Shown: positions 1-64,000 of the stretch, piece after piece
Layout: each line of letters opens with the position of its first letter
Position numbering within the stretch: the stretch's first letter is position 1
NCBI RefSeq assembly: GCF_900176005.1
Contig: NZ_LT838272.1
Location: 2,561,587 to 2,625,586 of the forward strand
DNA length: 64,000 nucleotides
Direction: 5' to 3'
Source: Thermanaeromonas toyohensis ToBE
GTDB taxonomy: Bacteria > Bacillota > DSM-521 > Neomoorellales > Neomoorellaceae
Position numbers and translations under genes: made by a program
Notes under the pieces: generated by a model
What the model saw: the letters and a program-made list of their open reading frames with translations, nothing else
The model's database searches: none
Told to the model about the DNA's origin: nothing

Positions 1-424
1 CGATGGTGCCTGCCATCTGGATGCAAGGCTAATATCCCGGGCTATTGTAGAACTACCTTTGGAAAAACTAGATCTCCTTTTCATCGAGAATGTAGGTAAT
101 CTAGTCTGCCCAGCGGAGTTCGACCTGGGTGAAGATATTAAAGCTTGTATCTTAAGCGTAGCTGAAGGTAGTGATAAACCCCTAAAATACCCTCTTATTT
201 TTAGGGAAGCGCAGGTTCTCCTATTGAACAAGATAGACCTTTTACCGTATACTGATTTTAATATGGAGGCCTTCCGCCAAGATATAAGTAAATTAAATCC
301 CGAGCTTACTATATTTCCTGTTTCTGCGCGAACCGGCGAAGGCCTGGGGGAATGGTGCACATGGCTAAAACGGCAGGTAGCATCCAAAAAGAAAAGTGCC
401 GTCCCCTGCGACGCTATCGCCTAA
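1..424 (+). CDS. hypB: Hydrogenase nickel incorporation GTPase HypB, C-terminal part (partial at window edge)
   Basis: The frame is open from base 2 and begins inside HypB; the 5' end lies outside the window. HypB is the SIMIBI-class GTPase that delivers nickel to the NiFe-hydrogenase large subunit together with HypA. Visible family signatures are CHLDA in the first ten residues, the stretch FIENVGNLVCPA, the guanine-specificity motif NKIDLLPY, and the VSARTGEGL tail motif. A TTG at 59 could be mistaken for a start, but the conserved sequence continues upstream of it, so it is internal. It overlaps hypF and leads the co-directional hypF-C-D-E genes. Identity is very secure; only the N-terminal metal-binding and P-loop part is unseen. 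Confidence 0.93.
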   Translation, partial: DGACHLDARLISRAIVELPLEKLDLLFIENVGNLVCPAEFDLGEDIKACILSVAEGSDKPLKYPLIFREAQVLLLNKIDLLPYTDFNMEAFRQDISKLNPELTIFPVSARTGEGLGEWCTWLKRQVASKKKSAVPCDAIA

Positions 425-2673
425 CCCTTTGGGGCATAGTGCAGGGTGTAGGTTTCCGTCCTTTTGTTTACCGTCTGGCTCAATCCTGGGGTGTACGGGG
501 CACCGTATATAATGCCAGTTCGGGTGTATGCATCGACGTAGAAGGCGAAGAGGACCGAGTGGAAGCTTTTATCCAGGAGGTTTTGGTGCGGCCTCCGCGA
601 CTTGCGCGCATTGCCGGCTGGCAGAAGGAAGAACTAGAACCCTATGGATGGAAGGACTTTACTATCACAGCCAGCCTAACTGGCGATGAGCAACAAGTAG
701 TAGCTTCTCCAGACGTGGCCCTCTGTAACGATTGCCGTCGAGAACTTGAGGACCCTTCTGATCGCCACTACTTGTATCCCTTTACCAACTGTACCAACTG
801 CGGTCCCCGTTTTACCATAATTTTCAGTTTACCTTACGACCGTAGCCGTACAGCCATGGCCCCTTTTACTTTATGTCCAGAGTGTGCTACCGAGTATACT
901 GATCCCGCCAACCGACGCTTCCATGCCCAACCCATAGCCTGCCCTGCTTGCGGACCACAGGTAGAACTACTCAACAATAAAGGTCAGCCGGTAACTGGCG
1001 ACTGGCTTAAAAAAGCCTCCCAACTACTTAAGGAAGGCTATATCCTGGCTATAAAAGGTTTAGGCGGGTTCCATCTAGCCTGCGATGCCACAAATAAGCA
1101 CGCTGTAAGTCTACTTCGCCTGCGCAAGGGCCGGCCTAGAAAACCTTTCGCTGTTATGGCGCGGGACCTGGACACAGTGAAACAGTATTGCTTTCTTAAC
1201 GAAGAAGAAGCGGCTCTCCTCTCTTCTCCAGCGGCCCCTATAGTGCTTTTACGCCAAAGGCCAGATACAGATCTCGCCCCGGAGGTAGCTCCGGGCTTAA
1301 GTACCCTAGGGGTTATGCTCCCTTATACCCCCCTTCACTTGCTTATCCTTCAAGCGGGGCCTCCCCTTCTCGTGATGACCAGCGCCAATCCTAGCGATCT
1401 GCCCCTGGTTAAAGAAAACCACAAGGCTCTAGAGGAATTGAGAAATATAGCCGATTATTTCCTCTGCCACAACCGAGAAATAGTCAACCGTTGTGATGAT
1501 TCGGTGGTAAGCTTACGGCTTGGAGGCACCCACTTCTACCGGCGCTCCCGAGGATATGTCCCCCAGGCTATCCAGTTAGACCTCCCTCAGGGGCCGGATG
1601 TCCTAGCTGTAGGGGGCGATCTTAAAAACACCCTCTGCCTCCTAAAAAAGAACTTAGCTTTTCTTAGCCAGCATATTGGGGATCTTGCTACCCTGGAAAC
1701 CCAGAAAGCCTGGAGAGAGGCCAGGGAGCGCTTGGAAATTTTAACTGGTACCCGGCCCGAACTTGTCGCCTGTGACCTGCATCCTAGATATTACTCTGCC
1801 CATTTAGCCCAGGAATTAGGCCTTAAGGTCATTCGCATCCAGCACCACCATGCCCACTTGGCTAGCTGCCTAGCGGAAAATCAAGCTAAAGGTCCCGCCT
1901 TAGGGATCATCGCCGACGGTACCGGATATGGCTTAGACGGGGCTATCTGGGGTGGAGAAATCTTAATAGGCTCCTATGAGGAGTTTGAAAGGGTATTCCA
2001 TCTCAAATACGTGCCCTTGCCCTCAGGCGATCAAGGAGTCCGTAAACCCTGGTATTTGGCCTTAAGCTACCTTTACCATTATCTAGGTCTTGAAGAGGCC
2101 GAAAAAGCTGCCCAGCGCTTTTTAAGCCAGGGTTTACCGGCTGATGTGGTCCTTAACATCTTTAAGCGTAAGTTCGGCCTAGTACCCACTTCTAGCCTAG
2201 GACGCCTTTTTGATGCGGTGGCCGCCCTGATAGGCCTTTGCCTAGAAAACACCTATGATGGCCAGGCACCGAGCGAGTTGGAAGAAGCTGCGCTGTCTGC
2301 CGGGAACCTTTCCACATATCCACCTTACCCATTTAAGCTGGAAGGGAGGGAAATAGATCCCGGACCCATGATAGAGGGCCTTTGGGAAGATTATAAAAAA
2401 GGGATACCCTCTCCGATCATTGCTGCTCGTTTCCACCGCACTATAGGTGAGATGCTTGTGCAAGCCGTTAAACAAGCCTCGGAAATAACCGGAATCCGTC
2501 AGGTGGCCTTAAGCGGCGGTGTATGGCATAATGCCCTCCTTCAGGAGTCGGTATATCAACACCTAACGACCCAAGGTTTCACTGTATACGTCCACCGGCT
2601 AGTTCCCACTAATGATGGAGGGCTCGCCCTGGGACAGGCCGCCATCGCCCGATGCCTAGCCAAGGAGGATTAA
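361..2673 (+). CDS. hypF: Carbamoyltransferase HypF
   Basis: HypF makes the thiocarbamate on HypE from carbamoyl phosphate and ATP, the precursor of the CN ligands of the NiFe centre. Domains in order: acylphosphatase (about 20-105, motif VQGVGFRPFVY), paired C-x2-C zinc fingers (about 120-200, CNDC, CTNCGPRF, CPEC, CPACGP), a YrdC-like domain (about 215-395), and a Kae1-like C-terminal domain with the metal-binding HHHAHLASC motif near residue 500. About 770 residues is the usual length. An ATG at 352 is also in frame, but the G-run at 346-350 sits only one base before it and ten bases before the ATG at 361, so 361 is preferred. It overlaps the end of hypB and is followed after 3 bp by hypC. 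Confidence 0.96.
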   Translation: MAKTAGSIQKEKCRPLRRYRLTLWGIVQGVGFRPFVYRLAQSWGVRGTVYNASSGVCIDVEGEEDRVEAFIQEVLVRPPRLARIAGWQKEELEPYGWKDFTITASLTGDEQQVVASPDVALCNDCRRELEDPSDRHYLYPFTNCTNCGPRFTIIFSLPYDRSRTAMAPFTLCPECATEYTDPANRRFHAQPIACPACGPQVELLNNKGQPVTGDWLKKASQLLKEGYILAIKGLGGFHLACDATNKHAVSLLRLRKGRPRKPFAVMARDLDTVKQYCFLNEEEAALLSSPAAPIVLLRQRPDTDLAPEVAPGLSTLGVMLPYTPLHLLILQAGPPLLVMTSANPSDLPLVKENHKALEELRNIADYFLCHNREIVNRCDDSVVSLRLGGTHFYRRSRGYVPQAIQLDLPQGPDVLAVGGDLKNTLCLLKKNLAFLSQHIGDLATLETQKAWREARERLEILTGTRPELVACDLHPRYYSAHLAQELGLKVIRIQHHHAHLASCLAENQAKGPALGIIADGTGYGLDGAIWGGEILIGSYEEFERVFHLKYVPLPSGDQGVRKPWYLALSYLYHYLGLEEAEKAAQRFLSQGLPADVVLNIFKRKFGLVPTSSLGRLFDAVAALIGLCLENTYDGQAPSELEEAALSAGNLSTYPPYPFKLEGREIDPGPMIEGLWEDYKKGIPSPIIAARFHRTIGEMLVQAVKQASEITGIRQVALSGGVWHNALLQESVYQHLTTQGFTVYVHRLVPTNDGGLALGQAAIARCLAKED

Positions 2674-2676
2674 GCT

Positions 2677-2916
2677 ATGTGTTTAGGTGTACCAGCTAAG
2701 ATTATTTCTATTGATCCTAATGGCCTCGAAGCTATAGTAGAAACGTGGGGAGTAAGAGCAAGTGTTAGCCTAGCCCTAGTAGAAGGATGTAAACCCGGGA
2801 CCTACGTATTGGTCCATGCCGGTCATGCTATAAGTGTTATCGATGAAGAGGAAGCAAAAGCTAGGCTTTCCCTATGGAAAGAATTGGCTAACTCGAAGGA
2901 AAGGAGCTCGCTTTAA
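2677..2916 (+). CDS. hypC: Hydrogenase assembly chaperone HypC
   Basis: Small HypC/HybG/HupF chaperone (79 residues). It begins MCLGVPAKI; the second-position cysteine, exposed after methionine removal, is the residue the family uses to carry the Fe(CN)2CO unit and to contact the hydrogenase large-subunit precursor. The core WGVRASVSLALV and the segment YVLVHAGHAIS are typical. A strong AAGGAGG lies about 8 bases upstream, inside the hypF end, so translation is probably coupled. It is followed 2 bp later by hypD, its known complex partner. Confidence 0.97.
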   Translation: MCLGVPAKIISIDPNGLEAIVETWGVRASVSLALVEGCKPGTYVLVHAGHAISVIDEEEAKARLSLWKELANSKERSSL

Positions 2917-2918
2917 AA

Positions 2919-4028
2919 TTGAAACTATGGGTTCTCTACCGCCAAAGGGAGCTGGGTGAAAACGTCTTAGCTAAAGTAAAAGCTTTAGCCCGAGAAGCGG
3001 CAGATAAATTAGGTAGGCGGCCAGTGATCATGGAGGTATGCGGTACCCATACTGTGGCCCTGGGGCGTACGGGGCTCCGTAGTCTTTTGGCTGACTATTT
3101 GGACTTAAGGAGCGGGCCCGGCTGCCCAGTATGTGTTACCGCGCCCGAAGATATCGATTATATGCTGCTTTTAGCCCGCCAGCCAGATGTAGTGGTAGCT
3201 ACCTTCGGTGATATGCTGCGGGTACCAGGAAGTTATGGCTCCCTGGAACAGGCTAGGGCTGAAGGTAGCCAAGTCCAGGTATGTTATAGCCCGCGGGAAG
3301 CTGTAGAACTGGCTAAGTCTTACCCGGATAAAACGGTAGTATTCTTGGGTATCGGTTTTGAAACGACGGCTCCCGCGGTGGCTTTGGCCCTTAAGGAAGC
3401 TATAACCGAAAAGTTAAAAAATTTCCTCCTTTACAGCGCCCACAAGCTAGTACCCCCAGCTTTAAGTCTGTTAGCTAGTGACCCGGAGTTGGGCTTAGAT
3501 GGGTTTATTCTGCCCGGGCATGTAAGCGCTATTTTAGGTCGCCAGGCGTTCATTTTCTTAGCTGAAAAGTACAATTTACCTGCGGCCATAGCCGGTTTTG
3601 AACCCTTAGATATCCTGGGAGCCTTGATGGAGCTTCTTCCCCTGATATTAAGGAGGGAAGCCCAGGTGATCAACGCTTATCCGCGGGTAGTAACCGAGAC
3701 GGGTAATCAAAAGGCGCAAAAAATATTGGAAGAAATTTTCTCTCCCCACTCGGCCAACTGGAGGGGATTGGGCATCATACCTGAAAGCGGCCTTAAACTT
3801 AAAGCCTGCTACCAGGATTTCGAGGCTAGGGAGCGTTATCCTTTAGAAGTAAGGCCATCCCCCCCACCGGCTGGGTGCCGCTGCGGGGCTATCCTTAAAG
3901 GATTATCCCTTCCACCAGAATGCCCCTTGTTCGGCCGCCGGTGTACTCCTCTTACACCGGTAGGTCCCTGTATGGTCTCTTCCGAAGGATCTTGTGCTGC
4001 CTACTACCGTTACTCCCAAAACATCTAA
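2919..4028 (+). CDS. hypD: Hydrogenase formation protein HypD
   Basis: HypD is the Fe-S scaffold on which, with HypC, the Fe(CN)2CO moiety of NiFe hydrogenases is built. Recognisable motifs are EVCGTHT near residue 40, the RSGPGCPVC loop, FLGIGFETTAP, the GHVSAI segment, and a C-terminal cysteine cluster (CRCG, CPLFGRRC, GPCMVSSEGSC) that holds the 4Fe-4S cluster. The start is TTG at 2919, with AGGAG about 12 bases upstream. The 369-residue length is normal. It is part of the hypB-F-C-D-E run on the plus strand. Confidence 0.96.
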   Translation: MKLWVLYRQRELGENVLAKVKALAREAADKLGRRPVIMEVCGTHTVALGRTGLRSLLADYLDLRSGPGCPVCVTAPEDIDYMLLLARQPDVVVATFGDMLRVPGSYGSLEQARAEGSQVQVCYSPREAVELAKSYPDKTVVFLGIGFETTAPAVALALKEAITEKLKNFLLYSAHKLVPPALSLLASDPELGLDGFILPGHVSAILGRQAFIFLAEKYNLPAAIAGFEPLDILGALMELLPLILRREAQVINAYPRVVTETGNQKAQKILEEIFSPHSANWRGLGIIPESGLKLKACYQDFEARERYPLEVRPSPPPAGCRCGAILKGLSLPPECPLFGRRCTPLTPVGPCMVSSEGSCAAYYRYSQNI

Positions 4029-4056
4029 TGCACCAAAGGAGGAACATAACCAATAG

Positions 4057-5088
4057 ATGATAAAAGAGAGCCAAGTCAGCAACAAAAACATGACCATTAC
4101 GTTAGCCCATGGAGATGGGGGCGAGTTAACCCATAAACTTATTTCCGAGCTATTTTTGAAATACTTCCCCTATGAAGCCTTACAAGCCCTAGGTGATGCC
4201 GCCCTGCTTCCTCCCCCGGCTGGCCGAATAGCTGTGACTACAGACTCCTTTGTAGTCAAACCCTTATTTTTCCCTGGAGGTAATATTGGTTCTCTAGCTG
4301 TAAACGGGACAATCAATGACCTAGCGGTAACTGGAGCCAGGCCCCTGTACCTTACTTTAGGGCTTATCCTGGAAGAGGGGTTATCCTATAGTACCCTGGA
4401 AAAAGTGATCTCTGCCATAGCCCTGGCAGCGCAAGAAGCGGAAGTCGCCATAGTAGCCGGGGATACTAAAGTCGTGGAACATGGTCATGGAGACCAAATC
4501 TATATCAATACTACGGGAATAGGGGTGGCAGCCGACAATATTGATTTAGGCCCCCACCGGGTAGAACCAGGGGATGTAGTAATCATAAGTGGGCCCGTGG
4601 GAGACCATGGTCTTACTGTCTTGGCTACTCGAGAAAATTTTGGCCTTCAAGGGTTAAAAAGCGACTGTGCTGCCTTGCATAAGGTAATCCTACCTTTTCT
4701 TAAGGCTCTAGGTCCTGCGGTAAAATGGCTCCGGGACCCCACTAGAGGGGGGCTCGCTACTACTTTAAAAGAACTCGCCACGAGCGCCCGGGTAAACGTT
4801 TATTTAAACGAGGAAGACATCCCGGTCCGGGAGGAGGTCCGGGGTGCTGCAGAACTCTTAGGGCTTGATCCCTTATACCTCGCCAACGAAGGCAAGTTCT
4901 GCGCTGTGGTGGAAAAAAGCGCGGTTGACCAGGCCCTGATCTTTTTACGCCAGCACCCCTTAAGCAAAGAAGCAACCCTCATAGGTGAAGTACGCGAAGG
5001 TTCGGGCCGGGTCTACCTTCGTACTCCCCTGGGTGCTACTCGTGAGCTCCACTATTTAAGCGGCCTTCTATTACCGCGTATCTGCTGA
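4057..5088 (+). CDS. hypE: Hydrogenase expression/formation protein HypE
   Basis: HypE (PurM/AIR-synthase-like fold) dehydrates the carbamoylated C-terminal cysteine to thiocyanate and donates CN to iron. Visible features are the N-terminal LAHGDGGELT motif, the ATP-binding AVTTDSFVV and NGTINDLAV segments, the glycine-rich RDPTRGGLA stretch, and the diagnostic C-terminal PRIC, whose terminal cysteine is modified. AAAGGAGGAAC lies about 14 bases before the ATG at 4057; a second in-frame ATG at 4090 gives the more usual N-terminus but has no SD. Its last 18 bases overlap the convergent bofC gene, with no terminator seen between them. Confidence 0.95.
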   Translation: MIKESQVSNKNMTITLAHGDGGELTHKLISELFLKYFPYEALQALGDAALLPPPAGRIAVTTDSFVVKPLFFPGGNIGSLAVNGTINDLAVTGARPLYLTLGLILEEGLSYSTLEKVISAIALAAQEAEVAIVAGDTKVVEHGHGDQIYINTTGIGVAADNIDLGPHRVEPGDVVIISGPVGDHGLTVLATRENFGLQGLKSDCAALHKVILPFLKALGPAVKWLRDPTRGGLATTLKELATSARVNVYLNEEDIPVREEVRGAAELLGLDPLYLANEGKFCAVVEKSAVDQALIFLRQHPLSKEATLIGEVREGSGRVYLRTPLGATRELHYLSGLLLPRIC

Positions 5089-5655
5089 ATATTCTTCTAG
5101 GCTATCCAAGGCCTGCAATAGTTCTTCCTCAGACTGAAATTCAGCACGACCCTGGCGTATCCGTTCCTGCCACGCCCGGGGTAAGGCATCCACTTTTACC
5201 TCCAGAACCCGCTCCAACTCTCCCATACTTCCTATAGGTCCCCTGTATACAGCCACCCTTCCATCTAATTCAGCCAAATGCCGCTTAGGAGCATCCTGGG
5301 GGCAGAGCCCCGGAACCTTCTTAAGTATAACTAGCCGACCATTTTTTTCTGTGCGGATAGTCCATCCCTCCTGGGGAGGAAAAAGGATCTCTAGTTCCTT
5401 TTTACCTACCCACCGTAGGTCTACCCCTTCCGGCAAAGGTATCTCCTCCCGGTGACCGCAAGCTTGATAAAGCTTTTCTATCCGGGGCTTAGGCCGCAAA
5501 AACTGGGGCAAAGCCCAGACTGGCACCTGCCAGGAAGCATCCGCGAATATCCGCTCTTTAACTATCCGCACTCCAATTGACCCACACGTTAGGACCGCTC
5601 CTGTAGCCACTAAGCATATAAGAACCAATAAGAAATGCCGGTAGCTAGATTTCAT
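5071..5655 (-). CDS. bofC: BofC-like intercompartmental sporulation checkpoint protein
   Basis: An N-terminal hydrophobic segment (about residues 7-28, with a cysteine at its end) suggests secretion or membrane anchoring. A YQACGH motif then resembles the 'CGH' segment of BofC. The C-terminal third (HLAELDGRVAVYRGPIG, then a charged stretch ending in a run of Glu and Leu) fits the BofC C-terminal domain. In Bacillus, BofC inhibits SpoIVB processing of pro-sigma-K from the forespore side. AAAGGAGGT stands 6 bases before the ATG at 5655, so that start is preferred over an in-frame TTG two codons upstream. The assignment rests on motif memory and family length; distant sequence makes it moderately sure. 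It supports a spore-former. Confidence 0.7.
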   Translation of the reverse strand: MKSSYRHFLLVLICLVATGAVLTCGSIGVRIVKERIFADASWQVPVWALPQFLRPKPRIEKLYQACGHREEIPLPEGVDLRWVGKKELEILFPPQEGWTIRTEKNGRLVILKKVPGLCPQDAPKRHLAELDGRVAVYRGPIGSMGELERVLEVKVDALPRAWQERIRQGRAEFQSEEELLQALDSLEEYSADTR

Positions 5656-5722
5656 AGGCAAACCTCCTTTGTTTGCCAGAATCTAGCATTCCCGGCGTTA
5701 AAATGAATTATACTCTAAGCCC

Positions 5723-6481
5723 TTAACTCAAGCGTTCTATTATTTCATCCGGGATATCAAAGTTAGTGTAAACTGCCTGGACATCCTCGTGATCTTCTAG
5801 CAGGTCCACTAGTTTCAGAACTTTGGCCGCCGTCTCGGGATCCTCAATGGTGACTGTAGTGTTGGGAACCATGCGTACCTCAGCCTCTTTAACCTCTGCT
5901 CCCGCTTCTTCCAAGGCCCGGCGGACAGTTTCTAAATCTCCCGGCGTGGTATAAATCTCTACCATCTCCTGGTCGCTGTCATCCACGTCTTCTGCGCCTG
6001 CTTCAATAGCCTTAAGCGTCAGCTCCTCCCGTTTATCTCCCGGTGGTACAGCCAAAGTAATAACGCCCTTAGGCTGGAACATCCAAGACACACATCCGCT
6101 CTCACCTAAGTTCCCACCATGACGAGAAAAGATATATCTGATCTCCGCCGCCGTACGATTGCGGTTATCCGTAGCAATATTCAGAAGCAAAGCCACGCCC
6201 CCTGGGCCATAGCCCTCATAGGTAACTTCTTCATAATTAGCGCCACCCTCTAGTTCGCCTGTACCACGCATAATAGCTCGCTGAATATTTTCACTTGGCA
6301 TGTTGGCGGCCTTGGCCTTCTGGATAGCTGCCTTAAGTCGAGGATTGGCCTCCGGGTCACCGCCCCCTAGTCTGGCTGCTATTATCAGTTCACGGCCGAT
6401 TTTGGTAAAAAGTTTACCCCTTTTTTCATCTACCTTTGCTTTACGGTGTTTAATATTAGCCCACTTAGAATGTCCAGCCAC
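5723..6481 (-). CDS. yebC: YebC/TACO1-family regulatory protein
   Basis: Classic YebC family protein of 252 residues beginning [18 protein letters not shown]. These proteins act at ribosomes or promoters; bacterial YebC-type factors help translate proline-rich stretches, and some were described as transcription regulators. Other family stretches are [20 protein letters not shown] and the acidic C-terminal half with the [12 protein letters not shown] segment. GTG start with a purine-rich GGAGGGGAGGG upstream. A promoter is visible at 6523-6552. It stands alone between bofC and cysK on the minus strand. Confidence 0.95.
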
Positions 6482-6522
6482 AGGCTTTAATCCCTCCCCT
6501 CCTTCTCTATTTGCCGTGCATC

Positions 6523-6552
6523 ATTCTAGCACAAGCCAAGCTTACCCTTCAA
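6523..6552 (-). promoter_or_regulatory. Sigma-A-type promoter for yebC
   Basis: On the minus strand TTGAAG (6547-6552) and TAGAAT (6523-6528) are separated by 18 bases, with an extended TG one base before the -10. It lies about 40 bases ahead of the yebC start. Seen by eye only. Confidence 0.55.
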
Positions 6553-6584
6553 GGGAAGGGCCTTTAAAGCCTTTTCCACCTTAC

Positions 6585-7505
6585 CTAATTAAACTTAAAT
6601 AGCTCTGTGCTCAAATATCTTTCCCCTGTATCTGGGGCGATAGTCACCACTCGCTTACCTTTACCTAATCTTCTAGCTACCTGAAGGGCAGCATAAACAG
6701 CTGCTCCCGAGGAGATGCCCACAAGAATCCCCTCCTCCCGAGCTAAACGCCGAGCCGTCTCCATAGCTTCTTCATTGCCTACCGTAAGGATCTCGTCCAC
6801 TACTTCACGATTAAAGACTTTGGGAACAAATCCTGCCCCGATGCCCTGGATCTTGTGGGGCCCTGGCGGGCCACCGGAAAGCACCGCTGAAGCAGCAGGC
6901 TCTACTGCTACCACTTTCACATGGGGTAATTCCTTTTTAAGAACCTCCCCCACTCCAGTTATAGTTCCTCCCGTACCCACACCGGCCACAAAGGCATCCA
7001 ACTGGCCGCCCATCTGTATTAAAATTTCCCGGGCAGTGGTCTCGCGATGGATAGCCGGGTTGGCCGGATTTTCAAACTGCTGAGGCATAAAGAAATGGGG
7101 ATTCGCTCGTACTAACTCCTCGGCCTTTTCTACTGCTCCCCGCATACCTTCAGAACCTGGTGTCAATACTAGTTCGGCGCCAAAGGCCTTAAAGAGTTTG
7201 CGCCTTTCTATGCTCATCGTTTCCGGCATTACCAAAATCAACCGATAACCCCGCGAAGCAGCAAGCATAGCCAGACCTATCCCGGTATTACCGCTGGTGG
7301 GCTCAACGATAGTATCCCCTGGTTTTAGGCGTCCTTCCTTTTCCGCTTTTACTATCATACTTAAGGCAATACGGTCTTTTACGCTCGCTCCCGGATTAAA
7401 AAACTCTAGCTTAACCCAAACTTCCGCGCCGTCGCTTATCAAGCGGTTCAAGCGAACTATAGGCGTCTGGCCGATGAGCTCTGCTATATTCTCTGCTACA
7501 CGCAT
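6585..7505 (-). CDS. cysK: Cysteine synthase (O-acetylserine sulfhydrylase)
   Basis: PLP-dependent fold-type II enzyme making cysteine from O-acetylserine and sulfide. It shows the PLP lysine context [10 protein letters not shown], the substrate-binding [10 protein letters not shown] loop, the glycine-rich [12 protein letters not shown] phosphate-binding loop, and the C-terminal [10 protein letters not shown] and [10 protein letters not shown] segments. The reading frame extends 21 codons upstream, but AAGGGGG lies 6 bases before the ATG at 7505 and the family N-terminus ([18 protein letters not shown]) begins there. An OAS-dependent CysK is likelier than cystathionine beta-synthase because no CBS domain follows. 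A Uma2-family remnant lies head-to-head just upstream. Confidence 0.93.
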
Positions 7506-7561
7506 AGCCATCCCCCTTATCCTACTATCTCCTGGGTACATGCTAACCCGGCGAGACTTTC

Positions 7562-7789
7562 TTGTCAATGAAAGATAAAAAGATAAAAAAGCTCAAGCGC
7601 AGCCTTTACAACCGCTACGACGTGTTGGAATACTGGTTGTTCGATCCGGAGCTTCGCCTAGCAGAAATTTATCGCCGTGATACGGAAAATCGCCTTGTAA
7701 AGGTGGTCGAATATGAGGATGAAGGTCAACTAACATCTCCCTTGTTTCCCGGCCTGGTCATTGATTTAAAGCTGCTCTGGGTCGAGTGA
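7562..7789 (+). pseudogene. Truncated Uma2-family (DUF820) endonuclease-like remnant
   Basis: A 75-codon frame matches only the C-terminal third of Uma2/DUF820 PD-(D/E)XK proteins: the [20 protein letters not shown] block, EIYRR, and the closing SPLFPGLVIDLKLLW motif. The N-terminal two thirds, which would hold most of the nuclease core, are absent, and the 5' flank runs straight into the cysK leader. Its 3' 64 bases overlap the antisense end of cbiO, so the last residues of that CbiO are encoded opposite the remnant. Best read as a decayed gene fragment rather than a working protein. Confidence 0.7.
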
Positions 7790-8601
7790 AATAAAAGAGA
7801 ATGGAGTAACCTCCTAGCGCTAGCTATATCCCTGGGCAAGGGATAACCCTCCGGTAACATCCCTTGGAAAATCTGGGCAACGATGGGAAGGCGAAGCTCT
7901 GCTTCCCTTACTATATCCTCATTTAAAAGCAGTTCAGGTTCCCCTTGGGCCAAAAGCTTTCCTTCTTTTAAAATTAGCACTTGCTCTGCCCAAGAAGCAG
8001 CAAAATCTACATCGTGGGTAGCTACCAGTAAAGTCTTGCCTTGCCGGTGGAGCTCCTCTAGAAGGAAATATAAATTAGCTTGGGCAGCCGGGTCTAAAAA
8101 GGCTAGAGGTTCGTCCAAAAGGATAACTTCAGGTTCCATGGCCAGAACACCAGCAATAGCTACCCTCTTTTTCTGCCCATAGCTTAAGTTTTGGGGGGCG
8201 CGGTCTTGGTATTCTAGCATACCAACGGCAACCAGGGCAGCTTGGACTCGCTTTTCTACTTCAGCCGGCGATAAACCCAGATTACGCGGCCCAAAGGCCA
8301 CATCCTCTTTAACGGTAGTAGAAAACACCTGATCATCAGGATCCTGGAATACAAGGCCCACCCGGGTGCGCACCCACTTTTCAGTCGAAGGAGTTATCTC
8401 CCGGCCCTCAACTTGTACTTTCCCTTGTTGGGGTAAGAAGAGGCCATTTAAGTGCCATAGCAGGGTGGATTTTCCTGCTCCATTATGACCCATAAGGGCC
8501 ACTTTTTTCCCTCGAGCAATGGAAAAAGAAAGGCCCCGCAGGGCCCAAGTACCATCAGGGTACTTAAAGTGCAAATCCTCTACAACAATAATTCTCTCCA
8601 C
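7726..8601 (-). CDS. cbiO: Energy-coupling factor (cobalt/nickel) transporter ATPase CbiO
   Basis: ABC ATPase powering metal uptake with CbiQ and CbiM. Walker A GHNGAGKST (about residue 38), Q-loop VFQDPDDQVF, signature LSYGQKKRVAIAG, Walker B VILLDEPLAFLDP and the switch histidine in ATHDVDF are all intact. The C-terminal tail of about 40 residues is longer than the catalytic core needs, and its last 21 codons lie antisense to the Uma2 remnant, suggesting that the original stop was lost or moved. It overlaps cbiQ by 22 bp in a cbiM-N-Q-O operon read on the minus strand. Metal specificity (Co or Ni) cannot be read from the ATPase. Confidence 0.93.
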   Translation of the reverse strand: MERIIVVEDLHFKYPDGTWALRGLSFSIARGKKVALMGHNGAGKSTLLWHLNGLFLPQQGKVQVEGREITPSTEKWVRTRVGLVFQDPDDQVFSTTVKEDVAFGPRNLGLSPAEVEKRVQAALVAVGMLEYQDRAPQNLSYGQKKRVAIAGVLAMEPEVILLDEPLAFLDPAAQANLYFLLEELHRQGKTLLVATHDVDFAASWAEQVLILKEGKLLAQGEPELLLNEDIVREAELRLPIVAQIFQGMLPEGYPLPRDIASARRLLHSLLFHSTQSSFKSMTRPGNKGDVS

Positions 8602-9449
8602 TCCCCAACCCCCAGTTCTAATAGGCGTAAGGTTAAAGCCCAGGCTAAAATTAGAGCTCCTAAGGCTAAATCCTCTTTATTAAGCCGTGCTGCTGGAGAC
8701 CCTGCCGCTGCTGGCCAAGCAGCAGGGCTAACTCCGTTAAAACCCCGAGCCAGCATGGCATAATAAATTCGCTCGCTCCGTTTGAAAGAGCGTAAGAAAA
8801 GAGCCCCTATTAGCTGGCCTAAAGTAGAAAAGGTAGCCATATCTAGAAGACTTCGTCCAACCCTAAAACCCCGGGCCTGCCGTGCCAGCATCATGCGTTT
8901 TAATTCTTGAGTAAATACTAAAGTATATCTTACGGTAAATTCTATCAATAATACTAGTAAGGGTGGGACATAAAGGCTTCTAAAAGCCAGCATGAGGTCT
9001 CTAAAAGGAGTGCTTTCCGTTAACAGGTAAAGGGCAAGTAGGGCATTTACCAACCGCAGGGTTAATACTACGGCCAACCTGGCTCCCTCTAAGGTAAAAG
9101 TAAAAATCAGTGTCCCTACTCGCAGTTCTTGCCAGGGTGTACCGGGGGTAACTAAAGATAACAGGACAAGGAGGGGCCCGCTAACTGCTCCCGCCCAGGA
9201 CAGCCTCTTTATCACCCCTCGCCTTCCCAGACGGGCCACCCCTATCAGGAAGATTAAAAAGGCTATACCTAAGGAAAGTAAAAAAAGGGAAGTTAAGGTA
9301 GTAACCAAGGCAGTAAATCCGAGCAGGGCCACAACTTTTACCCGCGGGTCAAGCCGGTGAAGGCAAGAACCTCTCTTTTCCTGCCCGAATTCTATCTTGG
9401 CTGCTGGATTACACACCTTTCTGCCCCACCCTTCTCCTAAATCGCCCAA
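8580..9449 (-). CDS. cbiQ: Energy-coupling factor transporter transmembrane protein CbiQ
   Basis: Membrane T-component of an ECF metal transporter. It has the family opening CLHRLDPRVKVV (about residues 29-40), several hydrophobic helices, and the coupling-helix region with ARQARGF and the RSFKRSERIYYAMLARGF motif, which contact CbiO. The first ~28 residues are unusual, so the TTG at 9449 may not be the true start; GTG at 9416 is an alternative. It overlaps cbiO by 22 bp. The order M-N-Q-O is the standard cobalt/nickel ECF arrangement. Confidence 0.9.
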   Translation of the reverse strand: MGDLGEGWGRKVCNPAAKIEFGQEKRGSCLHRLDPRVKVVALLGFTALVTTLTSLFLLSLGIAFLIFLIGVARLGRRGVIKRLSWAGAVSGPLLVLLSLVTPGTPWQELRVGTLIFTFTLEGARLAVVLTLRLVNALLALYLLTESTPFRDLMLAFRSLYVPPLLVLLIEFTVRYTLVFTQELKRMMLARQARGFRVGRSLLDMATFSTLGQLIGALFLRSFKRSERIYYAMLARGFNGVSPAAWPAAAGSPAARLNKEDLALGALILAWALTLRLLELGVGEWRELLL

Positions 9450-9473
9450 GTTTTGGTTAGGAACCTAGTTTAT

Positions 9474-9800
9474 TTAAGCGCTACTTTGTTTTTGGTAGCC
9501 CTGACCACGATGACCGCTCCAAAGCCGGCCTATTCCCCAAGCAGCGCCGAAGGTTAGCGAGGTACCTATTATCCCAGCTAGAGCAGTAGCTAACTTTTCG
9601 TTCTCTATCCCCGGGAAGATATAATCCGGCATGAGGCCTTTTATCACTTCTTTACCTTCACTCCGCTCGAGAAAGCCCTGGTCCTCGGCCACCCTCTCTA
9701 ATCCATCGGGGTAAGAAGAAGCCCAGGGTGAAAGGAAGGCAGCTATCATCAATGCTAAAAGTAAGAAAAGCCAACTTCCTCTTTTTACCGTGTCCCTCAT
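9474..9800 (-). CDS. cbiN: CbiN-like PDGLE-domain component of the metal ECF transporter
   Basis: Small membrane protein of 108 residues: one N-terminal hydrophobic helix, an extracytoplasmic stretch starting with [11 protein letters not shown] (PDGLE domain) and a second helix near residue 80. Proteins of this kind partner CbiM for cobalt or nickel uptake. It overlaps cbiM by 4 bp, and cbiQ follows after 24 bp. The PDGLE motif makes it a CbiN functional equivalent, often seen fused to CbiM; whether it is CbiN proper or the PDGLE half of a CbiM/NikM2-type protein is open. Confidence 0.85.
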
Positions 9801-10426
9801 CTGTCTCCCGCCTCCAAGGTAAAGGTTTGGAAAGGTACTACCCCTATCCGTTTAAGGAAAATCACAACCCCACAAGTAATTAAACCCTCGCCTATACCGA
9901 TCAGGGAATGCCAGCCTAACATGGCTGGTAGGACTATACGTAAGGGTACAGTTCCAGAAAAGGCCAACTCCAAGGAACAGGCTAAGGCCGCTGCTACAAT
10001 GGAGGCCCAGGCCGCCAAAAAAATGCTTAAATGTCTATACCCCACGAACCTGTAAATTGCCTGGGCTACCCAAGGACCTATCACAGCCATATTCAGCACA
10101 TTAGCACCTAAAGCCGTTATACCTCCATCAGCGAAGAAAAGGGCTTGGATAACAAGTACAGTAGTGAGTACCAGGCCAGCTCCCCAAGGTCCGAGGAAAT
10201 AGGTAGCCAGGGCTGCCCCCAGGAGGTGGCCCGAAGTCCCCCCTGCTACAGGGAAATTAACCATCTGAGCGGCGAAAATAAAGGCAGACATGGCCCCCAA
10301 GGTGGGTAACTGGCGTTCCTGCCACCTTTCCTTTGTCTTCTTTATTCCGTAATATAATGTAGCTCCGCTTAAGGCTGCCGCTCCTAGCCAGGTCTTGGCA
10401 TCTAGGAACCCATCCGGTATATGCAC
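9797..10426 (-). CDS. cbiM: Metal-binding substrate-specificity component CbiM (Co or Ni)
   Basis: Begins [13 protein letters not shown]. The N-terminal Met-His-Ile with His2 coordinating the metal is the hallmark of CbiM/NikM, so this start is fixed by function. Further family features are [22 protein letters not shown] and a series of membrane helices. A GGAGG lies about 9 bases before the ATG. The upstream neighbour is a CooT-like nickel protein and hyp genes lie 5 kb away, which tilts the guess toward nickel; cobalt for corrinoids remains equally sensible in an acetogen. A two-hairpin leader precedes it. Confidence 0.93.
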
Positions 10427-10454
10427 CGAGCAACGCCTCCTTTTAAATAAATAA

Positions 10455-10515
10455 AATTAAGCCACGTAAGCTTTTTAAGCCTCCGTGGCTTGCTAAGTTG
10501 CCTCCTTGGCAACTT
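10455..10515 (-). promoter_or_regulatory. Two-hairpin leader between cooT-like gene and cbiM
   Basis: Two strong stem-loops lie in the 125-base gap. One pairs the complementary arms at 10495-10502 and 10508-10515 (8 bp, 5-base loop). The other pairs AAGCCACG and CGTGGCTT at 10459-10466 and 10484-10491. Read on the minus strand, the first loop shows AAGGA and the second begins GGAGG. The second is followed by a U-rich stretch, so it may attenuate or terminate the upstream transcript before cbiM. No known cobalamin or NiCo riboswitch core was recognised. Confidence 0.45.
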
Positions 10516-10551
10516 TTTACCCTACTTTCTTATTATGTTTCACTTTATTTT

Positions 10552-10743
10552 TCATTTTATCTCTTCCAGGAGTATTTTATGATCTACTAAAGCCATTTCC
10601 TTGATCCTAGCCCGCAAAATCTTTTTCTTACCAAAGATGTCTTCTAATAAAAGGCCGTCTTCTTGCGGCACTATACGATCTACGCTTTCCAAAACCAGCT
10701 CTTCTTTACCCCCTTTTAAAAGATAAGCATTAGCTTCACACAT
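10552..10743 (-). CDS. cooT: CooT-like nickel-binding protein
   Basis: A 63-residue protein beginning MCEANAYLLKGGKEELVLES. CooT of Rhodospirillum is a small dimeric nickel protein that binds Ni through the N-terminal Cys2 and supports CO dehydrogenase activation; many anaerobes have homologues with the same MCE start. The family pattern of short beta strands ending in a hydrophobic HKILLEEI tail is present. It overlaps the DUF3842 gene upstream by 8 bp and lies upstream of the cbiMNQO transporter, consistent with nickel homeostasis. Family membership is likely; the client enzyme is unknown. Confidence 0.8.
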   Translation of the reverse strand: MCEANAYLLKGGKEELVLESVDRIVPQEDGLLLEDIFGKKKILRARIKEMALVDHKILLEEIK

Positions 10744-11212
10744 CTTTCTCTCCCTCCTCCACCTTCTGCCCGCCAGGACGGACTTGTAGCTTACCTGTAG
10801 CTTCAGCCCACTCCCTTAACCGGGCCACCAGCTTATCTATCAAGTGGGGCAAGGGTTCGCTCATTACTCCTATAACCTCCACCCCTGACCTGTTCAGGGG
10901 AAGGAGCAACTTCAAAGCCGGGCTAGCAGCTATACTAGCTGCCATGCGAGGCGTAACCTCACCTAGCATCCCTTCTGCTAGTACGATAGCTAAAGAACCC
11001 GCTATAACATCTACCAGGCCAACATTGCGTACAATGGCGTTTTCCCCGGTAGCGCCTTCGTTAGCCCCTGCCTTAAGCATGGCCGCCGTGGCCATGGCAT
11101 TAGTTCCTAAAGCTAGGATTTCCACCTCCGGGGGTAATTCCTTGCGTATCTTCGCCGTGATATGCTTACCGATACCGCCCCCTTGGCCGTCAACTACAGC
11201 TACACGTAGCAA
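10736..11212 (-). CDS. DUF3842 family protein
   Basis: Starts LRVAVVDGQGGGIGKHI (TTG initiator), a glycine-rich nucleotide-binding-like motif. It continues with EILALGTNAMATAAMLKAGANEGATGENAIV and GEVTPRMA, the signature of DUF3842, a family of about 135-160 residues common in anaerobic Firmicutes and of unknown function. A basic, glycine-rich tail (about 130-158) is specific to this copy. GGGGAG precedes the start by about 8 bases. It overlaps the CooT-like gene, so the two are probably translated together. The nickel-gene context is suggestive only. Confidence 0.82.
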   Translation of the reverse strand: MLRVAVVDGQGGGIGKHITAKIRKELPPEVEILALGTNAMATAAMLKAGANEGATGENAIVRNVGLVDVIAGSLAIVLAEGMLGEVTPRMAASIAASPALKLLLPLNRSGVEVIGVMSEPLPHLIDKLVARLREWAEATGKLQVRPGGQKVEEGEKDV

Positions 11213-11231
11213 AAACTATCTCCCCTTACAC

Positions 11232-11312
11232 AAAAAGGCCACCGGACTCCCGCCGGCTCCTTCCGGCTGGCAACCTCCGTGGCCAGACATCCAGCGCGGC
11301 CTCCGCTGACCG
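11232..11312 (-). promoter_or_regulatory. Structured leader/terminator ahead of the DUF3842 gene
   Basis: In the 162-base gap between yunB and the DUF3842 gene the minus strand can form CAGCG/CGCTG, an inner GCCGG/CCGGC hairpin and an outer GGCCAC/GTGGCC stem followed by five T. Loops carry GGAGG or AAGGAG. The T-tract ends only about 20 bases before the start codon, so this may be an attenuator of DUF3842/cooT/cbi expression or simply the yunB terminator. Confidence 0.5.
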
Positions 11313-11374
11313 CTTTTTATGATTCATTATTCGCCCTAGGAAACAAAAATCCTGCTTAGAGAAGCAAAAAAGCT

Positions 11375-12043
11375 TTAAAACCTAGGAGAACGCAATATAC
11401 CTTTTCCAGACTCCAGCCCCAAGGAGAGATAAGCTTGGGGTACCGGGCCTACAATTATGGCCTCAGCGACCGGTATCTGGGACTCCACTTTAACTTTTTC
11501 AGCCAGCAGAGGAGCCAATACCTGGACCTGGCTTTCCACCTGTAAGTAAATGCGGTGACGCGTCTGATTTATACCAGCAGCCTCAAAGGTATCTCCTAAG
11601 GTAATATTTACAGTACCTGCAGGAATAAAGCTTAAAGGGATACGTGGCCCGTATGCAGCCAGAAGCTTTAGCCCTAGAATCTGACCTAAAGGTAAAGTAT
11701 AGGTCCTACCTTTAAGGTCAGATAATCGCTCTTGAATGGCTAGCTGGGCTTGGGCTTGGAGCCGGCTTAAGCGGGCTACATCGGCTTGCATAAATACCAC
11801 CTGCCGGGTACCATCGGCCGCAGGCTGGATAAGGTCCTGGTATTTTATCCCTTCAGTTACCTTCTCCAGCACCGCCCTTTGAATGGCTTCTGTAGCCACC
11901 CACTGGGCTTGGGTTATAGCCAATCTGGCCAGGGCAGGTTTAAGCCTCCACTCCAATACCAATAAGAAAAAAAGAAAAAATCCTATAACACCCACAAGGG
12001 CCCAAGCTCTCCAAGGTATCCGCCCTGGCCGGCGCCGTCGCAT
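11375..12043 (-). CDS. yunB: Sporulation protein YunB
   Basis: A 222-residue protein with a basic N-terminus (MRRRRPGR), one membrane helix (about 12-32) and an extracytoplasmic domain with VNITLGDTFEAAGINQTRH and the conserved IPVAEAIIVGPVP segment. YunB is a sigma-E-controlled sporulation protein in Bacillus whose biochemical role is unknown. ATG start. It lies downstream of tyrS on the same strand with a 47-bp gap. The homology call rests on the recognisable C-terminal half and typical length. Confidence 0.85.
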   Translation of the reverse strand: MRRRRPGRIPWRAWALVGVIGFFLFFLLVLEWRLKPALARLAITQAQWVATEAIQRAVLEKVTEGIKYQDLIQPAADGTRQVVFMQADVARLSRLQAQAQLAIQERLSDLKGRTYTLPLGQILGLKLLAAYGPRIPLSFIPAGTVNITLGDTFEAAGINQTRHRIYLQVESQVQVLAPLLAEKVKVESQIPVAEAIIVGPVPQAYLSLGLESGKGILRSPRF

Positions 12044-12090
12044 ACTTTCACCTCCATAGAAAGTATACGCAGCAACCGGCCATGGCGTTG

Positions 12091-13305
12091 TTATACCTTA
12101 CGCACCAGGCGCACAAATTTTCGCTTGCCCACTTGGAGGACAGCTCCAGGCGAAATCTCTATATCAGCTTCCGGATCTTTTAACTTAACGCCGTCCATCT
12201 TTACCGCTCCTTGGAGGATGAGCCTTCTAGCCTCGCTCGTGCTAGGAGCTAAACCGCAACGAACCAGAAGGCGGGGAGCCCACATCCGGGCCTCTAATAC
12301 CTCCACTTCTGGTATCTCCTCTGGTAGCTCCCTTTCCTGGAACACCTTCCGGAATTCAGCCTCGGCCTGTAGGGCAGCAGCTTCCCCATGGTAAAGCTTA
12401 ACGATCTCCCGGGCCAGGTACATTTTGGCGTCCCTCGGATGGAGCGTACCCTGGGCCAATCCCCGGCGCACGTCTTCCAGCTCTTCCAGGGAAAGGGTAG
12501 TAACTAGCTCAAAATATAAAAGCATCAATTCATCAGGCAGGGACATAGTTTTACCATACATTTCTTTAGGCGGCTCATTTATACCAATGTAGTTGCCCAG
12601 GCTTTTACTCATCTTCTGTACCCCATCCAGGCCGGGCAGAATGGGCATCATAAGGGCTACCTGGGGTTCCTGGCCGTATTCCCGTTGTAGCGTGCGCCCC
12701 ATGAGCAGATTAAATTTCTGGTCTGTCCCCCCGAGTTCCACGTCGGCCTTCAGCGCCACCGAATCATAACCCTGCATTAAAGGGTAAAAAAACTCATGTA
12801 TACCGATGGGTCGTCCTTCTTGGAAACGTCTGGAAAAATCTTCCCTTTCTAACATACGCGCTACGGTAACCTTAGCAGCCAGCTCTATGACTTGGCTAAA
12901 AGTCAGCCTTCCTAGCCAGCTGCTGTTAAAAACAACCTCGGTACGCTGGGGGTCTAAAATTTTAAAAATCTGCTCCTTATAGGTTTCGGCATTAGCCTTA
13001 ACTTCTTCTTCGCTAAGCTGACGCCGCGTCTCAGACCTTCCGGTAGGATCTCCAATACGGCCTGTAAAATCCCCGATAATAATGATCACCTGGTGCCCCA
13101 GTTCCTGGAACTGCCGTAGCTTGTGCAGTACTACAGTATGTCCCAGATGGATATCAGGAGCCGTAGGGTCGAGGCCTAGCTTGACCCGGAGGGGTCGCCC
13201 AGTCCGTAAGGAATGCCGAATCTTTTTTTCTAGATCCTCTTCCGGAATTATTTCTGCGGCCCCTCGCCGGATAACCGCTAATTGCCTGGCTACTTCCTGC
13301 TCCAA
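12091..13305 (-). CDS. tyrS: Tyrosyl-tRNA synthetase
   Basis: Class I aminoacyl-tRNA synthetase charging tRNA-Tyr. HLGH at residues 53-56 (HIGH motif) follows [15 protein letters not shown] lies near residue 231, and the C-terminal S4 RNA-binding domain runs from about 335 to the end. The sequence [18 protein letters not shown] and the 404-residue length fit the TyrZ/type-2 bacterial lineage. The short upstream region (under 90 bases) has no room for a T-box; a plain promoter is seen instead at 13344-13372. It stands divergent to the penicillin-binding protein gene. Confidence 0.95.
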
Positions 13306-13343
13306 AGAAGATCAGCCTTCCTTTCTACCAACCTGTCTCTCAA

Positions 13344-13372
13344 AGTTTAGCATAAGGTATAACGGGGTTCAA
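13344..13372 (-). promoter_or_regulatory. Promoter for tyrS
   Basis: Minus-strand TTGAAC (13367-13372), 17-base spacer, TAAACT (13344-13349) with a TG one base upstream of the -10. Its -35 shares bases with the -35 of the divergent pbp promoter. Confidence 0.5.
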
Positions 13373-13396
13373 GCTACCTGCGTGCTATGTTATAAT
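13368..13396 (+). promoter_or_regulatory. Promoter for the penicillin-binding protein gene
   Basis: Extended -10 TGTTATAAT (hexamer 13391-13396) with a weak TTCAAG at 13368-13373, spacer 17. It overlaps the ATG at 13395, which shows that that ATG is too far upstream to be the start and that ATG 13428 is used. Confidence 0.65.
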
Positions 13397-13427
13397 GGAA
13401 GAGTGTAAGGAGGTCAGAACCAGGGTC

Positions 13428-16169
13428 ATGGCCCGAGAAAAGAAAAAAGTACGGCGGCTAAATATCGTGCGGCTCCTTTTCTTGCTTTTAGGGGTACTTT
13501 TCCTTCTACTCCTTGGCGCAGGGACCGGCTTTGCTATTGGAATTTTTAAGAGCCTACCACAATGGGAGCCAGGCAATATAAAAATGGATCTTACTACCAC
13601 TTTATATGACAAAGACAATAGGCCCTTCGCCACCCTCCATGGAGGAGAAAACCGCCTTCCTGCCTCCCTAGAAGAAATACCGGATCATTTAAAAAAAGCA
13701 GTAATAGCCATTGAAGACGCTCGTTTTTACCAGCATCACGGTATCGATATCAGGGCTATCCTCCGGGCTGCAATCACCAACCTATTACACCACCAGATAA
13801 AAGAGGGCGGGAGCACCATCACCCAGCAGCTAGCTAAAAACGCTTTTATAGAAAATCCCCAACGAACCTTGAAACGTAAGCTACAGGAAGCTATTCTAGC
13901 CCTCCAGTTAGAACATCTATATACTAAAGACGAAATCCTAGAGCAATACCTCAACATAGTTTATTTCGGCCCCGGAGCCTACGGAGTTAAAGCTGCTGCT
14001 GAAGTCTATTTTGGAAAAGATGTTAAAGACCTAACCCTAGCTGAAAGTGCTCTCCTGGCTGGGGTGATTCAAAGCCCTGCCCGTTACTCACCCTTAATCA
14101 AAGGCAATGAAGAAGCAGCCAAAGAACGCCAAGCCCTGGTTTTGGCCAATATGGTTAAGTATGGCTTTATCACCCAGGAACAAGCTGACCAAGCCCTGAA
14201 ACAAAAGCTTGTATTTAATTCTAAGCCACCTCAAACTACACCTAAACACCCCTATTTTGTGGATGCCGTAATCGAAGAGGCCAGCCGCCTTCTAGAGGAA
14301 AATGGTATCGATGCTGGGGAGCTCTTCCGAGGCGGCCTCCATGTGTATACCACTTTAGATCCTAAGATCCAGTCCAAAATAGAAGAAGTCTATAGCAACC
14401 CGGCCAATTTCCCCAAAAGCGCGCCTGACCGCCTAATTGAAAGCGCCATGGTAGTCCTTGACCCCCATACTGGGGAAATAAGAGGGCTTATTGGGGGAAG
14501 GCAATACACCGCCCGCCGGGGCTTAAATAGAGCTACTCAGGCCGAACGCCAGCCTGGTTCCACTATCAAACCCCTGGTGGTCTATGCTCCGGCACTAGAA
14601 AAGGGTTTTCCACCGGCTACAGTAATAGACGATGTACCTACCACTTTCCCCAGCTCCCCTAAACCCTTCACCCCTGTAAACTACGACGGTCGCTACCGAG
14701 GTTTAATCAGTATGCGGGAAGCCCTCCGCTGGTCGGTTAATGTGGCAGCTGTTAAAATGCTTTATACTATTGGAGTAGACACTGGATTTGAATTTGGCCG
14801 CCGGCTAGGTTTACCCTTGAAGGACAGTGATCGCAATTTAGCCCTAGCCCTGGGTGGGATCACTTCTGGGGTAACCCCCTTGCAGATGGCAGCAGCGTAT
14901 GCAGTATTTGCTAATGGTGGTGTTTATATCCCCCCTCATACTGTAACCCGCATTACAGATAGGTTTGGCCGGGACCTAATTGTAAACACGCCTAAACAAA
15001 AAGTAGTAATGAGCGAGCAACTGGCTTATCTCATGACCGATATGTTACAGACAGTAATAAAATCGGGCACGGGCCAGCGGGCCCAAATAGGTCGTCCGGC
15101 GGCGGGAAAAACTGGAACTACATCCCTCCCCGATCTCCCAGCTTTTAAAGGTTTATCAGGAGAAAAGGATGCCTGGTTTGTGGGTTACACTCCCGAGCTA
15201 GTAGCTGCTGTTTGGATGGGGTATGACGAGACGGACCCCAAGCATTACTTACAAGGGGTAGCCGGTGGTAGCTATCCGGCCCTCATATGGAAGCAAGTGA
15301 TGCAGGAGGCTTTAAAAGGCGTACCGGTTAAAGATTTCCCACGGCCACCAGGAATAGTTTATGCTGATGTGGATGCTAAGTCTGGTCTCCTACCCAGCGA
15401 TTTAACTCCTAAAGAGTTTATAGTTAAAGAGATATTCACTGCCGACATGGTACCCAAAAAGGTATCCGATGTATGGGTTAAGCTAGAAGTCTGCGCTACT
15501 ACCGGGCAATTGCCTTCGCCCTATTGCCCGCAACTAACTACAGGCGTTTTCCTGAAGCGTCCGGTCCCGTACAACGGGCCTATACAGCCGGAAGATGCGT
15601 ATCTAGAGGCTCCCAAAGAAGTTTGTACCTTGCATACTTCTGGCCAGGCTGTGAAGGTTAAAATATGTACCGACCCGCGCCATAAGGGTAAACCCGTCCT
15701 AGCCAATATACCGGGCCCAGGCCAGCAGGGTGGGTGCCCGCCCCAGTACGTTCAAGAGAGAGAATTTCCTCCAGGCGCTGTACCCACTGAGCGGTGCAGC
15801 CTCCCCGATCATCAAGTGATTAACCAACAGTCTAGTGGCCAGCCTGGTAGTCTTAAGCCCCCCCCACCGCCGGAACTCCAGGTTCAAGTGGATGTAGGTT
15901 TGGGACAGGGTCGGGCCCAGGTAAGACTCTCTTGGTCCAGCGGTGGTGAAATAGAATACCTTTATTCCGTGGAACGCAGGGACGAAAACGGCCGCAAAAA
16001 TCTCTCTATAACCCGAGAAACCTCTTACGTGGATAGCTCTGTTAAGCCCGGAAAGACATATATATATAGGGTTATAGCCATCGATCCCCTGACCCAGGTT
16101 AGTAGCTCTTCCAATGAAGTTACAGTTAATATACCGCCCAGTGCCAAATCAGAAAATAAGCCTCCGTAA
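13428..16169 (+). CDS. Class A penicillin-binding protein 1A (transglycosylase/transpeptidase) with FN3 tail
   Basis: Bifunctional peptidoglycan polymerase anchored by one N-terminal helix (about residues 12-36). The GT51 domain shows EDARFYQHHG, GGSTITQQLAKN and the KRKLQEA region. The transpeptidase has the SxxK serine in GSTIKPL (about residue 378), SVN (about 436) and KTGTT (about 560). The C-terminus holds a Pro-rich linker and a fibronectin type III-like module (about 815-905) ending in PGKTYIYRVIAID. The frame opens at 13395, but a TATAAT overlaps that codon; AAGGAGGT at 13407-13414 followed by ATG 13428 is the better start. It converges on mutS2. Confidence 0.93.
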   Translation: MAREKKKVRRLNIVRLLFLLLGVLFLLLLGAGTGFAIGIFKSLPQWEPGNIKMDLTTTLYDKDNRPFATLHGGENRLPASLEEIPDHLKKAVIAIEDARFYQHHGIDIRAILRAAITNLLHHQIKEGGSTITQQLAKNAFIENPQRTLKRKLQEAILALQLEHLYTKDEILEQYLNIVYFGPGAYGVKAAAEVYFGKDVKDLTLAESALLAGVIQSPARYSPLIKGNEEAAKERQALVLANMVKYGFITQEQADQALKQKLVFNSKPPQTTPKHPYFVDAVIEEASRLLEENGIDAGELFRGGLHVYTTLDPKIQSKIEEVYSNPANFPKSAPDRLIESAMVVLDPHTGEIRGLIGGRQYTARRGLNRATQAERQPGSTIKPLVVYAPALEKGFPPATVIDDVPTTFPSSPKPFTPVNYDGRYRGLISMREALRWSVNVAAVKMLYTIGVDTGFEFGRRLGLPLKDSDRNLALALGGITSGVTPLQMAAAYAVFANGGVYIPPHTVTRITDRFGRDLIVNTPKQKVVMSEQLAYLMTDMLQTVIKSGTGQRAQIGRPAAGKTGTTSLPDLPAFKGLSGEKDAWFVGYTPELVAAVWMGYDETDPKHYLQGVAGGSYPALIWKQVMQEALKGVPVKDFPRPPGIVYADVDAKSGLLPSDLTPKEFIVKEIFTADMVPKKVSDVWVKLEVCATTGQLPSPYCPQLTTGVFLKRPVPYNGPIQPEDAYLEAPKEVCTLHTSGQAVKVKICTDPRHKGKPVLANIPGPGQQGGCPPQYVQEREFPPGAVPTERCSLPDHQVINQQSSGQPGSLKPPPPPELQVQVDVGLGQGRAQVRLSWSSGGEIEYLYSVERRDENGRKNLSITRETSYVDSSVKPGKTYIYRVIAIDPLTQVSSSSNEVTVNIPPSAKSENKPP

Positions 16170-16184
16170 GGGGGAGGCTTTAAT
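16158..16184. terminator. Bidirectional intrinsic terminator between pbp and mutS2
   Basis: Stem AAGCCTCC (16158-16165) with GGAGGCTT (16173-16180), 7-base loop. A moderate T-rich stretch follows in both directions. It includes the stop codon of the penicillin-binding protein. Confidence 0.65.
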
Positions 16185-16204
16185 GGCAGCCTATTTTTTC
16201 AACT

Positions 16205-18577
16205 CTACTTCAACTCTACCACTGTAACCCCGCTGCCTCCTTCCCCAGCATTACCGAAGCGGAAACTCTTAACTAAGGGATGGGTGCTAAGATACCGGTG
16301 CAGGGCTGCCCTCAAGGCACCGGTCCCCTTCCCATGGATAAGGCTCACTATCTTGAGACCAGCAAGGTAAGCATCATCTAAATATTTATCTGCCTGGTGG
16401 CAAGCCTCCTCTATAGATAAGCCTCTAAGATCGATCTCCGGCCTTAAAGACCGGGTAGTCACCTGGACTACCCATCTACCTTGCTCCTTACTTTTTTCCC
16501 TTTTTTCTGGAAGCAGCCGCAGTTCATCTAACTTTACGTTTACCTTCAGGGAGCCTACCTGGACCAATACCTCTCCTTGGGAAGTGGGGAAAGTCAAGAC
16601 TTGGCCTTCTTGGTTTAGGGCTACAACCCAAACCCTCTCACCAGGGGAAACCATAACAGGCGGGACACCATTTACCTCCGGTTGGTACTCTAAAGCCTTA
16701 TCTGTTATTTCTTTACTTAAAAGACCTAGCTGTGTCCTAACCTTGTCCAAGGTCTTTATCTTATCTTTGTATCCTTCTTCCGCTAGAGCTCGCTCTACCT
16801 GTTTCCTTATTTCCCGGACTTCTAACTTAACCCGCCGGATTAAATCATAAGCTTCACGCCGGGCCTGTTCTAATAGCTCACCAGCCTTCTTTAGGGTTTC
16901 CTCCCACTCTTTTTCTGCCCTTTCCCTTATCTCCTTAGCTTGCTCGCGCAATACTTCTGCTTCTAGGAGGGCCTCTCGGCTAGCCTGGCGATCTTTAGCC
17001 AATGCCTGGATCATTTGGCTTATTTGGACCTGCTCTTCGGAAAGGTAAGCCCTGGCTCGCTTAAGGACCTCTTCAGGTAAACCTAACCTTTGGGAAATAA
17101 TAAAAGCGTTACTTTCACCTGGCGTACCTATAAGCAACCGGAAGGTAGGCTTTAAGGTCTGGCTATCAAATTCCACCGCTGCATTCTCTACCCGCGAAGT
17201 CACATAGGCATAAGCCTTTAGCTCACTATAGTGAGTGGTAGCCACCACCTTGGCTCCCTGAGAAGCTAGGTAATCTAAGATAGCCATCCCTAAAGCAGCG
17301 CCTTCTGTAGGATCCGTCCCCGCTCCTAATTCATCGAGCAAAACTAAGGTCCCGGGCCTTACCTGGGATAAAATGGATATGATATGGCTCATATGGGAAG
17401 AAAAGGTGCTTAAGGATTGTTCGATGCTTTGTTCATCCCCGATATCAGCAAAAACAGGACCTGCCACCGATATTTCAGCTTCCTGGGCTGGTAAGTGCAG
17501 TCCGCATTGGGCCATTAAAGTAAAAAGCCCTAAAGTTTTTAAAGTTACCGTTTTACCTCCTGTATTAGGCCCTGTTATTATCAAAATGTCAAAATCTTCA
17601 CCTAACCATAAAGTGATAGGCACCACTTTTCCTTTTAGGAGGGGGTGCCTCCCCGCCACGATCTTCCAACGGCCTGTAGTATTTAGAGAGGGAGCCACGG
17701 CGTCCATTCTTTGACTTAAAAGGCCTTTAGCCAAGATAAAGTCTATTCTAGCTAGGGCCTGCAAAGTTCGGGTAAGTTCTTCCTTCTCTCCTCCCACAAG
17801 GTTGCTCAAGGAGTAAAGGATAGCCTCTATCTCACGCTCTTCCTCAGCAGCCAAGCGTTTAAGCTCATTATTTAGTTCCACCAAAGCTAAGGGCTCAATA
17901 AAGAGAGTAGCACCGCTAGCTGACTGGTCGTGGACTAGGCCAGGTATCTGGTTACGGTATTCCTGCTTAACTGGAAGACAATATCGGCCTGCCCGTATAG
18001 TATATAAGTTATCCTGGAGATACTTTTGTATCTCAGAGGATCTCAAGTACCCCTCCAGTTTCTCTTTTATTTTTTCTTGTAGAGCATAGATGCGCTGCCT
18101 TAAGGCTAAAAGTTTAGGGGTGGCTTCGTCCTTTATCTCACCGTCCTCCCGGACAGTCCGGGCTATTCTTTCCTCCAGACGTGGAAATTCTCCTACTCGG
18201 CTAGCCCAGGACTTAAGTATCGGGAAAGCCCCTTCTACTTGCAAAAGGGTTTTTTTAAGGCGCCTCCCTGCAGCCAGGGTACTGGCCACCTGCAAGAGCT
18301 CTTCTCCAGTAAGGACTCCTCCCACCCCAGCTCTCTCTACCAAAGCCCGAATATCCTTAATACCTGCCCGGTTAAAATCCGGAAAAAGGCGCCATAACCG
18401 GCAAGCTTCTTCTGTCTCCGCCTGCCGCACTTTAATCTCTTCTTCATCCGTTGTAGGCTCTAATCTTTCCACCAGATCTTGCCCTAACGGTGAACTACAG
18501 CAATCTTTAAGCTGGGCCAAGATTTTACCCAACTCCAGTTTTTCTATAGTCTTAAAGATCAAGTCACTTGCTTCCAC
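16205..18577 (-). CDS. mutS2: Endonuclease MutS2 (Smr domain)
   Basis: MutS2 suppresses homologous recombination and, in Bacillus, rescues collided ribosomes. Walker A GPNTGGKTVTLKT (about residue 330), Walker B LVLLDELGAGTDPTEGAAL, and a long Lys/Glu-rich coiled coil (about 510-630) are visible. A C-terminal Smr nuclease domain carries DLRGLSIEEA and HGKGTGALR. The open frame extends to 18601, but GGGGGA sits 6 bases before a GTG at 18577, matching the normal MutS2 N-terminus, so that start is used. It lies downstream of and probably co-transcribed with the U32 gene. Confidence 0.94.
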   Translation of the reverse strand: MEASDLIFKTIEKLELGKILAQLKDCCSSPLGQDLVERLEPTTDEEEIKVRQAETEEACRLWRLFPDFNRAGIKDIRALVERAGVGGVLTGEELLQVASTLAAGRRLKKTLLQVEGAFPILKSWASRVGEFPRLEERIARTVREDGEIKDEATPKLLALRQRIYALQEKIKEKLEGYLRSSEIQKYLQDNLYTIRAGRYCLPVKQEYRNQIPGLVHDQSASGATLFIEPLALVELNNELKRLAAEEEREIEAILYSLSNLVGGEKEELTRTLQALARIDFILAKGLLSQRMDAVAPSLNTTGRWKIVAGRHPLLKGKVVPITLWLGEDFDILIITGPNTGGKTVTLKTLGLFTLMAQCGLHLPAQEAEISVAGPVFADIGDEQSIEQSLSTFSSHMSHIISILSQVRPGTLVLLDELGAGTDPTEGAALGMAILDYLASQGAKVVATTHYSELKAYAYVTSRVENAAVEFDSQTLKPTFRLLIGTPGESNAFIISQRLGLPEEVLKRARAYLSEEQVQISQMIQALAKDRQASREALLEAEVLREQAKEIRERAEKEWEETLKKAGELLEQARREAYDLIRRVKLEVREIRKQVERALAEEGYKDKIKTLDKVRTQLGLLSKEITDKALEYQPEVNGVPPVMVSPGERVWVVALNQEGQVLTFPTSQGEVLVQVGSLKVNVKLDELRLLPEKREKSKEQGRWVVQVTTRSLRPEIDLRGLSIEEACHQADKYLDDAYLAGLKIVSLIHGKGTGALRAALHRYLSTHPLVKSFRFGNAGEGGSGVTVVELK

Positions 18578-18628
18578 TGCTATTCCCCCATGCTTCCCCA
18601 TCAGTTGCTGATATTTTTTATAGTCTTC

Positions 18629-21136
18629 CTATACTACGCCCCGGAAGTAATGCCCCCTAGTTATTTCCCGGCCCACATATTTTTCTACCTCACCGGCCAG
18701 TACAGATAAAGCCTCTATCTCTCCTTCTTTCAAACAGTTTAGGGCTTCCCGGTAGATTCTTGTTACCCGGCGTACATAAGAACTTTCTTTTTCCCGCAAC
18801 TCGAGGCGTACCAGGGTAACTCCTGTACCCCTTAAAAGACTTAAGTGGGCAAGGAAATCCAGGGTTTTGGGATTGTACAGGTAAAACCGGCAGCGGGTAT
18901 CTGTGGTTATGGAAAAAACAAACCCCAAGCGGTCCTTTAACCCATACCTGGCCTTTCGGCAGGGGGCAAAGCAAGGCTTCCTTCCTTCCTTGCCACCCAA
19001 TCTTGCTCCCAGCACGCAGTGGGCAGAGAGCATTAAAGGCAAGCGGCCGTGGACAATTACCTCTAATGGTAGAAGGGCCTTAATCCCTTTTATCTCTTCT
19101 AAGTTTAATTCCGGGGATAGGGTGGCACCCTCAAGGCCCCAAGCCTTAAGGTTTTGAAGGGCAAAATCGTTAAATATGTTAAGGGTATAATCCCCCCATC
19201 CGGTTAACCGGTACTCTTTAAGCAACTGTAAACTTCCTAGATTACCCACTAAGAACTTTTGTCCTCCCGCTTGCAGCCACCTTTCTAACTCCCGCCGGAT
19301 ATGGAGTTCCTCTTTCTCTTGCCATAGCCGGGGGAAGGCTATAAAAAATTCCTTGCCCTGCCGCTCAGTAGCTTTACAAAGGCTCTGTAACTCCGAAATA
19401 GAGATAGCCTTCTGCCCTTGCCATACTTCCCCACCCAGATACACCCTTTCAGCACCGGCCTCTAAGGCGGCCAGGGCGGCCTCGTAGCTTCCTACCGCTA
19501 CAGAAAGGGAAGGCACCCGCGAGGCCTGTTTTCCCTCTTTATCCCTTAGCAAGCTAGCCAGGGTAGTCACAAATTCCTGGCGTGGCGGTACAGAGCGGGG
19601 AAAGGCTTCCCGGCGTTTTAAACTTAAGTTCGCTAGGGCCTCTCGCCTTACCTGGTTAATTATACTTAAAGGTACCATGGGCGTACCATGAAGGTTAATT
19701 TGCAAGCTTTTAAGCTCATACGGGGTATTGCCTAGCCGATCCAGCTGCTCCTTTAAAACTTCTTCTGTTAAAGGGTGTTTTATAGCTATTTCCGCAGGGG
19801 CAGAAGAAGCCGCCTCTCCTATGTGACCTTCTTCATCCATTACCTTCACCTTGAAAAGTTGTCCTGGAGAAGCCCATACCTCCATATGGATAGGTATTTT
19901 CCGGATTTCCCGCTGGGAAGTATAAGTTCTTCTGGCCCAGGCCAGGAGGGAGGCATCACTGGTCTTGAATACCCGGTCTCCTGGGCGAGCTTGAGGAGGT
20001 AGTTCCAGGGAAACCAAGGCTCCCGCTGGTGCTTCCTCCACTTTCCTCCCCCAAAGCCTTATATCCTCCACTACAAGCCCTGGGTGTCCTCCTCCACGTA
20101 CCCAAACCTCCACCCCATCTCCCTGGCGTAAGGGAGCTTCCAGCTTAACAAGGTAGCGACCGCCTTCCCTTTCCACCACTCTCCCTAAATAGATCCCCCG
20201 GTTGCTGGGGCGGCCATAGCTCATCAGCTCAGCCCCAGGATCACCCAGAAGATAGCCGGGGGTGAAATCCCGGTTGAAAACCTGGGCTACCTCCCGGATC
20301 TCCTCTGGATCTACAGTAAAGCCTTGGGGATCTTCTAGATACCGGTCAAGAATCCGGCGGTAGGCCCGGGTAACTACAGCTACATATTCGGGCCGGCGCA
20401 TCCGGCCCTCGATTTTAAAGGCATTGACTCCCGCCTCTATAAGACGGGGCACCAGTTCCAGAGTACAGAGATCCCGGGTACTTAAAAGGTGTTCCGCCCC
20501 TGGTTCTAGCTCCTGCCCTTTAGCATCTACTAGAGTATAGGCCAACCGGCAGGGTTGAGCGCACCGGCCGCGGTTACCGCTCCGGCCGCCCACCATACTG
20601 CTTAGAAGACACTGGCCGGAGTAGCAGAAACAAAGGGCGCCGTGAACGAAAACCTCAAGCTCAAGTTGACACTCACGTCTTATACTAGCGATCTCCTTAA
20701 GGGATAATTCCCGGGCTAGTATTATCCGCTTAAAACCTAGTTCACCCAAAAGCTTGGCCCCAAGAGCATTAGTGACCGTCATTTGCGTACTGGCCATAAG
20801 CTTAAGATCCGGTAAAACCTGCCGAGCCGCCCAGGCCAAGCCTAAATCCTGGACTATAACCCCATCGACCCTGCTGTTGCCCAAGAAATATAAGTAATCT
20901 ATAGCCTCCTCCATTTCCACATTCTTTACCAGAGTATTTACTGTTACATATACTCTAACGCCCCGCTCATGGGCATATTCTATAGCTTCTACTATTTCTT
21001 CCCGACTAAAATTTTCCGCCAGCTGCCGCGCGTTAAACTCCTGTCCGCCCAAGTAAACGGCATCCGCTCCGTTAGCTATAGCAGCCCGCAGCGCTTCCCT
21101 ATTTCCAGCGGGGGACATAAGCTCCACTAAAGTCAA
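18629..21136 (-). CDS. U32 family peptidase / RlhA-YegQ-like protein with DUF3656
   Basis: An 835-residue U32 protein: opening ELMSPAGNREALRAAI, the peptidase-U32 signature EVFVHGALCFCYSGQCLLSSM with clustered cysteines near residue 165-195, then CAQPCRLAYTLVD. A collagenase-like DUF3656 middle and a second, shorter U32-like C-terminal part (VIVHGRLPLMLSAHCVL) follow. Members of this superfamily include RlhA and TrhP, radical-free RNA hydroxylation factors, so an RNA-modification role is as likely as proteolysis. TTG at 21136 or GTG at 21127 may start it. mutS2 follows closely on the same strand. Confidence 0.88.
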   Translation of the reverse strand: MTLVELMSPAGNREALRAAIANGADAVYLGGQEFNARQLAENFSREEIVEAIEYAHERGVRVYVTVNTLVKNVEMEEAIDYLYFLGNSRVDGVIVQDLGLAWAARQVLPDLKLMASTQMTVTNALGAKLLGELGFKRIILARELSLKEIASIRRECQLELEVFVHGALCFCYSGQCLLSSMVGGRSGNRGRCAQPCRLAYTLVDAKGQELEPGAEHLLSTRDLCTLELVPRLIEAGVNAFKIEGRMRRPEYVAVVTRAYRRILDRYLEDPQGFTVDPEEIREVAQVFNRDFTPGYLLGDPGAELMSYGRPSNRGIYLGRVVEREGGRYLVKLEAPLRQGDGVEVWVRGGGHPGLVVEDIRLWGRKVEEAPAGALVSLELPPQARPGDRVFKTSDASLLAWARRTYTSQREIRKIPIHMEVWASPGQLFKVKVMDEEGHIGEAASSAPAEIAIKHPLTEEVLKEQLDRLGNTPYELKSLQINLHGTPMVPLSIINQVRREALANLSLKRREAFPRSVPPRQEFVTTLASLLRDKEGKQASRVPSLSVAVGSYEAALAALEAGAERVYLGGEVWQGQKAISISELQSLCKATERQGKEFFIAFPRLWQEKEELHIRRELERWLQAGGQKFLVGNLGSLQLLKEYRLTGWGDYTLNIFNDFALQNLKAWGLEGATLSPELNLEEIKGIKALLPLEVIVHGRLPLMLSAHCVLGARLGGKEGRKPCFAPCRKARYGLKDRLGFVFSITTDTRCRFYLYNPKTLDFLAHLSLLRGTGVTLVRLELREKESSYVRRVTRIYREALNCLKEGEIEALSVLAGEVEKYVGREITRGHYFRGVV

Positions 21137-21226
21137 GCCTTATACATCTCCTTACGATATACCGCGTTTGTTTTTATTTTACCACAACTCGATATGGCCC
21201 CCTTAACCAGTTAACATCCCGGTCCC

Positions 21227-21257
21227 AAAAAACAAAAAAGCGCGAACGACCGCGCTT
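21227..21257 (-). terminator. Intrinsic terminator after the 52-residue ORF
   Basis: Minus-strand AAGCGCG / CGCGCTT stem (21238-21257), 6-base loop, followed by a run of T broken once by G. It is a textbook rho-independent signal. Confidence 0.85.
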
Positions 21258-21302
21258 CTAACTAACCTCCACCTGGTAGTTCTGTATTCGGTATTTCTAA
21301 TG

Positions 21303-21461
21303 TCAGTTCTGTTCTATCCTGGCTAGTATCTGGTATATAGGGTCTTTAAGGCTATTTTCCCCTATAAACCACTCCCAATTAGAACGCAAGTTATTATATT
21401 TTTCTTCCAACCGGCCATAGGCTTCATTTAGCTCCCTAAGCTCTACCTGGAACCCCCACAT
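21303..21461 (-). CDS. Small hypothetical protein (52 residues)
   Basis: I do not recognise a family. The frame is open to 21512, but AGGAGGG stands 9 bases before an ATG at 21461, giving a 52-residue product starting MWGFQVELRELNEAYGRL. It is acidic, helical and heptad-like (LRELNEAYGRLEEKYNNL), then WEWFIGEN and a short hydrophobic end. Good SD and an immediate strong terminator at 21227-21257 support a real monocistronic gene. Confidence 0.6.
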   Translation of the reverse strand: MWGFQVELRELNEAYGRLEEKYNNLRSNWEWFIGENSLKDPIYQILARIEQN

Positions 21462-21898
21462 ATGATTCTGCCCTCCTAAAAATTTTTGGTAAAGATAACT
21501 TCCAGGTATCAACCTTATACCACCCAGCCACCCTTTAAATAAACTTATCCCTCGGTTAGTGCTTCTATTTTAACATATTTTTACTACACTTTAGAATTGC
21601 CTCCCCTCAGAAGCAAATTTTTAACGCCCAAAGGTAGAAAAACCAGGATAAACGGGATTGTGAATTTTTTCTTTAAGACTGCCTTTCTAGCTCTACTTTA
21701 AGCTCCTAAGCAAAAATCATGCCAAGGATGGAAAGTCCAATAACAAAGCGGGGTCACACCGAGAAAATAAAAAAGGCTGGCCAGCTTTAAGCTAGCCAAC
21801 CTGAAAGCAGGTGGTTCATAATTTTGAATTTCCCTGGAGATCCGTTCAAAAGTATCTTGCGGGTTAGGGGTGATGTTAGGTGGATTCAGTTTTTTGTA
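21462..21898. other. Intergenic region between the 52-residue ORF and the hydrogenase-like regulator
   Basis: About 437 bases with no supported gene. It contains only the terminator of the regulator gene (21765-21801) and A/T-rich sequence upstream of the small ORF. Confidence 0.6.
21765..21801 (-). terminator. Intrinsic terminator of the sigma-54 regulator gene
   Basis: Minus strand: 11-bp stem (arms at 21791-21801 and 21775-21785, with two G-T pairs), loop of 5, then six T and an A/T-rich tail. Confidence 0.85.
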
Positions 21899-24190
21899 TT
21901 ACATTCGGTTTTCCGAATATATCTTGGCCATCTTGGGAGAAAGGCGGTATCGTTTAAGCATCTCATTTAAGGTACTGCGTTTCAATCCCAAAATTTCGGC
22001 TGCCCGCGCCTGTACCCATTTGCTCTCTTCTAAAGCCTTAAGGAGTAGCTGGATCTCGTAAGCCTCTACAGCTTCCTTGAAGGTCATCCCTTGGGTATAA
22101 GCCCAGCCCGCCGCCTTGGCCGCCCGGTTACGGAGTTCCCGGGGGAGGTCCCCTAGTTCTATCTTATCTCCTTCACAAAGAATAGCTGCCCGTTCCACTA
22201 CGTTCTCCAGTTCCCGTACGTTACCCGGCCAATCCGCCCGCACCAAGGCGTCCATGGCTTCGGCAGTGAATCCTTTAATCTCTTTACCTAACCTTTGGCA
22301 AGCTCTTTCTAAAAAATGCCGGGCGAGCAACGGAATATCATCCCGCCGCTCCCGCAAGGGAGGTAGCCATATGGTAACCACATTTAGGCGGTAAAAGAGT
22401 TCGGGTCGGAAGCTCCCTTCCTTAATGGCCTTTTCCAGGTCCCGGTTGGTGGCGGCGATAACCCGTACGTCCACTCTACGGGGCCTGGTCTCCCCTACAC
22501 GGATGAACTCTCCTTCCTGTAATACCCTCAAGAGTTTACTCTGTAAACTCAAGCTTATATCCCCTATCTCATCTAGAAATAAGGTACCCTGATGGGCTTC
22601 CTCAAAAAGGCCCCGCTTGCTGGTAATAGCACCGGTGAAGGCCCCCCTGGCATGTCCAAAAAGCTCGCTTTCCAGGAGGGCTTCAGGCAGGGCAGCACAG
22701 TTAATGCTTACGAAGGGGCCGTCACTGCGGAGGCTCCGGTAATGTATAGCCCTGGCCACTAACTCCTTTCCCGTACCGCTTTCCCCCCGGATGAGGACTG
22801 TAGCATCGGTAGGAGCCACCTTTTCAATTAGCCGGTATACCTCTTGCATGACCAAGCTCTTGCCTACAATATCGCCGAATTGCTTGCGTACTGTTCTAAG
22901 CTCCTGCCTAAGCCGCAGGTTGCTTTTTTGTAACTGTAAAATTAAATAAGGCAAGCACATCTTATTTTCTGCAAGTCCCTGATAAACGGCTATAGCCTTC
23001 TCGCGGCAGGAGGAATAGCCGCAAGCACCGCAATTTAGTTCGTCTTCCGGTCCCATCTTACCTAGTTCAGCCATGATAGCCCGTATATCAGCTTCGCTAG
23101 GTTGCGGTAGATGTACCCGGTGGTCCCGGAATTCACGGCGCAAGTTCACCCCATTAAGGTGAACCTGGGTAATAGCCGAACTTACCTCCGGAGGCCGAAC
23201 TTCCCCTTGCTTCCCCAAAGCCAGACCCTGGCGGGTAAACTCAGCTACCAGGCGCCGGCGGCGGAAAAAGGAATATTCATTTTGCATCATGGGGCCTTCA
23301 ATACAACCTTTGCAGAACAGCATATCCACAAGCTGGGGTACCATCTTACCTTCATTGGCTGCCCTAAGGAATTCCAAGCAATCCTCCCGCCCCTCGATGA
23401 CTAGCAGCCGGCTTTCCAGCACATCCGCCATCATACCGGCACTACGCAAAAGCCCTCCGCCAATGGGATACAGGCGCCCCAGTTGGGGTGGGGGATTATC
23501 AAATTCTCCGTCTCCCAGGGAGGTTATCTCTATTCCCCGCTCTGTGAACATCTGTTTAAGCTCTGGGTAGGTTAACACTGCATCTATGGCACCCGCTACT
23601 TCTTCAGCCCTTGCTTCGTCTTTCTTAGCTACGCAAGGCCCTATGAATACAACTTTGATACCTGGACCTAGCTTCCTTTTAAGATAGCGTCCCAAGGCTA
23701 CAGCAGGAGAAACGATGGGAACAAGTTGGGGAATAAGGCGAGGGAAATATTTCTGTACTAGATTAACTACTGCAGGGCAAGGGGTACTGATGAGACCTTG
23801 GCTTTCCCCGACCTCTTCCAAGAACCTTAGGTATTCTTGGGTCACCAGATAGGCACCAAAGGCTACCTCGTGCACTTCATAAAAACCTAATTTACGTAAG
23901 GCAGTCACCACTTGTCCAGGCCAGGCTGGATGAAACTCGGCCACAAAGGAGGGAGCCAGGCAGGCTATTGTTTTCTCGCGTTGAAGGAAATTATTTACTA
24001 TTTCTATTTCGCTTTCTACCATTTTGGCTTGTTGAGAACAAACTCGCACGCAATATCCACAAGCGATGCACCGTTCGGGTACTACTTGTGCCTGCCCATC
24101 CACCACCTTGATAGCTTTAACCGGGCAGTTGCGAACGCAGGCATAGCACATACGGCATTTACCTGTGATTGTTCTCACTATACCACTCAC
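21899..24190 (-). CDS. Sigma-54-dependent transcriptional activator fused to an [FeFe]-hydrogenase-like sensor
   Basis: N-terminus: two 4Fe-4S ferredoxin motifs ([23 protein letters not shown]). About 65-330: an [FeFe]-hydrogenase large-subunit-like domain with degraded H-cluster motifs ([28 protein letters not shown]). About 380-420: a 4Fe-4S domain (CGACGYSSC). Then an AAA+ sigma-54 domain with Walker [15 protein letters not shown] and LFLDEIGD, and a Fis-type HTH at the C-terminus ([22 protein letters not shown]). It should sense H2 or redox state and activate sigma-54 promoters. The frame runs to 24271, but GAGGGGGG ahead of GTG 24190 plus a TATAAT at 24224-24229 favour that start. It lies just downstream of hydA. 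Confidence 0.9.
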
Positions 24191-24275
24191 AAGTAAAATA
24201 TCCCCCCTCTTGTTCCTTAAAGTATTATATAATAAAGCGCCTGTTTTAGGGAAGTCAAAAATTTGAACCATAAGA

Positions 24276-24313
24276 ATAAAAAAGGGAAGGCCACCTTTGT
24301 ACAGTACCTCCCC
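24276..24313 (-). terminator. Probable terminator after hydA
   Basis: Minus-strand GGGGAGG (24307-24313) pairs with CCTTCCC (24284-24290) across a 16-base loop, followed by six T and ATT. The stem is short with one G-T pair, so read-through into the regulator is possible. Confidence 0.5.
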
Positions 24314-24414
24314 AAAACCCCTATTTTTGCCGTGAGTAACCCCCTTTTACTTCTTACTTGCTTTTTCTTTTTTATCTCTTTATCTCTCTTGACCCCACCC
24401 TTTTCGTGTCCCTT

Positions 24415-26136
24415 CTAATATTTCCCTCGCGGTGTATAATGGGTATGCAGTAGATGGTGGGATTTCTCGCTTAAAGGATGGCCCAAGAACTCCCGGTACA
24501 AGGCCTGGATGGAAGGATTCTCATGGGATTTACGTATGGACATACGCTCATCCGCAGTATATATCCCTGCCATGCGCTGGGCTCGGATCTCTTCATTAGT
24601 AGGAATGGGTTGACCACCGCCACCTATGCAACCCCCAGGGCAGCACATGATCTCAACGAAATGATATTCCTCCCCACCCTTGACCCGCTCTAAAATCTTA
24701 CGGGCGTTCCCTAAGCCATGGGCCACAGCTACTCTTACAGGAGTTCCGTCGATTTCTAGCGTAGCTTCTTTAATGCCCTTTAAACCCCGTACCTCGTGAA
24801 ATTCTAGACGAGGCAATTCTTTCCCCGTTATAAGTTCATAGGCAGTCCGCAAGGCAGCCTCCATCACACCACCTGTAGCCCCGAACAGCACCGCAGCGCC
24901 GGTGGATTCCCCTAATGGATCGTCGTACTGTTCTTCGGGTAAGCTTTCGAAATCTATCCCGGCTTCCCTTATCATACGGGCTAACTCCCGGGTAGTAAGG
25001 ACATAGTCAACATCTTGGTAACCGCTCGCCCTCATCTCCGGCCGCTGGCATTCGAACTTCTTTGCTGTGCAGGGCATGATGGAAACTACCACCATCTTGG
25101 CCGGATCAATCCCTACCTTTTGAGCGTAATATGTTTTGGCTACAGCTCCAAACATCTGCTGAGGCGACTTGCAAGTGGATAAATGGGGGAGGAACTCCGG
25201 ATAAAAGTGCTCCACGAACTTTATCCACCCTGGGCTACAGGAGGTTAGAAGGGGTAGCCTTTCTCCCTTTTTAAACCTCTCGATAAATTCGCTACCCTCC
25301 TCCATAATGGTAAGATCCGCTGCAAAATTTGTATCGAATACCCGATCGAAGCCCAAACGCCTTAAAGCGGCCACCATCTTCCCTGTATTGATGGCCCCCG
25401 GAGGATATCCGAACTCCTGACCCAGGGAAACGCGAGTAGCCGGCGCCGTCTGAACCACAACAAACTTTTCTGGATCAGCTAAGGCAGCCCATACCTCTGA
25501 CGTGTAATCCCTTTCATATAAGGCGCCTACAGGACATACAAGGGTACACTGACCACATTCTACGCAGGCCACATCCATTAGTTTATCCTGGAAGGCTGGA
25601 GCAACTATTGTATCAAACCCCCGCTCCAAGGGAGCTATGGCCTTTACGCCCTGGACTTTCTCACAAACAGCCACACAACGGCGGCACAAAACACATTTAG
25701 CAGGATCCCGGACCAAGGCTGGCGTAGAAGTATCCGGCGCTTGATAGTTCACCAGGCCGTTAAACCTCACTTGCCTTAAACCTAAGCTCTGAGCTAGAGC
25801 TTGGAGTTCACAGTTTAAGTTGCGAACGCAGGTGGGGCACTCCATTTTATGGTTAGAAAGCAAGAGCTCCACGTTCAACCGACGGGCAGCCCGGACTCGC
25901 GGGGTATTGGTGCGCACCACCATGCCCGGGGTCACCGGCGTAACACAAGCAGCCGCAAGATTCCTAGCTCCTTCTACCTCCACCACGCACACCCGGCAAG
26001 CCCCGATCTCATTGATCCCTTCTAGGTAGCAGAGGGTAGGAATATGGATACCGGCTTTCTGGGCCGCTTTCAATATGGTAGTACCGGGTTCTACTTCTAC
26101 CTGGAGGTTATCGATGGTAAGGGTCATTTTGTTCAT
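24415..26136 (-). CDS. hydA: [FeFe]-hydrogenase catalytic subunit HydA (NAD(P)H-linked, HydABC type)
   Basis: N-terminal [2Fe-2S] NuoG-like domain (CYLEGINEIGACRVC), a His-Cys cluster (HKMECPTC), two 4Fe-4S clusters (CVLCRRCVAVCEKV, CVECGQCTLVCPVG), then the H-cluster domain with LTSCSPGW, IMPCTAKKFE and CCPGGCIGGGGQP. A small-subunit-like C-terminus follows. It reduces protons or oxidises H2; with HydB and HydC it would form an electron-bifurcating or NAD(P)-linked complex. The frame extends to 26223, but GGGGAGG about 8 bases before ATG 26136 marks the start. It is the last gene of the operon starting near 32889. Confidence 0.96.
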   Translation of the reverse strand: MNKMTLTIDNLQVEVEPGTTILKAAQKAGIHIPTLCYLEGINEIGACRVCVVEVEGARNLAAACVTPVTPGMVVRTNTPRVRAARRLNVELLLSNHKMECPTCVRNLNCELQALAQSLGLRQVRFNGLVNYQAPDTSTPALVRDPAKCVLCRRCVAVCEKVQGVKAIAPLERGFDTIVAPAFQDKLMDVACVECGQCTLVCPVGALYERDYTSEVWAALADPEKFVVVQTAPATRVSLGQEFGYPPGAINTGKMVAALRRLGFDRVFDTNFAADLTIMEEGSEFIERFKKGERLPLLTSCSPGWIKFVEHFYPEFLPHLSTCKSPQQMFGAVAKTYYAQKVGIDPAKMVVVSIMPCTAKKFECQRPEMRASGYQDVDYVLTTRELARMIREAGIDFESLPEEQYDDPLGESTGAAVLFGATGGVMEAALRTAYELITGKELPRLEFHEVRGLKGIKEATLEIDGTPVRVAVAHGLGNARKILERVKGGEEYHFVEIMCCPGGCIGGGGQPIPTNEEIRAQRMAGIYTADERMSIRKSHENPSIQALYREFLGHPLSEKSHHLLHTHYTPRGKY

Positions 26137-26209
26137 CCTTTCGCCTCCCCAATGGATACTAGATTTAAGCCTTGGGTAACAATCTACCATAGGCCACCCA
26201 TAGAAAAGG

Positions 26210-29200
26210 TTAGTCTCGTACATCGCAACGTAGGCAACGGGCCGCTTCCATAACTGCTTGTTCCTCGGTAAAGCCTAGTTCCACTTCAGCAAAACTATCC
26301 AGGCGCTTCTCCACCGGCAAAAGACCGGAACAAACCCGCGCCGTCTTTTCTTCTAGCACTGGTGCAGTACGCTTACGCTCCACTTTATATTCAGGTACCA
26401 CCACGCCATCTCCACCCAAATACTTATCGATGGCAGCAGCAGCTTTCTTACCCGAGGCTATCGCAGTTATGACTGTATCAGGGCCGCTCACACAGTCACC
26501 GCCGGCAAATACACCAGGAAGGTTGGTGGCCAAGGTCTTCTCGTTAACCGCTATGGTTCCGGCCCGAGTAACTTCTATATCCGCTGGCAAGCCCTCTCTA
26601 TCCACCGTCTGACCAACAGCTGCGATAACCACGTCTACATCCATGGTAAACTCGGAACCTTCCACGGGTACGGGCTTACGGCGGCCGCTCTTATCGAATT
26701 CCCCTGGGCGCATCTTCTGGCACCTAATAGCCTTTACCCGTCCCTTTTCACCCAGAATAGCTACAGGAGCTGTTAAGCAGGTGATGTGTATCCCTTCTTT
26801 TTCCGCTTCATGTATCTCCTCCCGGATGGCTGGCATATCTTCTTGGGTACGCCGGTATAAGATATACACTTCTCTAGCCCCTAACCTGCGGGCTGACCGC
26901 GCAGCATCCACGGCCACATTACCACCACCTATAACGGCTACCACTTTATCCTTTACATCCACAGGACGGCCCAAATTGAGTTCGCGCAAGAAACTGACCC
27001 CTGAATAGACTCCTTCTAATTCCTCACCCGGTATGTCTAGCTTTAGTTCCCGGTGGGTACCTATAGCTAGGAAAATGGCCTGATATCCATCCCGGCGCAG
27101 GTCCTCCAAGGTGAAGTCTCGACCTAAAGCCGAGTTAGTACGGATCTCCACCCCTAGCTCCGTGATATTCTTTATTTCCGCCATTAAAATCTCCTTCGGC
27201 AACCTATATTCAGGAATACCCACGGCCATCATGCCACCAGCCACCGGCAAGGCTTCAAAGACGGTAACCTGGTAGCCTTTGAGGGCCAGGTAATGGGCTG
27301 CTGTCAAGCCCGCAGGTCCAGAACCGACGATAGCTACCTTTTTCCCGTTGGTCGGAGCCACTTCAAGCTTAGGTAGTTTGCCGTTAAGGGACAAGGCAAA
27401 GTCTCCTGCGAAACGTTTAAGGCTCCGGATAGCCACTGCCTCATCCATTTTGGCTCTATTGCACTTACCCTCACATGGGTGATGGCAAACACGGCCGCAG
27501 ACTACAGGGAAAGGATTTTCATACTTTATAACTTCATATGCCTCTAAAAATTTGCGCTGGCGGATAAGATCAATATAAACAGGAACATCTACATTGGCCG
27601 GACAGGTATTCTGGCAAGGTGAATTAAAGAGGGCAGCACATACAGAAGCCGGGCAACGCTTATCCCTTATGTGGGCCTCATATTCTTCACGGAAGTATCG
27701 GATGGTACTCAATACTGGATTGGGCGCTGTCTGTCCTAGCCCGCATAAGGCAGTATCTTTTATTCTCTGTCCCAACTCTATAAGTAGCTCGATATCTCCT
27801 TCCTGGCCTTGGCCCTTAGTAATACGATCCAGAATCTCCAGCATCCTGGTGGTACCTATACGGCAAGGAGTACATTTTCCGCAGGATTCGTCTTTAACAA
27901 AGTCCAGGAAAAACTTAGCCAAGTCCACCATGCAGGTATCCTCGTCCAGGACAATAAGGCCGCCTGAACCCATGATAGTTCCCAAAGCGGTTAGCGACTC
28001 ATAGTCGATGGGTACGTTCAAATGTTCAGCCGGTATACAGCCTCCGGAGGGACCACCAGTCTGGGCGGCCTTGAATTTTTTACCTCCTGGTATACCTCCA
28101 CCTATATCGTAGATAACCGTACCCAGGGTAGTACCCATGGGTACTTCTACCAAGCCATTATTTTTGATCTTCCCTGCCAAAGCGAAAACCTTCGTACCCT
28201 TGCTCTTCTCTGTTCCGATGGAAGCAAACCATTCCCAGCCGTTACGGATAATGGTGGGGATGTTGGCAAAAGTTTCTACGTTATTTATTACTGTGGGCTT
28301 CCCCCACAAGCCCGAGATAGCGGGGAAGGGTGGACGCGGCCGCGGTTCACCCCGGCGCCCTTCAATAGAGGCTATTAAAGCCGTCTCCTCGCCGCATACA
28401 AAGGCCCCGGCACCTAAACGTATATCGATGTCAAAATCAAAACCAGAATTAAACAGGTTCTTACCCAAAAGCCCCTTCTCACGGGCCTGGCTTATGGCTA
28501 TTTTCAAGCGCTGCACCGCGATGGGATATTCGGCCCTTACATATACATAGCCCTGGTTTGCTCCAATAGCATACCCGGCAATAGCCATACCTTCCAGGAC
28601 AGCATGGGGGTCGCCCTCCAAGATGCTCCTATCCATAAAGGCTCCAGGATCGCCTTCGTCAGCGTTGCAGATAATGTACTTTACCGGACCGGGTGCGCGG
28701 TAGGCGAATTCCCATTTAAGGCCGGTAGGGAAACCGCCCCCTCCCCGTCCCCGGAGCCCTGACTTTTTGATAACCTCAATAACTTCTATAGGCTTCATTT
28801 CGGTAAGTACCTTGGCCAGGGCTAGGTACCCGTCGCGGGCGATATACTCTTCAATGGATTCTGGATTGATCACCCCACAGTTCCGTAGGGCTATACGTAA
28901 TTGGTGCTTAAAAAAAGGTATCTCTTCAAAGCTTGAGACAGGCACTTCCGTCTCCGGCTGCTTATAAAGCAATCGCTCCAGTACCCGTCCCTTTATAAAA
29001 TGTTCTTCTACAAGCTCAGGTATATCTTCGGGCCGGACAGTGCAGTAAAAGACACCTTCAGGGTAGACCATCATATTAGGGCCAAAACGGCAAAAACCAA
29101 AACAACCAGTTTCTATTACCTTGATCTCCCTATCCAGCCCCCGGTTAGCCAATTCCTGGATCAAAGCCTCCCTAGTAGCTTGGCTGTCAGAGGCTGTGCA

Positions 29201-29245
29201 ACCGGTGCCAGCGCAAACTAATACATGGGCGCGATAGAACTCCAT
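26210..29245 (-). CDS. hydB: HydB-type NuoF flavoprotein fused to a GltD/NfnB-like NAD(P)H:FAD oxidoreductase
   Basis: A 1011-residue fusion. 1-90: thioredoxin-like [2Fe-2S] domain (C11, C16, C48, C52). About 150-480: NuoF core with FMN/NADH motifs GRGGGGFPTGLKW and CNADEGDPGAFMDRS, SLBB and a 4Fe-4S site (CGKCTPCRIGTT). About 555-640: Fer4_20-type cysteines (CQNTCPANVDVP, CGRVCHHPCEGKC). About 650-940: FAD (GSGPAGLTAAHYLALKG) and NAD(P) (IGGGNVAVDAARSARRLG) Rossmann folds ending AGGDCVSGP. Usual HydB proteins are about 600 residues, ending in ferredoxin domains. The second flavin module implies an extra electron-entry or NADPH site. It lies between the [2Fe-2S] protein and hydA. Confidence 0.92.
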   Translation of the reverse strand: MEFYRAHVLVCAGTGCTASDSQATREALIQELANRGLDREIKVIETGCFGFCRFGPNMMVYPEGVFYCTVRPEDIPELVEEHFIKGRVLERLLYKQPETEVPVSSFEEIPFFKHQLRIALRNCGVINPESIEEYIARDGYLALAKVLTEMKPIEVIEVIKKSGLRGRGGGGFPTGLKWEFAYRAPGPVKYIICNADEGDPGAFMDRSILEGDPHAVLEGMAIAGYAIGANQGYVYVRAEYPIAVQRLKIAISQAREKGLLGKNLFNSGFDFDIDIRLGAGAFVCGEETALIASIEGRRGEPRPRPPFPAISGLWGKPTVINNVETFANIPTIIRNGWEWFASIGTEKSKGTKVFALAGKIKNNGLVEVPMGTTLGTVIYDIGGGIPGGKKFKAAQTGGPSGGCIPAEHLNVPIDYESLTALGTIMGSGGLIVLDEDTCMVDLAKFFLDFVKDESCGKCTPCRIGTTRMLEILDRITKGQGQEGDIELLIELGQRIKDTALCGLGQTAPNPVLSTIRYFREEYEAHIRDKRCPASVCAALFNSPCQNTCPANVDVPVYIDLIRQRKFLEAYEVIKYENPFPVVCGRVCHHPCEGKCNRAKMDEAVAIRSLKRFAGDFALSLNGKLPKLEVAPTNGKKVAIVGSGPAGLTAAHYLALKGYQVTVFEALPVAGGMMAVGIPEYRLPKEILMAEIKNITELGVEIRTNSALGRDFTLEDLRRDGYQAIFLAIGTHRELKLDIPGEELEGVYSGVSFLRELNLGRPVDVKDKVVAVIGGGNVAVDAARSARRLGAREVYILYRRTQEDMPAIREEIHEAEKEGIHITCLTAPVAILGEKGRVKAIRCQKMRPGEFDKSGRRKPVPVEGSEFTMDVDVVIAAVGQTVDREGLPADIEVTRAGTIAVNEKTLATNLPGVFAGGDCVSGPDTVITAIASGKKAAAAIDKYLGGDGVVVPEYKVERKRTAPVLEEKTARVCSGLLPVEKRLDSFAEVELGFTEEQAVMEAARCLRCDVRD

Positions 29246-29324
29246 GACCTCCTTAACCTCCCTTGAAAGAATAGCGCTGCTTTAGAAATCAGTTGTACCG
29301 GGGATGTTATTGATTAATTAAGGG

Positions 29325-29684
29325 TTACTTATTGATCACCCAATCACCGATTATTAAGCCATTCGCAATGTGCTGGGCCACGATCTGGCGTGCCTTCCTC
29401 GCATCCACTTTGCCGTAAGTCACTTTAGGCTTGCCAGGGACAAAAACATCCACTAAGGGTTCCTGGGCACAAAGACCTATGCAGCCAGTCTGGGTAACCA
29501 CCACATCGGTGAGCCTGCGTTTACTTAACTCATCCAGGATAGCAGTCATCACTTCCCGGGCACCGGCCGCAATGCCGCAAGTACCCATACCCACCACTAC
29601 TTTAACTTTGGCCCCTTCTTCCCGCAGGGCAATAGCCTTCTGGGCCTCCTCCTTAAGCTTTAGCAGATCCTCCAGGGATTTCAT
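29325..29684 (-). CDS. [2Fe-2S] thioredoxin-like ferredoxin
   Basis: A 119-residue protein related to the N-terminal domain of HydB. Cluster ligands are in MGTCGIAAGA and TQTGCIGLCAQEP (C-x4-A rather than C-x4-C in the first pair, as in several stand-alone members). The C-terminal YGKVDARKARQIVAQHI helix is typical. Such small ferredoxins sit in most HydABC operons, presumably as an electron relay, though no role is proven. It overlaps the preceding HATPase gene by 32 bp, so translation is coupled. Confidence 0.88.
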   Translation of the reverse strand: MKSLEDLLKLKEEAQKAIALREEGAKVKVVVGMGTCGIAAGAREVMTAILDELSKRRLTDVVVTQTGCIGLCAQEPLVDVFVPGKPKVTYGKVDARKARQIVAQHIANGLIIGDWVINK

Positions 29685-30246
29685 GATTGCCCTCCACCTC
29701 CATTTGAAGTCGCCTTAAACCCTCATTAATATAGTCCTTAATCCACCTAAGAACAGGAGCTAAGTTTAGGGGGATTTCCCCCAAGATGGTTTTTACTTCC
29801 TTACTTGAGAATGTAAACTCTTTCTCATTTACCCGGTGCAAATACCAAATTTCCACCGGCTCCTCCCGGCTCAATATAGCAGCTATGGTAGCACCCATAT
29901 CCCCCAAGGGTGGACAATCCACATGGTTTAGCTGCATGGCAACGAAAACCCGCGTCCCTTCCCCTGGGCAAGATTTCACCTCTAAGAAGCCCCCGCATGC
30001 TTCCGCCGTAGCTCGGAAGAGGGGAAGACCAAGACCAACCCGCCGCGTCTTACGCGTAGTGAAAAAGGGATCTAGGCATCCCTGGGCTTCTTCCTTTTTC
30101 ATGCCCCTTCCGTTATCTTTAAGTTCAATGTACACCTGCCCAGCATCCTTATCTTCAACGATGTGCAGTTCAAGAACAGAGGCTCCCGCTGCGAGGGAAT
30201 TTTCCATAAGATCTAGGATGTGTAAGGCCAGCTCTTCCATCCCCAT
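29653..30246 (-). CDS. Stand-alone histidine-kinase-like ATPase (HATPase_c) of the hydrogenase operon
   Basis: GHKL ATPase with an N-box (HILDLMENSLAAG), G1 box (ELKDNGRGM), F box (FFTTRKTRRVGLGL) and G2-like GEGTRVFVAM. There is no dimerisation/phosphoacceptor His domain, receiver or membrane helix, so it cannot be a classical sensor kinase by itself. It may phosphorylate a partner or act as an anti-sigma-like switch. The C-terminal 90 residues are of unknown fold. It overlaps the ferredoxin gene and follows hydC by 11 bp. Confidence 0.85.
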   Translation of the reverse strand: MGMEELALHILDLMENSLAAGASVLELHIVEDKDAGQVYIELKDNGRGMKKEEAQGCLDPFFTTRKTRRVGLGLPLFRATAEACGGFLEVKSCPGEGTRVFVAMQLNHVDCPPLGDMGATIAAILSREEPVEIWYLHRVNEKEFTFSSKEVKTILGEIPLNLAPVLRWIKDYINEGLRRLQMEVEGNHEIPGGSAKA

Positions 30247-30257
30247 AGTTCCCTTTT

Positions 30258-30734
30258 TTACTTATAAGATTTAAGTACCTCGACAGCCGTATCCGGCTTA
30301 AGAAGCCCATGGGCGCGCTTGTTAACCATCATAACCGGACCTAAGCCGCAGGCTCCCAAACACCGCACTACTTCCAGGGAAAAGCGGCCATCATCGGTAC
30401 TATCCCCGGGTTTGATGCCCAGTTCTTTTTCCAGCCTTTCCAAGATCTCCGGAGACCCCTTAACATAGCAAGCCGTGCCCTTGCACACAGAAATTTGATA
30501 TTTGCCCTTAGGCTTGGTGGTAAAATGGGAATAAAAGGAAACTACGCTGTAAACCTCGCTCAAAGAAACTCCCAGGCCATCGGCTATAGCCATCTGCACC
30601 TGTTTAGGCAGATAACCGATGAGCTCTTGGGCTTGGTGAAGCACCTCAATAAGGGCTGAAGGTTGGCCGCGGTGAGCATCGATAATTTGTTCCAATTGCT
30701 CCCACTTCTCTTCACATTGACAAGGTTGCATCAA
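30258..30734 (-). CDS. hydC: HydC, NuoE-like [2Fe-2S] subunit of the hydrogenase
   Basis: A 158-residue subunit of the 24-kDa NADH dehydrogenase family. Conserved stretches are the helical N-terminus, YSVVSFYSHFTTKPKG, the cluster ligands in CKGTACYVKGS and EVVRCLGACGLGPVMMVN. It links HydB's flavin module to HydA. The order DRTGG-hydC-HATPase-Fd-hydB-hydA matches hydrogenase operons of thermophilic Clostridia. Confidence 0.93.
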   Translation of the reverse strand: MMQPCQCEEKWEQLEQIIDAHRGQPSALIEVLHQAQELIGYLPKQVQMAIADGLGVSLSEVYSVVSFYSHFTTKPKGKYQISVCKGTACYVKGSPEILERLEKELGIKPGDSTDDGRFSLEVVRCLGACGLGPVMMVNKRAHGLLKPDTAVEVLKSYK

Positions 30735-30764
30735 GTGAAAAACCTCCTTTTCACGAAATAAAGC

Positions 30765-31100
30765 TTAAAAATTGAGCAGCTTATACAGTTCCCCCGCCAC
30801 AATAAACGTGTTTTCCTTTGTAGTTAAGATGGGTATCCCTTCGGCATCAGCGCGTCGGCGAGTAGCCTCTTCGGGGTCGCGCCCGCTGGTTACTACTATC
30901 CCTGCAGCATCCACCAGAAGGGCTACGGCTACTATGTTTTCATGGGTTTGAAGGGTAACCCACAAGCACCCGGGAGGTGCGTGGGCGATAACTGCACTCA
31001 AAAGATCCGCCGCGTAACCAGCTAGTACTTCCCTCTCCAAACCCTGGTATCCGGCTACCACTTGTAAACCCAAGCGCGAGGCTATCTCCCCTACCTTCAT
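30765..31100 (-). CDS. DRTGG-domain protein
   Basis: A 111-residue single-domain DRTGG protein beginning MKVGEIASRLGLQVVAGYQGLEREV, with the AGYAADLLSAVIAHAPPGCLWVTLQTHENIVAVALL core and a terminal ADAEGIPILTTKENTF segment. DRTGG domains occur fused to CBS modules and in regulatory proteins, often proposed as ligand sensors; their ligand is not established here. It overlaps the upstream hydrogenase-like gene by 4 bp. Confidence 0.85.
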   Translation of the reverse strand: MKVGEIASRLGLQVVAGYQGLEREVLAGYAADLLSAVIAHAPPGCLWVTLQTHENIVAVALLVDAAGIVVTSGRDPEEATRRRADAEGIPILTTKENTFIVAGELYKLLNF

Positions 31101-32422
31101 GGGAGGTCTCTGCTCCTTTCTGGCTCGGCCATAGAGGGCGGGAGCTTCCTAGCCAACTCCGCAACTTCCTCTGCCAGTACACGCACCCTTTCCCGGAGAA
31201 GAAAAATACAATCTGTATCCACCGCATAGCCCCGTACTATATCTTCAGCTAAGGCTCGGCAATTGGGGGAGCCGCAGGCCCCGCAGTCTAGGCCAGGAAG
31301 AAGCTTCACCGTTTCCTCCAGCCGTTGCATTTTAAGAAGAGCACTGGCAATATCTTCATCTAAGCGTAAGGCTGGACGAGGCTCCAAATCCTTTTCCCTC
31401 CACCAACTCCCCCGGGCTGCCATATCAGCTAGAATTTTTTCTTCAACCTTTTGCTTAGGCAAGGCTTGAAGTAACTCCCCTAGCCGCCGTTTAGCCTCAT
31501 AAGGGTTGCTCACCATTAAGGCCCCTCCCACGCAACCGCCCGGGCACGCCTGGGCTTCCAGATAATCGAAAGGTTCCAGTTGCCCCTTTTCCATAGCTTC
31601 CAATACTTCGATAACATGGTGAATACCATCTACCTCTAAAAGCTTCCCGTACCCCAGGGCTGCGTTTTCTCCACCGCTTCTCCCCCATCCCACCCCATAG
31701 GCCCCCGCTTGAGCTTCCAGGCTCTTCGCCTCTTTAAGGGCTTCGCGAACTTGGCCATATATGGAGAGAATGGGAATAACGCCATCGATCAGTCTTTCCC
31801 CTGCCCCTTGAGTCTGGCGAACAGCAGTAATCTTAGCTGGGCAGGGAGAAAGGAAAAACACTCCAATATTTTCTGGGGGTAACCCCGTGCGGGTGGTGGC
31901 TTCTAACCGTGCGAGACGTGCGGCAACATTGACCGGTGGCTCCACCGGTACCACATGATTAATAAGAGAAGGAAACCGGACCTGGATTAGACTCACTACC
32001 GCCGGGCAGGCTGCAGAAATCATAGGCCGCGGCCGGTCAAGATCTTGTAAAAGCTTTCGCGTAGCCCAGGATACTGCTTCTGCTGCTAGGGCCACTTCAA
32101 AAACGGCATTAAAGCCGATTTTAAGGAGAGCCCCTAAAATCTGAGGTATACCGCCAGACGCCTGGAATTGGGAATAAAAGGATGGAGCAGGTAACGCTAC
32201 TACATAGGAAAAATTATATATTGCCTCCAGGCTATCACCCACAGCTATCTTGGCATGGTTAGGGCAAACCCGAATACACTCTCCACAGTCAATACACCGC
32301 TCTTCTATGATCTGGGCCTTTCCGTCCCGCACCCGGATAGCTTCGGTAGGGCAACGCTTTATGCAGTTAGTGCAACCCTTACACTTATCCCGATCCAGGC
32401 GGACGGAATGAAAGTATTCCAT
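31097..32422 (-). CDS. [FeFe]-hydrogenase-like Fe-S protein (non-catalytic or sensory)
   Basis: Two ferredoxin motifs at the N-terminus (CKGCTNCIKRCP, CIDCGECIRVCP), a hydrogenase large-subunit-like domain (about 75-320), and a C-terminal 4Fe-4S domain (DCGACGSPNCRALAED). H-cluster motifs are altered: SAACPAVV in place of TSCxPGW, SPCPAKITAV in place of MPCxxKxxE, and ACPGGCVGGALM without the GGGQ end. Cluster-binding cysteines are kept but residues for proton transfer and the active-site pocket are not, suggesting a redox or H2 sensor rather than a hydrogenase. It follows the RsbW-like gene closely and overlaps the DRTGG gene. Confidence 0.88.
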   Translation of the reverse strand: MEYFHSVRLDRDKCKGCTNCIKRCPTEAIRVRDGKAQIIEERCIDCGECIRVCPNHAKIAVGDSLEAIYNFSYVVALPAPSFYSQFQASGGIPQILGALLKIGFNAVFEVALAAEAVSWATRKLLQDLDRPRPMISAACPAVVSLIQVRFPSLINHVVPVEPPVNVAARLARLEATTRTGLPPENIGVFFLSPCPAKITAVRQTQGAGERLIDGVIPILSIYGQVREALKEAKSLEAQAGAYGVGWGRSGGENAALGYGKLLEVDGIHHVIEVLEAMEKGQLEPFDYLEAQACPGGCVGGALMVSNPYEAKRRLGELLQALPKQKVEEKILADMAARGSWWREKDLEPRPALRLDEDIASALLKMQRLEETVKLLPGLDCGACGSPNCRALAEDIVRGYAVDTDCIFLLRERVRVLAEEVAELARKLPPSMAEPERSRDLP

Positions 32423-32433
32423 CCTCCTCTACC

Positions 32434-32889
32434 TCAATCCCGGAAACCCGTAGGATAAAATTCTATGTGTAAAGAAGTCCCCCGGCCAACCTCCGATTTT
32501 ATCTCTAACACATCAGCACATGCCTTAATATTAGGCAACCCCATTCCTGCCCCGAACCCCATTTCCCGCACTTCCGGGGGTGCCGTAGAGTATCCTTCTT
32601 GCATGGCTAGTTCAATATCGGGAATACCAGGGCCTTCATCCTCGGCTACAAGGACTATTTTTTGCGGTTCTATCTTAACCCTTAGTTCCCCCCGGTAAGC
32701 ATGGATTATCACATTAGTTTCCGCTTCAAAGGTAGCCACGGCCACCCGCCTAACTAGCTCCGGGGAAAACCCTACCTGTTGTAGTACTCGTTTTAACTTC
32801 CCGGCCACCTCTCCAGCGGCCTTAAAATTCCTACCCTGGACAGGATATACCAGCTCCAGGAGCAATGGCGCTTCACCAAGCTTTACCAA
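32434..32889 (-). CDS. RsbW-like anti-sigma/serine kinase ATPase
   Basis: A 151-residue GHKL ATPase of the anti-sigma-factor type. It has the N-box FEAETNVIIHAY, EDEGPGIPDIELAM and GMGLPNIK plus the final GRGTSLHI. Family members bind a sigma factor or phosphorylate an anti-anti-sigma serine. No sigma or STAS gene accompanies it in this window, so the partner is unknown. It is the first gene of the hydrogenase operon; a TTG start at 32889, with a Rex-like site 18 bases upstream and a sigma-54-like promoter farther up. Confidence 0.85.
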   Translation of the reverse strand: MVKLGEAPLLLELVYPVQGRNFKAAGEVAGKLKRVLQQVGFSPELVRRVAVATFEAETNVIIHAYRGELRVKIEPQKIVLVAEDEGPGIPDIELAMQEGYSTAPPEVREMGFGAGMGLPNIKACADVLEIKSEVGRGTSLHIEFYPTGFRD

Positions 32890-32906
32890 TTAACTCTTAA
32901 GGTGAC

Positions 32907-32922
32907 TGTGAACTCATTCACA
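32907..32922. promoter_or_regulatory. Rex-like operator upstream of the hydrogenase operon
   Basis: Perfect inverted repeat TGTGAA-n4-TTCACA, one flanking base short of the Firmicute Rex consensus TTGTGAA-n4-TTCACAA. Located between the promoter region and the first codon, so NADH-sensitive repression by a roadblock is plausible. Confidence 0.6.
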
Positions 32923-32963
32923 TTTCATCTTATTCGCTATCCCCTTCTTATTTCCTCCCTAAA

Positions 32964-32978
32964 GCAACAAAATTCCCT
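32964..32978 (-). promoter_or_regulatory. Possible sigma-54 promoter of the hydrogenase operon
   Basis: Minus-strand -24 like AGGGAA and -12 TTGCT with the required 10 bases between GG (32977-32976) and GC (32965-32964). Three of six -24 positions differ from TGGCAC, so it is weak alone; the neighbouring sigma-54 activator makes it worth noting. Confidence 0.4.
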
Positions 32979-33024
32979 GTATTTGTTCAAATCAACGAAC
33001 ATCTTTGTCCAAAAATATAGACGT

Positions 33025-34080
33025 TCAATTTTCTGTGAGGGGTCGTAGAGCGTGACCTGGACCCCGGCCTATCCGACGGCCCAAAGAGTGGATCATCCCT
33101 TCCAGGCAATAACGGCAATCCGCAGGTTCTTCATTGACACATATCTTGCCAGGGTAAATCTGGTAGTCTCCCCGGTACTTCCTGGGGGTAAGATTCGGCA
33201 TAACTACGTTCGCACCACGCTGGAGGGCGAGCTGCCGACCATTAGGTGACAAAGTACCTACAGCGGTGGTAGCTGGTAGATGGGCCCATGGTAAGACCAG
33301 ACGAGCCACAGCCAATACCCGGTAGGTCAATTCCAAGCTACCAGCCGGATAACTTCCTAAGGGAGTGTCTGGATGGGGGATAAAGGGACCTATGCCTGCC
33401 ATCTCTACCCTAAGCTTACGTAAAAGGAGAAGATCATCGGCCAGATCTTCCAAGGTCTGGCCGGGAAGGCCTACGATGTTTCCCGAGCCCACCTGGTAAC
33501 CTAGCTCCCGTAGCCACTGTAGGCAGGTTATCCGTTCCTCCCAGCTCATGCCGGGATGCAGCCTATGATAAAGCCTAGGATTAGCCGTTTCATGCTTAAG
33601 GAGGTACCGGTCAGCGCCAGCCTCGCGCCAAAGGGCATACTCCTCCCGCGATCTTTCTCCCACGCAAAGGGTCACCGCCAGACCCATTCCCTTAATAGTA
33701 GCTACTAACTCGGCTAGCATCTCTGCCGAATACCACGTATCTTCTCCGGACTGGAGCACTACTGTACCATAGCCCAGCTCCACGGCCATCCGGGCGCTCT
33801 TAAGGATCTCCTCTTTTTCCATGCGGTAGCGCCGCAGACGCCTATTATCCGCCCGTAGTCCACAATAGTGGCAAAGCCGCCGGCAGTGGTTAGAAAATTC
33901 TATGACCCCCCGCAAGTGTACCTCTTCACCTACATACCGGGCGCGGAAGTTATCGGCCTCCCGGTAAAGGGCCTCCTCTTCTTCACCGGGCCGAGCTGAA
34001 AGAAGGATTATAAGAGAGGCTTTGTCAGGTTCCTCCCCTTGTATTATCCTAGATAGAGCAGTAGCAAATTCCTTACGCAA
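33025..34080 (-). CDS. hydE: [FeFe]-hydrogenase maturase HydE (radical SAM)
   Basis: Radical SAM enzyme needed to build the 2Fe subcluster. The SAM-binding CX3CX2C motif lies in SNHCRRLCHYCGLR (about residue 60). It also shows VLQSGEDTWY, the GIGPFIPHPDTPLG loop and a C-terminal CRYCLEG motif. 351 residues is usual. TTG start. It belongs with the TM1266-like gene and hydG in one minus-strand unit, hydG first. Confidence 0.93.
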   Translation of the reverse strand: MRKEFATALSRIIQGEEPDKASLIILLSARPGEEEEALYREADNFRARYVGEEVHLRGVIEFSNHCRRLCHYCGLRADNRRLRRYRMEKEEILKSARMAVELGYGTVVLQSGEDTWYSAEMLAELVATIKGMGLAVTLCVGERSREEYALWREAGADRYLLKHETANPRLYHRLHPGMSWEERITCLQWLRELGYQVGSGNIVGLPGQTLEDLADDLLLLRKLRVEMAGIGPFIPHPDTPLGSYPAGSLELTYRVLAVARLVLPWAHLPATTAVGTLSPNGRQLALQRGANVVMPNLTPRKYRGDYQIYPGKICVNEEPADCRYCLEGMIHSLGRRIGRGPGHALRPLTEN

Positions 34081-34157
34081 AAGTTTTCACCTCACTTTCC
34101 TGTCAAGACTACTATAAACCCCTCCCCTTTCACATCAGCACGCTATCGCGTTTCACC

Positions 34158-34406
34158 TCATTTTCCCGTTAGGGCTGCCCGTACCTTTACCCCCGGTAGG
34201 CTCCCCAACTTGCCCGTAAGAGCACCCACAACATCTGTACTTCCATCCACAATCAAAGCGATGACCGCTACCCCTCTCTCGCGATAAGGGACACCCATAC
34301 GGCCCACAATATAGTCGCCGTAATCGCTTAAGACAGCATTTACCCGCGCCGCTACCGCTTCCCGATCTTCTATAACTATCCCTATAACACCAATCCTCCG
34401 CTCCAC
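34158..34406 (-). CDS. TM1266-family putative iron-only hydrogenase regulator
   Basis: An 82-residue ACT/NikR-C-like protein beginning MERRIGVIGIVIEDREAVAARV, with GDYIVGRMGVPYRERGVAVIALIVDG and a terminal PGVKVRAALTGK. These are characteristic of the TM1266 family, annotated as a regulator of [FeFe]-hydrogenase maturation and nearly always between hydG and hydE, as here. No DNA-binding domain is visible, so it may regulate by protein contact or by binding a ligand. Function is inferred from context. Confidence 0.9.
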   Translation of the reverse strand: MERRIGVIGIVIEDREAVAARVNAVLSDYGDYIVGRMGVPYRERGVAVIALIVDGSTDVVGALTGKLGSLPGVKVRAALTGK

Positions 34407-34478
34407 CTGGTCAATACTCCTCCCTTCTACAAAGGTTCTACTTAGCCGTGGATATTTGCTGCGCCTTCTGAATGGCCT

Positions 34479-35891
34479 TTAAAAATAAAGGTCTCGTTCG
34501 CCCTCTTCTATGCGCTTAAGCCTCCTTAGGGTTTCTTTACGCACAGCTTCATTAGGTATCTCCTCAAGATGTCGACTTATGATTTCCTCGCCTATCTTAC
34601 GCGTCTCTGGAGTAGCATAATCAAGGAGGTATTCTTTAAAGGTCAGGAGGGCATTAGGCTGGCATACGTTCTGGATCTCGCCTGATTTGGCCAGAGCCAT
34701 AAAACGCTCCCCCGTGCGGCCCCGCCGGTAACAAGCAGTACAATAGCTGGGCAGATAACCCCGCTGACACAGATCCCTAATAACCTCGTCGGGATGCCGA
34801 CGATCTTCCACTTCAAATTGGGGCGTTTCCTCTTGTACCTGGGTATAATGCCGCCCATAGCCACCTACCCCTGTACAGGAGCCCGCGCTGAGCTGGGAAA
34901 CTCCTAGCCTAAACAGTACAGTCCGAAATTCAGGGCTTTCCCTGGTGGAAAGGATAAGTCCTGTATAGGGCACCGCTAAGCGGATTACTGCCACAGCCTT
35001 TTTAAACTCCTCATCAGAAACCAAGAAAGGAAAATCCTCAAGGGATACGCCCTTAGCCGGGCGTAGACGTGGGACAGATATGGTATGGGGGCCTACTCCG
35101 AAGGTTTTCTCGAGGTGTCTTGCGTGATAAAGAAGGCCTAGCACCTCGAATTTATAGTCATAAAGTCCGAACAATACTCCTAGCCCTACATCATCAATCC
35201 CTGCTTCCATAGCCCTGTCCATGGCCGTAGTATGCCAGTCGTAATCGGCTTTAGGACCGGAAGGATGCATATATTCATAAGTGGGTCGATGGTAAGTCTC
35301 CTGGAAGAGCACATAAGTACCGATACCTGCTTTTTTAAGCTCCCGGTACTCATCCACCGTGGTAGCAGCGATGTTTACATTCACCCGGCGTATATTTCCG
35401 TTTTTTTCCGTTATCCGGTATATCCGGCGGATAACTTCCACCACATAATCCAAAGGACAATTTTGAGGGTCTTCCCCCGCCTCTACAGCCAGACGTTTAT
35501 GTCCAAGGGATTCTAAAATCCGTACCTCCCGTTCCAATTCATCCCAAGCGAGGCGACGTCTAGTGAACTTATTATCCCGGCGATACCCGCAATACCGGCA
35601 GTTATTAATGCAATAGTCACTAATATATAGCGGAGCAAAAAGCACCATGCGCTTCCCATAGATCTTTTCTTTTATCTCCCCTGCAACAGCAAAAATCCTT
35701 TTCCACAAGGCTTTCTCTTTGGCCTGAAGCAACACTGCTACTTCATTAGGCTCAAGGCCTTTGGCTTCCCGGGCTTTCTCCACAATTTTTTCGGCTAACT
35801 CAGAAGGTGCACCTAAAGCTTCCGCCAACAGCCCTTCGATCTCTTCCTGAGGTATAAAATCTACCTGGTAATTATGCCTCGGAATATACAT
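34479..35891 (-). CDS. hydG: [FeFe]-hydrogenase maturase HydG (radical SAM tyrosine lyase)
   Basis: Splits tyrosine to give CO and CN for the H-cluster. SAM-cluster motif CX3CX2C in SDYCINNCRYCGYRRDN (about residue 95). C-terminal second-cluster motif in CTACYRRGRTG. Other marks are LAVEAGEDP, VNVNIAATT, and LGVLFGLYDYKFE. A 470-residue protein of normal length. AAGGAGGGA lies 10 bases before the ATG. The third maturase HydF (GTPase) is not in the window. The gene follows a long attenuator leader. Confidence 0.96.
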   Translation of the reverse strand: MYIPRHNYQVDFIPQEEIEGLLAEALGAPSELAEKIVEKAREAKGLEPNEVAVLLQAKEKALWKRIFAVAGEIKEKIYGKRMVLFAPLYISDYCINNCRYCGYRRDNKFTRRRLAWDELEREVRILESLGHKRLAVEAGEDPQNCPLDYVVEVIRRIYRITEKNGNIRRVNVNIAATTVDEYRELKKAGIGTYVLFQETYHRPTYEYMHPSGPKADYDWHTTAMDRAMEAGIDDVGLGVLFGLYDYKFEVLGLLYHARHLEKTFGVGPHTISVPRLRPAKGVSLEDFPFLVSDEEFKKAVAVIRLAVPYTGLILSTRESPEFRTVLFRLGVSQLSAGSCTGVGGYGRHYTQVQEETPQFEVEDRRHPDEVIRDLCQRGYLPSYCTACYRRGRTGERFMALAKSGEIQNVCQPNALLTFKEYLLDYATPETRKIGEEIISRHLEEIPNEAVRKETLRRLKRIEEGERDLYF

Positions 35892-35910
35892 TCTATTCTC
35901 GTCCCTCCTT

Positions 35911-35958
35911 ACTAAAAATAAAAAAGCTTACCCACTACCTGGGAATAGCTGGGTAAGC
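35911..35958 (-). terminator. Intrinsic terminator in the hydG leader
   Basis: Minus strand: GCTTACCCA/TGGGTAAGC 9-bp stem (35926-35934 with 35950-35958), extended by a CTA/TAG inner stem, followed by a T-rich tail. It ends about 20 bases before hydG, so it would stop hydG transcription unless bypassed. Confidence 0.8.
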
Positions 35959-36190
35959 CCTTGTTACCCATAATCCATATCCTTTCCCTCCCCTTGATAT
36001 TCAGGACCCCATGGAAGCTTAAGGTCAGAGACTTGCTCTTCCCTGGTTCCCCTCATCGCAGGATTAAGGTCTCCATCCTCCCAGGCGGGCATCCCTAGCC
36101 TAAATTTGTCGCCAAATTAATACCTCTGTTAATACTTCTGTCGCTAGGATAACCCTTTCGAGTTTGGCTACCCTTAACCCACCCAGTCAG
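35950..36190 (-). promoter_or_regulatory. Putative attenuator/riboswitch leader of the hydG operon
   Basis: The hydG leader (up to about 300 nt) ends in the terminator at 35911-35958. The 5' arm of that terminator is also complementary to TGGGTAA (antiterminator: arms 35950-35956 and 35964-35970), so the two hairpins are mutually exclusive. Upstream RNA shows several local stems (CCTAGC/GCTAGG at 36094-36149, and AGAG/CTCT) and purine-rich GGGGAACC and ATGGGGTCCTGAAT. A weak minus-strand promoter-like pair at 36204-36233 may start it. No known class was recognised. The rest of the ~590-base gap, to the + strand promoter at 36381-36408, holds no gene. Confidence 0.6.
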
Positions 36191-36380
36191 ATTGTTCTAG
36201 TATTATTTTGCACAATCATATATAAAAAATCAAGTTAAAGTGGGTATAAGCATTTATTTTTATTATGCATCAACACTATTGTAATCGTATTCCGCCAAAA
36301 ACAAATCCCTTTAGGGACCCATGGGGAAGCCGCACAGTTCCATAGCCGCTTTAAAATGTTCGTTTATATTCCTGGTAAAC

Positions 36381-36408
36381 TTTTACGTTCCACAAAAAAT
36401 GGTATAAT
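36381..36408 (+). promoter_or_regulatory. Promoter for the DUF6922/AbiEii pair
   Basis: TATAAT at 36403-36408 with TGG before it (extended -10), and TTTTAC at 36381-36386, 16-base spacer, on the plus strand. It lies 77 bases upstream of the first ORF. Confidence 0.6.
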
Positions 36409-36484
36409 TATCATAGTGAAAAAGTTAAAAGAAAGGCCGAAAAAATTGTCCTCAAGCCAGTAATAAAAAGGCAGGAGATATCCG

Positions 36485-36784
36485 TTGAGGTTGCCGTCTT
36501 TTTTAAGAAAATATTTTTGGGACGTCTCTTTTGACAGCCTGGATAGTCGGAACGACTCGTATTTTATCCTCGAACGGTTACTGGAATACGGCGATGCCCG
36601 AGCCATTCAGTGGGTTTTGAGCCAGTATAGAGATGAAGAGCTCCTGAGAGTAATCAAAACCAGCCCTAGGCTATCTGCTAAAACTGGCCATTTTTGGTGT
36701 TGTTATTACCATCTTCAGGAGGATGAGCTTAAGTGTTTGCAGCCGCCCTCCCATCGCAGGGACAGCAAGTACTGGAATTATTAA
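36485..36784 (+). CDS. DUF6922-like protein, putative antitoxin
   Basis: A 99-residue TTG-started protein opening MRLPSFLRKYFWDVSFDSLD, then ILERLLEYGDARAIQWVLSQYRDEEL and a LSAKTGHFW stretch. These match DUF6922, often next to an AbiEii-like gene. GGCAGGAG lies 8 bases before TTG 36485. Its end overlaps the AbiEii-like gene, so the two form an operon-like pair. The antitoxin role is inferred from context; no HTH is seen. Confidence 0.75.
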   Translation: MRLPSFLRKYFWDVSFDSLDSRNDSYFILERLLEYGDARAIQWVLSQYRDEELLRVIKTSPRLSAKTGHFWCCYYHLQEDELKCLQPPSHRRDSKYWNY

Positions 36785-37359
36785 GCACTAGTGGTTTATT
36801 GCAAAATTTTTATCTGGCAGGCGGTACTGCCTTGGCCCTGCACCTGGGCCATCGCCTTTCCGAAGACCTGGACTTCTTTTCCCCTGCTATAGTGGATACC
36901 TTTATGCTCAAACAAAGGCTCCAGGACCTAGGGGATTTTCAAGTGCTGGAAGAAAAATGGGGTACCCTTCATGGAATTCTCCGGGAAACCAAAGTCAGTT
37001 TCCTATATTACCGGTATCCCCTTCTTTTTCCACTTACTACATTCAGGGGTTGCTCAGTGGCATCTCCTGAAGATATTGCCCCCATGAAAATAGAAGCCAT
37101 CGCCTCGCGGGGCAGCAAAAAAGATTTTTACGACCTGTATTTTATCGCCCAGGAAATTGCAAACTTACGCCAGTGCCTGGAACTCTACCAGCGTAAGTTT
37201 GCAGGAACCAACTTTAACTTATATCACGTGTTGAAAAGCCTTACCTACTTTGCCGATGCTGAAAAGGAAAAGGACCCTATCTTATTGCGCCCTGTTAGTT
37301 GGCCCCAAATAAAGAAGTACTTCGAACAAGTTGTGCCCCCGCTTTTAACCTGCATATAA
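36733..37359 (+). CDS. AbiEii/AbiGii-family nucleotidyltransferase toxin-like protein
   Basis: A 208-residue protein with the AbiEii signature FYLAGGTALALHLGHRLSEDLDFFS, where GGTAL and the DLD pair are the nucleotidyltransferase motif, then KIEAIASRGSKKDFYDLY. AbiEii proteins (type IV toxins) transfer nucleotides to tRNA or other targets and are usually paired with AbiEi; here the partner is DUF6922-like instead. GTG start with AGGAGG 10 bases upstream and a 52-bp overlap with the DUF6922 gene. Complete, with no truncation seen. Confidence 0.82.
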   Translation: MFAAALPSQGQQVLELLSTSGLLQNFYLAGGTALALHLGHRLSEDLDFFSPAIVDTFMLKQRLQDLGDFQVLEEKWGTLHGILRETKVSFLYYRYPLLFPLTTFRGCSVASPEDIAPMKIEAIASRGSKKDFYDLYFIAQEIANLRQCLELYQRKFAGTNFNLYHVLKSLTYFADAEKEKDPILLRPVSWPQIKKYFEQVVPPLLTCI

Positions 37360-37490
37360 AGTTCCACCTTATCCTCAAAGGGTACCGCGATGGCCAGCTC
37401 AAAATAGCTCACCTCTGTTATAACACGTTCATAAATTTTAATCAACTCTAGCGGTACCGCAAACGAAAGCAAAAAGTGGTAAAAGCTTTT

Positions 37491-37856
37491 TTATCTGCTA
37501 AGCTTCTGGGCCATAGCCGCTACAATATCGGCCCGGCTGATGATACCCACAAGGCGGCCTTGGTCATACACTGGTACCCGCTTTATTTTTTTGGTGTGTA
37601 AGATAGCTGCTACTTCTTCAATAGGAGTATCGACACTGACACTGATTACTTCCCGAGTCATGATATCTTTAACCTGGGTACCGTTTCTTAACTCTATAAG
37701 ATCTGCCTCTGTGACCATCCCCACTACTTTCCCACTTTCATCGCATACCGGCACGCCGCTTATGTGGTGCTCAGCTAGAAGCTTAGTTAGTTCATAAATA
37801 CGGGCATAGGCCTTGATGGTAATCACTTCCTTGGTCATAATATCCTTGGCCAGCAC
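37491..37856 (-). CDS. CBS-domain pair protein
   Basis: A 121-residue protein of two CBS repeats (KDIMTKEVITI and KDIMTREVISV start each repeat; GVPVCDESGKVVGMVTEADLI and RVPVYDQGRLVGIISRADI end them). Such pairs bind adenosine nucleotides. GTG start with AGGAGGGGGGAG upstream. It stands alone between the glgP operon and the AbiEii pair; partner and ligand are unknown. Confidence 0.9.
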   Translation of the reverse strand: MLAKDIMTKEVITIKAYARIYELTKLLAEHHISGVPVCDESGKVVGMVTEADLIELRNGTQVKDIMTREVISVSVDTPIEEVAAILHTKKIKRVPVYDQGRLVGIISRADIVAAMAQKLSR

Positions 37857-37981
37857 AGCTCCCCCCTCCTTTCCTCTTTTTTAAGAAAAATCAAATTACC
37901 TCCAGCTATATTTTTACGGCCATAAGTAACTAAACCAGATTAATTAAAACGAACAGCCCTTGCTTACCAAGATAGTAGCTT

Positions 37982-40507
37982 TTACCCCCATAAAACCAAT
38001 CCCGTATAGTAGGGGTGGGGAAAATCCTCTTGATAGGGCACCACGAGGATCTTATATCCCTGGCGGCCGCTCTGCCGGCAAGGAATAGTACCTTCATACA
38101 GGTATCTTCCTTCCCCTAGATCCTGGGAAACCTTTAAAACTACCTTCTCCGCCTCTCCAATCTCTCCCCAGCTATCCATCTTCCCATAATAAGCCATTAC
38201 CTTAACATCTCTAGGCGTTAAGGCCCCTAACGAAACTCTCACTTGCAAAGGCAGCTCTTCCCCGACTATCAGCGGGCTATCCTTCCCTTCTTTAACCTCT
38301 TCCACCTGCACTTTACCCCAAGATATCTCCACCCGTTTCCTAAAGCCAGCCAATTCCCTGGCCCGTTGCTGATCATTGGCCTTAAGCCTTGAAAACAGGC
38401 GGGCTGCAGGAAAGTAAAATTGCTTTGCGTATTCTTCCACCATGCGGTGGCTATTAAAGATGGGGGCGTAAGCCTTAATAGAGTTTTTAACCTGCTCTAG
38501 CCACTTTTTAGGAATCCCTTGCTCATCGCGTTCATAGAAGAGGGGGATCACCTCTTTTTCCAGCAGGCTATAGAGGGAACTGGCTTCCAGGGCATCCTGG
38601 TAAGAAGGATCAGTATAAACTTCACCCTGCCCGATAGCCCAACCTGCCCCCATCTCCCAGGCTTCATCCCACCACCCATCTAGCGTGCTGATGTAAAGAG
38701 CACCATTGAGGACAGCCTTCATTCCGCTGGTGCTACAAGCTTCTAAGGGCCGGCGGGGATTAGCCAGCCACACATCCACCCCCTGTACCATAAGGCGAGC
38801 TAGCTCCATATCATAATCTTCCAGGAAGACCACCCGGCCCCGGAATTCTTCTTTCTGGGCATAAGTTACAATCTGGCGGACTAGTTTTTTCCCCTCCTCA
38901 TCCTGGGGGTGGGCCTTGCCAGCATATATGATTTGCACTGGTCGCTCAGGATCGCCTACTATATGAGCTAGCCTTTCCAGCTCATAAAAGAGGAGGTCTG
39001 GCCTTTTATAGGCAGCAAAACGGCGAGCAAAGCCTATAGTTAAAGCCCGGGGATTCAAAATAGTTTTTACTTCTTCTATCTCTTTTGGGTTTGCCCCTTG
39101 CTCCTTAAGGTTATATTCCATTTTCTTCCGTATAAACTTAATTAAGGCCTCCCTCTGTTTCTCCCGGGCCTGCCACAGCTCTATATCCGGCACTTCCTTT
39201 ACTGCCCTCCAGGCTTCTTTATCCGCCGGGTTCGTTCGCCAGGTAATGCCTAGGTAATGGTCAAAAAGGGCGGCCATGGGGGATCCCACCCAGGTAGGAA
39301 CATGCACCCCATTAGTTATGGCGCCAATGGGTATTTCCTCCTCTGGCACTTCCGGCCATATCATCTGCCACATCTTCCGGGCCGTATATCCGTGCAGGCG
39401 GCTCACACCATTAGCCCAAGCTGACAAGCGCAAGGCCAGCACAGCCATATTGAAGGGTTCTTGGTGGTTATTAGGGTCTTTCCGTCCCAGGGCCAAAAAC
39501 TCCTGGCGGGAAAGCCCTAAAGACTGGTAGTACTCAGTAAAATACTTGTCCATCAGATACGGGGGAAAGAGGTCTATACCAGCAGGCACTGGGGTATGGG
39601 TAGTAAAAATATGGCTGGGAGAAGCTAACTCCCGCGCAGCAGCAAAATCAAGGTTATATGTTTCTTTTAGCTGGCGTATGTGCTCCAGGGCCAGGAAAGC
39701 TGAGTGGCCTTCGTTTAGATGATAGACATGGGGCTCCAGATTTAAACCTTTTAGAGCCCGTACCCCACCTATACCCAGGATTATTTCTTGCTGGAGGCGC
39801 TTCTCTAGGTCGCCCCCATAGAGCTGGTCAGTGATATTCCGGTCGGCCTCCCAGTTCTCAGGTACATCAGTATCGAGCAAGTATAGCTTTACACTACCCA
39901 CCTGGGCCTCCCATACGTAAACTTTTACCGGACGGTCTGGAAAATCTACTTCCACCATCAAGGGAGAACCATCCGACCCCCTCACCCTCACCACAGGCCA
40001 CTCATAAAAATCATAACGCGGGTAGATCTCCCTCTGCTCACCCAGACCATCTATCTTCTGGCGAAAATAGCCCTGCCTATATAAGAGCCCTACCCCCACA
40101 AGGGGAATCTTAAGGTCGCTAGCTGTCTTTAAGTGATCCCCAGCTAGAATCCCTAACCCCCCGGCATAAATAGGCAGAACTTGCGCCAGGCCAAATTCAG
40201 CCGAAAAGTAAGCGATTAAATTTTCGGTAGCGGGCGAACGGAAGTAATCCTGGTATTCCCTCCATACCTTTTCTAACCGGGCCAGGTAATGGGGGTCCTG
40301 GCTAGCTGCTGCTAATCTTTCCTCCGGCACCTGGTAAAGAAAAAGATTAGGATTATGCCCGCACTCCTCCCATATATCTTCGTCTAGCCTTAAGAAAAGT
40401 TCTTCCGTCTCCTTTAGCCAGCTCCAGTAAAGATCTAGGGCTAAAAGTTCAAGGGGCTTAAGTTTCTCTGGTATACGAGGTTGAACGAAAAAGGTGTGAG
40501 CTGCCAT
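37982..40507 (-). CDS. glgP: Alpha-glucan phosphorylase GlgP (DUF3417 type)
   Basis: GT35 glycogen/maltodextrin phosphorylase releasing glucose-1-phosphate. The N-terminal DUF3417 domain (about 10-120), the GILAGDHLK motif and the PLP-binding lysine region in STSGMKAVLNGALYISTLDG (about residue 600) place it with the ~840-residue thermophile type. A C-terminal beta-rich tail (about 690-840) follows. ATG start. It follows the GH57-GT4 fusion by 11 bp in a glycogen operon. Confidence 0.94.
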   Translation of the reverse strand: MAAHTFFVQPRIPEKLKPLELLALDLYWSWLKETEELFLRLDEDIWEECGHNPNLFLYQVPEERLAAASQDPHYLARLEKVWREYQDYFRSPATENLIAYFSAEFGLAQVLPIYAGGLGILAGDHLKTASDLKIPLVGVGLLYRQGYFRQKIDGLGEQREIYPRYDFYEWPVVRVRGSDGSPLMVEVDFPDRPVKVYVWEAQVGSVKLYLLDTDVPENWEADRNITDQLYGGDLEKRLQQEIILGIGGVRALKGLNLEPHVYHLNEGHSAFLALEHIRQLKETYNLDFAAARELASPSHIFTTHTPVPAGIDLFPPYLMDKYFTEYYQSLGLSRQEFLALGRKDPNNHQEPFNMAVLALRLSAWANGVSRLHGYTARKMWQMIWPEVPEEEIPIGAITNGVHVPTWVGSPMAALFDHYLGITWRTNPADKEAWRAVKEVPDIELWQAREKQREALIKFIRKKMEYNLKEQGANPKEIEEVKTILNPRALTIGFARRFAAYKRPDLLFYELERLAHIVGDPERPVQIIYAGKAHPQDEEGKKLVRQIVTYAQKEEFRGRVVFLEDYDMELARLMVQGVDVWLANPRRPLEACSTSGMKAVLNGALYISTLDGWWDEAWEMGAGWAIGQGEVYTDPSYQDALEASSLYSLLEKEVIPLFYERDEQGIPKKWLEQVKNSIKAYAPIFNSHRMVEEYAKQFYFPAARLFSRLKANDQQRARELAGFRKRVEISWGKVQVEEVKEGKDSPLIVGEELPLQVRVSLGALTPRDVKVMAYYGKMDSWGEIGEAEKVVLKVSQDLGEGRYLYEGTIPCRQSGRQGYKILVVPYQEDFPHPYYTGLVLWG

Positions 40508-40518
40508 TTTATCCTCTC

Positions 40519-43287
40519 CTACTCTTCTTTCCCTATTTCCTTATAAACTTCTAGCGTATGCCGCGCTATCGCCTCCCAGGTATAATCACGCTCTACTTTA
40601 GCGCGGGCCTGGCGGCTAAATTCTTCCGCTTTAGCAGGATTTTGCAAAATAAACACTAGGCAGCGCAAAAGATCCTCTACATCACCAGGAGCAAAGGACA
40701 AACCCGTCATTCCATCCTCTACTATCTCTGCTAAACCGCCGGTGCGCGAAACGATCACAGGTACGCCGGCCGCCATAGCCTCTAAAGCTACAATGCCGAA
40801 GGGTTCATATAGGCTCGGGAAAACAGCTACATAGCTTTGCCCTAAAAGCTCATTGCGCCTCGTCTCCGAAACAAAACCGGCAAACTCCACCCGTTCGGCT
40901 ATGTTTAAAAGAGCAGCTAAGTGTTTAAGCTCTGGAGCATAGGGGCCTGCCCCGGCCACCACCAGGCGGGCTTCTGGGAAAAGTGTTAGTAGGCGGGCAA
41001 AGGCTTTAAGGAGCACTTGGACCCCCTTTTCTACTACCAAGCGGCCCACATAAAGCACTATAGGTCCTTTCTCTCCTTCGCGCGTGATATCTATAGGCCG
41101 CACGCCGTTAGGGATTACCCTAACCTTACCCAAAGGAGGGTGGAAAAGCTCTTCTACCTCCCTGGCCATATACTGGCTACAGCAGATCACTTTTTGCGCT
41201 TCCGCTACAAGTTCCCCCTCCATCCCGTGGATAATCTCCTGCAAGGGATTATGCAATCCCCGGTTTCGGCCATATTCAGTGGCGTGGATAGTAGCAATTA
41301 GAGGTGCTCCAAAAGCTCTTTTAAGTTCCTGAGCAGCGCTAGCTACCAGCCAATCATGGGCATGTAAGATAACTTTACGTGGAGATAAGCGGTAAAATAA
41401 TTCGTACCCCTTATCGGCTAGGGCTAAATTGAATTGCAATACCCAATAAAGAAAATCTACTCCTTGCCCTGGTCCCTGGTAGCGGGGAACATAGTGAATT
41501 TCTACACCCTCATAAACTATAGAAGAAGCTTCTTCCCCAGGGGCTAGGGTGAGGACATGGACCTCCACTTCCTCCCGGGCTAAAGCTAAAGACAAGTCGC
41601 GCACATGAATCCCTAAGCCCCCCACATGCTGGGGCGGGAATTCCCAGGCCAGCATAAGTACTACCGGCTTATTCACGACCGAAACCCGGCCCTGGCCAGT
41701 CTCTTTCTTCGCTTCCCGCTGGTACAGAGAATAATCAAGGTTAGGAAAGAGACCTTCCCGCGCTTCTAAGCAAGCGAGGAAATCTTCCTCTAGGCCACCT
41801 TGCTGGTAGCCCTGGTAGAGCCTAAAAAAGTTTTGCAAGTGTGTTTTTAAGCGGCCTTGGGCATACTCCATCACTGTCTTAGTCGTCAAGATAAAGGGCC
41901 AGTCGCTGCTTTGGGCGAGTAGAAGCTCCCGCGCCGCCTGCCTTAAAACGCGCTCTTCTAAGGGCGAAGGGTCCCTAGTTTTTTGGGCCATGGCCTGCAT
42001 GGCCTTTTCGGCCTGGTGGAGAAGGGGATATACCCAGTCATTGGTGGGATTTAACCACATCTGGTTATAACCCCCTTCCCCCCAGCTAGAAAATCCTAAG
42101 TTTACTTCCTCCCGGGGCGGGTACTTATCTAAATACTCGGAAAGAGTAGTAAGCTGCACCTGATAGTTTGAAGAAGCTGCAAGTCTTAAAACTTCTTCCA
42201 GCCAGTCTGGACCCTCAAACCACCAGTGGCCAAAAAGCTCTGCATCATAGGGCGCTACTATCACCGGCTCCCCTTCCATCCGCCCGGTCCAGTAAAGGGC
42301 CTGCTGGTCCCGTTTTTCCATAAAATCATAAGCATGCTCCCTAACCTTTAAACAAGCAGCTTGGTAATCATAGGGTTCCTTGCTTTCGGTTGAGCCAGTA
42401 ATGCGATAGTATTTAAACCCCGTGTCTCCCCGTATACCGCCCAGGAGGTAAGGTGCTAGGTACTCAAAATCCAAGTCATAGCCTATATCTCTATAAAATT
42501 CGCGGTAAACGGGATCCCCAGGATACCCCTCCGTACGGCTCCAGACCTGATGGGAAGTCTCCCAGTCTCGGCCGAAGACTGTTAGCCCCCCAACCCTTAC
42601 CGGGGCATAAACTGCTGCTTGGGGCCGGGGGCGGGCATTAAGAAGCCCGTGGGCTGCTACTATAAAGTAGTTAATCCCCGCTTCTTTTAATATTCTCTCT
42701 ATACCTGGTGCGTAGCCACATTCGGGCAACCAAAAGCCCGCTGGACTTAATCCCATGATTTCCTCAAAGAAATCCACCGCTACCTTCACTTGGGCCCGCT
42801 GGGCTTCAGGAGTAAGGATCAAGGGTAAGTACCCGTGGGTAGCACAGGTGGTGATTATCTCGAGGTTGCCTCGTGCCTGCAACTTCTTAAGGGGGGTAAC
42901 TAGGTCCCCCTGGTATACTTCTTTAAAGGCTACTGCCAGTTCTTTTAAACGGTTAAAATAAAATTCAGCTACAGGAGAAAACTTAAGGTCTTGAGAGGTA
43001 CGTTCCCTTTCTCGCTCGGCTAGCTCAATCATTTTATCTAAGAAAAGGCCATAGCGTTCCTGGATTTGGGGGTCAATAAGCATGCTTAAAAGAGTGGGAG
43101 AAAGGGAGAGGGTAAGCTTAAAACCTATCCCTTCTTGGGCTAACCTTTCCCAGCTCCTTATAAGGGGCAGGTAAGATTCCGTTAAAGCTTCAAACAGCCA
43201 CTTCTCTTCCCAGGTGAGTTCGGCCCCATCCGGGCGGGGTATATAGGGCAGGTGGGCATGGAGCAAGATGGCCAGGTGCCCTGCCAC
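40519..43287 (-). CDS. GH57 branching-enzyme-like/GT4 glycosyltransferase fusion
   Basis: N-terminal half (about 1-520): GH57 alpha-glucan branching-type domain with HLAILLHAHLPYIPRP, the nucleophile region FWLPECGYAPG and the acid region YDAELFGHWWFEGPDW, plus the DUF1957 part. C-terminal half (about 545-920): GT4 glycosyltransferase with HVGGLGIHVRDLSLALA, GRLVVEKGVQVLL, and EPFGIVALEAMAAGVPVIVS. The product likely builds and branches glycogen in one chain, using NDP-glucose. The frame reaches 43296, but GGAG precedes GTG 43287 by 9 bases, so that start is taken. Confidence 0.9.
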   Translation of the reverse strand: MAGHLAILLHAHLPYIPRPDGAELTWEEKWLFEALTESYLPLIRSWERLAQEGIGFKLTLSLSPTLLSMLIDPQIQERYGLFLDKMIELAERERERTSQDLKFSPVAEFYFNRLKELAVAFKEVYQGDLVTPLKKLQARGNLEIITTCATHGYLPLILTPEAQRAQVKVAVDFFEEIMGLSPAGFWLPECGYAPGIERILKEAGINYFIVAAHGLLNARPRPQAAVYAPVRVGGLTVFGRDWETSHQVWSRTEGYPGDPVYREFYRDIGYDLDFEYLAPYLLGGIRGDTGFKYYRITGSTESKEPYDYQAACLKVREHAYDFMEKRDQQALYWTGRMEGEPVIVAPYDAELFGHWWFEGPDWLEEVLRLAASSNYQVQLTTLSEYLDKYPPREEVNLGFSSWGEGGYNQMWLNPTNDWVYPLLHQAEKAMQAMAQKTRDPSPLEERVLRQAARELLLAQSSDWPFILTTKTVMEYAQGRLKTHLQNFFRLYQGYQQGGLEEDFLACLEAREGLFPNLDYSLYQREAKKETGQGRVSVVNKPVVLMLAWEFPPQHVGGLGIHVRDLSLALAREEVEVHVLTLAPGEEASSIVYEGVEIHYVPRYQGPGQGVDFLYWVLQFNLALADKGYELFYRLSPRKVILHAHDWLVASAAQELKRAFGAPLIATIHATEYGRNRGLHNPLQEIIHGMEGELVAEAQKVICCSQYMAREVEELFHPPLGKVRVIPNGVRPIDITREGEKGPIVLYVGRLVVEKGVQVLLKAFARLLTLFPEARLVVAGAGPYAPELKHLAALLNIAERVEFAGFVSETRRNELLGQSYVAVFPSLYEPFGIVALEAMAAGVPVIVSRTGGLAEIVEDGMTGLSFAPGDVEDLLRCLVFILQNPAKAEEFSRQARAKVERDYTWEAIARHTLEVYKEIGKEE

Positions 43288-43292
43288 AGGCC

Positions 43293-43724
43293 TCAACTCC
43301 TTAAACTAAAGCTAGAAGGAAGGGGATAAGGAGGCTCCTGGGAGCTTTCTTTCTCGCCAGCCGGAAAAAGAGCACTCTTTTCTCCCTCGAGGGGGCCTAG
43401 CTTAATCTCTGAGCTACGGGTAAAAACGACAAAATCTCCCTCTAAAGTCCTCACCCCGAGTTCCAGGCAGTAAACCAAGTGGGGATCGATCAAGCGGAAA
43501 TAATGGCTTCCCTTTTCCCAGGAAGATAGGATAATTTCCTGTTCCAAGGAGGGAGAACTAGGACAGCGCAGGCGCAAAGACAATTTAGCCTCTGGCTTAA
43601 GCTTAGCCAGGAATTCCTGCAAGGCCTTTATCCTCTGGGGGGTAAAAATCCAGTACACAAAGATGGTCTGCGGATCCTGTGGCAAGCACACCAGATCATT
43701 CGAGAGGGCGCAGAAGTCTTCCAT
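43293..43724 (-). CDS. DUF4912-domain protein
   Basis: A 143-residue protein with the DUF4912 core (DPQTIFVYWIFTPQRIKAL, HYFRLIDPHLVYCLELGVRT) that is often next to GH57/glycogen genes and may bind glucan. GAGGGGA lies 8 bases before the ATG. It heads the glycogen operon; a TTGACT-17-TATAAC promoter is at 43816-43844. Role is inferred only from neighbours. Confidence 0.82.
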   Translation of the reverse strand: MEDFCALSNDLVCLPQDPQTIFVYWIFTPQRIKALQEFLAKLKPEAKLSLRLRCPSSPSLEQEIILSSWEKGSHYFRLIDPHLVYCLELGVRTLEGDFVVFTRSSEIKLGPLEGEKSALFPAGEKESSQEPPYPLPSSFSLRS

Positions 43725-43780
43725 GATTATATCCCCTCGGTTCGTATAAGTTTAACTCCACTCATCCTCCACCCTCCTTT

Positions 43781-43847
43781 TTATGGTAATAATGATAATT
43801 CTTTCTCTTGGTTTTGTTATAGCATGTCCATGGGTAGCAGTCAATCT
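43781..43847. repeat. Imperfect direct repeat, left copy (glycogen-operon promoter region)
   Basis: 67 bases aligned without gaps to 50031-50097, 49 of 67 identical by eye (33 of 40 in the first part). Both copies contain AATAATGATAAT and a TTGAC-17-TATAAC promoter on the minus strand. Confidence 0.75.
43816..43844 (-). promoter_or_regulatory. Promoter of the DUF4912/GH57-GT4/glgP operon
   Basis: Minus strand TTGACT (43839-43844), 17-base spacer, TATAAC (43816-43821). A GATAAT-rich operator-like stretch lies just downstream of the expected start. Confidence 0.65.
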
Positions 43848-44098
43848 TTATTAATCAAAGTGCATTATCTGTTTCCAACCTTTTCATTCTACAACATTAA
43901 AAACATCTCTAGTTTCAAAAATAAACTCCAACCCCACCGCACTAAGTAATTCCCAAAAACGTTCGATTTTTGTCCTGGTTTAGTCCAGCAAAGGCCTCCA
44001 AGTATCTACTTCTTACCTCTCATGTTATCAATTTTACTCTGGCATAATTTTTGCTTTATTAATATACCAGTTACAAAAAACTCTTTGGAGGTGCTTCT
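43848..44098. promoter_or_regulatory. Upstream region of kdgT with candidate activator site
   Basis: In the 374-base gap before kdgT, the inverted repeat CAAAAA-n7-TTTTTG lies at 43954-43972, about 70 bases before the -24 element, a suitable place for binding of the divergent PrpR-type activator. No gene is seen in the gap. Confidence 0.45.
44040..44056 (+). promoter_or_regulatory. Sigma-54 promoter of kdgT-dtnK-pdxA2
   Basis: TGGCAT-n5-TTGCT (GG at 44041-44042, GC at 44053-44054, ten bases between) is an excellent -24/-12 match, 43 bases upstream of kdgT. Confidence 0.85.
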
Positions 44099-45034
44099 AT
44101 GAGGATCGTTGAAACCATCGAAAAGGTCCCTGGAGGCATGATGCTTATCCCTCTCCTCCTCGGATCTGTTGTCAAGACCTTCTTCCCCGGCTTCCTTGAA
44201 TACGGCTCATTCACCACCGCCCTTTTCAAAAATGGTGCTTTACCGCTCATTGCCCTTTTAATCGTCGCTACCGGTGCGCAGATTTCTCTGCGCCAAAGTA
44301 AAGCTGTTCTTGTAAAGACAAGTGTTCTTCTTCTAGCCAAAACCATTATACCTGGCTTTCTCATCATTATATACGGCTATATCTTTGGTAAGGCCGGTAT
44401 CTTGGGTTTTTCTCTGCTGGCTGTCCTCGTGGCCTTTATTAACTCCAACGGTGGCCTTTGGCTTGCCCTGGCCGCCCGTTATGGTGATAGCAATGATCAG
44501 GGCGCTTATATTGCCAGTGCTCTAAACGACGGGCCCTTCTTCACTTTACTTTTCCTAGGCTTGAGCGGCCTCGGCTCCATCCCTTGGAAATATATTGTGG
44601 CTGCTATCATTCCTTTCCTTGTCGGTTTTATCTGGGGTAACCTCGACAAGAAGTTCGCAGAAATGATGAAGCCTACCGCTAGGATCACTATTCCCTTCTT
44701 CTCTTTCTCTTTGGGCGCTGGTATTGATCTGCGTTCTCTATTTGTTGGAGGTTTCACAGGGATTATTATTGGCGTGGCTGTAACTATTATTACCGGTACC
44801 CTGGGTTACCTGAGTTACCGGTATCTCTTACGTGAAAAATCAGCTATCGGCTTTGCTATCGGAACTACGGCCGGGAACTCCGTTGCCACCCCAGCTATTG
44901 TTGCTGATGCCGATCCGTCATTTAAGCCTTTCCTTGCCGTGGCCACGCCTCAGGTAGCCGCCTCTGTCCTGGTTACGGCTATTCTTGTTCCTATTTTTAC
45001 CCATTATCTGGACCGGAGGTTGAGGGCCAGCTAA
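44099..45034 (+). CDS. kdgT: KdgT-family sugar-acid permease
   Basis: A 311-residue membrane protein of the 2-keto-3-deoxygluconate permease family, about ten hydrophobic helices. Motifs: KVPGGMMLIPLLLGSVVKT at the start, VAFINSNGGLWLALAARYGD, SALNDGPFFT, and NSVATPAIVADADP. It likely imports a sugar acid in symport. In this cluster the cargo is more likely a C4 acid such as threonate or erythronate (inferred from its partners). GGAGGTG 6 bases before ATG. Confidence 0.9.
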   Translation: MRIVETIEKVPGGMMLIPLLLGSVVKTFFPGFLEYGSFTTALFKNGALPLIALLIVATGAQISLRQSKAVLVKTSVLLLAKTIIPGFLIIIYGYIFGKAGILGFSLLAVLVAFINSNGGLWLALAARYGDSNDQGAYIASALNDGPFFTLLFLGLSGLGSIPWKYIVAAIIPFLVGFIWGNLDKKFAEMMKPTARITIPFFSFSLGAGIDLRSLFVGGFTGIIIGVAVTIITGTLGYLSYRYLLREKSAIGFAIGTTAGNSVATPAIVADADPSFKPFLAVATPQVAASVLVTAILVPIFTHYLDRRLRAS

Positions 45035-45130
45035 AGTAATCTCTCTCGAAAGGGCTTGTCTCCGTACTGACCTATCCATGTCCAAACTATAAGGTAAAAG
45101 CGTTAGGAAAAGAGTTGAAGGAGGACCATT

Positions 45131-46408
45131 ATGTCACTTTTAGCTGTCATCGCTGATGATCTTACTGGTGCCGGAGATACCGGCATCCAGTTCGCTAACA
45201 CTGGCTTTAAGACCAGGGTTTTTCTGCAGTGGACGGACGTGGAACCTACAAATGATGTGGAGGTTATCGTTCTCAATACCGATTCCCGGGCTGTTAATGA
45301 AACGGAGGCCTATACCCGGGTTCAAAAAGCAAGTCGTAGGTTAAAGGAGCTTGGGGTTACTGGAATCTATAAGAAGATCGATTCCACCTTGCGGGGTAAC
45401 ATCGGACAAGAGATCGATGCCCTCCTGAATGAGTTTGATTTCGACCTTGCCCTGATCAGTCCTTCCTTCCCAGCAAACGGCCGGACTGTTGTCGGCGGGT
45501 ATCTCCTCGTAAACGGCGAACTTGTATCGCGTACCGCCTTAGCCCACGACCCGGTTTTCCCGGTTAGGGAAAGCTATATCCCTGCTCTACTGTCTAATCA
45601 AAGCCGTTATCAGGTTGGCCACCTTCCTCTTTCGCTCGTAAGTCAAGGTTCTGAAGCAATTGCCTCTTTCTTACGGGAAGCCAGAGAAAAAAAGATAAAG
45701 ATCGTTGTTGCTGATGCCATAAGCGATCAAGATCTAACAAGCCTCGTAGTTGGAGCCAGTCTCTCAGGGGTAAATCTGTTTTATGTCGGTTCTGCAGGCC
45801 TGGCTCTCCCCGTTGCCCGCTCCTGGGCTACATCCTATCGCCAGCGCTCAAAACAGCTAATGCTTTTGGTTTGCGGTTCGGTTAATCCACGGTCACGGGA
45901 ACAGATTGATGTGGTGGCCCAAAAGGCTGGCTGGAAGATTATAACAATTAACCCTATCAGCTATCTTAGGGATGAAAGTTCTTGGCAGGACTCTCTTAAA
46001 AGGGAACTGGATAGTATCCTCAATTCCTTTAACCTTGAAGGTCTCATCCTTACTACCCCCGGGACACCCGATGAGGTAGCCAAAGTAAAGGAAGCCGCTA
46101 TCCAACTTGGTCTTTCATTACCGGATCTTCCTGGTAAAGTCGTTCTGGCTCTGGCTCAAGCAACCCTCTTGACCCTGGAATTGGTCCCGGTGAAAGGCTT
46201 TATCCTTACTGGCGGTGATACCGCTACCGCAGTGATGAAGGCCTTTGGAAGTAAAAGCTTGGACCTCTTCGCTGAAGTTTCACCTGGAGTACCCATTGGC
46301 AGGTTTGTAGGGGGAAAATATAACCACTACCCGGTTGTAACCAAGGCTGGTGGTTTTGGAGGAAAAGAGGTATTATGGGAAGCAGTTGGCAAGCTAAGAA
46401 ACCTTTAA
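45131..46408 (+). CDS. DUF1537 four-carbon acid sugar kinase (threonate/erythronate kinase-like)
   Basis: 425-residue DUF1537 (DtnK/OtnK-type) kinase with VIADDLTGAGDTGIQFANTGF, KKIDSTLRGNIGQE and C-terminal GFILTGGDTATAVM plus PGVPIGRFVGG. It phosphorylates the C4 of tetronic acids, preparing substrate for PdxA2. AAGGAGGA lies about 7 bases before ATG. It overlaps pdxA2 by 34 bp. Whether D- or L-threonate or D-erythronate is the substrate cannot be told. Confidence 0.88.
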   Translation: MSLLAVIADDLTGAGDTGIQFANTGFKTRVFLQWTDVEPTNDVEVIVLNTDSRAVNETEAYTRVQKASRRLKELGVTGIYKKIDSTLRGNIGQEIDALLNEFDFDLALISPSFPANGRTVVGGYLLVNGELVSRTALAHDPVFPVRESYIPALLSNQSRYQVGHLPLSLVSQGSEAIASFLREAREKKIKIVVADAISDQDLTSLVVGASLSGVNLFYVGSAGLALPVARSWATSYRQRSKQLMLLVCGSVNPRSREQIDVVAQKAGWKIITINPISYLRDESSWQDSLKRELDSILNSFNLEGLILTTPGTPDEVAKVKEAAIQLGLSLPDLPGKVVLALAQATLLTLELVPVKGFILTGGDTATAVMKAFGSKSLDLFAEVSPGVPIGRFVGGKYNHYPVVTKAGGFGGKEVLWEAVGKLRNL

Positions 46409-47559
46409 GTGGCCAAAAGAAACAGTTTTACACCACCCCAAATGTTGTAACTAGCGAAACGGCCAACTATCAACAATCAAGCCAAACCAAAGGCGAAGCC
46501 TGGCAGAAGGAAAGCTTAAACCCGTTTTCCCCACGCCCAGTATTGGCCATCACCATGGGCGACCCGGCGGGTATCGGCCCGGAGATAATCCTCAAAGCCC
46601 TTAGCCATCAGGAGATTTATGAAATTGCTTCTCCTCTAGTTATTGGTAGCTCGATAACTTTAAAAGAGGAGCTAAAAACCCTCCCGCAAAATTTTGGACA
46701 GCTGGAGATCAACGAAATTAAGGACCTGTCACAGGCCCGGTTCCAGTTCCCTTTTGTCAACGTTTTAGACCCTTCCCCATTGATTAACCCAATCGTCAAA
46801 GGAAGGGTTTCGGCAGAGGCGGGAGCCGCTGCCGTGGCCTACGTAACCTATGCTAGCCAGTTGGCTAAAGCAGGCCTTATCGCCGCTATTGTTACTGCCC
46901 CCCTCAATAAGCAGGCAATGCACCTGGCTGGTTACACCTATCCTGGCCATACTGAGCTATTAGCAAAGCTGTTTAACCGCGAGAAATATTGTATGGTCTT
47001 GGCCCACGAGGGACTCTTCGTTCTCCATGTTACCACTCACATTGCTGTAGGCGAAGTCCCCAAAGCCCTCTCCCGGGAAAAAGTTCTGGAACGAATACAG
47101 ATCGCCTCTGCGCTGGCCAGAGCCCTGAATATGGAGAGTAAACCCATCGGTGTTGCTGGTCTTAATCCCCATGCGGGGGAAGGAGGCTTATTCGGTGATG
47201 AGGAAATCCGGATAATAAAGCCAGCTATCGAGGCCGCTAAAACTTTAGGGATCAATGTTACCGGCCCATGGCCGGCCGACTCTCTCTTCCCCAAAGCAAG
47301 GGCTGGAGAATTTAACTTTGTGGTGGCCATGTACCATGACCAGGGACACGTCCCATTTAAAACTCTTTACTTCGATGAAGGGGTCAATATTACAGTTGGT
47401 CTCCCTGTGGTTCGTACTTCCGTCGACCACGGAACAGCTTTCGACATTGCCGGGAAAGGAATCGCAAAAGAGAAAAGTCTGATGCAAGCTGTCAAGGTGG
47501 CAGCCCGTCTCGCTCCATCCTGGGAAGAAGTAAATCGCCACTTATACTATGGAGAATAG
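46375..47559 (+). CDS. pdxA2: PdxA2-like 4-phospho-tetronate dehydrogenase
   Basis: 394-residue member of the PdxA family: AITMGDPAGIGPEI, ATTHIAVGEVPKAL-type metal histidine region HVTTHIAVGEV, GLNPHAGEGG and AMYHDQGHVPFK. Beside a DUF1537 kinase it would oxidatively decarboxylate the 4-phospho-tetronate to dihydroxyacetone phosphate, not make vitamin B6. The first ~57 residues (Gln/Ser/Lys-rich) precede the usual PdxA start, an odd extension. ATG 46375 has GGAGG upstream, so the extension may be real. A terminator follows. Confidence 0.88.
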   Translation: MGSSWQAKKPLSGQKKQFYTTPNVVTSETANYQQSSQTKGEAWQKESLNPFSPRPVLAITMGDPAGIGPEIILKALSHQEIYEIASPLVIGSSITLKEELKTLPQNFGQLEINEIKDLSQARFQFPFVNVLDPSPLINPIVKGRVSAEAGAAAVAYVTYASQLAKAGLIAAIVTAPLNKQAMHLAGYTYPGHTELLAKLFNREKYCMVLAHEGLFVLHVTTHIAVGEVPKALSREKVLERIQIASALARALNMESKPIGVAGLNPHAGEGGLFGDEEIRIIKPAIEAAKTLGINVTGPWPADSLFPKARAGEFNFVVAMYHDQGHVPFKTLYFDEGVNITVGLPVVRTSVDHGTAFDIAGKGIAKEKSLMQAVKVAARLAPSWEEVNRHLYYGE

Positions 47560-47578
47560 TTCTTCCCAACAAGGGCTG

Positions 47579-47613
47579 GCGCTCCCGACCAACAGTTGGA
47601 GGGAGCGCTTTTT
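47579..47613 (+). terminator. Intrinsic terminator after pdxA2
   Basis: GCGCTCCC (47579-47586) pairs with GGGAGCGC (47601-47608), followed by five T. It separates the cassette from the convergent prpR-like gene. Confidence 0.85.
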
Positions 47614-47630
47614 CGTAAGGGCCTGATCGA

Positions 47631-49364
47631 TTATAACAAAAGATATTCCTTAAGCCGACGCCACAATGTAGTTCGGCTTATCCCAAGTAGGCGAGCCGTT
47701 TCTTTTATATTCCCACCAGTCGCCTGATATACCTTAACGATGTGCTCCCGTTCCACTTCCCGGAGAGGTCGTATCCCTCTTAGGTTCTCGTTATAATTTC
47801 CTGGGCCGGAGAAGTATACAGGGAGTTGCCCAGTAGAATCATTTCTCTCAACAAAGTAATTATTTGGTGTTTTAATAGTTGGCAATTCTATCATCTGAGG
47901 TTTGATTTCAGATCCATTGCAAAGAAGAACGGCTCGTTCTATAATAGCCGCCAGCTCCCGAACATTTCCCGGGAAATCATAGGTCAGAAGGGCTTCCTGG
48001 GCCTCAGGAGCGATCCTGACAATGTCTTTGTTTAACTGACGCGCATATAGCCTAAGAAAATGAAACGCTAGAGGAATGATATCTTCTTTCCTCTCGCGCA
48101 AGGGTGGAATATGAAGGTTGAGTACGTTAAGCCGGTAGTAGAGATCCTGGCGGAATTTTCTCTCACGCACGAGAGAAAGTAAATCGCGATTGCTTGCCGC
48201 AATAATCCTTACATCTAGGCGAAACACCCGGTTTTCTCCTAGTTTCCGTACCTCACCCTCCTGGAGAAAACGAAGAATCATCCCTTGCACCTCAAGAGGC
48301 AGGTCTTGAATCTCATCGAGAAAAATAGTCCCCCCGTGTGCCGCTTCAAAGAGACCTATTCGTCCTTCTCTCCTCGCGCCAGTAAAGGCACCTCCAGAAT
48401 ACCCCATAAGTTCAGCAGCCAGGAGGCTCGGAGGAATAGCCCCACAGGCCACCGTTACGAAGGGGCCTTTCCTCCTCGAACTCGCCAGGTGTATGCTATG
48501 AGCTAAAAGTTCTTTGCCTGTACCTGTCTCCCCGGTTATAAGAATTGGGGAATCCGTGGCCGCGAAGATCCGTGCTCTTTCGATAACCTGCTCCATTATC
48601 TGGCTTGAATAAACAATATCCTCAAAACTAAAGCGTGCAACGGTTGGAACCTCCGGAGGGACACTAGATTTCTCTCTAGCCCTGATTTTAGGTACAAAAT
48701 AAGAATAAGATCTATCCGCCAGTTCTTCCCTTGCTCTACCTGGTAGAGCCGCTCCCCCTTCGGCAATAGTCCCTGAAAATCCACGGGTTTCAGCCAGATA
48801 TATGGCCATCTCTACTGCCTCTATGACAGCTCGGTCACTCGATCTTATTAACCTCGCTTTAAGTCCCAAACTCCGCGCTACTTTACTACCAATTGTATCC
48901 GTCAAGAAGAACTCTACTCCCCGCTTTGCTGCCTGGGTGATTAGCTCTTCTACCTTCTCTGGATCGTTAAAAACCACGTAGTCCAGTGGTAATTCGAGGA
49001 ATCTCGCCAGACCACGATAGCTTCGGATCACATTCTCGAAACCTGCCAGAGCCATTTGACCATGATCCCGCCGCAAGCTAGAAAGCTCCTGAAGGAGGTC
49101 TTCGGCATCCACTTTAATTTCTATTATTGGTACCCTACCTCCCCTGACCAAATACTCTGTAAAAGCTTTTCTTATCAACTCAAACGTACCACCCCTACTT
49201 ACAATAAATGCTACTCCATCCTCAACCAACTCACGGGCAATCTTCACCCCTTCAAAGAGATCACCTAACACAACTTCTAAGTTCCATTTCCTTCTCCTTT
49301 TTAAGTATTCAACAAGTTCCAATAGATCCTCGTATGGCGCAATCAGAGCCCCTTTCAATGCCAT
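47631..49364 (-). CDS. PrpR-type sigma-54-dependent activator of the sugar-acid cassette
   Basis: 577 residues: PrpR_N sensor domain (about 1-215, with ILVSRGGT-like segment FIVSRGGTFELI), then AAA+ (GETGTGKE, GGAFTGA, IFLDEIQDLP), and a C-terminal Fis-like HTH (GGNIKETARLLGISRTTLWRR). It should bind a sugar-acid ligand and activate the sigma-54 promoter at 44040 by looping from a site such as 43954-43972. It lies at the opposite, convergent end of the cassette. ATG start. Confidence 0.9.
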   Translation of the reverse strand: MALKGALIAPYEDLLELVEYLKRRRKWNLEVVLGDLFEGVKIARELVEDGVAFIVSRGGTFELIRKAFTEYLVRGGRVPIIEIKVDAEDLLQELSSLRRDHGQMALAGFENVIRSYRGLARFLELPLDYVVFNDPEKVEELITQAAKRGVEFFLTDTIGSKVARSLGLKARLIRSSDRAVIEAVEMAIYLAETRGFSGTIAEGGAALPGRAREELADRSYSYFVPKIRAREKSSVPPEVPTVARFSFEDIVYSSQIMEQVIERARIFAATDSPILITGETGTGKELLAHSIHLASSRRKGPFVTVACGAIPPSLLAAELMGYSGGAFTGARREGRIGLFEAAHGGTIFLDEIQDLPLEVQGMILRFLQEGEVRKLGENRVFRLDVRIIAASNRDLLSLVRERKFRQDLYYRLNVLNLHIPPLRERKEDIIPLAFHFLRLYARQLNKDIVRIAPEAQEALLTYDFPGNVRELAAIIERAVLLCNGSEIKPQMIELPTIKTPNNYFVERNDSTGQLPVYFSGPGNYNENLRGIRPLREVEREHIVKVYQATGGNIKETARLLGISRTTLWRRLKEYLLL

Positions 49365-49382
49365 AATCTCTCTTAATCCCTC

Positions 49383-49538
49383 CTACTTCTTCAGTATTCT
49401 GTCGTCCAAATTGCTGAACCCCATTTTATACTCTAAGTTTCTTAAATAGTTCCACCCGCTTACAAATCCATAGTCGCTCAATATTATAACTTCAATTCCC
49501 TGCATAACAAGGTTTTGGAGTGGTCGGTACCCCAACAT
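49383..49538 (-). CDS. Small ORF of unknown function (51 residues)
   Basis: An uninterrupted 51-codon frame starting MLGYRPLQNLVMQGIEVIIL and ending with a run of charged residues. It has a coding-like amino acid mix (VIILSDYGF, GWNYLRNLEY) but no clear SD and no known family. It lies 33 bases downstream of the MNT remnant on the same strand, so it may be a truncated partner gene or a fragment. A protein start is uncertain. Confidence 0.3.
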   Translation of the reverse strand: MLGYRPLQNLVMQGIEVIILSDYGFVSGWNYLRNLEYKMGFSNLDDRILKK

Positions 49539-49571
49539 GCGGCCAGGTTAATTACAAAGTGCGGACAGATA

Positions 49572-50023
49572 TTATGGTTTAAGCATATCCAACAAGGACT
49601 CTTTTATTAAAGGCTCAAAATCAAAATATCTTTCCCAAGTATTTTCTACAAAAGTTAATCTGGCTTCTTCATCCTTGGATACAACTACGATACCCTTGGT
49701 AACTTCATAACAGAAAGCTATCGAAGCTTTATTTAAAGCATGCACATCAACTGGTAGCTGTAACTTATGACTTAATTCCGCTGCTAACGTTAAGCTCAAA
49801 TCTAGTTGTTCCTCAAGGGAAAGAGAGTTATCAAAATAAATAGCGATATCTATATCATGAATGGGCAGTTCTTCCAAAAAGGAACCATGTATATAGGCAA
49901 ACTTTATATATAGTGGTGCTGTGCTAAGTGTTCCTTAATAATTTTTTTAATATTGTTCGCTTTTGTTTTGGAGTTTTTACCCAAACGTTTGGCCAACTCA
50001 AAATCTACTAAGTTTATTTTCAT
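49572..50023 (-). pseudogene. Frameshifted MNT-domain nucleotidyltransferase
   Basis: The intact frame begins at ATG 50023 (MKINLVDFELAKRLGKNSKT), runs 39 codons and stops at TAA in a TA repeat. The MNT core (YIKFAYIHGSFLEELPIHD, then IDIAIYF) continues in another frame without its own good start, through 49572. Removing two bases (one TA) from TATATATAAAG joins the two halves into a normal ~150-residue MNT protein with the GSF and DID catalytic motif. So it is either a decayed toxin/antitoxin gene or a phase-variable one. Confidence 0.72.
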
Positions 50024-50030
50024 CCCTTCT

Positions 50031-50097
50031 TAATGGAAATAATGATAATCTCTTCTCCTGGCTTTGTTATAACACGTTAACAGATGACGGTCAATCA
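50031..50097. repeat. Imperfect direct repeat, right copy (promoter of the MNT gene)
   Basis: Same element as 43781-43847, exactly 6250 bases apart, in the same orientation. Minus-strand promoter TTGACC-17-TATAAC at 50066-50094 faces the MNT gene. Confidence 0.75.
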
Positions 50098-50141
50098 CAT
50101 TGGTAGTATTATTAGGAGGAGCAAAGTAAAATCGCTCTAGC

Positions 50142-50170
50142 TTGCAATCTTGCAAAGATACGTTCATAAT
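50142..50170 (+). promoter_or_regulatory. Promoter for the GH13 gene
   Basis: TTGCAA (50142-50147), 17-base spacer, CATAAT (50165-50170) on the plus strand. TTGCAA is repeated 8 bases farther on, a possible operator. Confidence 0.5.
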
Positions 50171-50221
50171 GGTGGATAAGCGGTTGTTTATTAGGCCACA
50201 TCACCAAAGGGGAGACTAGCT

Positions 50222-51982
50222 TTGTTCTTTCACCGCCCGATCTTCCGTCTCTGCCAGCCCCTAGGCCCCAACAGGCTCCTTTTGAGGCTGAAAGCCCCCC
50301 GCCGGGAAGGACAGCGCTGCTCAGTCATCTATGAAGACGGTGAGGAGTTCAAAGTTGCCCCTATGTATGTCTACGCCCGGACACCCCATTACCTATATTA
50401 CCAGGCAGAAATAAACCTCTCTAAGCCTTGGCGCTGCCGGTACTTCTTCCAATGCCTAGCCAAAGATGAAGAACCTGTATATATTATGGCTCCTGGTAGT
50501 CAAAAGACCCTTCATGCCTTTAGCTTCTCTTGGACAGCCCAGGATATTTTTACAGTGCCTGACTGGATTTATGATGCCGTATCTTATCAAATATTTCCGG
50601 ATCGCTTCTATAACGGCAATCCAGAGAATGATCCCCCTGGTACCCGACCCTGGCAGGAGGTTCCTACCCGGGATAGCTTCTTCGGCGGCGATCTTGACGG
50701 TATCTGGTTTAAGATCCCCTACCTTAAGTTTCTAGGCATTAATACCCTATGGCTTAACCCCATCTTTGCTTCCCCTTCCAATCATCGCTATAACACTACT
50801 GACTATTTTAAGGTAGATCCTGCTTTAGGGGATAACACTACTTTGCGCCGCCTGGTAGAATCTTTGCACGCAGCTGGGATACGCCTTATACTCGATGGAG
50901 TGTTTAACCATACGGGTACCGAATTCTTTGCCTTTAAGGATGTCCTCCTCCACGGCGCAGAGTCTCCCTATAAAGACTGGTACTATATCCAAAGCTTCCC
51001 TGTAAGAAGTGAACCCCAACCCAACTACGCCTGCTGGTGGAATATACCAAGCCTACCTAAATTAAAAGTGAGCAACCCGGAAGTGCGCGATTATCTTCTG
51101 GCGGTAGGAACTTACTGGCTACGGGAGGCTGGTATAGATGGCTGGCGCCTGGATGTGCCTAACGAAGTCGAGCCTTCTTTCTGGCGGGAGTTCCGGCAGC
51201 AAGTAAAGACCACTAACCCTAACGCTTATATTGTAGGCGAGATCTGGCATGATGCCCGTTTCTGGCTTAACGGCCGTTACTTCGATGGCGTGATGAATTA
51301 TCTCTTTCGCGACCTGGTGCTAAACTTCTTTGCCCGCCGCCGGTTCCCCATTTCCACGCTGGATTTCCTTTTAGGGCTTATAAGGCTTCGCTACCCGGAA
51401 GCGGCCAACTTTGCTCTACTTAACCTCCTGGGAAGCCACGATACTGCCCGGGTGATCACAGCCTTCCAGGAAGGATTAAAAGAGCTGCCTGGTCATTCTG
51501 GGACTCTTTCCGAAGCTCTATCTCACCTGCGCCCGGCCTTGATCTTGCAGTTTACCTATGTGGGCGCTCCCTTAATCTTTTACGGGGACGAAGTGGGCTT
51601 GACCGGCGGACCTGACCCGGATTGCCGCCGCACCATGCCTTGGGACCCTAAGGCCTGGAACCAGGACCTCCTTAGTCTTTACCGCCAGCTTATATCTTTA
51701 AGGCATCAGTTACCTCCCTTAAGGCGGGGCTTTTTCCAGCCTTTGCTGACCGATGATACAGCCGAAGTCTACGCTTACGCCCGCCGCCTGGGAGACGATA
51801 AAGTTATAGTAGTGCTCAATGCCAGCGATCTCCCCCAAACAGTAATATTGGCTTCCGAGGAGTTAGAGCTGACCGAAGGGGAGATATGGCAGGAAGGCTT
51901 AAGTGGTCGGTCCTTTGAAGTAGAGAAAGGGCAGCTTATAATCCCTTTAGAAGCCAATTCCGGGGCTATATTATGGAAGTAA
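50222..51982 (+). CDS. GH13 alpha-glucan hydrolase (neopullulanase/cyclomaltodextrinase-like)
   Basis: 586 residues: an N-terminal beta-rich domain (about 1-115, CBM34-like), then a GH13 barrel with DGVFNHTG, DGWRLDVPNEV (nucleophile Asp), IVGEIWHDA (acid Glu) and NLLGSHDTAR. It ends with a beta C-terminal domain. No signal peptide is seen, so it acts inside the cell on glycogen or imported dextrins. TTG start with GGGGAG upstream. It sits divergent to the MNT remnant and beside the glycogen operon across the sugar-acid cassette. Confidence 0.92.
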   Translation: MFFHRPIFRLCQPLGPNRLLLRLKAPRREGQRCSVIYEDGEEFKVAPMYVYARTPHYLYYQAEINLSKPWRCRYFFQCLAKDEEPVYIMAPGSQKTLHAFSFSWTAQDIFTVPDWIYDAVSYQIFPDRFYNGNPENDPPGTRPWQEVPTRDSFFGGDLDGIWFKIPYLKFLGINTLWLNPIFASPSNHRYNTTDYFKVDPALGDNTTLRRLVESLHAAGIRLILDGVFNHTGTEFFAFKDVLLHGAESPYKDWYYIQSFPVRSEPQPNYACWWNIPSLPKLKVSNPEVRDYLLAVGTYWLREAGIDGWRLDVPNEVEPSFWREFRQQVKTTNPNAYIVGEIWHDARFWLNGRYFDGVMNYLFRDLVLNFFARRRFPISTLDFLLGLIRLRYPEAANFALLNLLGSHDTARVITAFQEGLKELPGHSGTLSEALSHLRPALILQFTYVGAPLIFYGDEVGLTGGPDPDCRRTMPWDPKAWNQDLLSLYRQLISLRHQLPPLRRGFFQPLLTDDTAEVYAYARRLGDDKVIVVLNASDLPQTVILASEELELTEGEIWQEGLSGRSFEVEKGQLIIPLEANSGAILWK

Positions 51983-52052
51983 ATAAAATATGGGATATAA
52001 GGGCCACTTACACTCCGCTTTTTTTCCTCGGCAATAGCTTTTGTTAACCCTG

Positions 52053-53792
52053 TTAAAGTTTCAAGTGACGGTTACGCTTAAGCCTCTTTAGGAGCCTATC
52101 TAAATCCCAAGTGTTTACAATATCCTCCGGTTCTAGCCAGGCCCGGCGGGCTACAGCCAGCCCGTATTCCATATCTTCCAGACGGCCGGCATCATGGGCA
52201 TCAGTGTTGATGGCTAAAGGTATCCCGTATTCCTTAGCCCGGCGGGCAGCTACTTCATCTAAATCAAGACGGTCAGGCGAGGCATTTATCTCCAAGATAG
52301 TACCTGTCTCGGCGGCCAGCTCCAAGACCTTTTCCAAATTTATAGCATAGGCTGGCCTGCGTCCCAACATGCGACCAGTGGGGTGCCCCAGGATATCTAC
52401 ATAAGGATGGCGTAGGGCGGCTTCCAGGCGAGCCATCATCTGTTCTTCGTCTTGACGGAAACCCGAATGAATGGAAGCTATAACTAGATCCATCTGGGCT
52501 AATATCTCATCTTCGTAATCTAGCCGCCCGTCAGGGAGGATATCTACCTCGATCCCCGCAAGGATAGTAAAATCCTCTAACTCTTCATTTAGCCGGGTTA
52601 TTTCTTCCTTCTGGGCCAGAAGCTGCTCTAGGCTTAATCCCCGGGCTACAGCCAAAGACCGGGAATGTTCGGTAATAGCCAGGTACCGATAACCCCGGGC
52701 CCGGGCCGCCTCTACCATCTCCTTTATAGTATGGAGGCCATCGCTATAGCGGGTGTGACAGTGTAGATCGCCTTTAATATCCTCCAGGGTAACGAGACGG
52801 GGCAGGCGCCCTTCTTTAGCTACCTTTACCTCTCCCCTACCCTCCCGCAGTTCCGGCGCGATAAAGGGCAAACTTAAGCGGCTATAAAATTCCTCTTCCG
52901 AGGTCAAGAAAACGTGTACCTCCTCTAGCCTTGAGGGAAGGCCCGCATCCTCTAAAGAAAACCCAGCCTCTTTAGCGTAAATCCCAAGTTCTTCCCGGTG
53001 GGCGGCCGAACCTGTAAGGTATAACCAGCTAGCGACAAACTTTTCTGCCGGAACTACGAAGATCTCTACCTTAACCCCGGTCCAGGTGCGCAAAGAAAGG
53101 TGGTTATTTTCTACCTTGATCACTTCTTTCACCTGGGGGTGACGCTCTATTACTTCAAAAAGGGAGTTAGCTTCTGCGGAAACCATCCCTACTAAGATAT
53201 CTACATCTCCCACCATAGGGCAACCCCGGCGGACGCTTCCGGCCATTTCCACCCGGTCTACCCCTGGTAGGGCCCTAAGTTGTCGGCAAAACAGCTCCGC
53301 CAGGGGCCGGGCCACCCCTAAAGGTACTTTATCCCGGCTTTCTTTAAGCATATCCACTCCGCGTAGGATAGCCAACTCCGTTTTGCTTCCTAAGCCAGGG
53401 AGGGTCCGAATCTTGCGTTCTCTGGCAGCTTGTTCTAACTCTTCCAGCGTAGTTATTTTGAGGTGCTGGTAAATAGTTCGAATAGATTTCGCTCCCAGTC
53501 CTGGGATAGATAGCATATCCCGCAGTCCTGGGGGAACTTCCTGGCGTAACCTCTCTAAGAAAGTGGAACGGCCAGTTTCTAAAAGTTCCGCAATCTTTTT
53601 GGCCAGGTTCTTACCTACCCCAGGAATCTTTTCCAGCTCTCCCCGGGCATGGAGCTGGGCTGCTTCTTCTTCTAGGGATTCCAGGATTCTGGCTGCCCTA
53701 TGATAGGCCCTTACTTTGAAGGGTTCTTCCCCTTTTATCTCTAAAAGATCCCCCATCTCCTCCAAAGCCCAGGATAACTCTAGGTTGGTCAA
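52053..53792 (-). CDS. polX: DNA polymerase/3'-5' exonuclease PolX
   Basis: 579-residue bacterial family X polymerase: N-terminal HhH/fingers domain (IPGVGKNLAKKIAEL), nucleotidyltransferase palm with GSVRRGCPMVGDVDILV, and a C-terminal PHP phosphoesterase domain with DLHCHTRYSDG and NTDAHDAG. The usual bacterial partner of mutS2 and zapA. TTG start after AGGAGGAAAG. zapA lies upstream, overlapping by 4 bp. Confidence 0.94.
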   Translation of the reverse strand: MTNLELSWALEEMGDLLEIKGEEPFKVRAYHRAARILESLEEEAAQLHARGELEKIPGVGKNLAKKIAELLETGRSTFLERLRQEVPPGLRDMLSIPGLGAKSIRTIYQHLKITTLEELEQAARERKIRTLPGLGSKTELAILRGVDMLKESRDKVPLGVARPLAELFCRQLRALPGVDRVEMAGSVRRGCPMVGDVDILVGMVSAEANSLFEVIERHPQVKEVIKVENNHLSLRTWTGVKVEIFVVPAEKFVASWLYLTGSAAHREELGIYAKEAGFSLEDAGLPSRLEEVHVFLTSEEEFYSRLSLPFIAPELREGRGEVKVAKEGRLPRLVTLEDIKGDLHCHTRYSDGLHTIKEMVEAARARGYRYLAITEHSRSLAVARGLSLEQLLAQKEEITRLNEELEDFTILAGIEVDILPDGRLDYEDEILAQMDLVIASIHSGFRQDEEQMMARLEAALRHPYVDILGHPTGRMLGRRPAYAINLEKVLELAAETGTILEINASPDRLDLDEVAARRAKEYGIPLAINTDAHDAGRLEDMEYGLAVARRAWLEPEDIVNTWDLDRLLKRLKRNRHLKL

Positions 53793-54067
53793 GCTTTTCT
53801 TTCCTCCTGGATTAATTTAATCAGGGTTTCGTAATCCTGCTGAATCTTGTTTAACTCATCTGCGATATTAAGCGCCGCAAGCACCGCTACTTTCACCGGA
53901 GGGTAATGGGGGCATCTCTCGCTGATCTGGCGCATCTTCCTGTCCACATAAGCAGCTAAAGCTTGCAAGTACTCGGGGGGCTCGGCACCCTTAAGGATAT
54001 ATTCCTGATCAAAAATGGTAACGGGGATCCGGTTTACTCCTTCTTCTTTAGCCTTGGCTTCCGCCAA
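53789..54067 (-). CDS. zapA: Cell division protein ZapA
   Basis: About 92-97 residue ZapA family protein that promotes FtsZ bundling. It shows VTIFDQEYILKG, EYLQALAAYVDRKM and a C-terminal coiled coil (ADELNKIQQDYETLIKLI). The frame starts with GTG 54082, but GAGGTGG lies 7 bases before TTG 54067, matching the family N-terminus better; either start is possible. Next to polX and pheT, a familiar Firmicute order. Confidence 0.85.
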   Translation of the reverse strand: MAEAKAKEEGVNRIPVTIFDQEYILKGAEPPEYLQALAAYVDRKMRQISERCPHYPPVKVAVLAALNIADELNKIQQDYETLIKLIQEERKA

Positions 54068-54121
54068 AAGGTGCCACCTCACTTTAGAAGCTGAAAATCC
54101 TTCCCCTTATAGGGGACAAAC

Positions 54122-56545
54122 TCACTCCTGCCTGAGTACCGCCCCCACACGCCGGCCTAGCTCCTTCTCTATCTCTTGCATAATGCTATTTACCTCTACG
54201 TCTGTGAGGGTCCGGTCTTCACGCTGGAAGCTTAGGGTAAAAGCAAGGCTTTTCTTACCTTCTCCTATCTGTTGTCCGCGGTAAAGGTCGAAGAGCCGGC
54301 ACTCCTTTAAATAAGGACCTGCGGCGGCTAAAATAACCTCTCGCACCTTTTCAGAAGGAACCTCTTCGGATACCACCACCGCCAAATCTCTCTCTACAGC
54401 CGGAAACTTCGGAAGCGGCTGGTACGCGGGTATCCCCCCGGCCAACTCCATTAAGATTTCCCAATCTAACTCAAAAATGTAAGCTCGGGCAGGTAAATCA
54501 AAAGCACTTAGCACGTCGGGGTGCAACTCACCAGCAAAGCCTATTGCGTCCCTATAAACCCAGATCTCTGCGCTCCGGCCAGGATGAAGGAAGGGATAAG
54601 CTGTGGTGGGTTCCCACCGTACCTTAGGTACACGCACCCGTTCTAGAATCTCCTCTACCACACCTTTTAGGTAATAGAAATCCATTTCCACCGGTGGCCA
54701 GTCCCAACCTCTTTCCCGGGTTCCCATGACAAGTCCGGCGAGCCGCAAGGGCTCCTGGGGCAATTCATTCCCTTGGGGTATGAAGACCCGTCCTAGCTCG
54801 AAAATAGCCACCGGCATAACCCGACGGTTAGCGTTGCGGGCCGCTACCTCTAGGAGTCCCGGTAGCAACGTAGTCCTTAAAATGCTCTGCTCTTCCCGTA
54901 AGGGATTCTGTAACACTACGGTTCTACGCCACTTGTGGCCGGGGGGGAGCCGTAATATATCCCAAATTTTGGGGTTTATAAAGCTATAAGTTATCACCTG
55001 GGTAAGGCCGCAAGCTACAGCAGCTTCCTGGCCAGCTTCCTCCCATACCTGGCGCCGGGATTTTTTTTCACCTGGTACTACACCAGGGGGTATGGTGATG
55101 GGAATACGATCGTACCCATAAAGCCTGGCCACTTCTTCCACCAAATCAATCTCCTGGGTTAGGTCACCGCGGGTGGAAGGCACCTCCACCTGCCAGGTAT
55201 CCGGGCTCTTTTCTTTTACCTTAAGCTTAAGACGCTCTAGTATCTCCTTAATTTCTTCCCTGGAGAGCTCAGTACCTAAGAAATAATTTACCCTCTCTGG
55301 CCGGAACCGGATAGTCACCGGGCTCTTGCGGGCCACATAACAATCCAGCCGCCCATGGGCAATGCTACCCCCGGCCAGCTTCTGCATAAGCTCTGCTGCC
55401 CGGTCAGCAGCCCGGGGGGCTCCTTCTATGTTTACACTTCGCTCAAACCGCAAGGAGGCCTCCGAACGTAAAGAGAGATAGCGTGAAGCTCTTCTAATGG
55501 CTACTCCATCGAAGTGGGCAGACTCAATCAAAATATTCCTGGTTTGCCTGGTAACCTCTGTTTCTAATCCGCCCATTACCCCTGCCACAGCTACAGCCCG
55601 TTCTTTATCAGCGATGACTAACAAATTCTCTTCCAGAACTCGTTCCTGCCCATCTAAGGTTACTATCTTTTCTCCCCTTTTTGCCCGGCGCACGATAATC
55701 TTTTTCCCTTTAAGCAAATCGTAGTCGAAGGCGTGCAGGGGTTGGCCCATCTCCAGCATTACATAGTTAGTGATATCGACAATATTATTGATAGGCCGCA
55801 TCCCACAGGCCCGCAGCCTGGCCTGCATCCAGCCAGGGGAAGGCCCTATAGTAACATTTCTCACCACCCGGGCCACGTAGCGGCCACACATATCAGGAGC
55901 TTCAATTTCTATACTTGCGAGTTCTACTACCGGAGGGTTTTCTTCCCTAAGATCCACATTAGGCTCCTTCACTGGAGCACCTGTAAGAGCAGCTACCTCA
56001 CGTGCAACACCTAAGATGCTTAAGCAATCCGCCCGGTTAGTAGTAACCTCTAGCTCAAGGACTATCTCTTCCAGTCCTAGCACTCGGGCTACGTCCTGCC
56101 CCAAGGGTGCATCCGGAGGCAAAGTAATAATACCCTCCCGGTCTTCAGGCGCTACAAGGCTCGTATCCAGCCCTAGCTCCTGGGCTGAACATAACATACC
56201 AAAGGAATCCACACCCCGGAAAGTAGCCCGGCGTATCTCCCGGCCTCCCGGTAGCCTGGCCCCCTCCAGGGCTACTGCCACCCACTGGCCCACAGCCATA
56301 TTGGGAGCTCCAGATACCACCTGAAGGTACTTGCCGCCTACATCCACTTGGCAAACCTTTAAGTGATCAGCATGGGGGTGTTCCTCAATGGCTATTATTT
56401 TTCCTGCTACTACTCCGCTAAAACCAGGATGTAAGTTGATTATATTTTCCACAGGAAGGCCAGCCATGGTAAGCTTTTGAGCTAGCTCCTCGGGCGAAAG
56501 TTCTATCTCCACATATTCCTTTAACCAGCTATAAGGTACTCGCAA
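54122..56545 (-). CDS. pheT: Phenylalanyl-tRNA synthetase beta subunit
   Basis: Beta subunit of the PheRS tetramer. It begins RVPYSWLKEYVEIELSPEELA. There is a tRNA-binding EMAP-like domain (about 40-155), B3/4 editing domain, B5 domain (LSREEIKEILERLKLKV), and a C-terminal FDX-ACB domain (AVVVSEEVPSEKVREVI). The frame reaches 56557; GAGGTGG before TTG 56545 gives the classic start. Stands after pheS with 44 bp. Confidence 0.95.
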   Translation of the reverse strand: MRVPYSWLKEYVEIELSPEELAQKLTMAGLPVENIINLHPGFSGVVAGKIIAIEEHPHADHLKVCQVDVGGKYLQVVSGAPNMAVGQWVAVALEGARLPGGREIRRATFRGVDSFGMLCSAQELGLDTSLVAPEDREGIITLPPDAPLGQDVARVLGLEEIVLELEVTTNRADCLSILGVAREVAALTGAPVKEPNVDLREENPPVVELASIEIEAPDMCGRYVARVVRNVTIGPSPGWMQARLRACGMRPINNIVDITNYVMLEMGQPLHAFDYDLLKGKKIIVRRAKRGEKIVTLDGQERVLEENLLVIADKERAVAVAGVMGGLETEVTRQTRNILIESAHFDGVAIRRASRYLSLRSEASLRFERSVNIEGAPRAADRAAELMQKLAGGSIAHGRLDCYVARKSPVTIRFRPERVNYFLGTELSREEIKEILERLKLKVKEKSPDTWQVEVPSTRGDLTQEIDLVEEVARLYGYDRIPITIPPGVVPGEKKSRRQVWEEAGQEAAVACGLTQVITYSFINPKIWDILRLPPGHKWRRTVVLQNPLREEQSILRTTLLPGLLEVAARNANRRVMPVAIFELGRVFIPQGNELPQEPLRLAGLVMGTRERGWDWPPVEMDFYYLKGVVEEILERVRVPKVRWEPTTAYPFLHPGRSAEIWVYRDAIGFAGELHPDVLSAFDLPARAYIFELDWEILMELAGGIPAYQPLPKFPAVERDLAVVVSEEVPSEKVREVILAAAGPYLKECRLFDLYRGQQIGEGKKSLAFTLSFQREDRTLTDVEVNSIMQEIEKELGRRVGAVLRQE

Positions 56546-56589
56546 TTCGCATACCACCTCATCTTTTTACAAAAACTCTTCTGTTGAAA

Positions 56590-57618
56590 CTAAAATTGCC
56601 GTAAAAACCGTAGATCATTTTCAAAAAACAGCCGCAAATCATCAATACCATACTTTAACATAGCCACCCTCTCTACCCCTAGCCCAAAAGCGAAGCCGCT
56701 AACCTCCTCTGGGTTATATCCTGCCATCTCTAAAACCTTGGGGTGTACCAGGCCGCTACCTAAGATCTCCAGCCACCCGCTCTGCTTACAAACGCGGCAA
56801 CCTTCTCCCTGGCAGATAACGCAGGAAATATCCACCTCGGCGCTGGGCTCTGTAAAAGGGAAATAGCTGGGGCGGAAACGCACACCTACATCTTGACCAA
56901 ACATCTGGCGTAAGAAAGTCATTAAGGTTCCTTTAAGGTCTCCGAAGGTGACCCTTTTATCCACCACTAGGCCCTCTACCTGGTGGAACATGGGTGAATG
57001 GGTAGCATCGTCATCTCGCCGGTAAACCTTCCCGGGAGCTATAATGCGGATAGGAAGGCGCGGCCGCATGGCTTCCATAACCCGGATTTGAACTGGAGAA
57101 GTATGGGTACGTAGCAAAACCGTAGAGGTGATATAGAAGGAATCCTGCATGTCCCGGGCCGGATGCTCCGGAGGTAAATTTAAAGCAGTGAAGTTGTAGT
57201 AATCAGTCTCTACCTCCGGCCCTTCAGCCACGGCAAAACCTAGTCCAATAAAGATATTTTTAATTTCCTCCAGGACCAAGTGGATGGGATGGTAATATCC
57301 CCGCGGTAAAGGCCGTCCGGGCAAAGTTACATCTAGTTTTTCTTCCCGCAGGCGGCGCTCCTTTTCCTCCCGGGCTAAGGTCTCCCGGGTCCGCCTTAAG
57401 GCTTCTTCTAGTTCTTCCCTGACCTTATTAGCTAGCTGTCCCACCCGCGGCCGCTCTTCAGGTGGGAGCTTTCCCATACCGCGTAAAACCTGGGTGAGCT
57501 CCCCCTTTTTGCCTAAGTACTTTATCCTTAAACCTTCCCATCCTTCTAAATCCTTAACTTGAGCAAGCTCTCTCAATGCCCTTTCCTTTAAGGACTTTAA
57601 AGCCTCTAAGGTTTCCAA
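56590..57618 (-). CDS. pheS: Phenylalanyl-tRNA synthetase alpha subunit
   Basis: Class II synthetase alpha subunit of 342 residues: an N-terminal coiled coil (about 1-90), motif 2 [27 protein letters not shown], motif 3 [22 protein letters not shown] start with GGGGTG 10 bases upstream. A terminator lies between it and the YqzL gene. T-box motifs are not present. Confidence 0.95.
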
Positions 57619-57633
57619 TCCATTTTCACCCCA

Positions 57634-57664
57634 TAAAAAAAGCCCTCGCCCCCTTGGGACGAAG
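57634..57664 (-). terminator. Intrinsic terminator between yqzL and pheS
   Basis: Minus strand TCGTCCC pairs with GGGGCGA, then GGGC and seven T. It lies only 16 bases before pheS, so it may attenuate pheST or simply end the yqzL transcript. Confidence 0.75.
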
Positions 57665-57686
57665 ACTTCTATTATTTAATAGCATA

Positions 57687-57779
57687 TCACTGCAGGGCCA
57701 GCCTGCGGTAGATGATGTAGGCCGCTATGGAGCCTGTCATCTCAAAAAGCCGCCAGAAAAACTCCGCAGGCAGGAACAC
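57687..57779 (-). CDS. yqzL: YqzL-family small protein (30 residues)
   Basis: A 30-residue GTG-started frame with the sequence AEFFWRLFEMTGSIAAYIIY at residues 5-24, the diagnostic YqzL core (FFWKxFExTGSIxAYLxY). Too short for usual ORF length limits. GGGAAAGG lies about 10 bases upstream in a 7-bp hairpin (CACAACC / GGTTGTG) that could hide the RBS. A TATAAT promoter is at 57836-57841. Upstream of pheS. The family function is unknown. Confidence 0.8.
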   Translation of the reverse strand: MFLPAEFFWRLFEMTGSIAAYIIYRRLALQ

Positions 57780-57835
57780 AGTATCACAACCTTTCCCAAG
57801 GGTTGTGTACCTGGTATAAGGCTAACCCAAAATAG

Positions 57836-57844
57836 ATTATAGCA
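57836..57844 (-). promoter_or_regulatory. Extended -10 promoter for yqzL-pheS
   Basis: Minus strand TGCTATAAT (-10 hexamer at 57836-57841). The -35 region (TAGCCA at about 57860) is poor; the extended element compensates. Confidence 0.5.
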
Positions 57845-57861
57845 TAGGAGCCATCCCTTGG

Positions 57862-59196
57862 CTAGCCTAAAATCACCTGCTCCTCGGGAAGGTGAACATT
57901 AACTTTAGCCTGTTTATGCCAAATAGCCATAGCTAGGCTTAAAGGCCCTACCCGGCCAGCGAACATAGTAAAGATTATCAACCACCGGCCTATAGGGCTA
58001 AGCTCCGGGGTAATACCCGTGCTAAGACCCACGGTACCGAAGGCCGAGGTTACTTCATATAACACGGGCAAGAAACCTTTCCCTTCAGTTATCAAAAGTA
58101 TAAAGGTAACGGCATTGACCAAAGCGAAGGAAATAGCTGCTATGCTAAGGGCCTTAAAAACCCTAAACCAGCTGATCTGCCGACCACCAAAATCTACCTC
58201 CTGCCTTCCCCGCACTATAGTGACTACGGCCAGCACTAACACCGCAAAGGTAACCGTCTTTATACCGCCACCGGTTCCTGCGGGAGAGGCCCCGATAAAC
58301 ATAAGGATTACCTGCAAGTACTGGGTAGCAGGTTCTAACCCGGCAATATCAATGGTATTGAATCCGGCGGTCCTGGGGGTTACAGCCTGGAAATAGGCCG
58401 CCAGTATCTTCACGGGTAAGGTTAGAGGATGAAGTGTCCGGGGATTATCCCATTCTACAATCAGGATCAAGGCGGTACCCACTATAATAAGAGATGCCGT
58501 GGTAAGGAGCACCAGTTTGCTATGTAAGCTCAGACGGGATAACTTTTTAGTCCTTACTACGTCCATGAGAACTGGGAAGCCGAGACCACCTAGAACAAGG
58601 AGGGTAGCCACGGTCAGACTCACTACAGGGTCCCCGACATAATGGGTTAAGCTCGTGAACTCGCCGAACTCCTTTCCTAAAACATCAAAACCTGCGTTGT
58701 TAAAAGCAGAGATAGCATGGAACAAGCCGTAATATAATCCTTTTTTCCAACCAAAATCTAGGGTAAACCTGGCCGCCAAAATCAGTATACCTAGGCTCTC
58801 AATAATTGCCGTAATAAAAATAACCCTTCGAGCAAGGTCTACTACTCCGCCTAAAGTTTCTCTATTTAAAGCTTCCTGGAGGAGTAACCTCTCTCGTAAG
58901 GAGATCCTCTTACGTACTACTAAAGCCAAAAAGGTGGCCACGCTCATCCATCCCAAGCCGCCTATCTGAATCAGCAACAAAATAATCATCTGCCCAAAGG
59001 AGGACCAATAAGTCCCTGTATCCACTACCACCAGGCCAGTCACGCACACAGCCGAAGTAGCTGTAAATAAAGCGGTTAAAAAGTCCGTCCAGATACCAGA
59101 AGCAGAAGAAATAGGGAGCATCAAAAAAAGAGCACCAGTCAAGATCAGCCCTGCAAAACCTAGGACCACCACTTGAGTAGGGTTGAGGCGCAGCAT
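57862..59196 (-). CDS. ktrB: KtrB/TrkH-family potassium transporter
   Basis: 444-residue membrane protein with four repeats of pore helices; selectivity motifs TSAVCVTGL, FNNAGFD, VTPRTAGFNT and GTVGLSTG are visible. Works with a KtrA RCK ring, here encoded two genes upstream. ATG start (MLRLNPTQVVVLGF). The gene order ktrA-rRNA methyltransferase-ktrB on the minus strand separates the two K+ uptake genes. Confidence 0.94.
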   Translation of the reverse strand: MLRLNPTQVVVLGFAGLILTGALFLMLPISSASGIWTDFLTALFTATSAVCVTGLVVVDTGTYWSSFGQMIILLLIQIGGLGWMSVATFLALVVRKRISLRERLLLQEALNRETLGGVVDLARRVIFITAIIESLGILILAARFTLDFGWKKGLYYGLFHAISAFNNAGFDVLGKEFGEFTSLTHYVGDPVVSLTVATLLVLGGLGFPVLMDVVRTKKLSRLSLHSKLVLLTTASLIIVGTALILIVEWDNPRTLHPLTLPVKILAAYFQAVTPRTAGFNTIDIAGLEPATQYLQVILMFIGASPAGTGGGIKTVTFAVLVLAVVTIVRGRQEVDFGGRQISWFRVFKALSIAAISFALVNAVTFILLITEGKGFLPVLYEVTSAFGTVGLSTGITPELSPIGRWLIIFTMFAGRVGPLSLAMAIWHKQAKVNVHLPEEQVILG

Positions 59197-59216
59197 AAAC
59201 CTATAAGGTTAACCTC

Positions 59217-59987
59217 CTAAACCGTACCCAAATTGTAACGCTGGCGGGCGGCCTCATATAATAAAAGGCTTGCCGCCACAGCCACATTTAGAGACTCTAC
59301 AGGCCCCCAGAGGGGGATTTTAACCCGCGCATAAGCTTGAGCTAAGATTTCTGGGCTGGGACCGCGGTTTTCGTTTCCCACTACCAAAGCCAGGCTACCC
59401 CTATAATCACATTCGTGATAGAAAACCTCACCGGCTACGTGCCCCACTATGATTTTAGCCCGGCCTTCCAGGTGCTTTACAACTTCTCCTGGCCCTAGCC
59501 CAGTAACTACGGGCAAGTAAAAAAGGGCGCCCATAGCTGCGCGTACTGCTTTTTCATTATAAGGATCCACAGTTCCAGTAGTCAAAAGGGCCCCTGTACA
59601 TCTAGCGGCAGCCGCTGTACGCAGCATAGTCCCCAAATTGCCAGGATCCTGTACGCCATCAGCCACCAATAAAAAAACCTCCTGGTTAGCCAGCAGGCTC
59701 TCCAAATTGATTTTATGTTGCCGGGCGATGGCCAGAATCCCCGGTGGTGTAACTGTAGCAGCTGCCCGGTTGAGCTCCGGACTAGGTACTTCCAGGCACC
59801 GGTAACCAGCCCGGGCTAACCGCTTTAAAAGCTTCGTATGCTCGGAGGAAGCAGCAAACTCCCTATCATACAATACTACCTCTAGCTCCGCTTCCGATTG
59901 TAAAGCTTCAAGGACCAAGTGCTCCCCTTCCAGGAGGTAAAGCCCTGTTTTTTCCCGCCGGGAACGTCGTTTTAGGGAGTGCGCCAA
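59217..59987 (-). CDS. SpoU/TrmH-family RNA 2'-O-methyltransferase
   Basis: 256 residues: N-terminal L30e-like RNA-binding domain, then the SPOUT knot with VADGVQDPGNLGTMLRTAAA, GNENRGPSPEI, IPLWGPVESLNVAVAAS. It methylates 23S rRNA or tRNA. The TTG at 59987 has no SD and would cut off conserved N-terminal residues; frame upstream reads ITPDKYLKLAHSLKRR, starting from an ATA at 60011 overlapping ktrA's stop as ATAA. See findings. Confidence 0.9.
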   Translation of the reverse strand: MAHSLKRRSRREKTGLYLLEGEHLVLEALQSEAELEVVLYDREFAASSEHTKLLKRLARAGYRCLEVPSPELNRAAATVTPPGILAIARQHKINLESLLANQEVFLLVADGVQDPGNLGTMLRTAAAARCTGALLTTGTVDPYNEKAVRAAMGALFYLPVVTGLGPGEVVKHLEGRAKIIVGHVAGEVFYHECDYRGSLALVVGNENRGPSPEILAQAYARVKIPLWGPVESLNVAVAASLLLYEAARQRYNLGTV

Positions 59988-60007
59988 CTTTAAATACTTA
60001 TCGGGAG

Positions 60008-60658
60008 TTATTCTCTCTCCTCCAATCGTTCTAGGACTTTGGTGGGACCGATGAGGACTAATATATCGCCCTCCCTTACCACGTCCTCCGCACCTGGGGC
60101 TACCACAATATTATCCCCATGTTTAATGGCCACCACCATAATACCGTGTCTAGCCCTTAAATTAAGCTGGCCTAAAGTCTTTCCCGCCAGCCGGTGGGAA
60201 GCAGCGATCTCCACAATGCTATAATCAGGTGAAAGGTCTATATGTTCCAATACATTCCCAGCTGCCAAGGTACGGGCCACCCGCACCCCCATATCCCGCT
60301 CAGGGAACACTATTTTATCCGCCCCGATCTTGGCCAGGACCTTAGCGTGAAGGTCGTTTAGGGCTTTAGCCACTACGCACTTTACCCCTAGCTCCTTAAC
60401 TATTAAAGTAACGAGAATGTTAGCTTCCACATTCTCCCCGATGGCTACAATAGCTACATCTACGTTCCGGATACCAGCAGCTTTAAGGGCTTCCTCATCC
60501 CGGGCGTCAGCTTGGATGGCGTGGGTGACCTCGTCCATTATAGCTTCTACTTTTTCCGCATCAGAATCAATAGCCAGGACTTGACACCCCATCCTGGCCA
60601 AAGCAGTGGCTACACTAGACCCGAAACGCCCAAGGCCAATAACAGCAAATTGCTTCAT
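60008..60658 (-). CDS. ktrA: KtrA/TrkA-family potassium uptake regulator
   Basis: 216-residue RCK protein: N-terminal Rossmann domain (IGLGRFGSSVATALARMG, acidic D at end of strand 2 VLAIDSD), then TrkA-C (VREGDILVLIGPTKVLERL). It binds ATP/ADP or NAD and gates KtrB. Follows rplT by a few bp and precedes the methyltransferase. Confidence 0.93.
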   Translation of the reverse strand: MKQFAVIGLGRFGSSVATALARMGCQVLAIDSDAEKVEAIMDEVTHAIQADARDEEALKAAGIRNVDVAIVAIGENVEANILVTLIVKELGVKCVVAKALNDLHAKVLAKIGADKIVFPERDMGVRVARTLAAGNVLEHIDLSPDYSIVEIAASHRLAGKTLGQLNLRARHGIMVVAIKHGDNIVVAPGAEDVVREGDILVLIGPTKVLERLEERE

Positions 60659-60663
60659 AGATT

Positions 60664-61029
60664 TTAAACACCAACTCCCAAGTTTTCTTTAGCCACCTCG
60701 ACTAACTGCTTAAAACCTGCAGCATCATGAACAGCCATATCGGCCAACATCTTCCGGTTGATCTCTACTCCAGCCTGCTTTAATCCGTTAATTAGCCGGC
60801 TATAGGTCAACCCGTTTTGCCTGGCCGCAGCGTTAATACGGGCGATCCACAGCTTCCGGAAATCCCCCTTCTTTTTCCGCCGGTGGGCATAAGCATAGGC
60901 CAGCGATTTCATAACCTGCTGGTTAGCTATCCGGAAAAGCTTCGACTTAGCCCCATAATAGCCTTTAGCCAATTTAAGTATTTTCTTATGACGGCGCCGC
61001 TTAGTCACTCCCCGTTTTACTCTAGCCAT
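60664..61029 (-). CDS. rplT: 50S ribosomal protein L20
   Basis: 121 residues, [30 protein letters not shown] opening in two motifs, and the conserved [15 protein letters not shown]. An assembly protein of 23S rRNA; also an autoregulator of this operon by binding leader RNA. Last of infC-rpmI-rplT. Confidence 0.98.
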
Positions 61030-61069
61030 CTAATTTGTCTTCCCTCCTTTACCTATCGTTACCTCGGCT

Positions 61070-61279
61070 TCAAGCATAAGGCAAGAGCCTCGCGATGCGC
61101 CGGTGATCCGCCCCTGAAACTATAGCTGGCTTACTCAAGCGCCGCTTCCTTTTAGCCGTTTTACCGGTTAAAAGATGGCTCTTCCCTGCCCGGGAATGCT
61201 TAATTTTCCCCCTGGCCGTTACGCGGAAACGCTTAGCGGCTCCCCGGTGGGTTTTCATTTTAGGCACAGTAAAATCCAC
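61070..61279 (-). CDS. rpmI: 50S ribosomal protein L35
   Basis: 69-residue basic protein with [20 protein letters not shown] and [15 protein letters not shown]. One extra residue context before PKMK ([10 protein letters not shown]), so the true start may be a few codons in. Between infC and rplT as in most bacteria. Confidence 0.97.
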
Positions 61280-61287
61280 CCCTTGGA

Positions 61288-61800
61288 CTAATTTTTAGGC
61301 GCCAAGATCATAACCATGTTACGTCCCTCCAGCTTAGGCGGCCTTTCTACAGAGGCTCTCTCTGCCACTTCCTCAGCTAGGCGCCAGCATAGCTTTTCGC
61401 CCAGCTCGGCATGGGAAATCTCCCGGCCACGGAACATAACTGTAACTTTAACCTTATCTCCATCTTCTAAAAAGCGGAGGGTATTGCGCGCCTTTACCTT
61501 AAAATCATGCTCCTCAATTCCGGGCCGTAGCTTTATCTCCTTGATATCGACCGTGCGCTGCTTCTTCCTGGCTTCCCGCTCGCGCTTGCTCTGTTCATAT
61601 TTATATTTCCCAAAATCCATAATACGGCAAACCGGCGGGCGAGCCTGGGGAGCCACTTCCACCAGATCTAATCCTTGCTCCTGAGCTATACGCAGCGCCT
61701 CTCTCAAAGGCATAATACCAAGTTGTTGGCCATCAGTACCTACCAAGCGCACTTCCCGAGCCCGGATCTCTGCATTAACCCTCCAGTCCTTGCTTATAAT
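61288..61800 (-). CDS. infC: Translation initiation factor IF-3 (AUU start)
   Basis: IF-3 discriminates initiator tRNA and blocks 50S joining. N-domain [19 protein letters not shown] and C-domain [22 protein letters not shown] are clear. The longest ATG/GTG/TTG frame starts at GTG 61752 and misses the first 16 residues (VNAEIRARE-type N-terminus). Continuing upstream gives ATT at 61800, 6 bases after a perfect AGGAGG, the known rare start of infC. Confidence 0.93.
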
Positions 61801-61831
61801 TCGTCACCTCCTGTAGAAATTGCCGCCTAGC

Positions 61832-61861
61832 CAAAAAGAAAGCGGGGTTATCCACCCGCTT
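61832..61861 (-). terminator. Attenuator-like terminator in the infC leader
   Basis: Minus strand AAGCGGG (61855-61861) pairs with CCCGCTT (61840-61846), then a T-rich stretch. It lies ahead of infC in an ~80-base leader, as in L20-controlled leaders of Firmicutes. Confidence 0.6.
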
Positions 61862-61885
61862 CGGATGGCTTTTCCTTCCGGGGGT

Positions 61886-61915
61886 AGTATAGCACAAGGC
61901 CCGAAGTACCGTCAA
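61886..61915 (-). promoter_or_regulatory. Promoter of infC-rpmI-rplT
   Basis: Minus strand TTGACG (61910-61915), 18-base spacer, TATACT (61886-61891) with TG one base upstream. Its -35 overlaps the stop of the 6-phosphogluconate dehydrogenase gene. Confidence 0.75.
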
Positions 61916-62817
61916 TATGGTGCTTTCCTTTCTACTTCGTGCCCGCCGAATTCATGCCTTAAGGCTGCCACTACTTTCCCAGCAAAGCTCTCCTCCTGTT
62001 CCGAACGGAACCGTACCATCAAAGCTAAAGAGATCACCGGCACTGGAACCCCCAATCGCAAAGCTTCTTCCACCGTCCACAGGCCCTCACCTGAATGATG
62101 AATAACATCCCTAATATCCTTAAGGTCGCCACTCTTGGACAGGACCCTTTCGGTGAGGTCCATAAGCCAGCCCCGGATAACTGAGCCGTGCCGCCATACC
62201 CGGGCTATAGCAGGAAGGTCTAGTTTAAAAGGGCCTTTAGCCAGGATCTCCATGCCTTCTCCTATGGCCTGCATCATTCCATACTCGATGCCGTTATGCA
62301 CCATCTTTACAAAGTGGCCGCTACCACAGGGACCCGTATGAAGATAACCGCCAGGGGCACTTATATCTTTTAATAAAGGCTCAAGATACTGGAAAAGCTC
62401 TTCCTCCGCGCCTACCATGGCGCATATCCCCCAGCGGGCTCCCTCTATACCACCACTGGTACCTATATCGGCAAAGCGCAAGCCCTGGGCTTTTAAAACT
62501 TCATAACGGCGCAAGGTATCGCGGTAGTAGGAATTACCCCCGTCTACAATAATGTCGCCCTTTGAGAGGAAGGGTATTAGCTGATTTATCACCATATCTA
62601 CTGTTTCTCCTGCCGGTACCATGAGCCAGATTAGCCGGGGAGGGATAAGCTTCTTCACCAACTCCTCAAGGCTATAGACTCCCTTAATACCTTCTCCCTT
62701 AGCCCGATCCACCGTCTCTTTAGTCCGGGCATAACCTATGACTTCATGGCCATGGTCACGCATATTAAGTGCTAAATTGAGCCCCATTTTGCCTAAACCT
62801 ATTAAGCCGACTTGCAC
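61912..62817 (-). CDS. gnd: 6-phosphogluconate dehydrogenase (decarboxylating), short GntZ/YqeC type
   Basis: A 301-residue enzyme with VGLIGLGKMGLNLALNMRDHG (NADP-fold), DGGNSYYRDTLRR and the catalytic GHFVKMVHNGIEYGMMQAIGEG segment. Short, single-domain-C form of ~300 residues. The frame extends to 62889, but AGGAGGT 9 bases before GTG 62817 fixes the start. Confidence 0.9.
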   Translation of the reverse strand: MQVGLIGLGKMGLNLALNMRDHGHEVIGYARTKETVDRAKGEGIKGVYSLEELVKKLIPPRLIWLMVPAGETVDMVINQLIPFLSKGDIIVDGGNSYYRDTLRRYEVLKAQGLRFADIGTSGGIEGARWGICAMVGAEEELFQYLEPLLKDISAPGGYLHTGPCGSGHFVKMVHNGIEYGMMQAIGEGMEILAKGPFKLDLPAIARVWRHGSVIRGWLMDLTERVLSKSGDLKDIRDVIHHSGEGLWTVEEALRLGVPVPVISLALMVRFRSEQEESFAGKVVAALRHEFGGHEVERKAPY

Positions 62818-62932
62818 TTCAAACTTACCTCCTATCTTAATTTGATGATTTCCCTCAAAAGCGAGCAGTAGAAGCTTCTCAGTACCCAAGATTACTATGT
62901 TGAGACATAGATCCCGCCTTAAGGAAGGGCTT

Positions 62933-63907
62933 TCACGTAGGATTTACTTCAGAATCCGCTTTCTCCCCTCGCAAAACCTTAAGAATGTTTTTGGCTACAG
63001 CTAAGCCCATCCGTAAGTTAGCCTCGCGGGTGTAAGCACCTATATGGGGCGTAACTACCACGTTATCTAGTTCAAGTAAAGGACTACCTACCGGCGGTTC
63101 TTCACTAAAAACATCTAAGCCAGCACCTCTAATCCAACCCTCCTTTAAAGCTCGATATAAAGCTTCTTCGTCCACTAATTCCCCCCGAGCGGTATTTATT
63201 AGGATAGCCTCCTTCTTCATAAGCCTTAGCCGTCCTTCATTTATAAGGTGATAAGTATCTTCAGTCAAGGGCGCATGGAGGCTTATAAAATCAGATTCCT
63301 GTAAAAGCTTTTCCAGATCTGTATAAACTATCCCCAGTTCACTGGTAGCCTCCAAATTAGGCCGAGGATCATAAGCTAGGATGCGCATATTAAAGCCGCG
63401 CGCCCGGCGTGCTACCGCCAGCCCTATTCTCCCAGTCCCAATAATACCCAGGGTCTTCTCCCATACCTCCCCCCCCACAAATCTATCCCACCGGCCCTGC
63501 CGTGTAGTTCTATCAGCTAAAATGATCTCTCTGGTACAAGCCAAAAGAAGCCCGAAAGCGAGATCAGCCACAGCCTGGGCGTTACTACCTGGCGCGTTGG
63601 TCACTACAATACCCTGCCTTTGGGCAGCAGGGATATCGATATTGTCTACACCTACCCCGTGCTTGGCTATAATTTTTAGCTGCGTGGCCACCTCCATTAC
63701 CTCACAGGTTACAGGGTCCACGCCCACAATGAGTGCCACTGGCTGCCATCGTCTCAAGGCTTCCTTCATTTCAACCTCTGTCAAAGGCCGGCCTGTATCA
63801 TTCAAGATAAGTTCAAGACCTTGCTCCTCTAGAAGCCTCCTGGGTTCTGATGAATAGCGAGAAAAAGAAAGGGCAGAGACAAACACTTTCCCGTTTAAAC
63901 TAGCCAC
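62933..63907 (-). CDS. D-3-phosphoglycerate dehydrogenase-like 2-hydroxyacid dehydrogenase
   Basis: 324-residue D-isomer-specific 2-hydroxyacid dehydrogenase: substrate part about 1-100 and 290-324, NAD Rossmann part with LGIIGTGRIGLAVARRARGF, catalytic Arg in NTARGELVDEEAL, Glu in GLDVFSEEPP, and His in VTPHIGAYT. It may be SerA without the ACT domain or a relative acting on another hydroxyacid. GTG start. It lies upstream of gnd. Confidence 0.85.
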   Translation of the reverse strand: MASLNGKVFVSALSFSRYSSEPRRLLEEQGLELILNDTGRPLTEVEMKEALRRWQPVALIVGVDPVTCEVMEVATQLKIIAKHGVGVDNIDIPAAQRQGIVVTNAPGSNAQAVADLAFGLLLACTREIILADRTTRQGRWDRFVGGEVWEKTLGIIGTGRIGLAVARRARGFNMRILAYDPRPNLEATSELGIVYTDLEKLLQESDFISLHAPLTEDTYHLINEGRLRLMKKEAILINTARGELVDEEALYRALKEGWIRGAGLDVFSEEPPVGSPLLELDNVVVTPHIGAYTREANLRMGLAVAKNILKVLRGEKADSEVNPT

Positions 63908-64000
63908 CTTAGACGATTACCTCCCCAATCTCTGATACTTTCTTGGCGAACCATTATTGTACTTTGTTAAATCTTACTTTATTGTGCTTTCCATCACAAA

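Follow-up and report, generated by a model that had tools for sequence, protein, structure and literature searches.

A two-hairpin leader RNA upstream of [FeFe]-hydrogenase maturation genes, with TM1266 as its candidate sensor

The minus-strand leader of the hydrogenase maturation gene hydG in Thermanaeromonas toyohensis ToBE can, with high confidence, be assigned to a class of cis-regulatory RNAs in which two hairpins, hereafter P1 and P2, are followed by a terminator platform. Covariance models that were built without the window (the 64,000-nucleotide stretch of DNA analyzed here) and then widened recovered this RNA from about 70 of the 398 genomes sampled across the phylum, and from one Solidesulfovibrio besides. 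Relative to Rfam 15 and the open-access literature, the class is so far uncatalogued: no match at the gathering threshold of Rfam 15 was obtained for the window or over 20 further leader loci, a search of the same release at E ≤ 5 to 10 returned nothing relevant (chance matches such as MEG3 and SpR10), and no description of the class was found in the open-access literature. As the best explanation of the whole, we propose a TM1266-dependent transcription attenuation of [FeFe]-hydrogenase maturation operons, a proposal that we regard as evenly balanced between right and wrong.

A first-pass annotation had already proposed an attenuator leader of unknown class in front of the H-cluster maturation genes, and the check that it had suggested, a covariance search of relatives and of Rfam, bore this proposal out, the leader being conserved, covarying, and outside Rfam.

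The hydG leader and its two hairpins

The genes downstream of this leader are all encoded on the minus strand and comprise hydG (34479–35891; an H-cluster radical SAM maturase of 470 aa; TIGR03955, E 3.9e-197), a TM1266-family protein of 82 aa that is a candidate regulator (34158–34406; TIGR03959, E 7.3e-34; PF21699; solved relative 2nzc), and hydE, also an H-cluster radical SAM maturase (33025–34080; TIGR03956, E 1.5e-113). Further along the same strand, 3' of hydE, an anti-sigma-like ATPase, a Fe_hyd_lg_C hydrogenase-like protein, and a DRTGG protein (30765–32889) form a gene set with a likeness to a sensory-hydrogenase cluster. On the other side of the leader, and pointing away from it, a DUF6922 protein and an AbiEii-type nucleotidyltransferase are encoded on the plus strand (36485–37359), a pair that is type IV toxin–antitoxin-like. 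At a locus away from the hydG operon, several Moorellaceae also encode another HydG-like protein, which has diverged from the first (E about 1e-128 to 1e-141; for example, G000:C1:755488-756777).

Upstream of hydG, the elements succeed one another on the minus strand in the order P1, P2, Shine–Dalgarno, four-codon ORF, terminator, hydG, and positions 36191 to 35986 make up the conserved core of the RNA. P1 is made of a 5' strand (TCT-GA-CTGGGTGGG; 36178–36191), located by the covariance model R3 described below, and of a 3' strand (CCCGCCTGG-GA-GGA; 36076–36089), located by covariation; positions 36191–36189 pair with 36078–36076 and positions 36186–36178 with 36089–36081, all 12 of these 12 pairs being standard. 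P2 associates a 5' strand (TCCTGCGATGAGGGG; 36049–36063), taken from the R2 and R3 alignments, with a 3' strand (TCCTGAATATCAAGGGGAGGG; 35986–36006) that is G-rich in most members of the class and whose end (35995–35986) is also Shine–Dalgarno-like. Compact members of the class span about 85 nt, and the window copy is such a compact RNA enlarged by two insertions, one of 88 nt in the P1 loop (36090–36177), specific to the window and missing from compact members, and one of 42 nt in the apical loop of P2 (36007–36048), a loop that is short and often GNRA-like in most members; extensions of this length are found in no other member. The nested CCTAGC/GCTAGG and AGAG/CTCT stems described in the first-pass annotation are real but confined to these two insertions, the former (36148–36143 / 36099–36094) lying inside the P1 loop extension. 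As for GGGGAACC and CCTGAAT, they are not the unpaired purines that they had been taken for, since the GGG and CCU strands of P2 lie within them.

P1 and P2 stand one after the other; both are pseudo-symmetric, and their helices covary. They share a common plan (CCUGA, variable helix, purine pair, GGG, loop, CCUG(A), helix partner, AAGGG), which in P2 takes the form CCUGA-helix-AAGGGG-loop-CCUGA-helix'-AAGGGG, and the window itself has covarying hairpins with the YCUGA..RAGGR and CCUG..AGGG..CCUG..GGG strands by which the class is recognized; several lineages keep the P2 hairpin alone (L202, L204, L209, L227). Across 45 aligned members, 20 of the 23 pairs present changes on both sides, double-changed cells number 198 against 67 ± 7 in shuffles, and 84% of cells are paired against 45–57% once the helices are shifted by one or two columns, counts that are all inflated because this alignment was fitted to the model. 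In a MAFFT alignment of 12 sequences, double changes amount to 30 against 8.3. The folding energy of the leader in the window exceeds chance only modestly (z −1.99); it is on this conservation and covariation that the reality of the leader rests.

Immediately upstream of P1 and abutting it, a promoter- or operator-like block (TTGTRCAAAATA..ACTAGMACAA; 36192–36240, minus strand) is near identical in the sister genome (G017) and recognizable in G014, in G018, and in Moorella-like genomes; it is kept across Moorellaceae even when the downstream genes differ. A promoter combined with an operator is a possible function for this block. The enrichment of −10 boxes 5' of P1 was not significant (p 0.11).

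Distribution and gene context of the RNA

A DNA search of the order gave an 83% match at the hydG leader of the sister genome and, in G014, located the 5' block of the leader 1.7 kb ahead of hydG. The leader RNA precedes hydG in G000, G017, and G018 and precedes TM1266-hydE-hydG in Moorella-like genomes, and another search, again of the order, detected it before TM1266 in G016. For the wider survey, in which genomes were sampled and E-values are rough, a model of nine compact sequences excluding the window (R1) was searched against the 398 whole genomes of the phylum. At E ≤ 0.01, it matched 13 genomes, namely, ten Moorellaceae, where hydG/TM1266 leaders were the only matches, and three distant genomes (G292, G063, G351), where the matches stand immediately 5' of TM1266 or hydG. 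A second model of 12 sequences (R2) matched 59 genomes at E ≤ 1; at E ≤ 0.06, 37 of its 38 matches lie directly 5' of TM1266, hydE, or hydG, and the remaining one (L190) lies 5' of an SsuC-like ABC permease at a contig end. The third model (R3; 45 sequences) counts the window among its rows, the same structure being defined by R1 without it; it matches the window at 36191–35986 on the minus strand (41.8 bits, E 9.5e-9) and also matches the hydG leader of G020. Its matches L309–L316 (E 0.007–0.09) were rejected, as they fall within coding sequence or simple repeats, and a doubtful 13-bit match (L275) was recorded at the hydG of a genome devoid of TM1266. When 80 named hydG loci were scanned with a P2-like regular expression, specific matches were too scarce for this pattern to be of use alone.

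Among the carriers identified through a HydG search are Moorella sulfitireducens, Caloranaerobacter azorensis, a Pelotomaculum, and Syntrophomonadaceae MAGs, as well as, outside the phylum, Solidesulfovibrio magneticus (Desulfobacterota). Overall, the gene that follows the RNA is more often TM1266 or hydE than hydG and, in a few cases, belongs to an importer. The link to the hydG operon put forward in the first-pass annotation was drawn too narrowly, the RNA being specific neither to hydG nor to Moorella and Thermanaeromonas.

With regard to importers, the RNA was found 5' of three ABC operons of the NMT1/SsuA type: a permease-ATPase-SBP-TM1266-hydE operon of the NitT/TauT kind (L306, in G041), an operon that includes TM1266 in a genome with no HydG match (L317, in G132), and the NitT/TauT importer operon with the SsuC-like permease mentioned above (L190, in G302). 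In two other genomes (L304 in G057, L305 in G263), a copy reduced to P2 stands directly 5' of an ECF S component with no assigned substrate, and a related S component comes after TM1266 at L102:564-1079. It is possible that these S components import the signal or the substrate of the regulon. Away from hyd genes, G168 carries a second RNA-plus-terminator (L307, contig C16), followed by a 185-aa protein with no Pfam match and, further on, by a MutS-like ATPase.

TM1266 and metabolites as candidate signals

TM1266 is present in 71 of the 71 genomes that carry the RNA, against a base rate of 206 in 398, the former list being partly curated by context; it is likewise present in 49 of the 49 genomes with an RNA match at E ≤ 0.005, chosen regardless of context. 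Conversely, the RNA occurs in 69 of the 181 genomes that have both hydG and TM1266 and in 0 of the 30 that have hydG without TM1266 (p 3e-6, kinship ignored). A sensitive local search gave the same picture: of 32 further genomes, 16 had the RNA 5' of TM1266 at E ≤ 0.01, whereas none was detected 5' of hydG in 20 genomes devoid of TM1266 (p 1e-4, kinship ignored). The protein is annotated only as a "putative regulator," and its solved relative, 2nzc, is an uncharacterized protein with four chains; TM1266 has an ACT/NikR-C-like fold and, going by the family models, no known DNA-binding domain.

On this basis, TM1266 is predicted to be the sensor, an RNA-binding attenuator protein, a prediction to which we grant slightly less than an even chance. 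Its RNA-binding role is a candidate one, based on co-occurrence, and the RNA and TM1266 could merely mark the same lineages; in addition, the TM1266 genes of the f39 and f93 genomes are located elsewhere, with no RNA detectable beside them, and the occurrence of the RNA 5' of importers is equally compatible with a metabolite sensor.

The latter possibility deserves attention, because a direct riboswitch, in which P1 and P2 would bind a metabolite or ion of H-cluster assembly (an imported precursor, an Fe(CO)(CN) intermediate, iron, SAM, or tyrosine) and set the same terminator and Shine–Dalgarno platform, leaving TM1266 as a co-regulated gene only, is a serious contender, if one that we would not bet on. 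Riboswitch-like traits are indeed present, namely, compact and highly conserved hairpins whose symmetric internal loops are rich in purines, together with an intrinsic terminator, and the RNA also stands before importers (L306, L190, L304, and L305, with an S component after TM1266 in L102). However, a direct riboswitch accounts poorly for the strict co-occurrence of the RNA with TM1266, the lineages that keep P2 only have an RNA that is small for an aptamer and of a size usual for a protein site, and no Rfam aptamer is similar. We therefore favor attenuation by TM1266 over a direct small-molecule riboswitch, since all RNA-bearing genomes have TM1266 and none of the 30 genomes with hydG and no TM1266 has the RNA. 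The two readings are nonetheless compatible, because TM1266 may carry a metabolite.

Expression platform, proposed mechanism, and significance

In the window, an intrinsic terminator (35958–35917, minus strand) lies between the leader and hydG, as expected of an attenuator: its GC-rich stem (35958–35926), with the arms GCTTACCC (35958–35951) and GGGTAAGC (35933–35926) extended to about 14 bp (−18.1 kcal/mol), is followed by a T-tract (35925–35917). The first-pass annotation had recognized this strong terminator and its T-tract, although the latter ends 25 bases, rather than 20, before the ATG of hydG (35891). A terminator follows the RNA within about 10–50 nt in 57–59 of 61 members, and a simpler detector finds one in 49 of the 61 against 20–23 in shuffles.

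Between P2 and the terminator, the window also carries a mini-ORF, ATG GAT TAT GGG TAA (M-D-Y-G-stop; 35964–35978, minus strand), which ends 5 nt before the terminator stem. Of 46 non-redundant members, 26 have a start codon at Shine–Dalgarno spacing at this place, where shuffled sequences give 9.9 ± 2.8 (p < 0.0005), and in about a dozen lineages the stop codon abuts the terminator (MDYG in the window, and MRGYF, MKVTV, MDAS, MPQ, MRG, MRT, MN, and MKGV); other mini-ORFs extend through the terminator, some of them in frame into hydE or TM1266 (L192, L194). A universal mini-ORF had to be rejected, and a ribosome step cannot be universal, because about a third of the members have no clear mini-ORF (e.g., G063, L120, L187, L211) and G017 has no in-frame stop ahead of the terminator. 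Nor do the leader ORFs contain conserved regulatory codons, their peptides being unrelated and reduced in some cases to M-stop or M-N-stop, which makes an amino-acid-sensing leader peptide unlikely. It is plausible that a ribosome holds the terminator open when the Shine–Dalgarno is free.

As regards antitermination, the terminator arm is more complementary to the whole leader than swapped pairs are (p < 0.0002), at a location that varies among lineages. A single conserved antiterminator formed by the P2 3' strand and its Shine–Dalgarno could not be told apart from swapped pairs (p 0.20) and was discarded. The TGGGTAA/TTACCCA hairpin (35970–35964 / 35956–35950, minus strand), formerly proposed as an exclusive antiterminator, does pair perfectly over 7 bp; it is, however, weak (−7.6 kcal/mol), imperfect even in the sister genome, and limited to Thermanaeromonas-like sequences, other members having no counterpart, and was thus rejected as a conserved switch.

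Could the ribosome alone account for the system? If the Shine–Dalgarno and the mini-ORF sensed translation and P1 and P2 merely gated the Shine–Dalgarno, the spaced ATG in 26 of 46 members and the stops abutting the terminator would be explained, yet the mini-ORF peptides have neither a residue nor a run of codons in common and thus offer no amino-acid sensing, about a third of the members lack a clear ORF, and the covariation of P1 and P2 is left without explanation; we accordingly deem this improbable. The view that nothing is regulated here, the hairpin being an ordinary one for termination or read-through and its complementarity due to chance, has the modest folding energy of the window leader (z −1.99 only) in its favor and is so strongly contradicted by the conservation in about 70 genomes, the covariation, and the gene association that we give it almost no credence.

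Returning to TM1266-dependent attenuation, the protein, produced from the same operon, would act as an oligomer, perhaps with a bound small molecule, and would bind the palindrome-like P1 and P2 hairpins. With both hairpins locked, the Shine–Dalgarno would be hidden, the terminator would form, and transcription would stop; with both free, a ribosome on the mini-ORF would block termination, and hydG, TM1266, and hydE would be made. In some lineages, the P2 strand may instead pair with the terminator arm and avert termination. As to the direction of control, we merely guess that the bound state is the off state, as it would be in feedback control. Still more tentatively, and with some doubt on our part, an orphan TM1266, possibly with a maturation intermediate or an imported precursor, may control both H-cluster operons and orphan importers through this leader RNA, deep-seated in anaerobic bacteria, and a platform of near-minimal ORFs, where the Shine–Dalgarno lies inside a hairpin and ribosome loading decides the fate of the abutting terminator.

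Such a system can be compared with several known ones. PyrR-type systems are protein-dependent attenuators of pyr operons, and as in these, a small candidate regulator is a product of the operon, often of its first gene, and the leader presents a hairpin, possibly a protein site, in more than one copy, then an intrinsic terminator; however, TM1266 is unrelated to PyrR, the RNA consensus and the genes differ, the binding of TM1266 to the RNA is predicted, and the P2 3' strand here doubles as a Shine–Dalgarno. Guanidine-II (mini-ykkC) riboswitches likewise have two short similar hairpins that end near a Shine–Dalgarno or a terminator, but with ACGR loops in place of the symmetric GA/AA internal loops seen here and outside the present context of hydrogenase maturation. 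Leader-peptide attenuators also have a short ORF ending at a terminator; the present class differs from them by its lack of conserved codons, by a covarying hairpin pair upstream, and by the absence of the ORF in about a third of its members. The Wco/Moco Rfam families, finally, have a fold that differs from that of the P1–P2 RNA, and the leader matches none of them, although it shares with them the position of a leader RNA of some hydrogenase-related genes. Some Wco/Moco riboswitches are indeed located 5' of hydrogenase genes (PMC9481103).

For the maturation of [FeFe]-hydrogenase, the open-access literature searched yielded neither a regulator nor a signal. A conserved RNA that tracks TM1266 and the maturation genes across many bacterial families provides a testable handle on both, and by pointing to orphan ECF and ABC importers in the same regulon, it offers a clue to what H-cluster assembly uses as a substrate or signal. 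Another possible use of the RNA is as a genetic part with which to control how much hydrogenase anaerobes produce.
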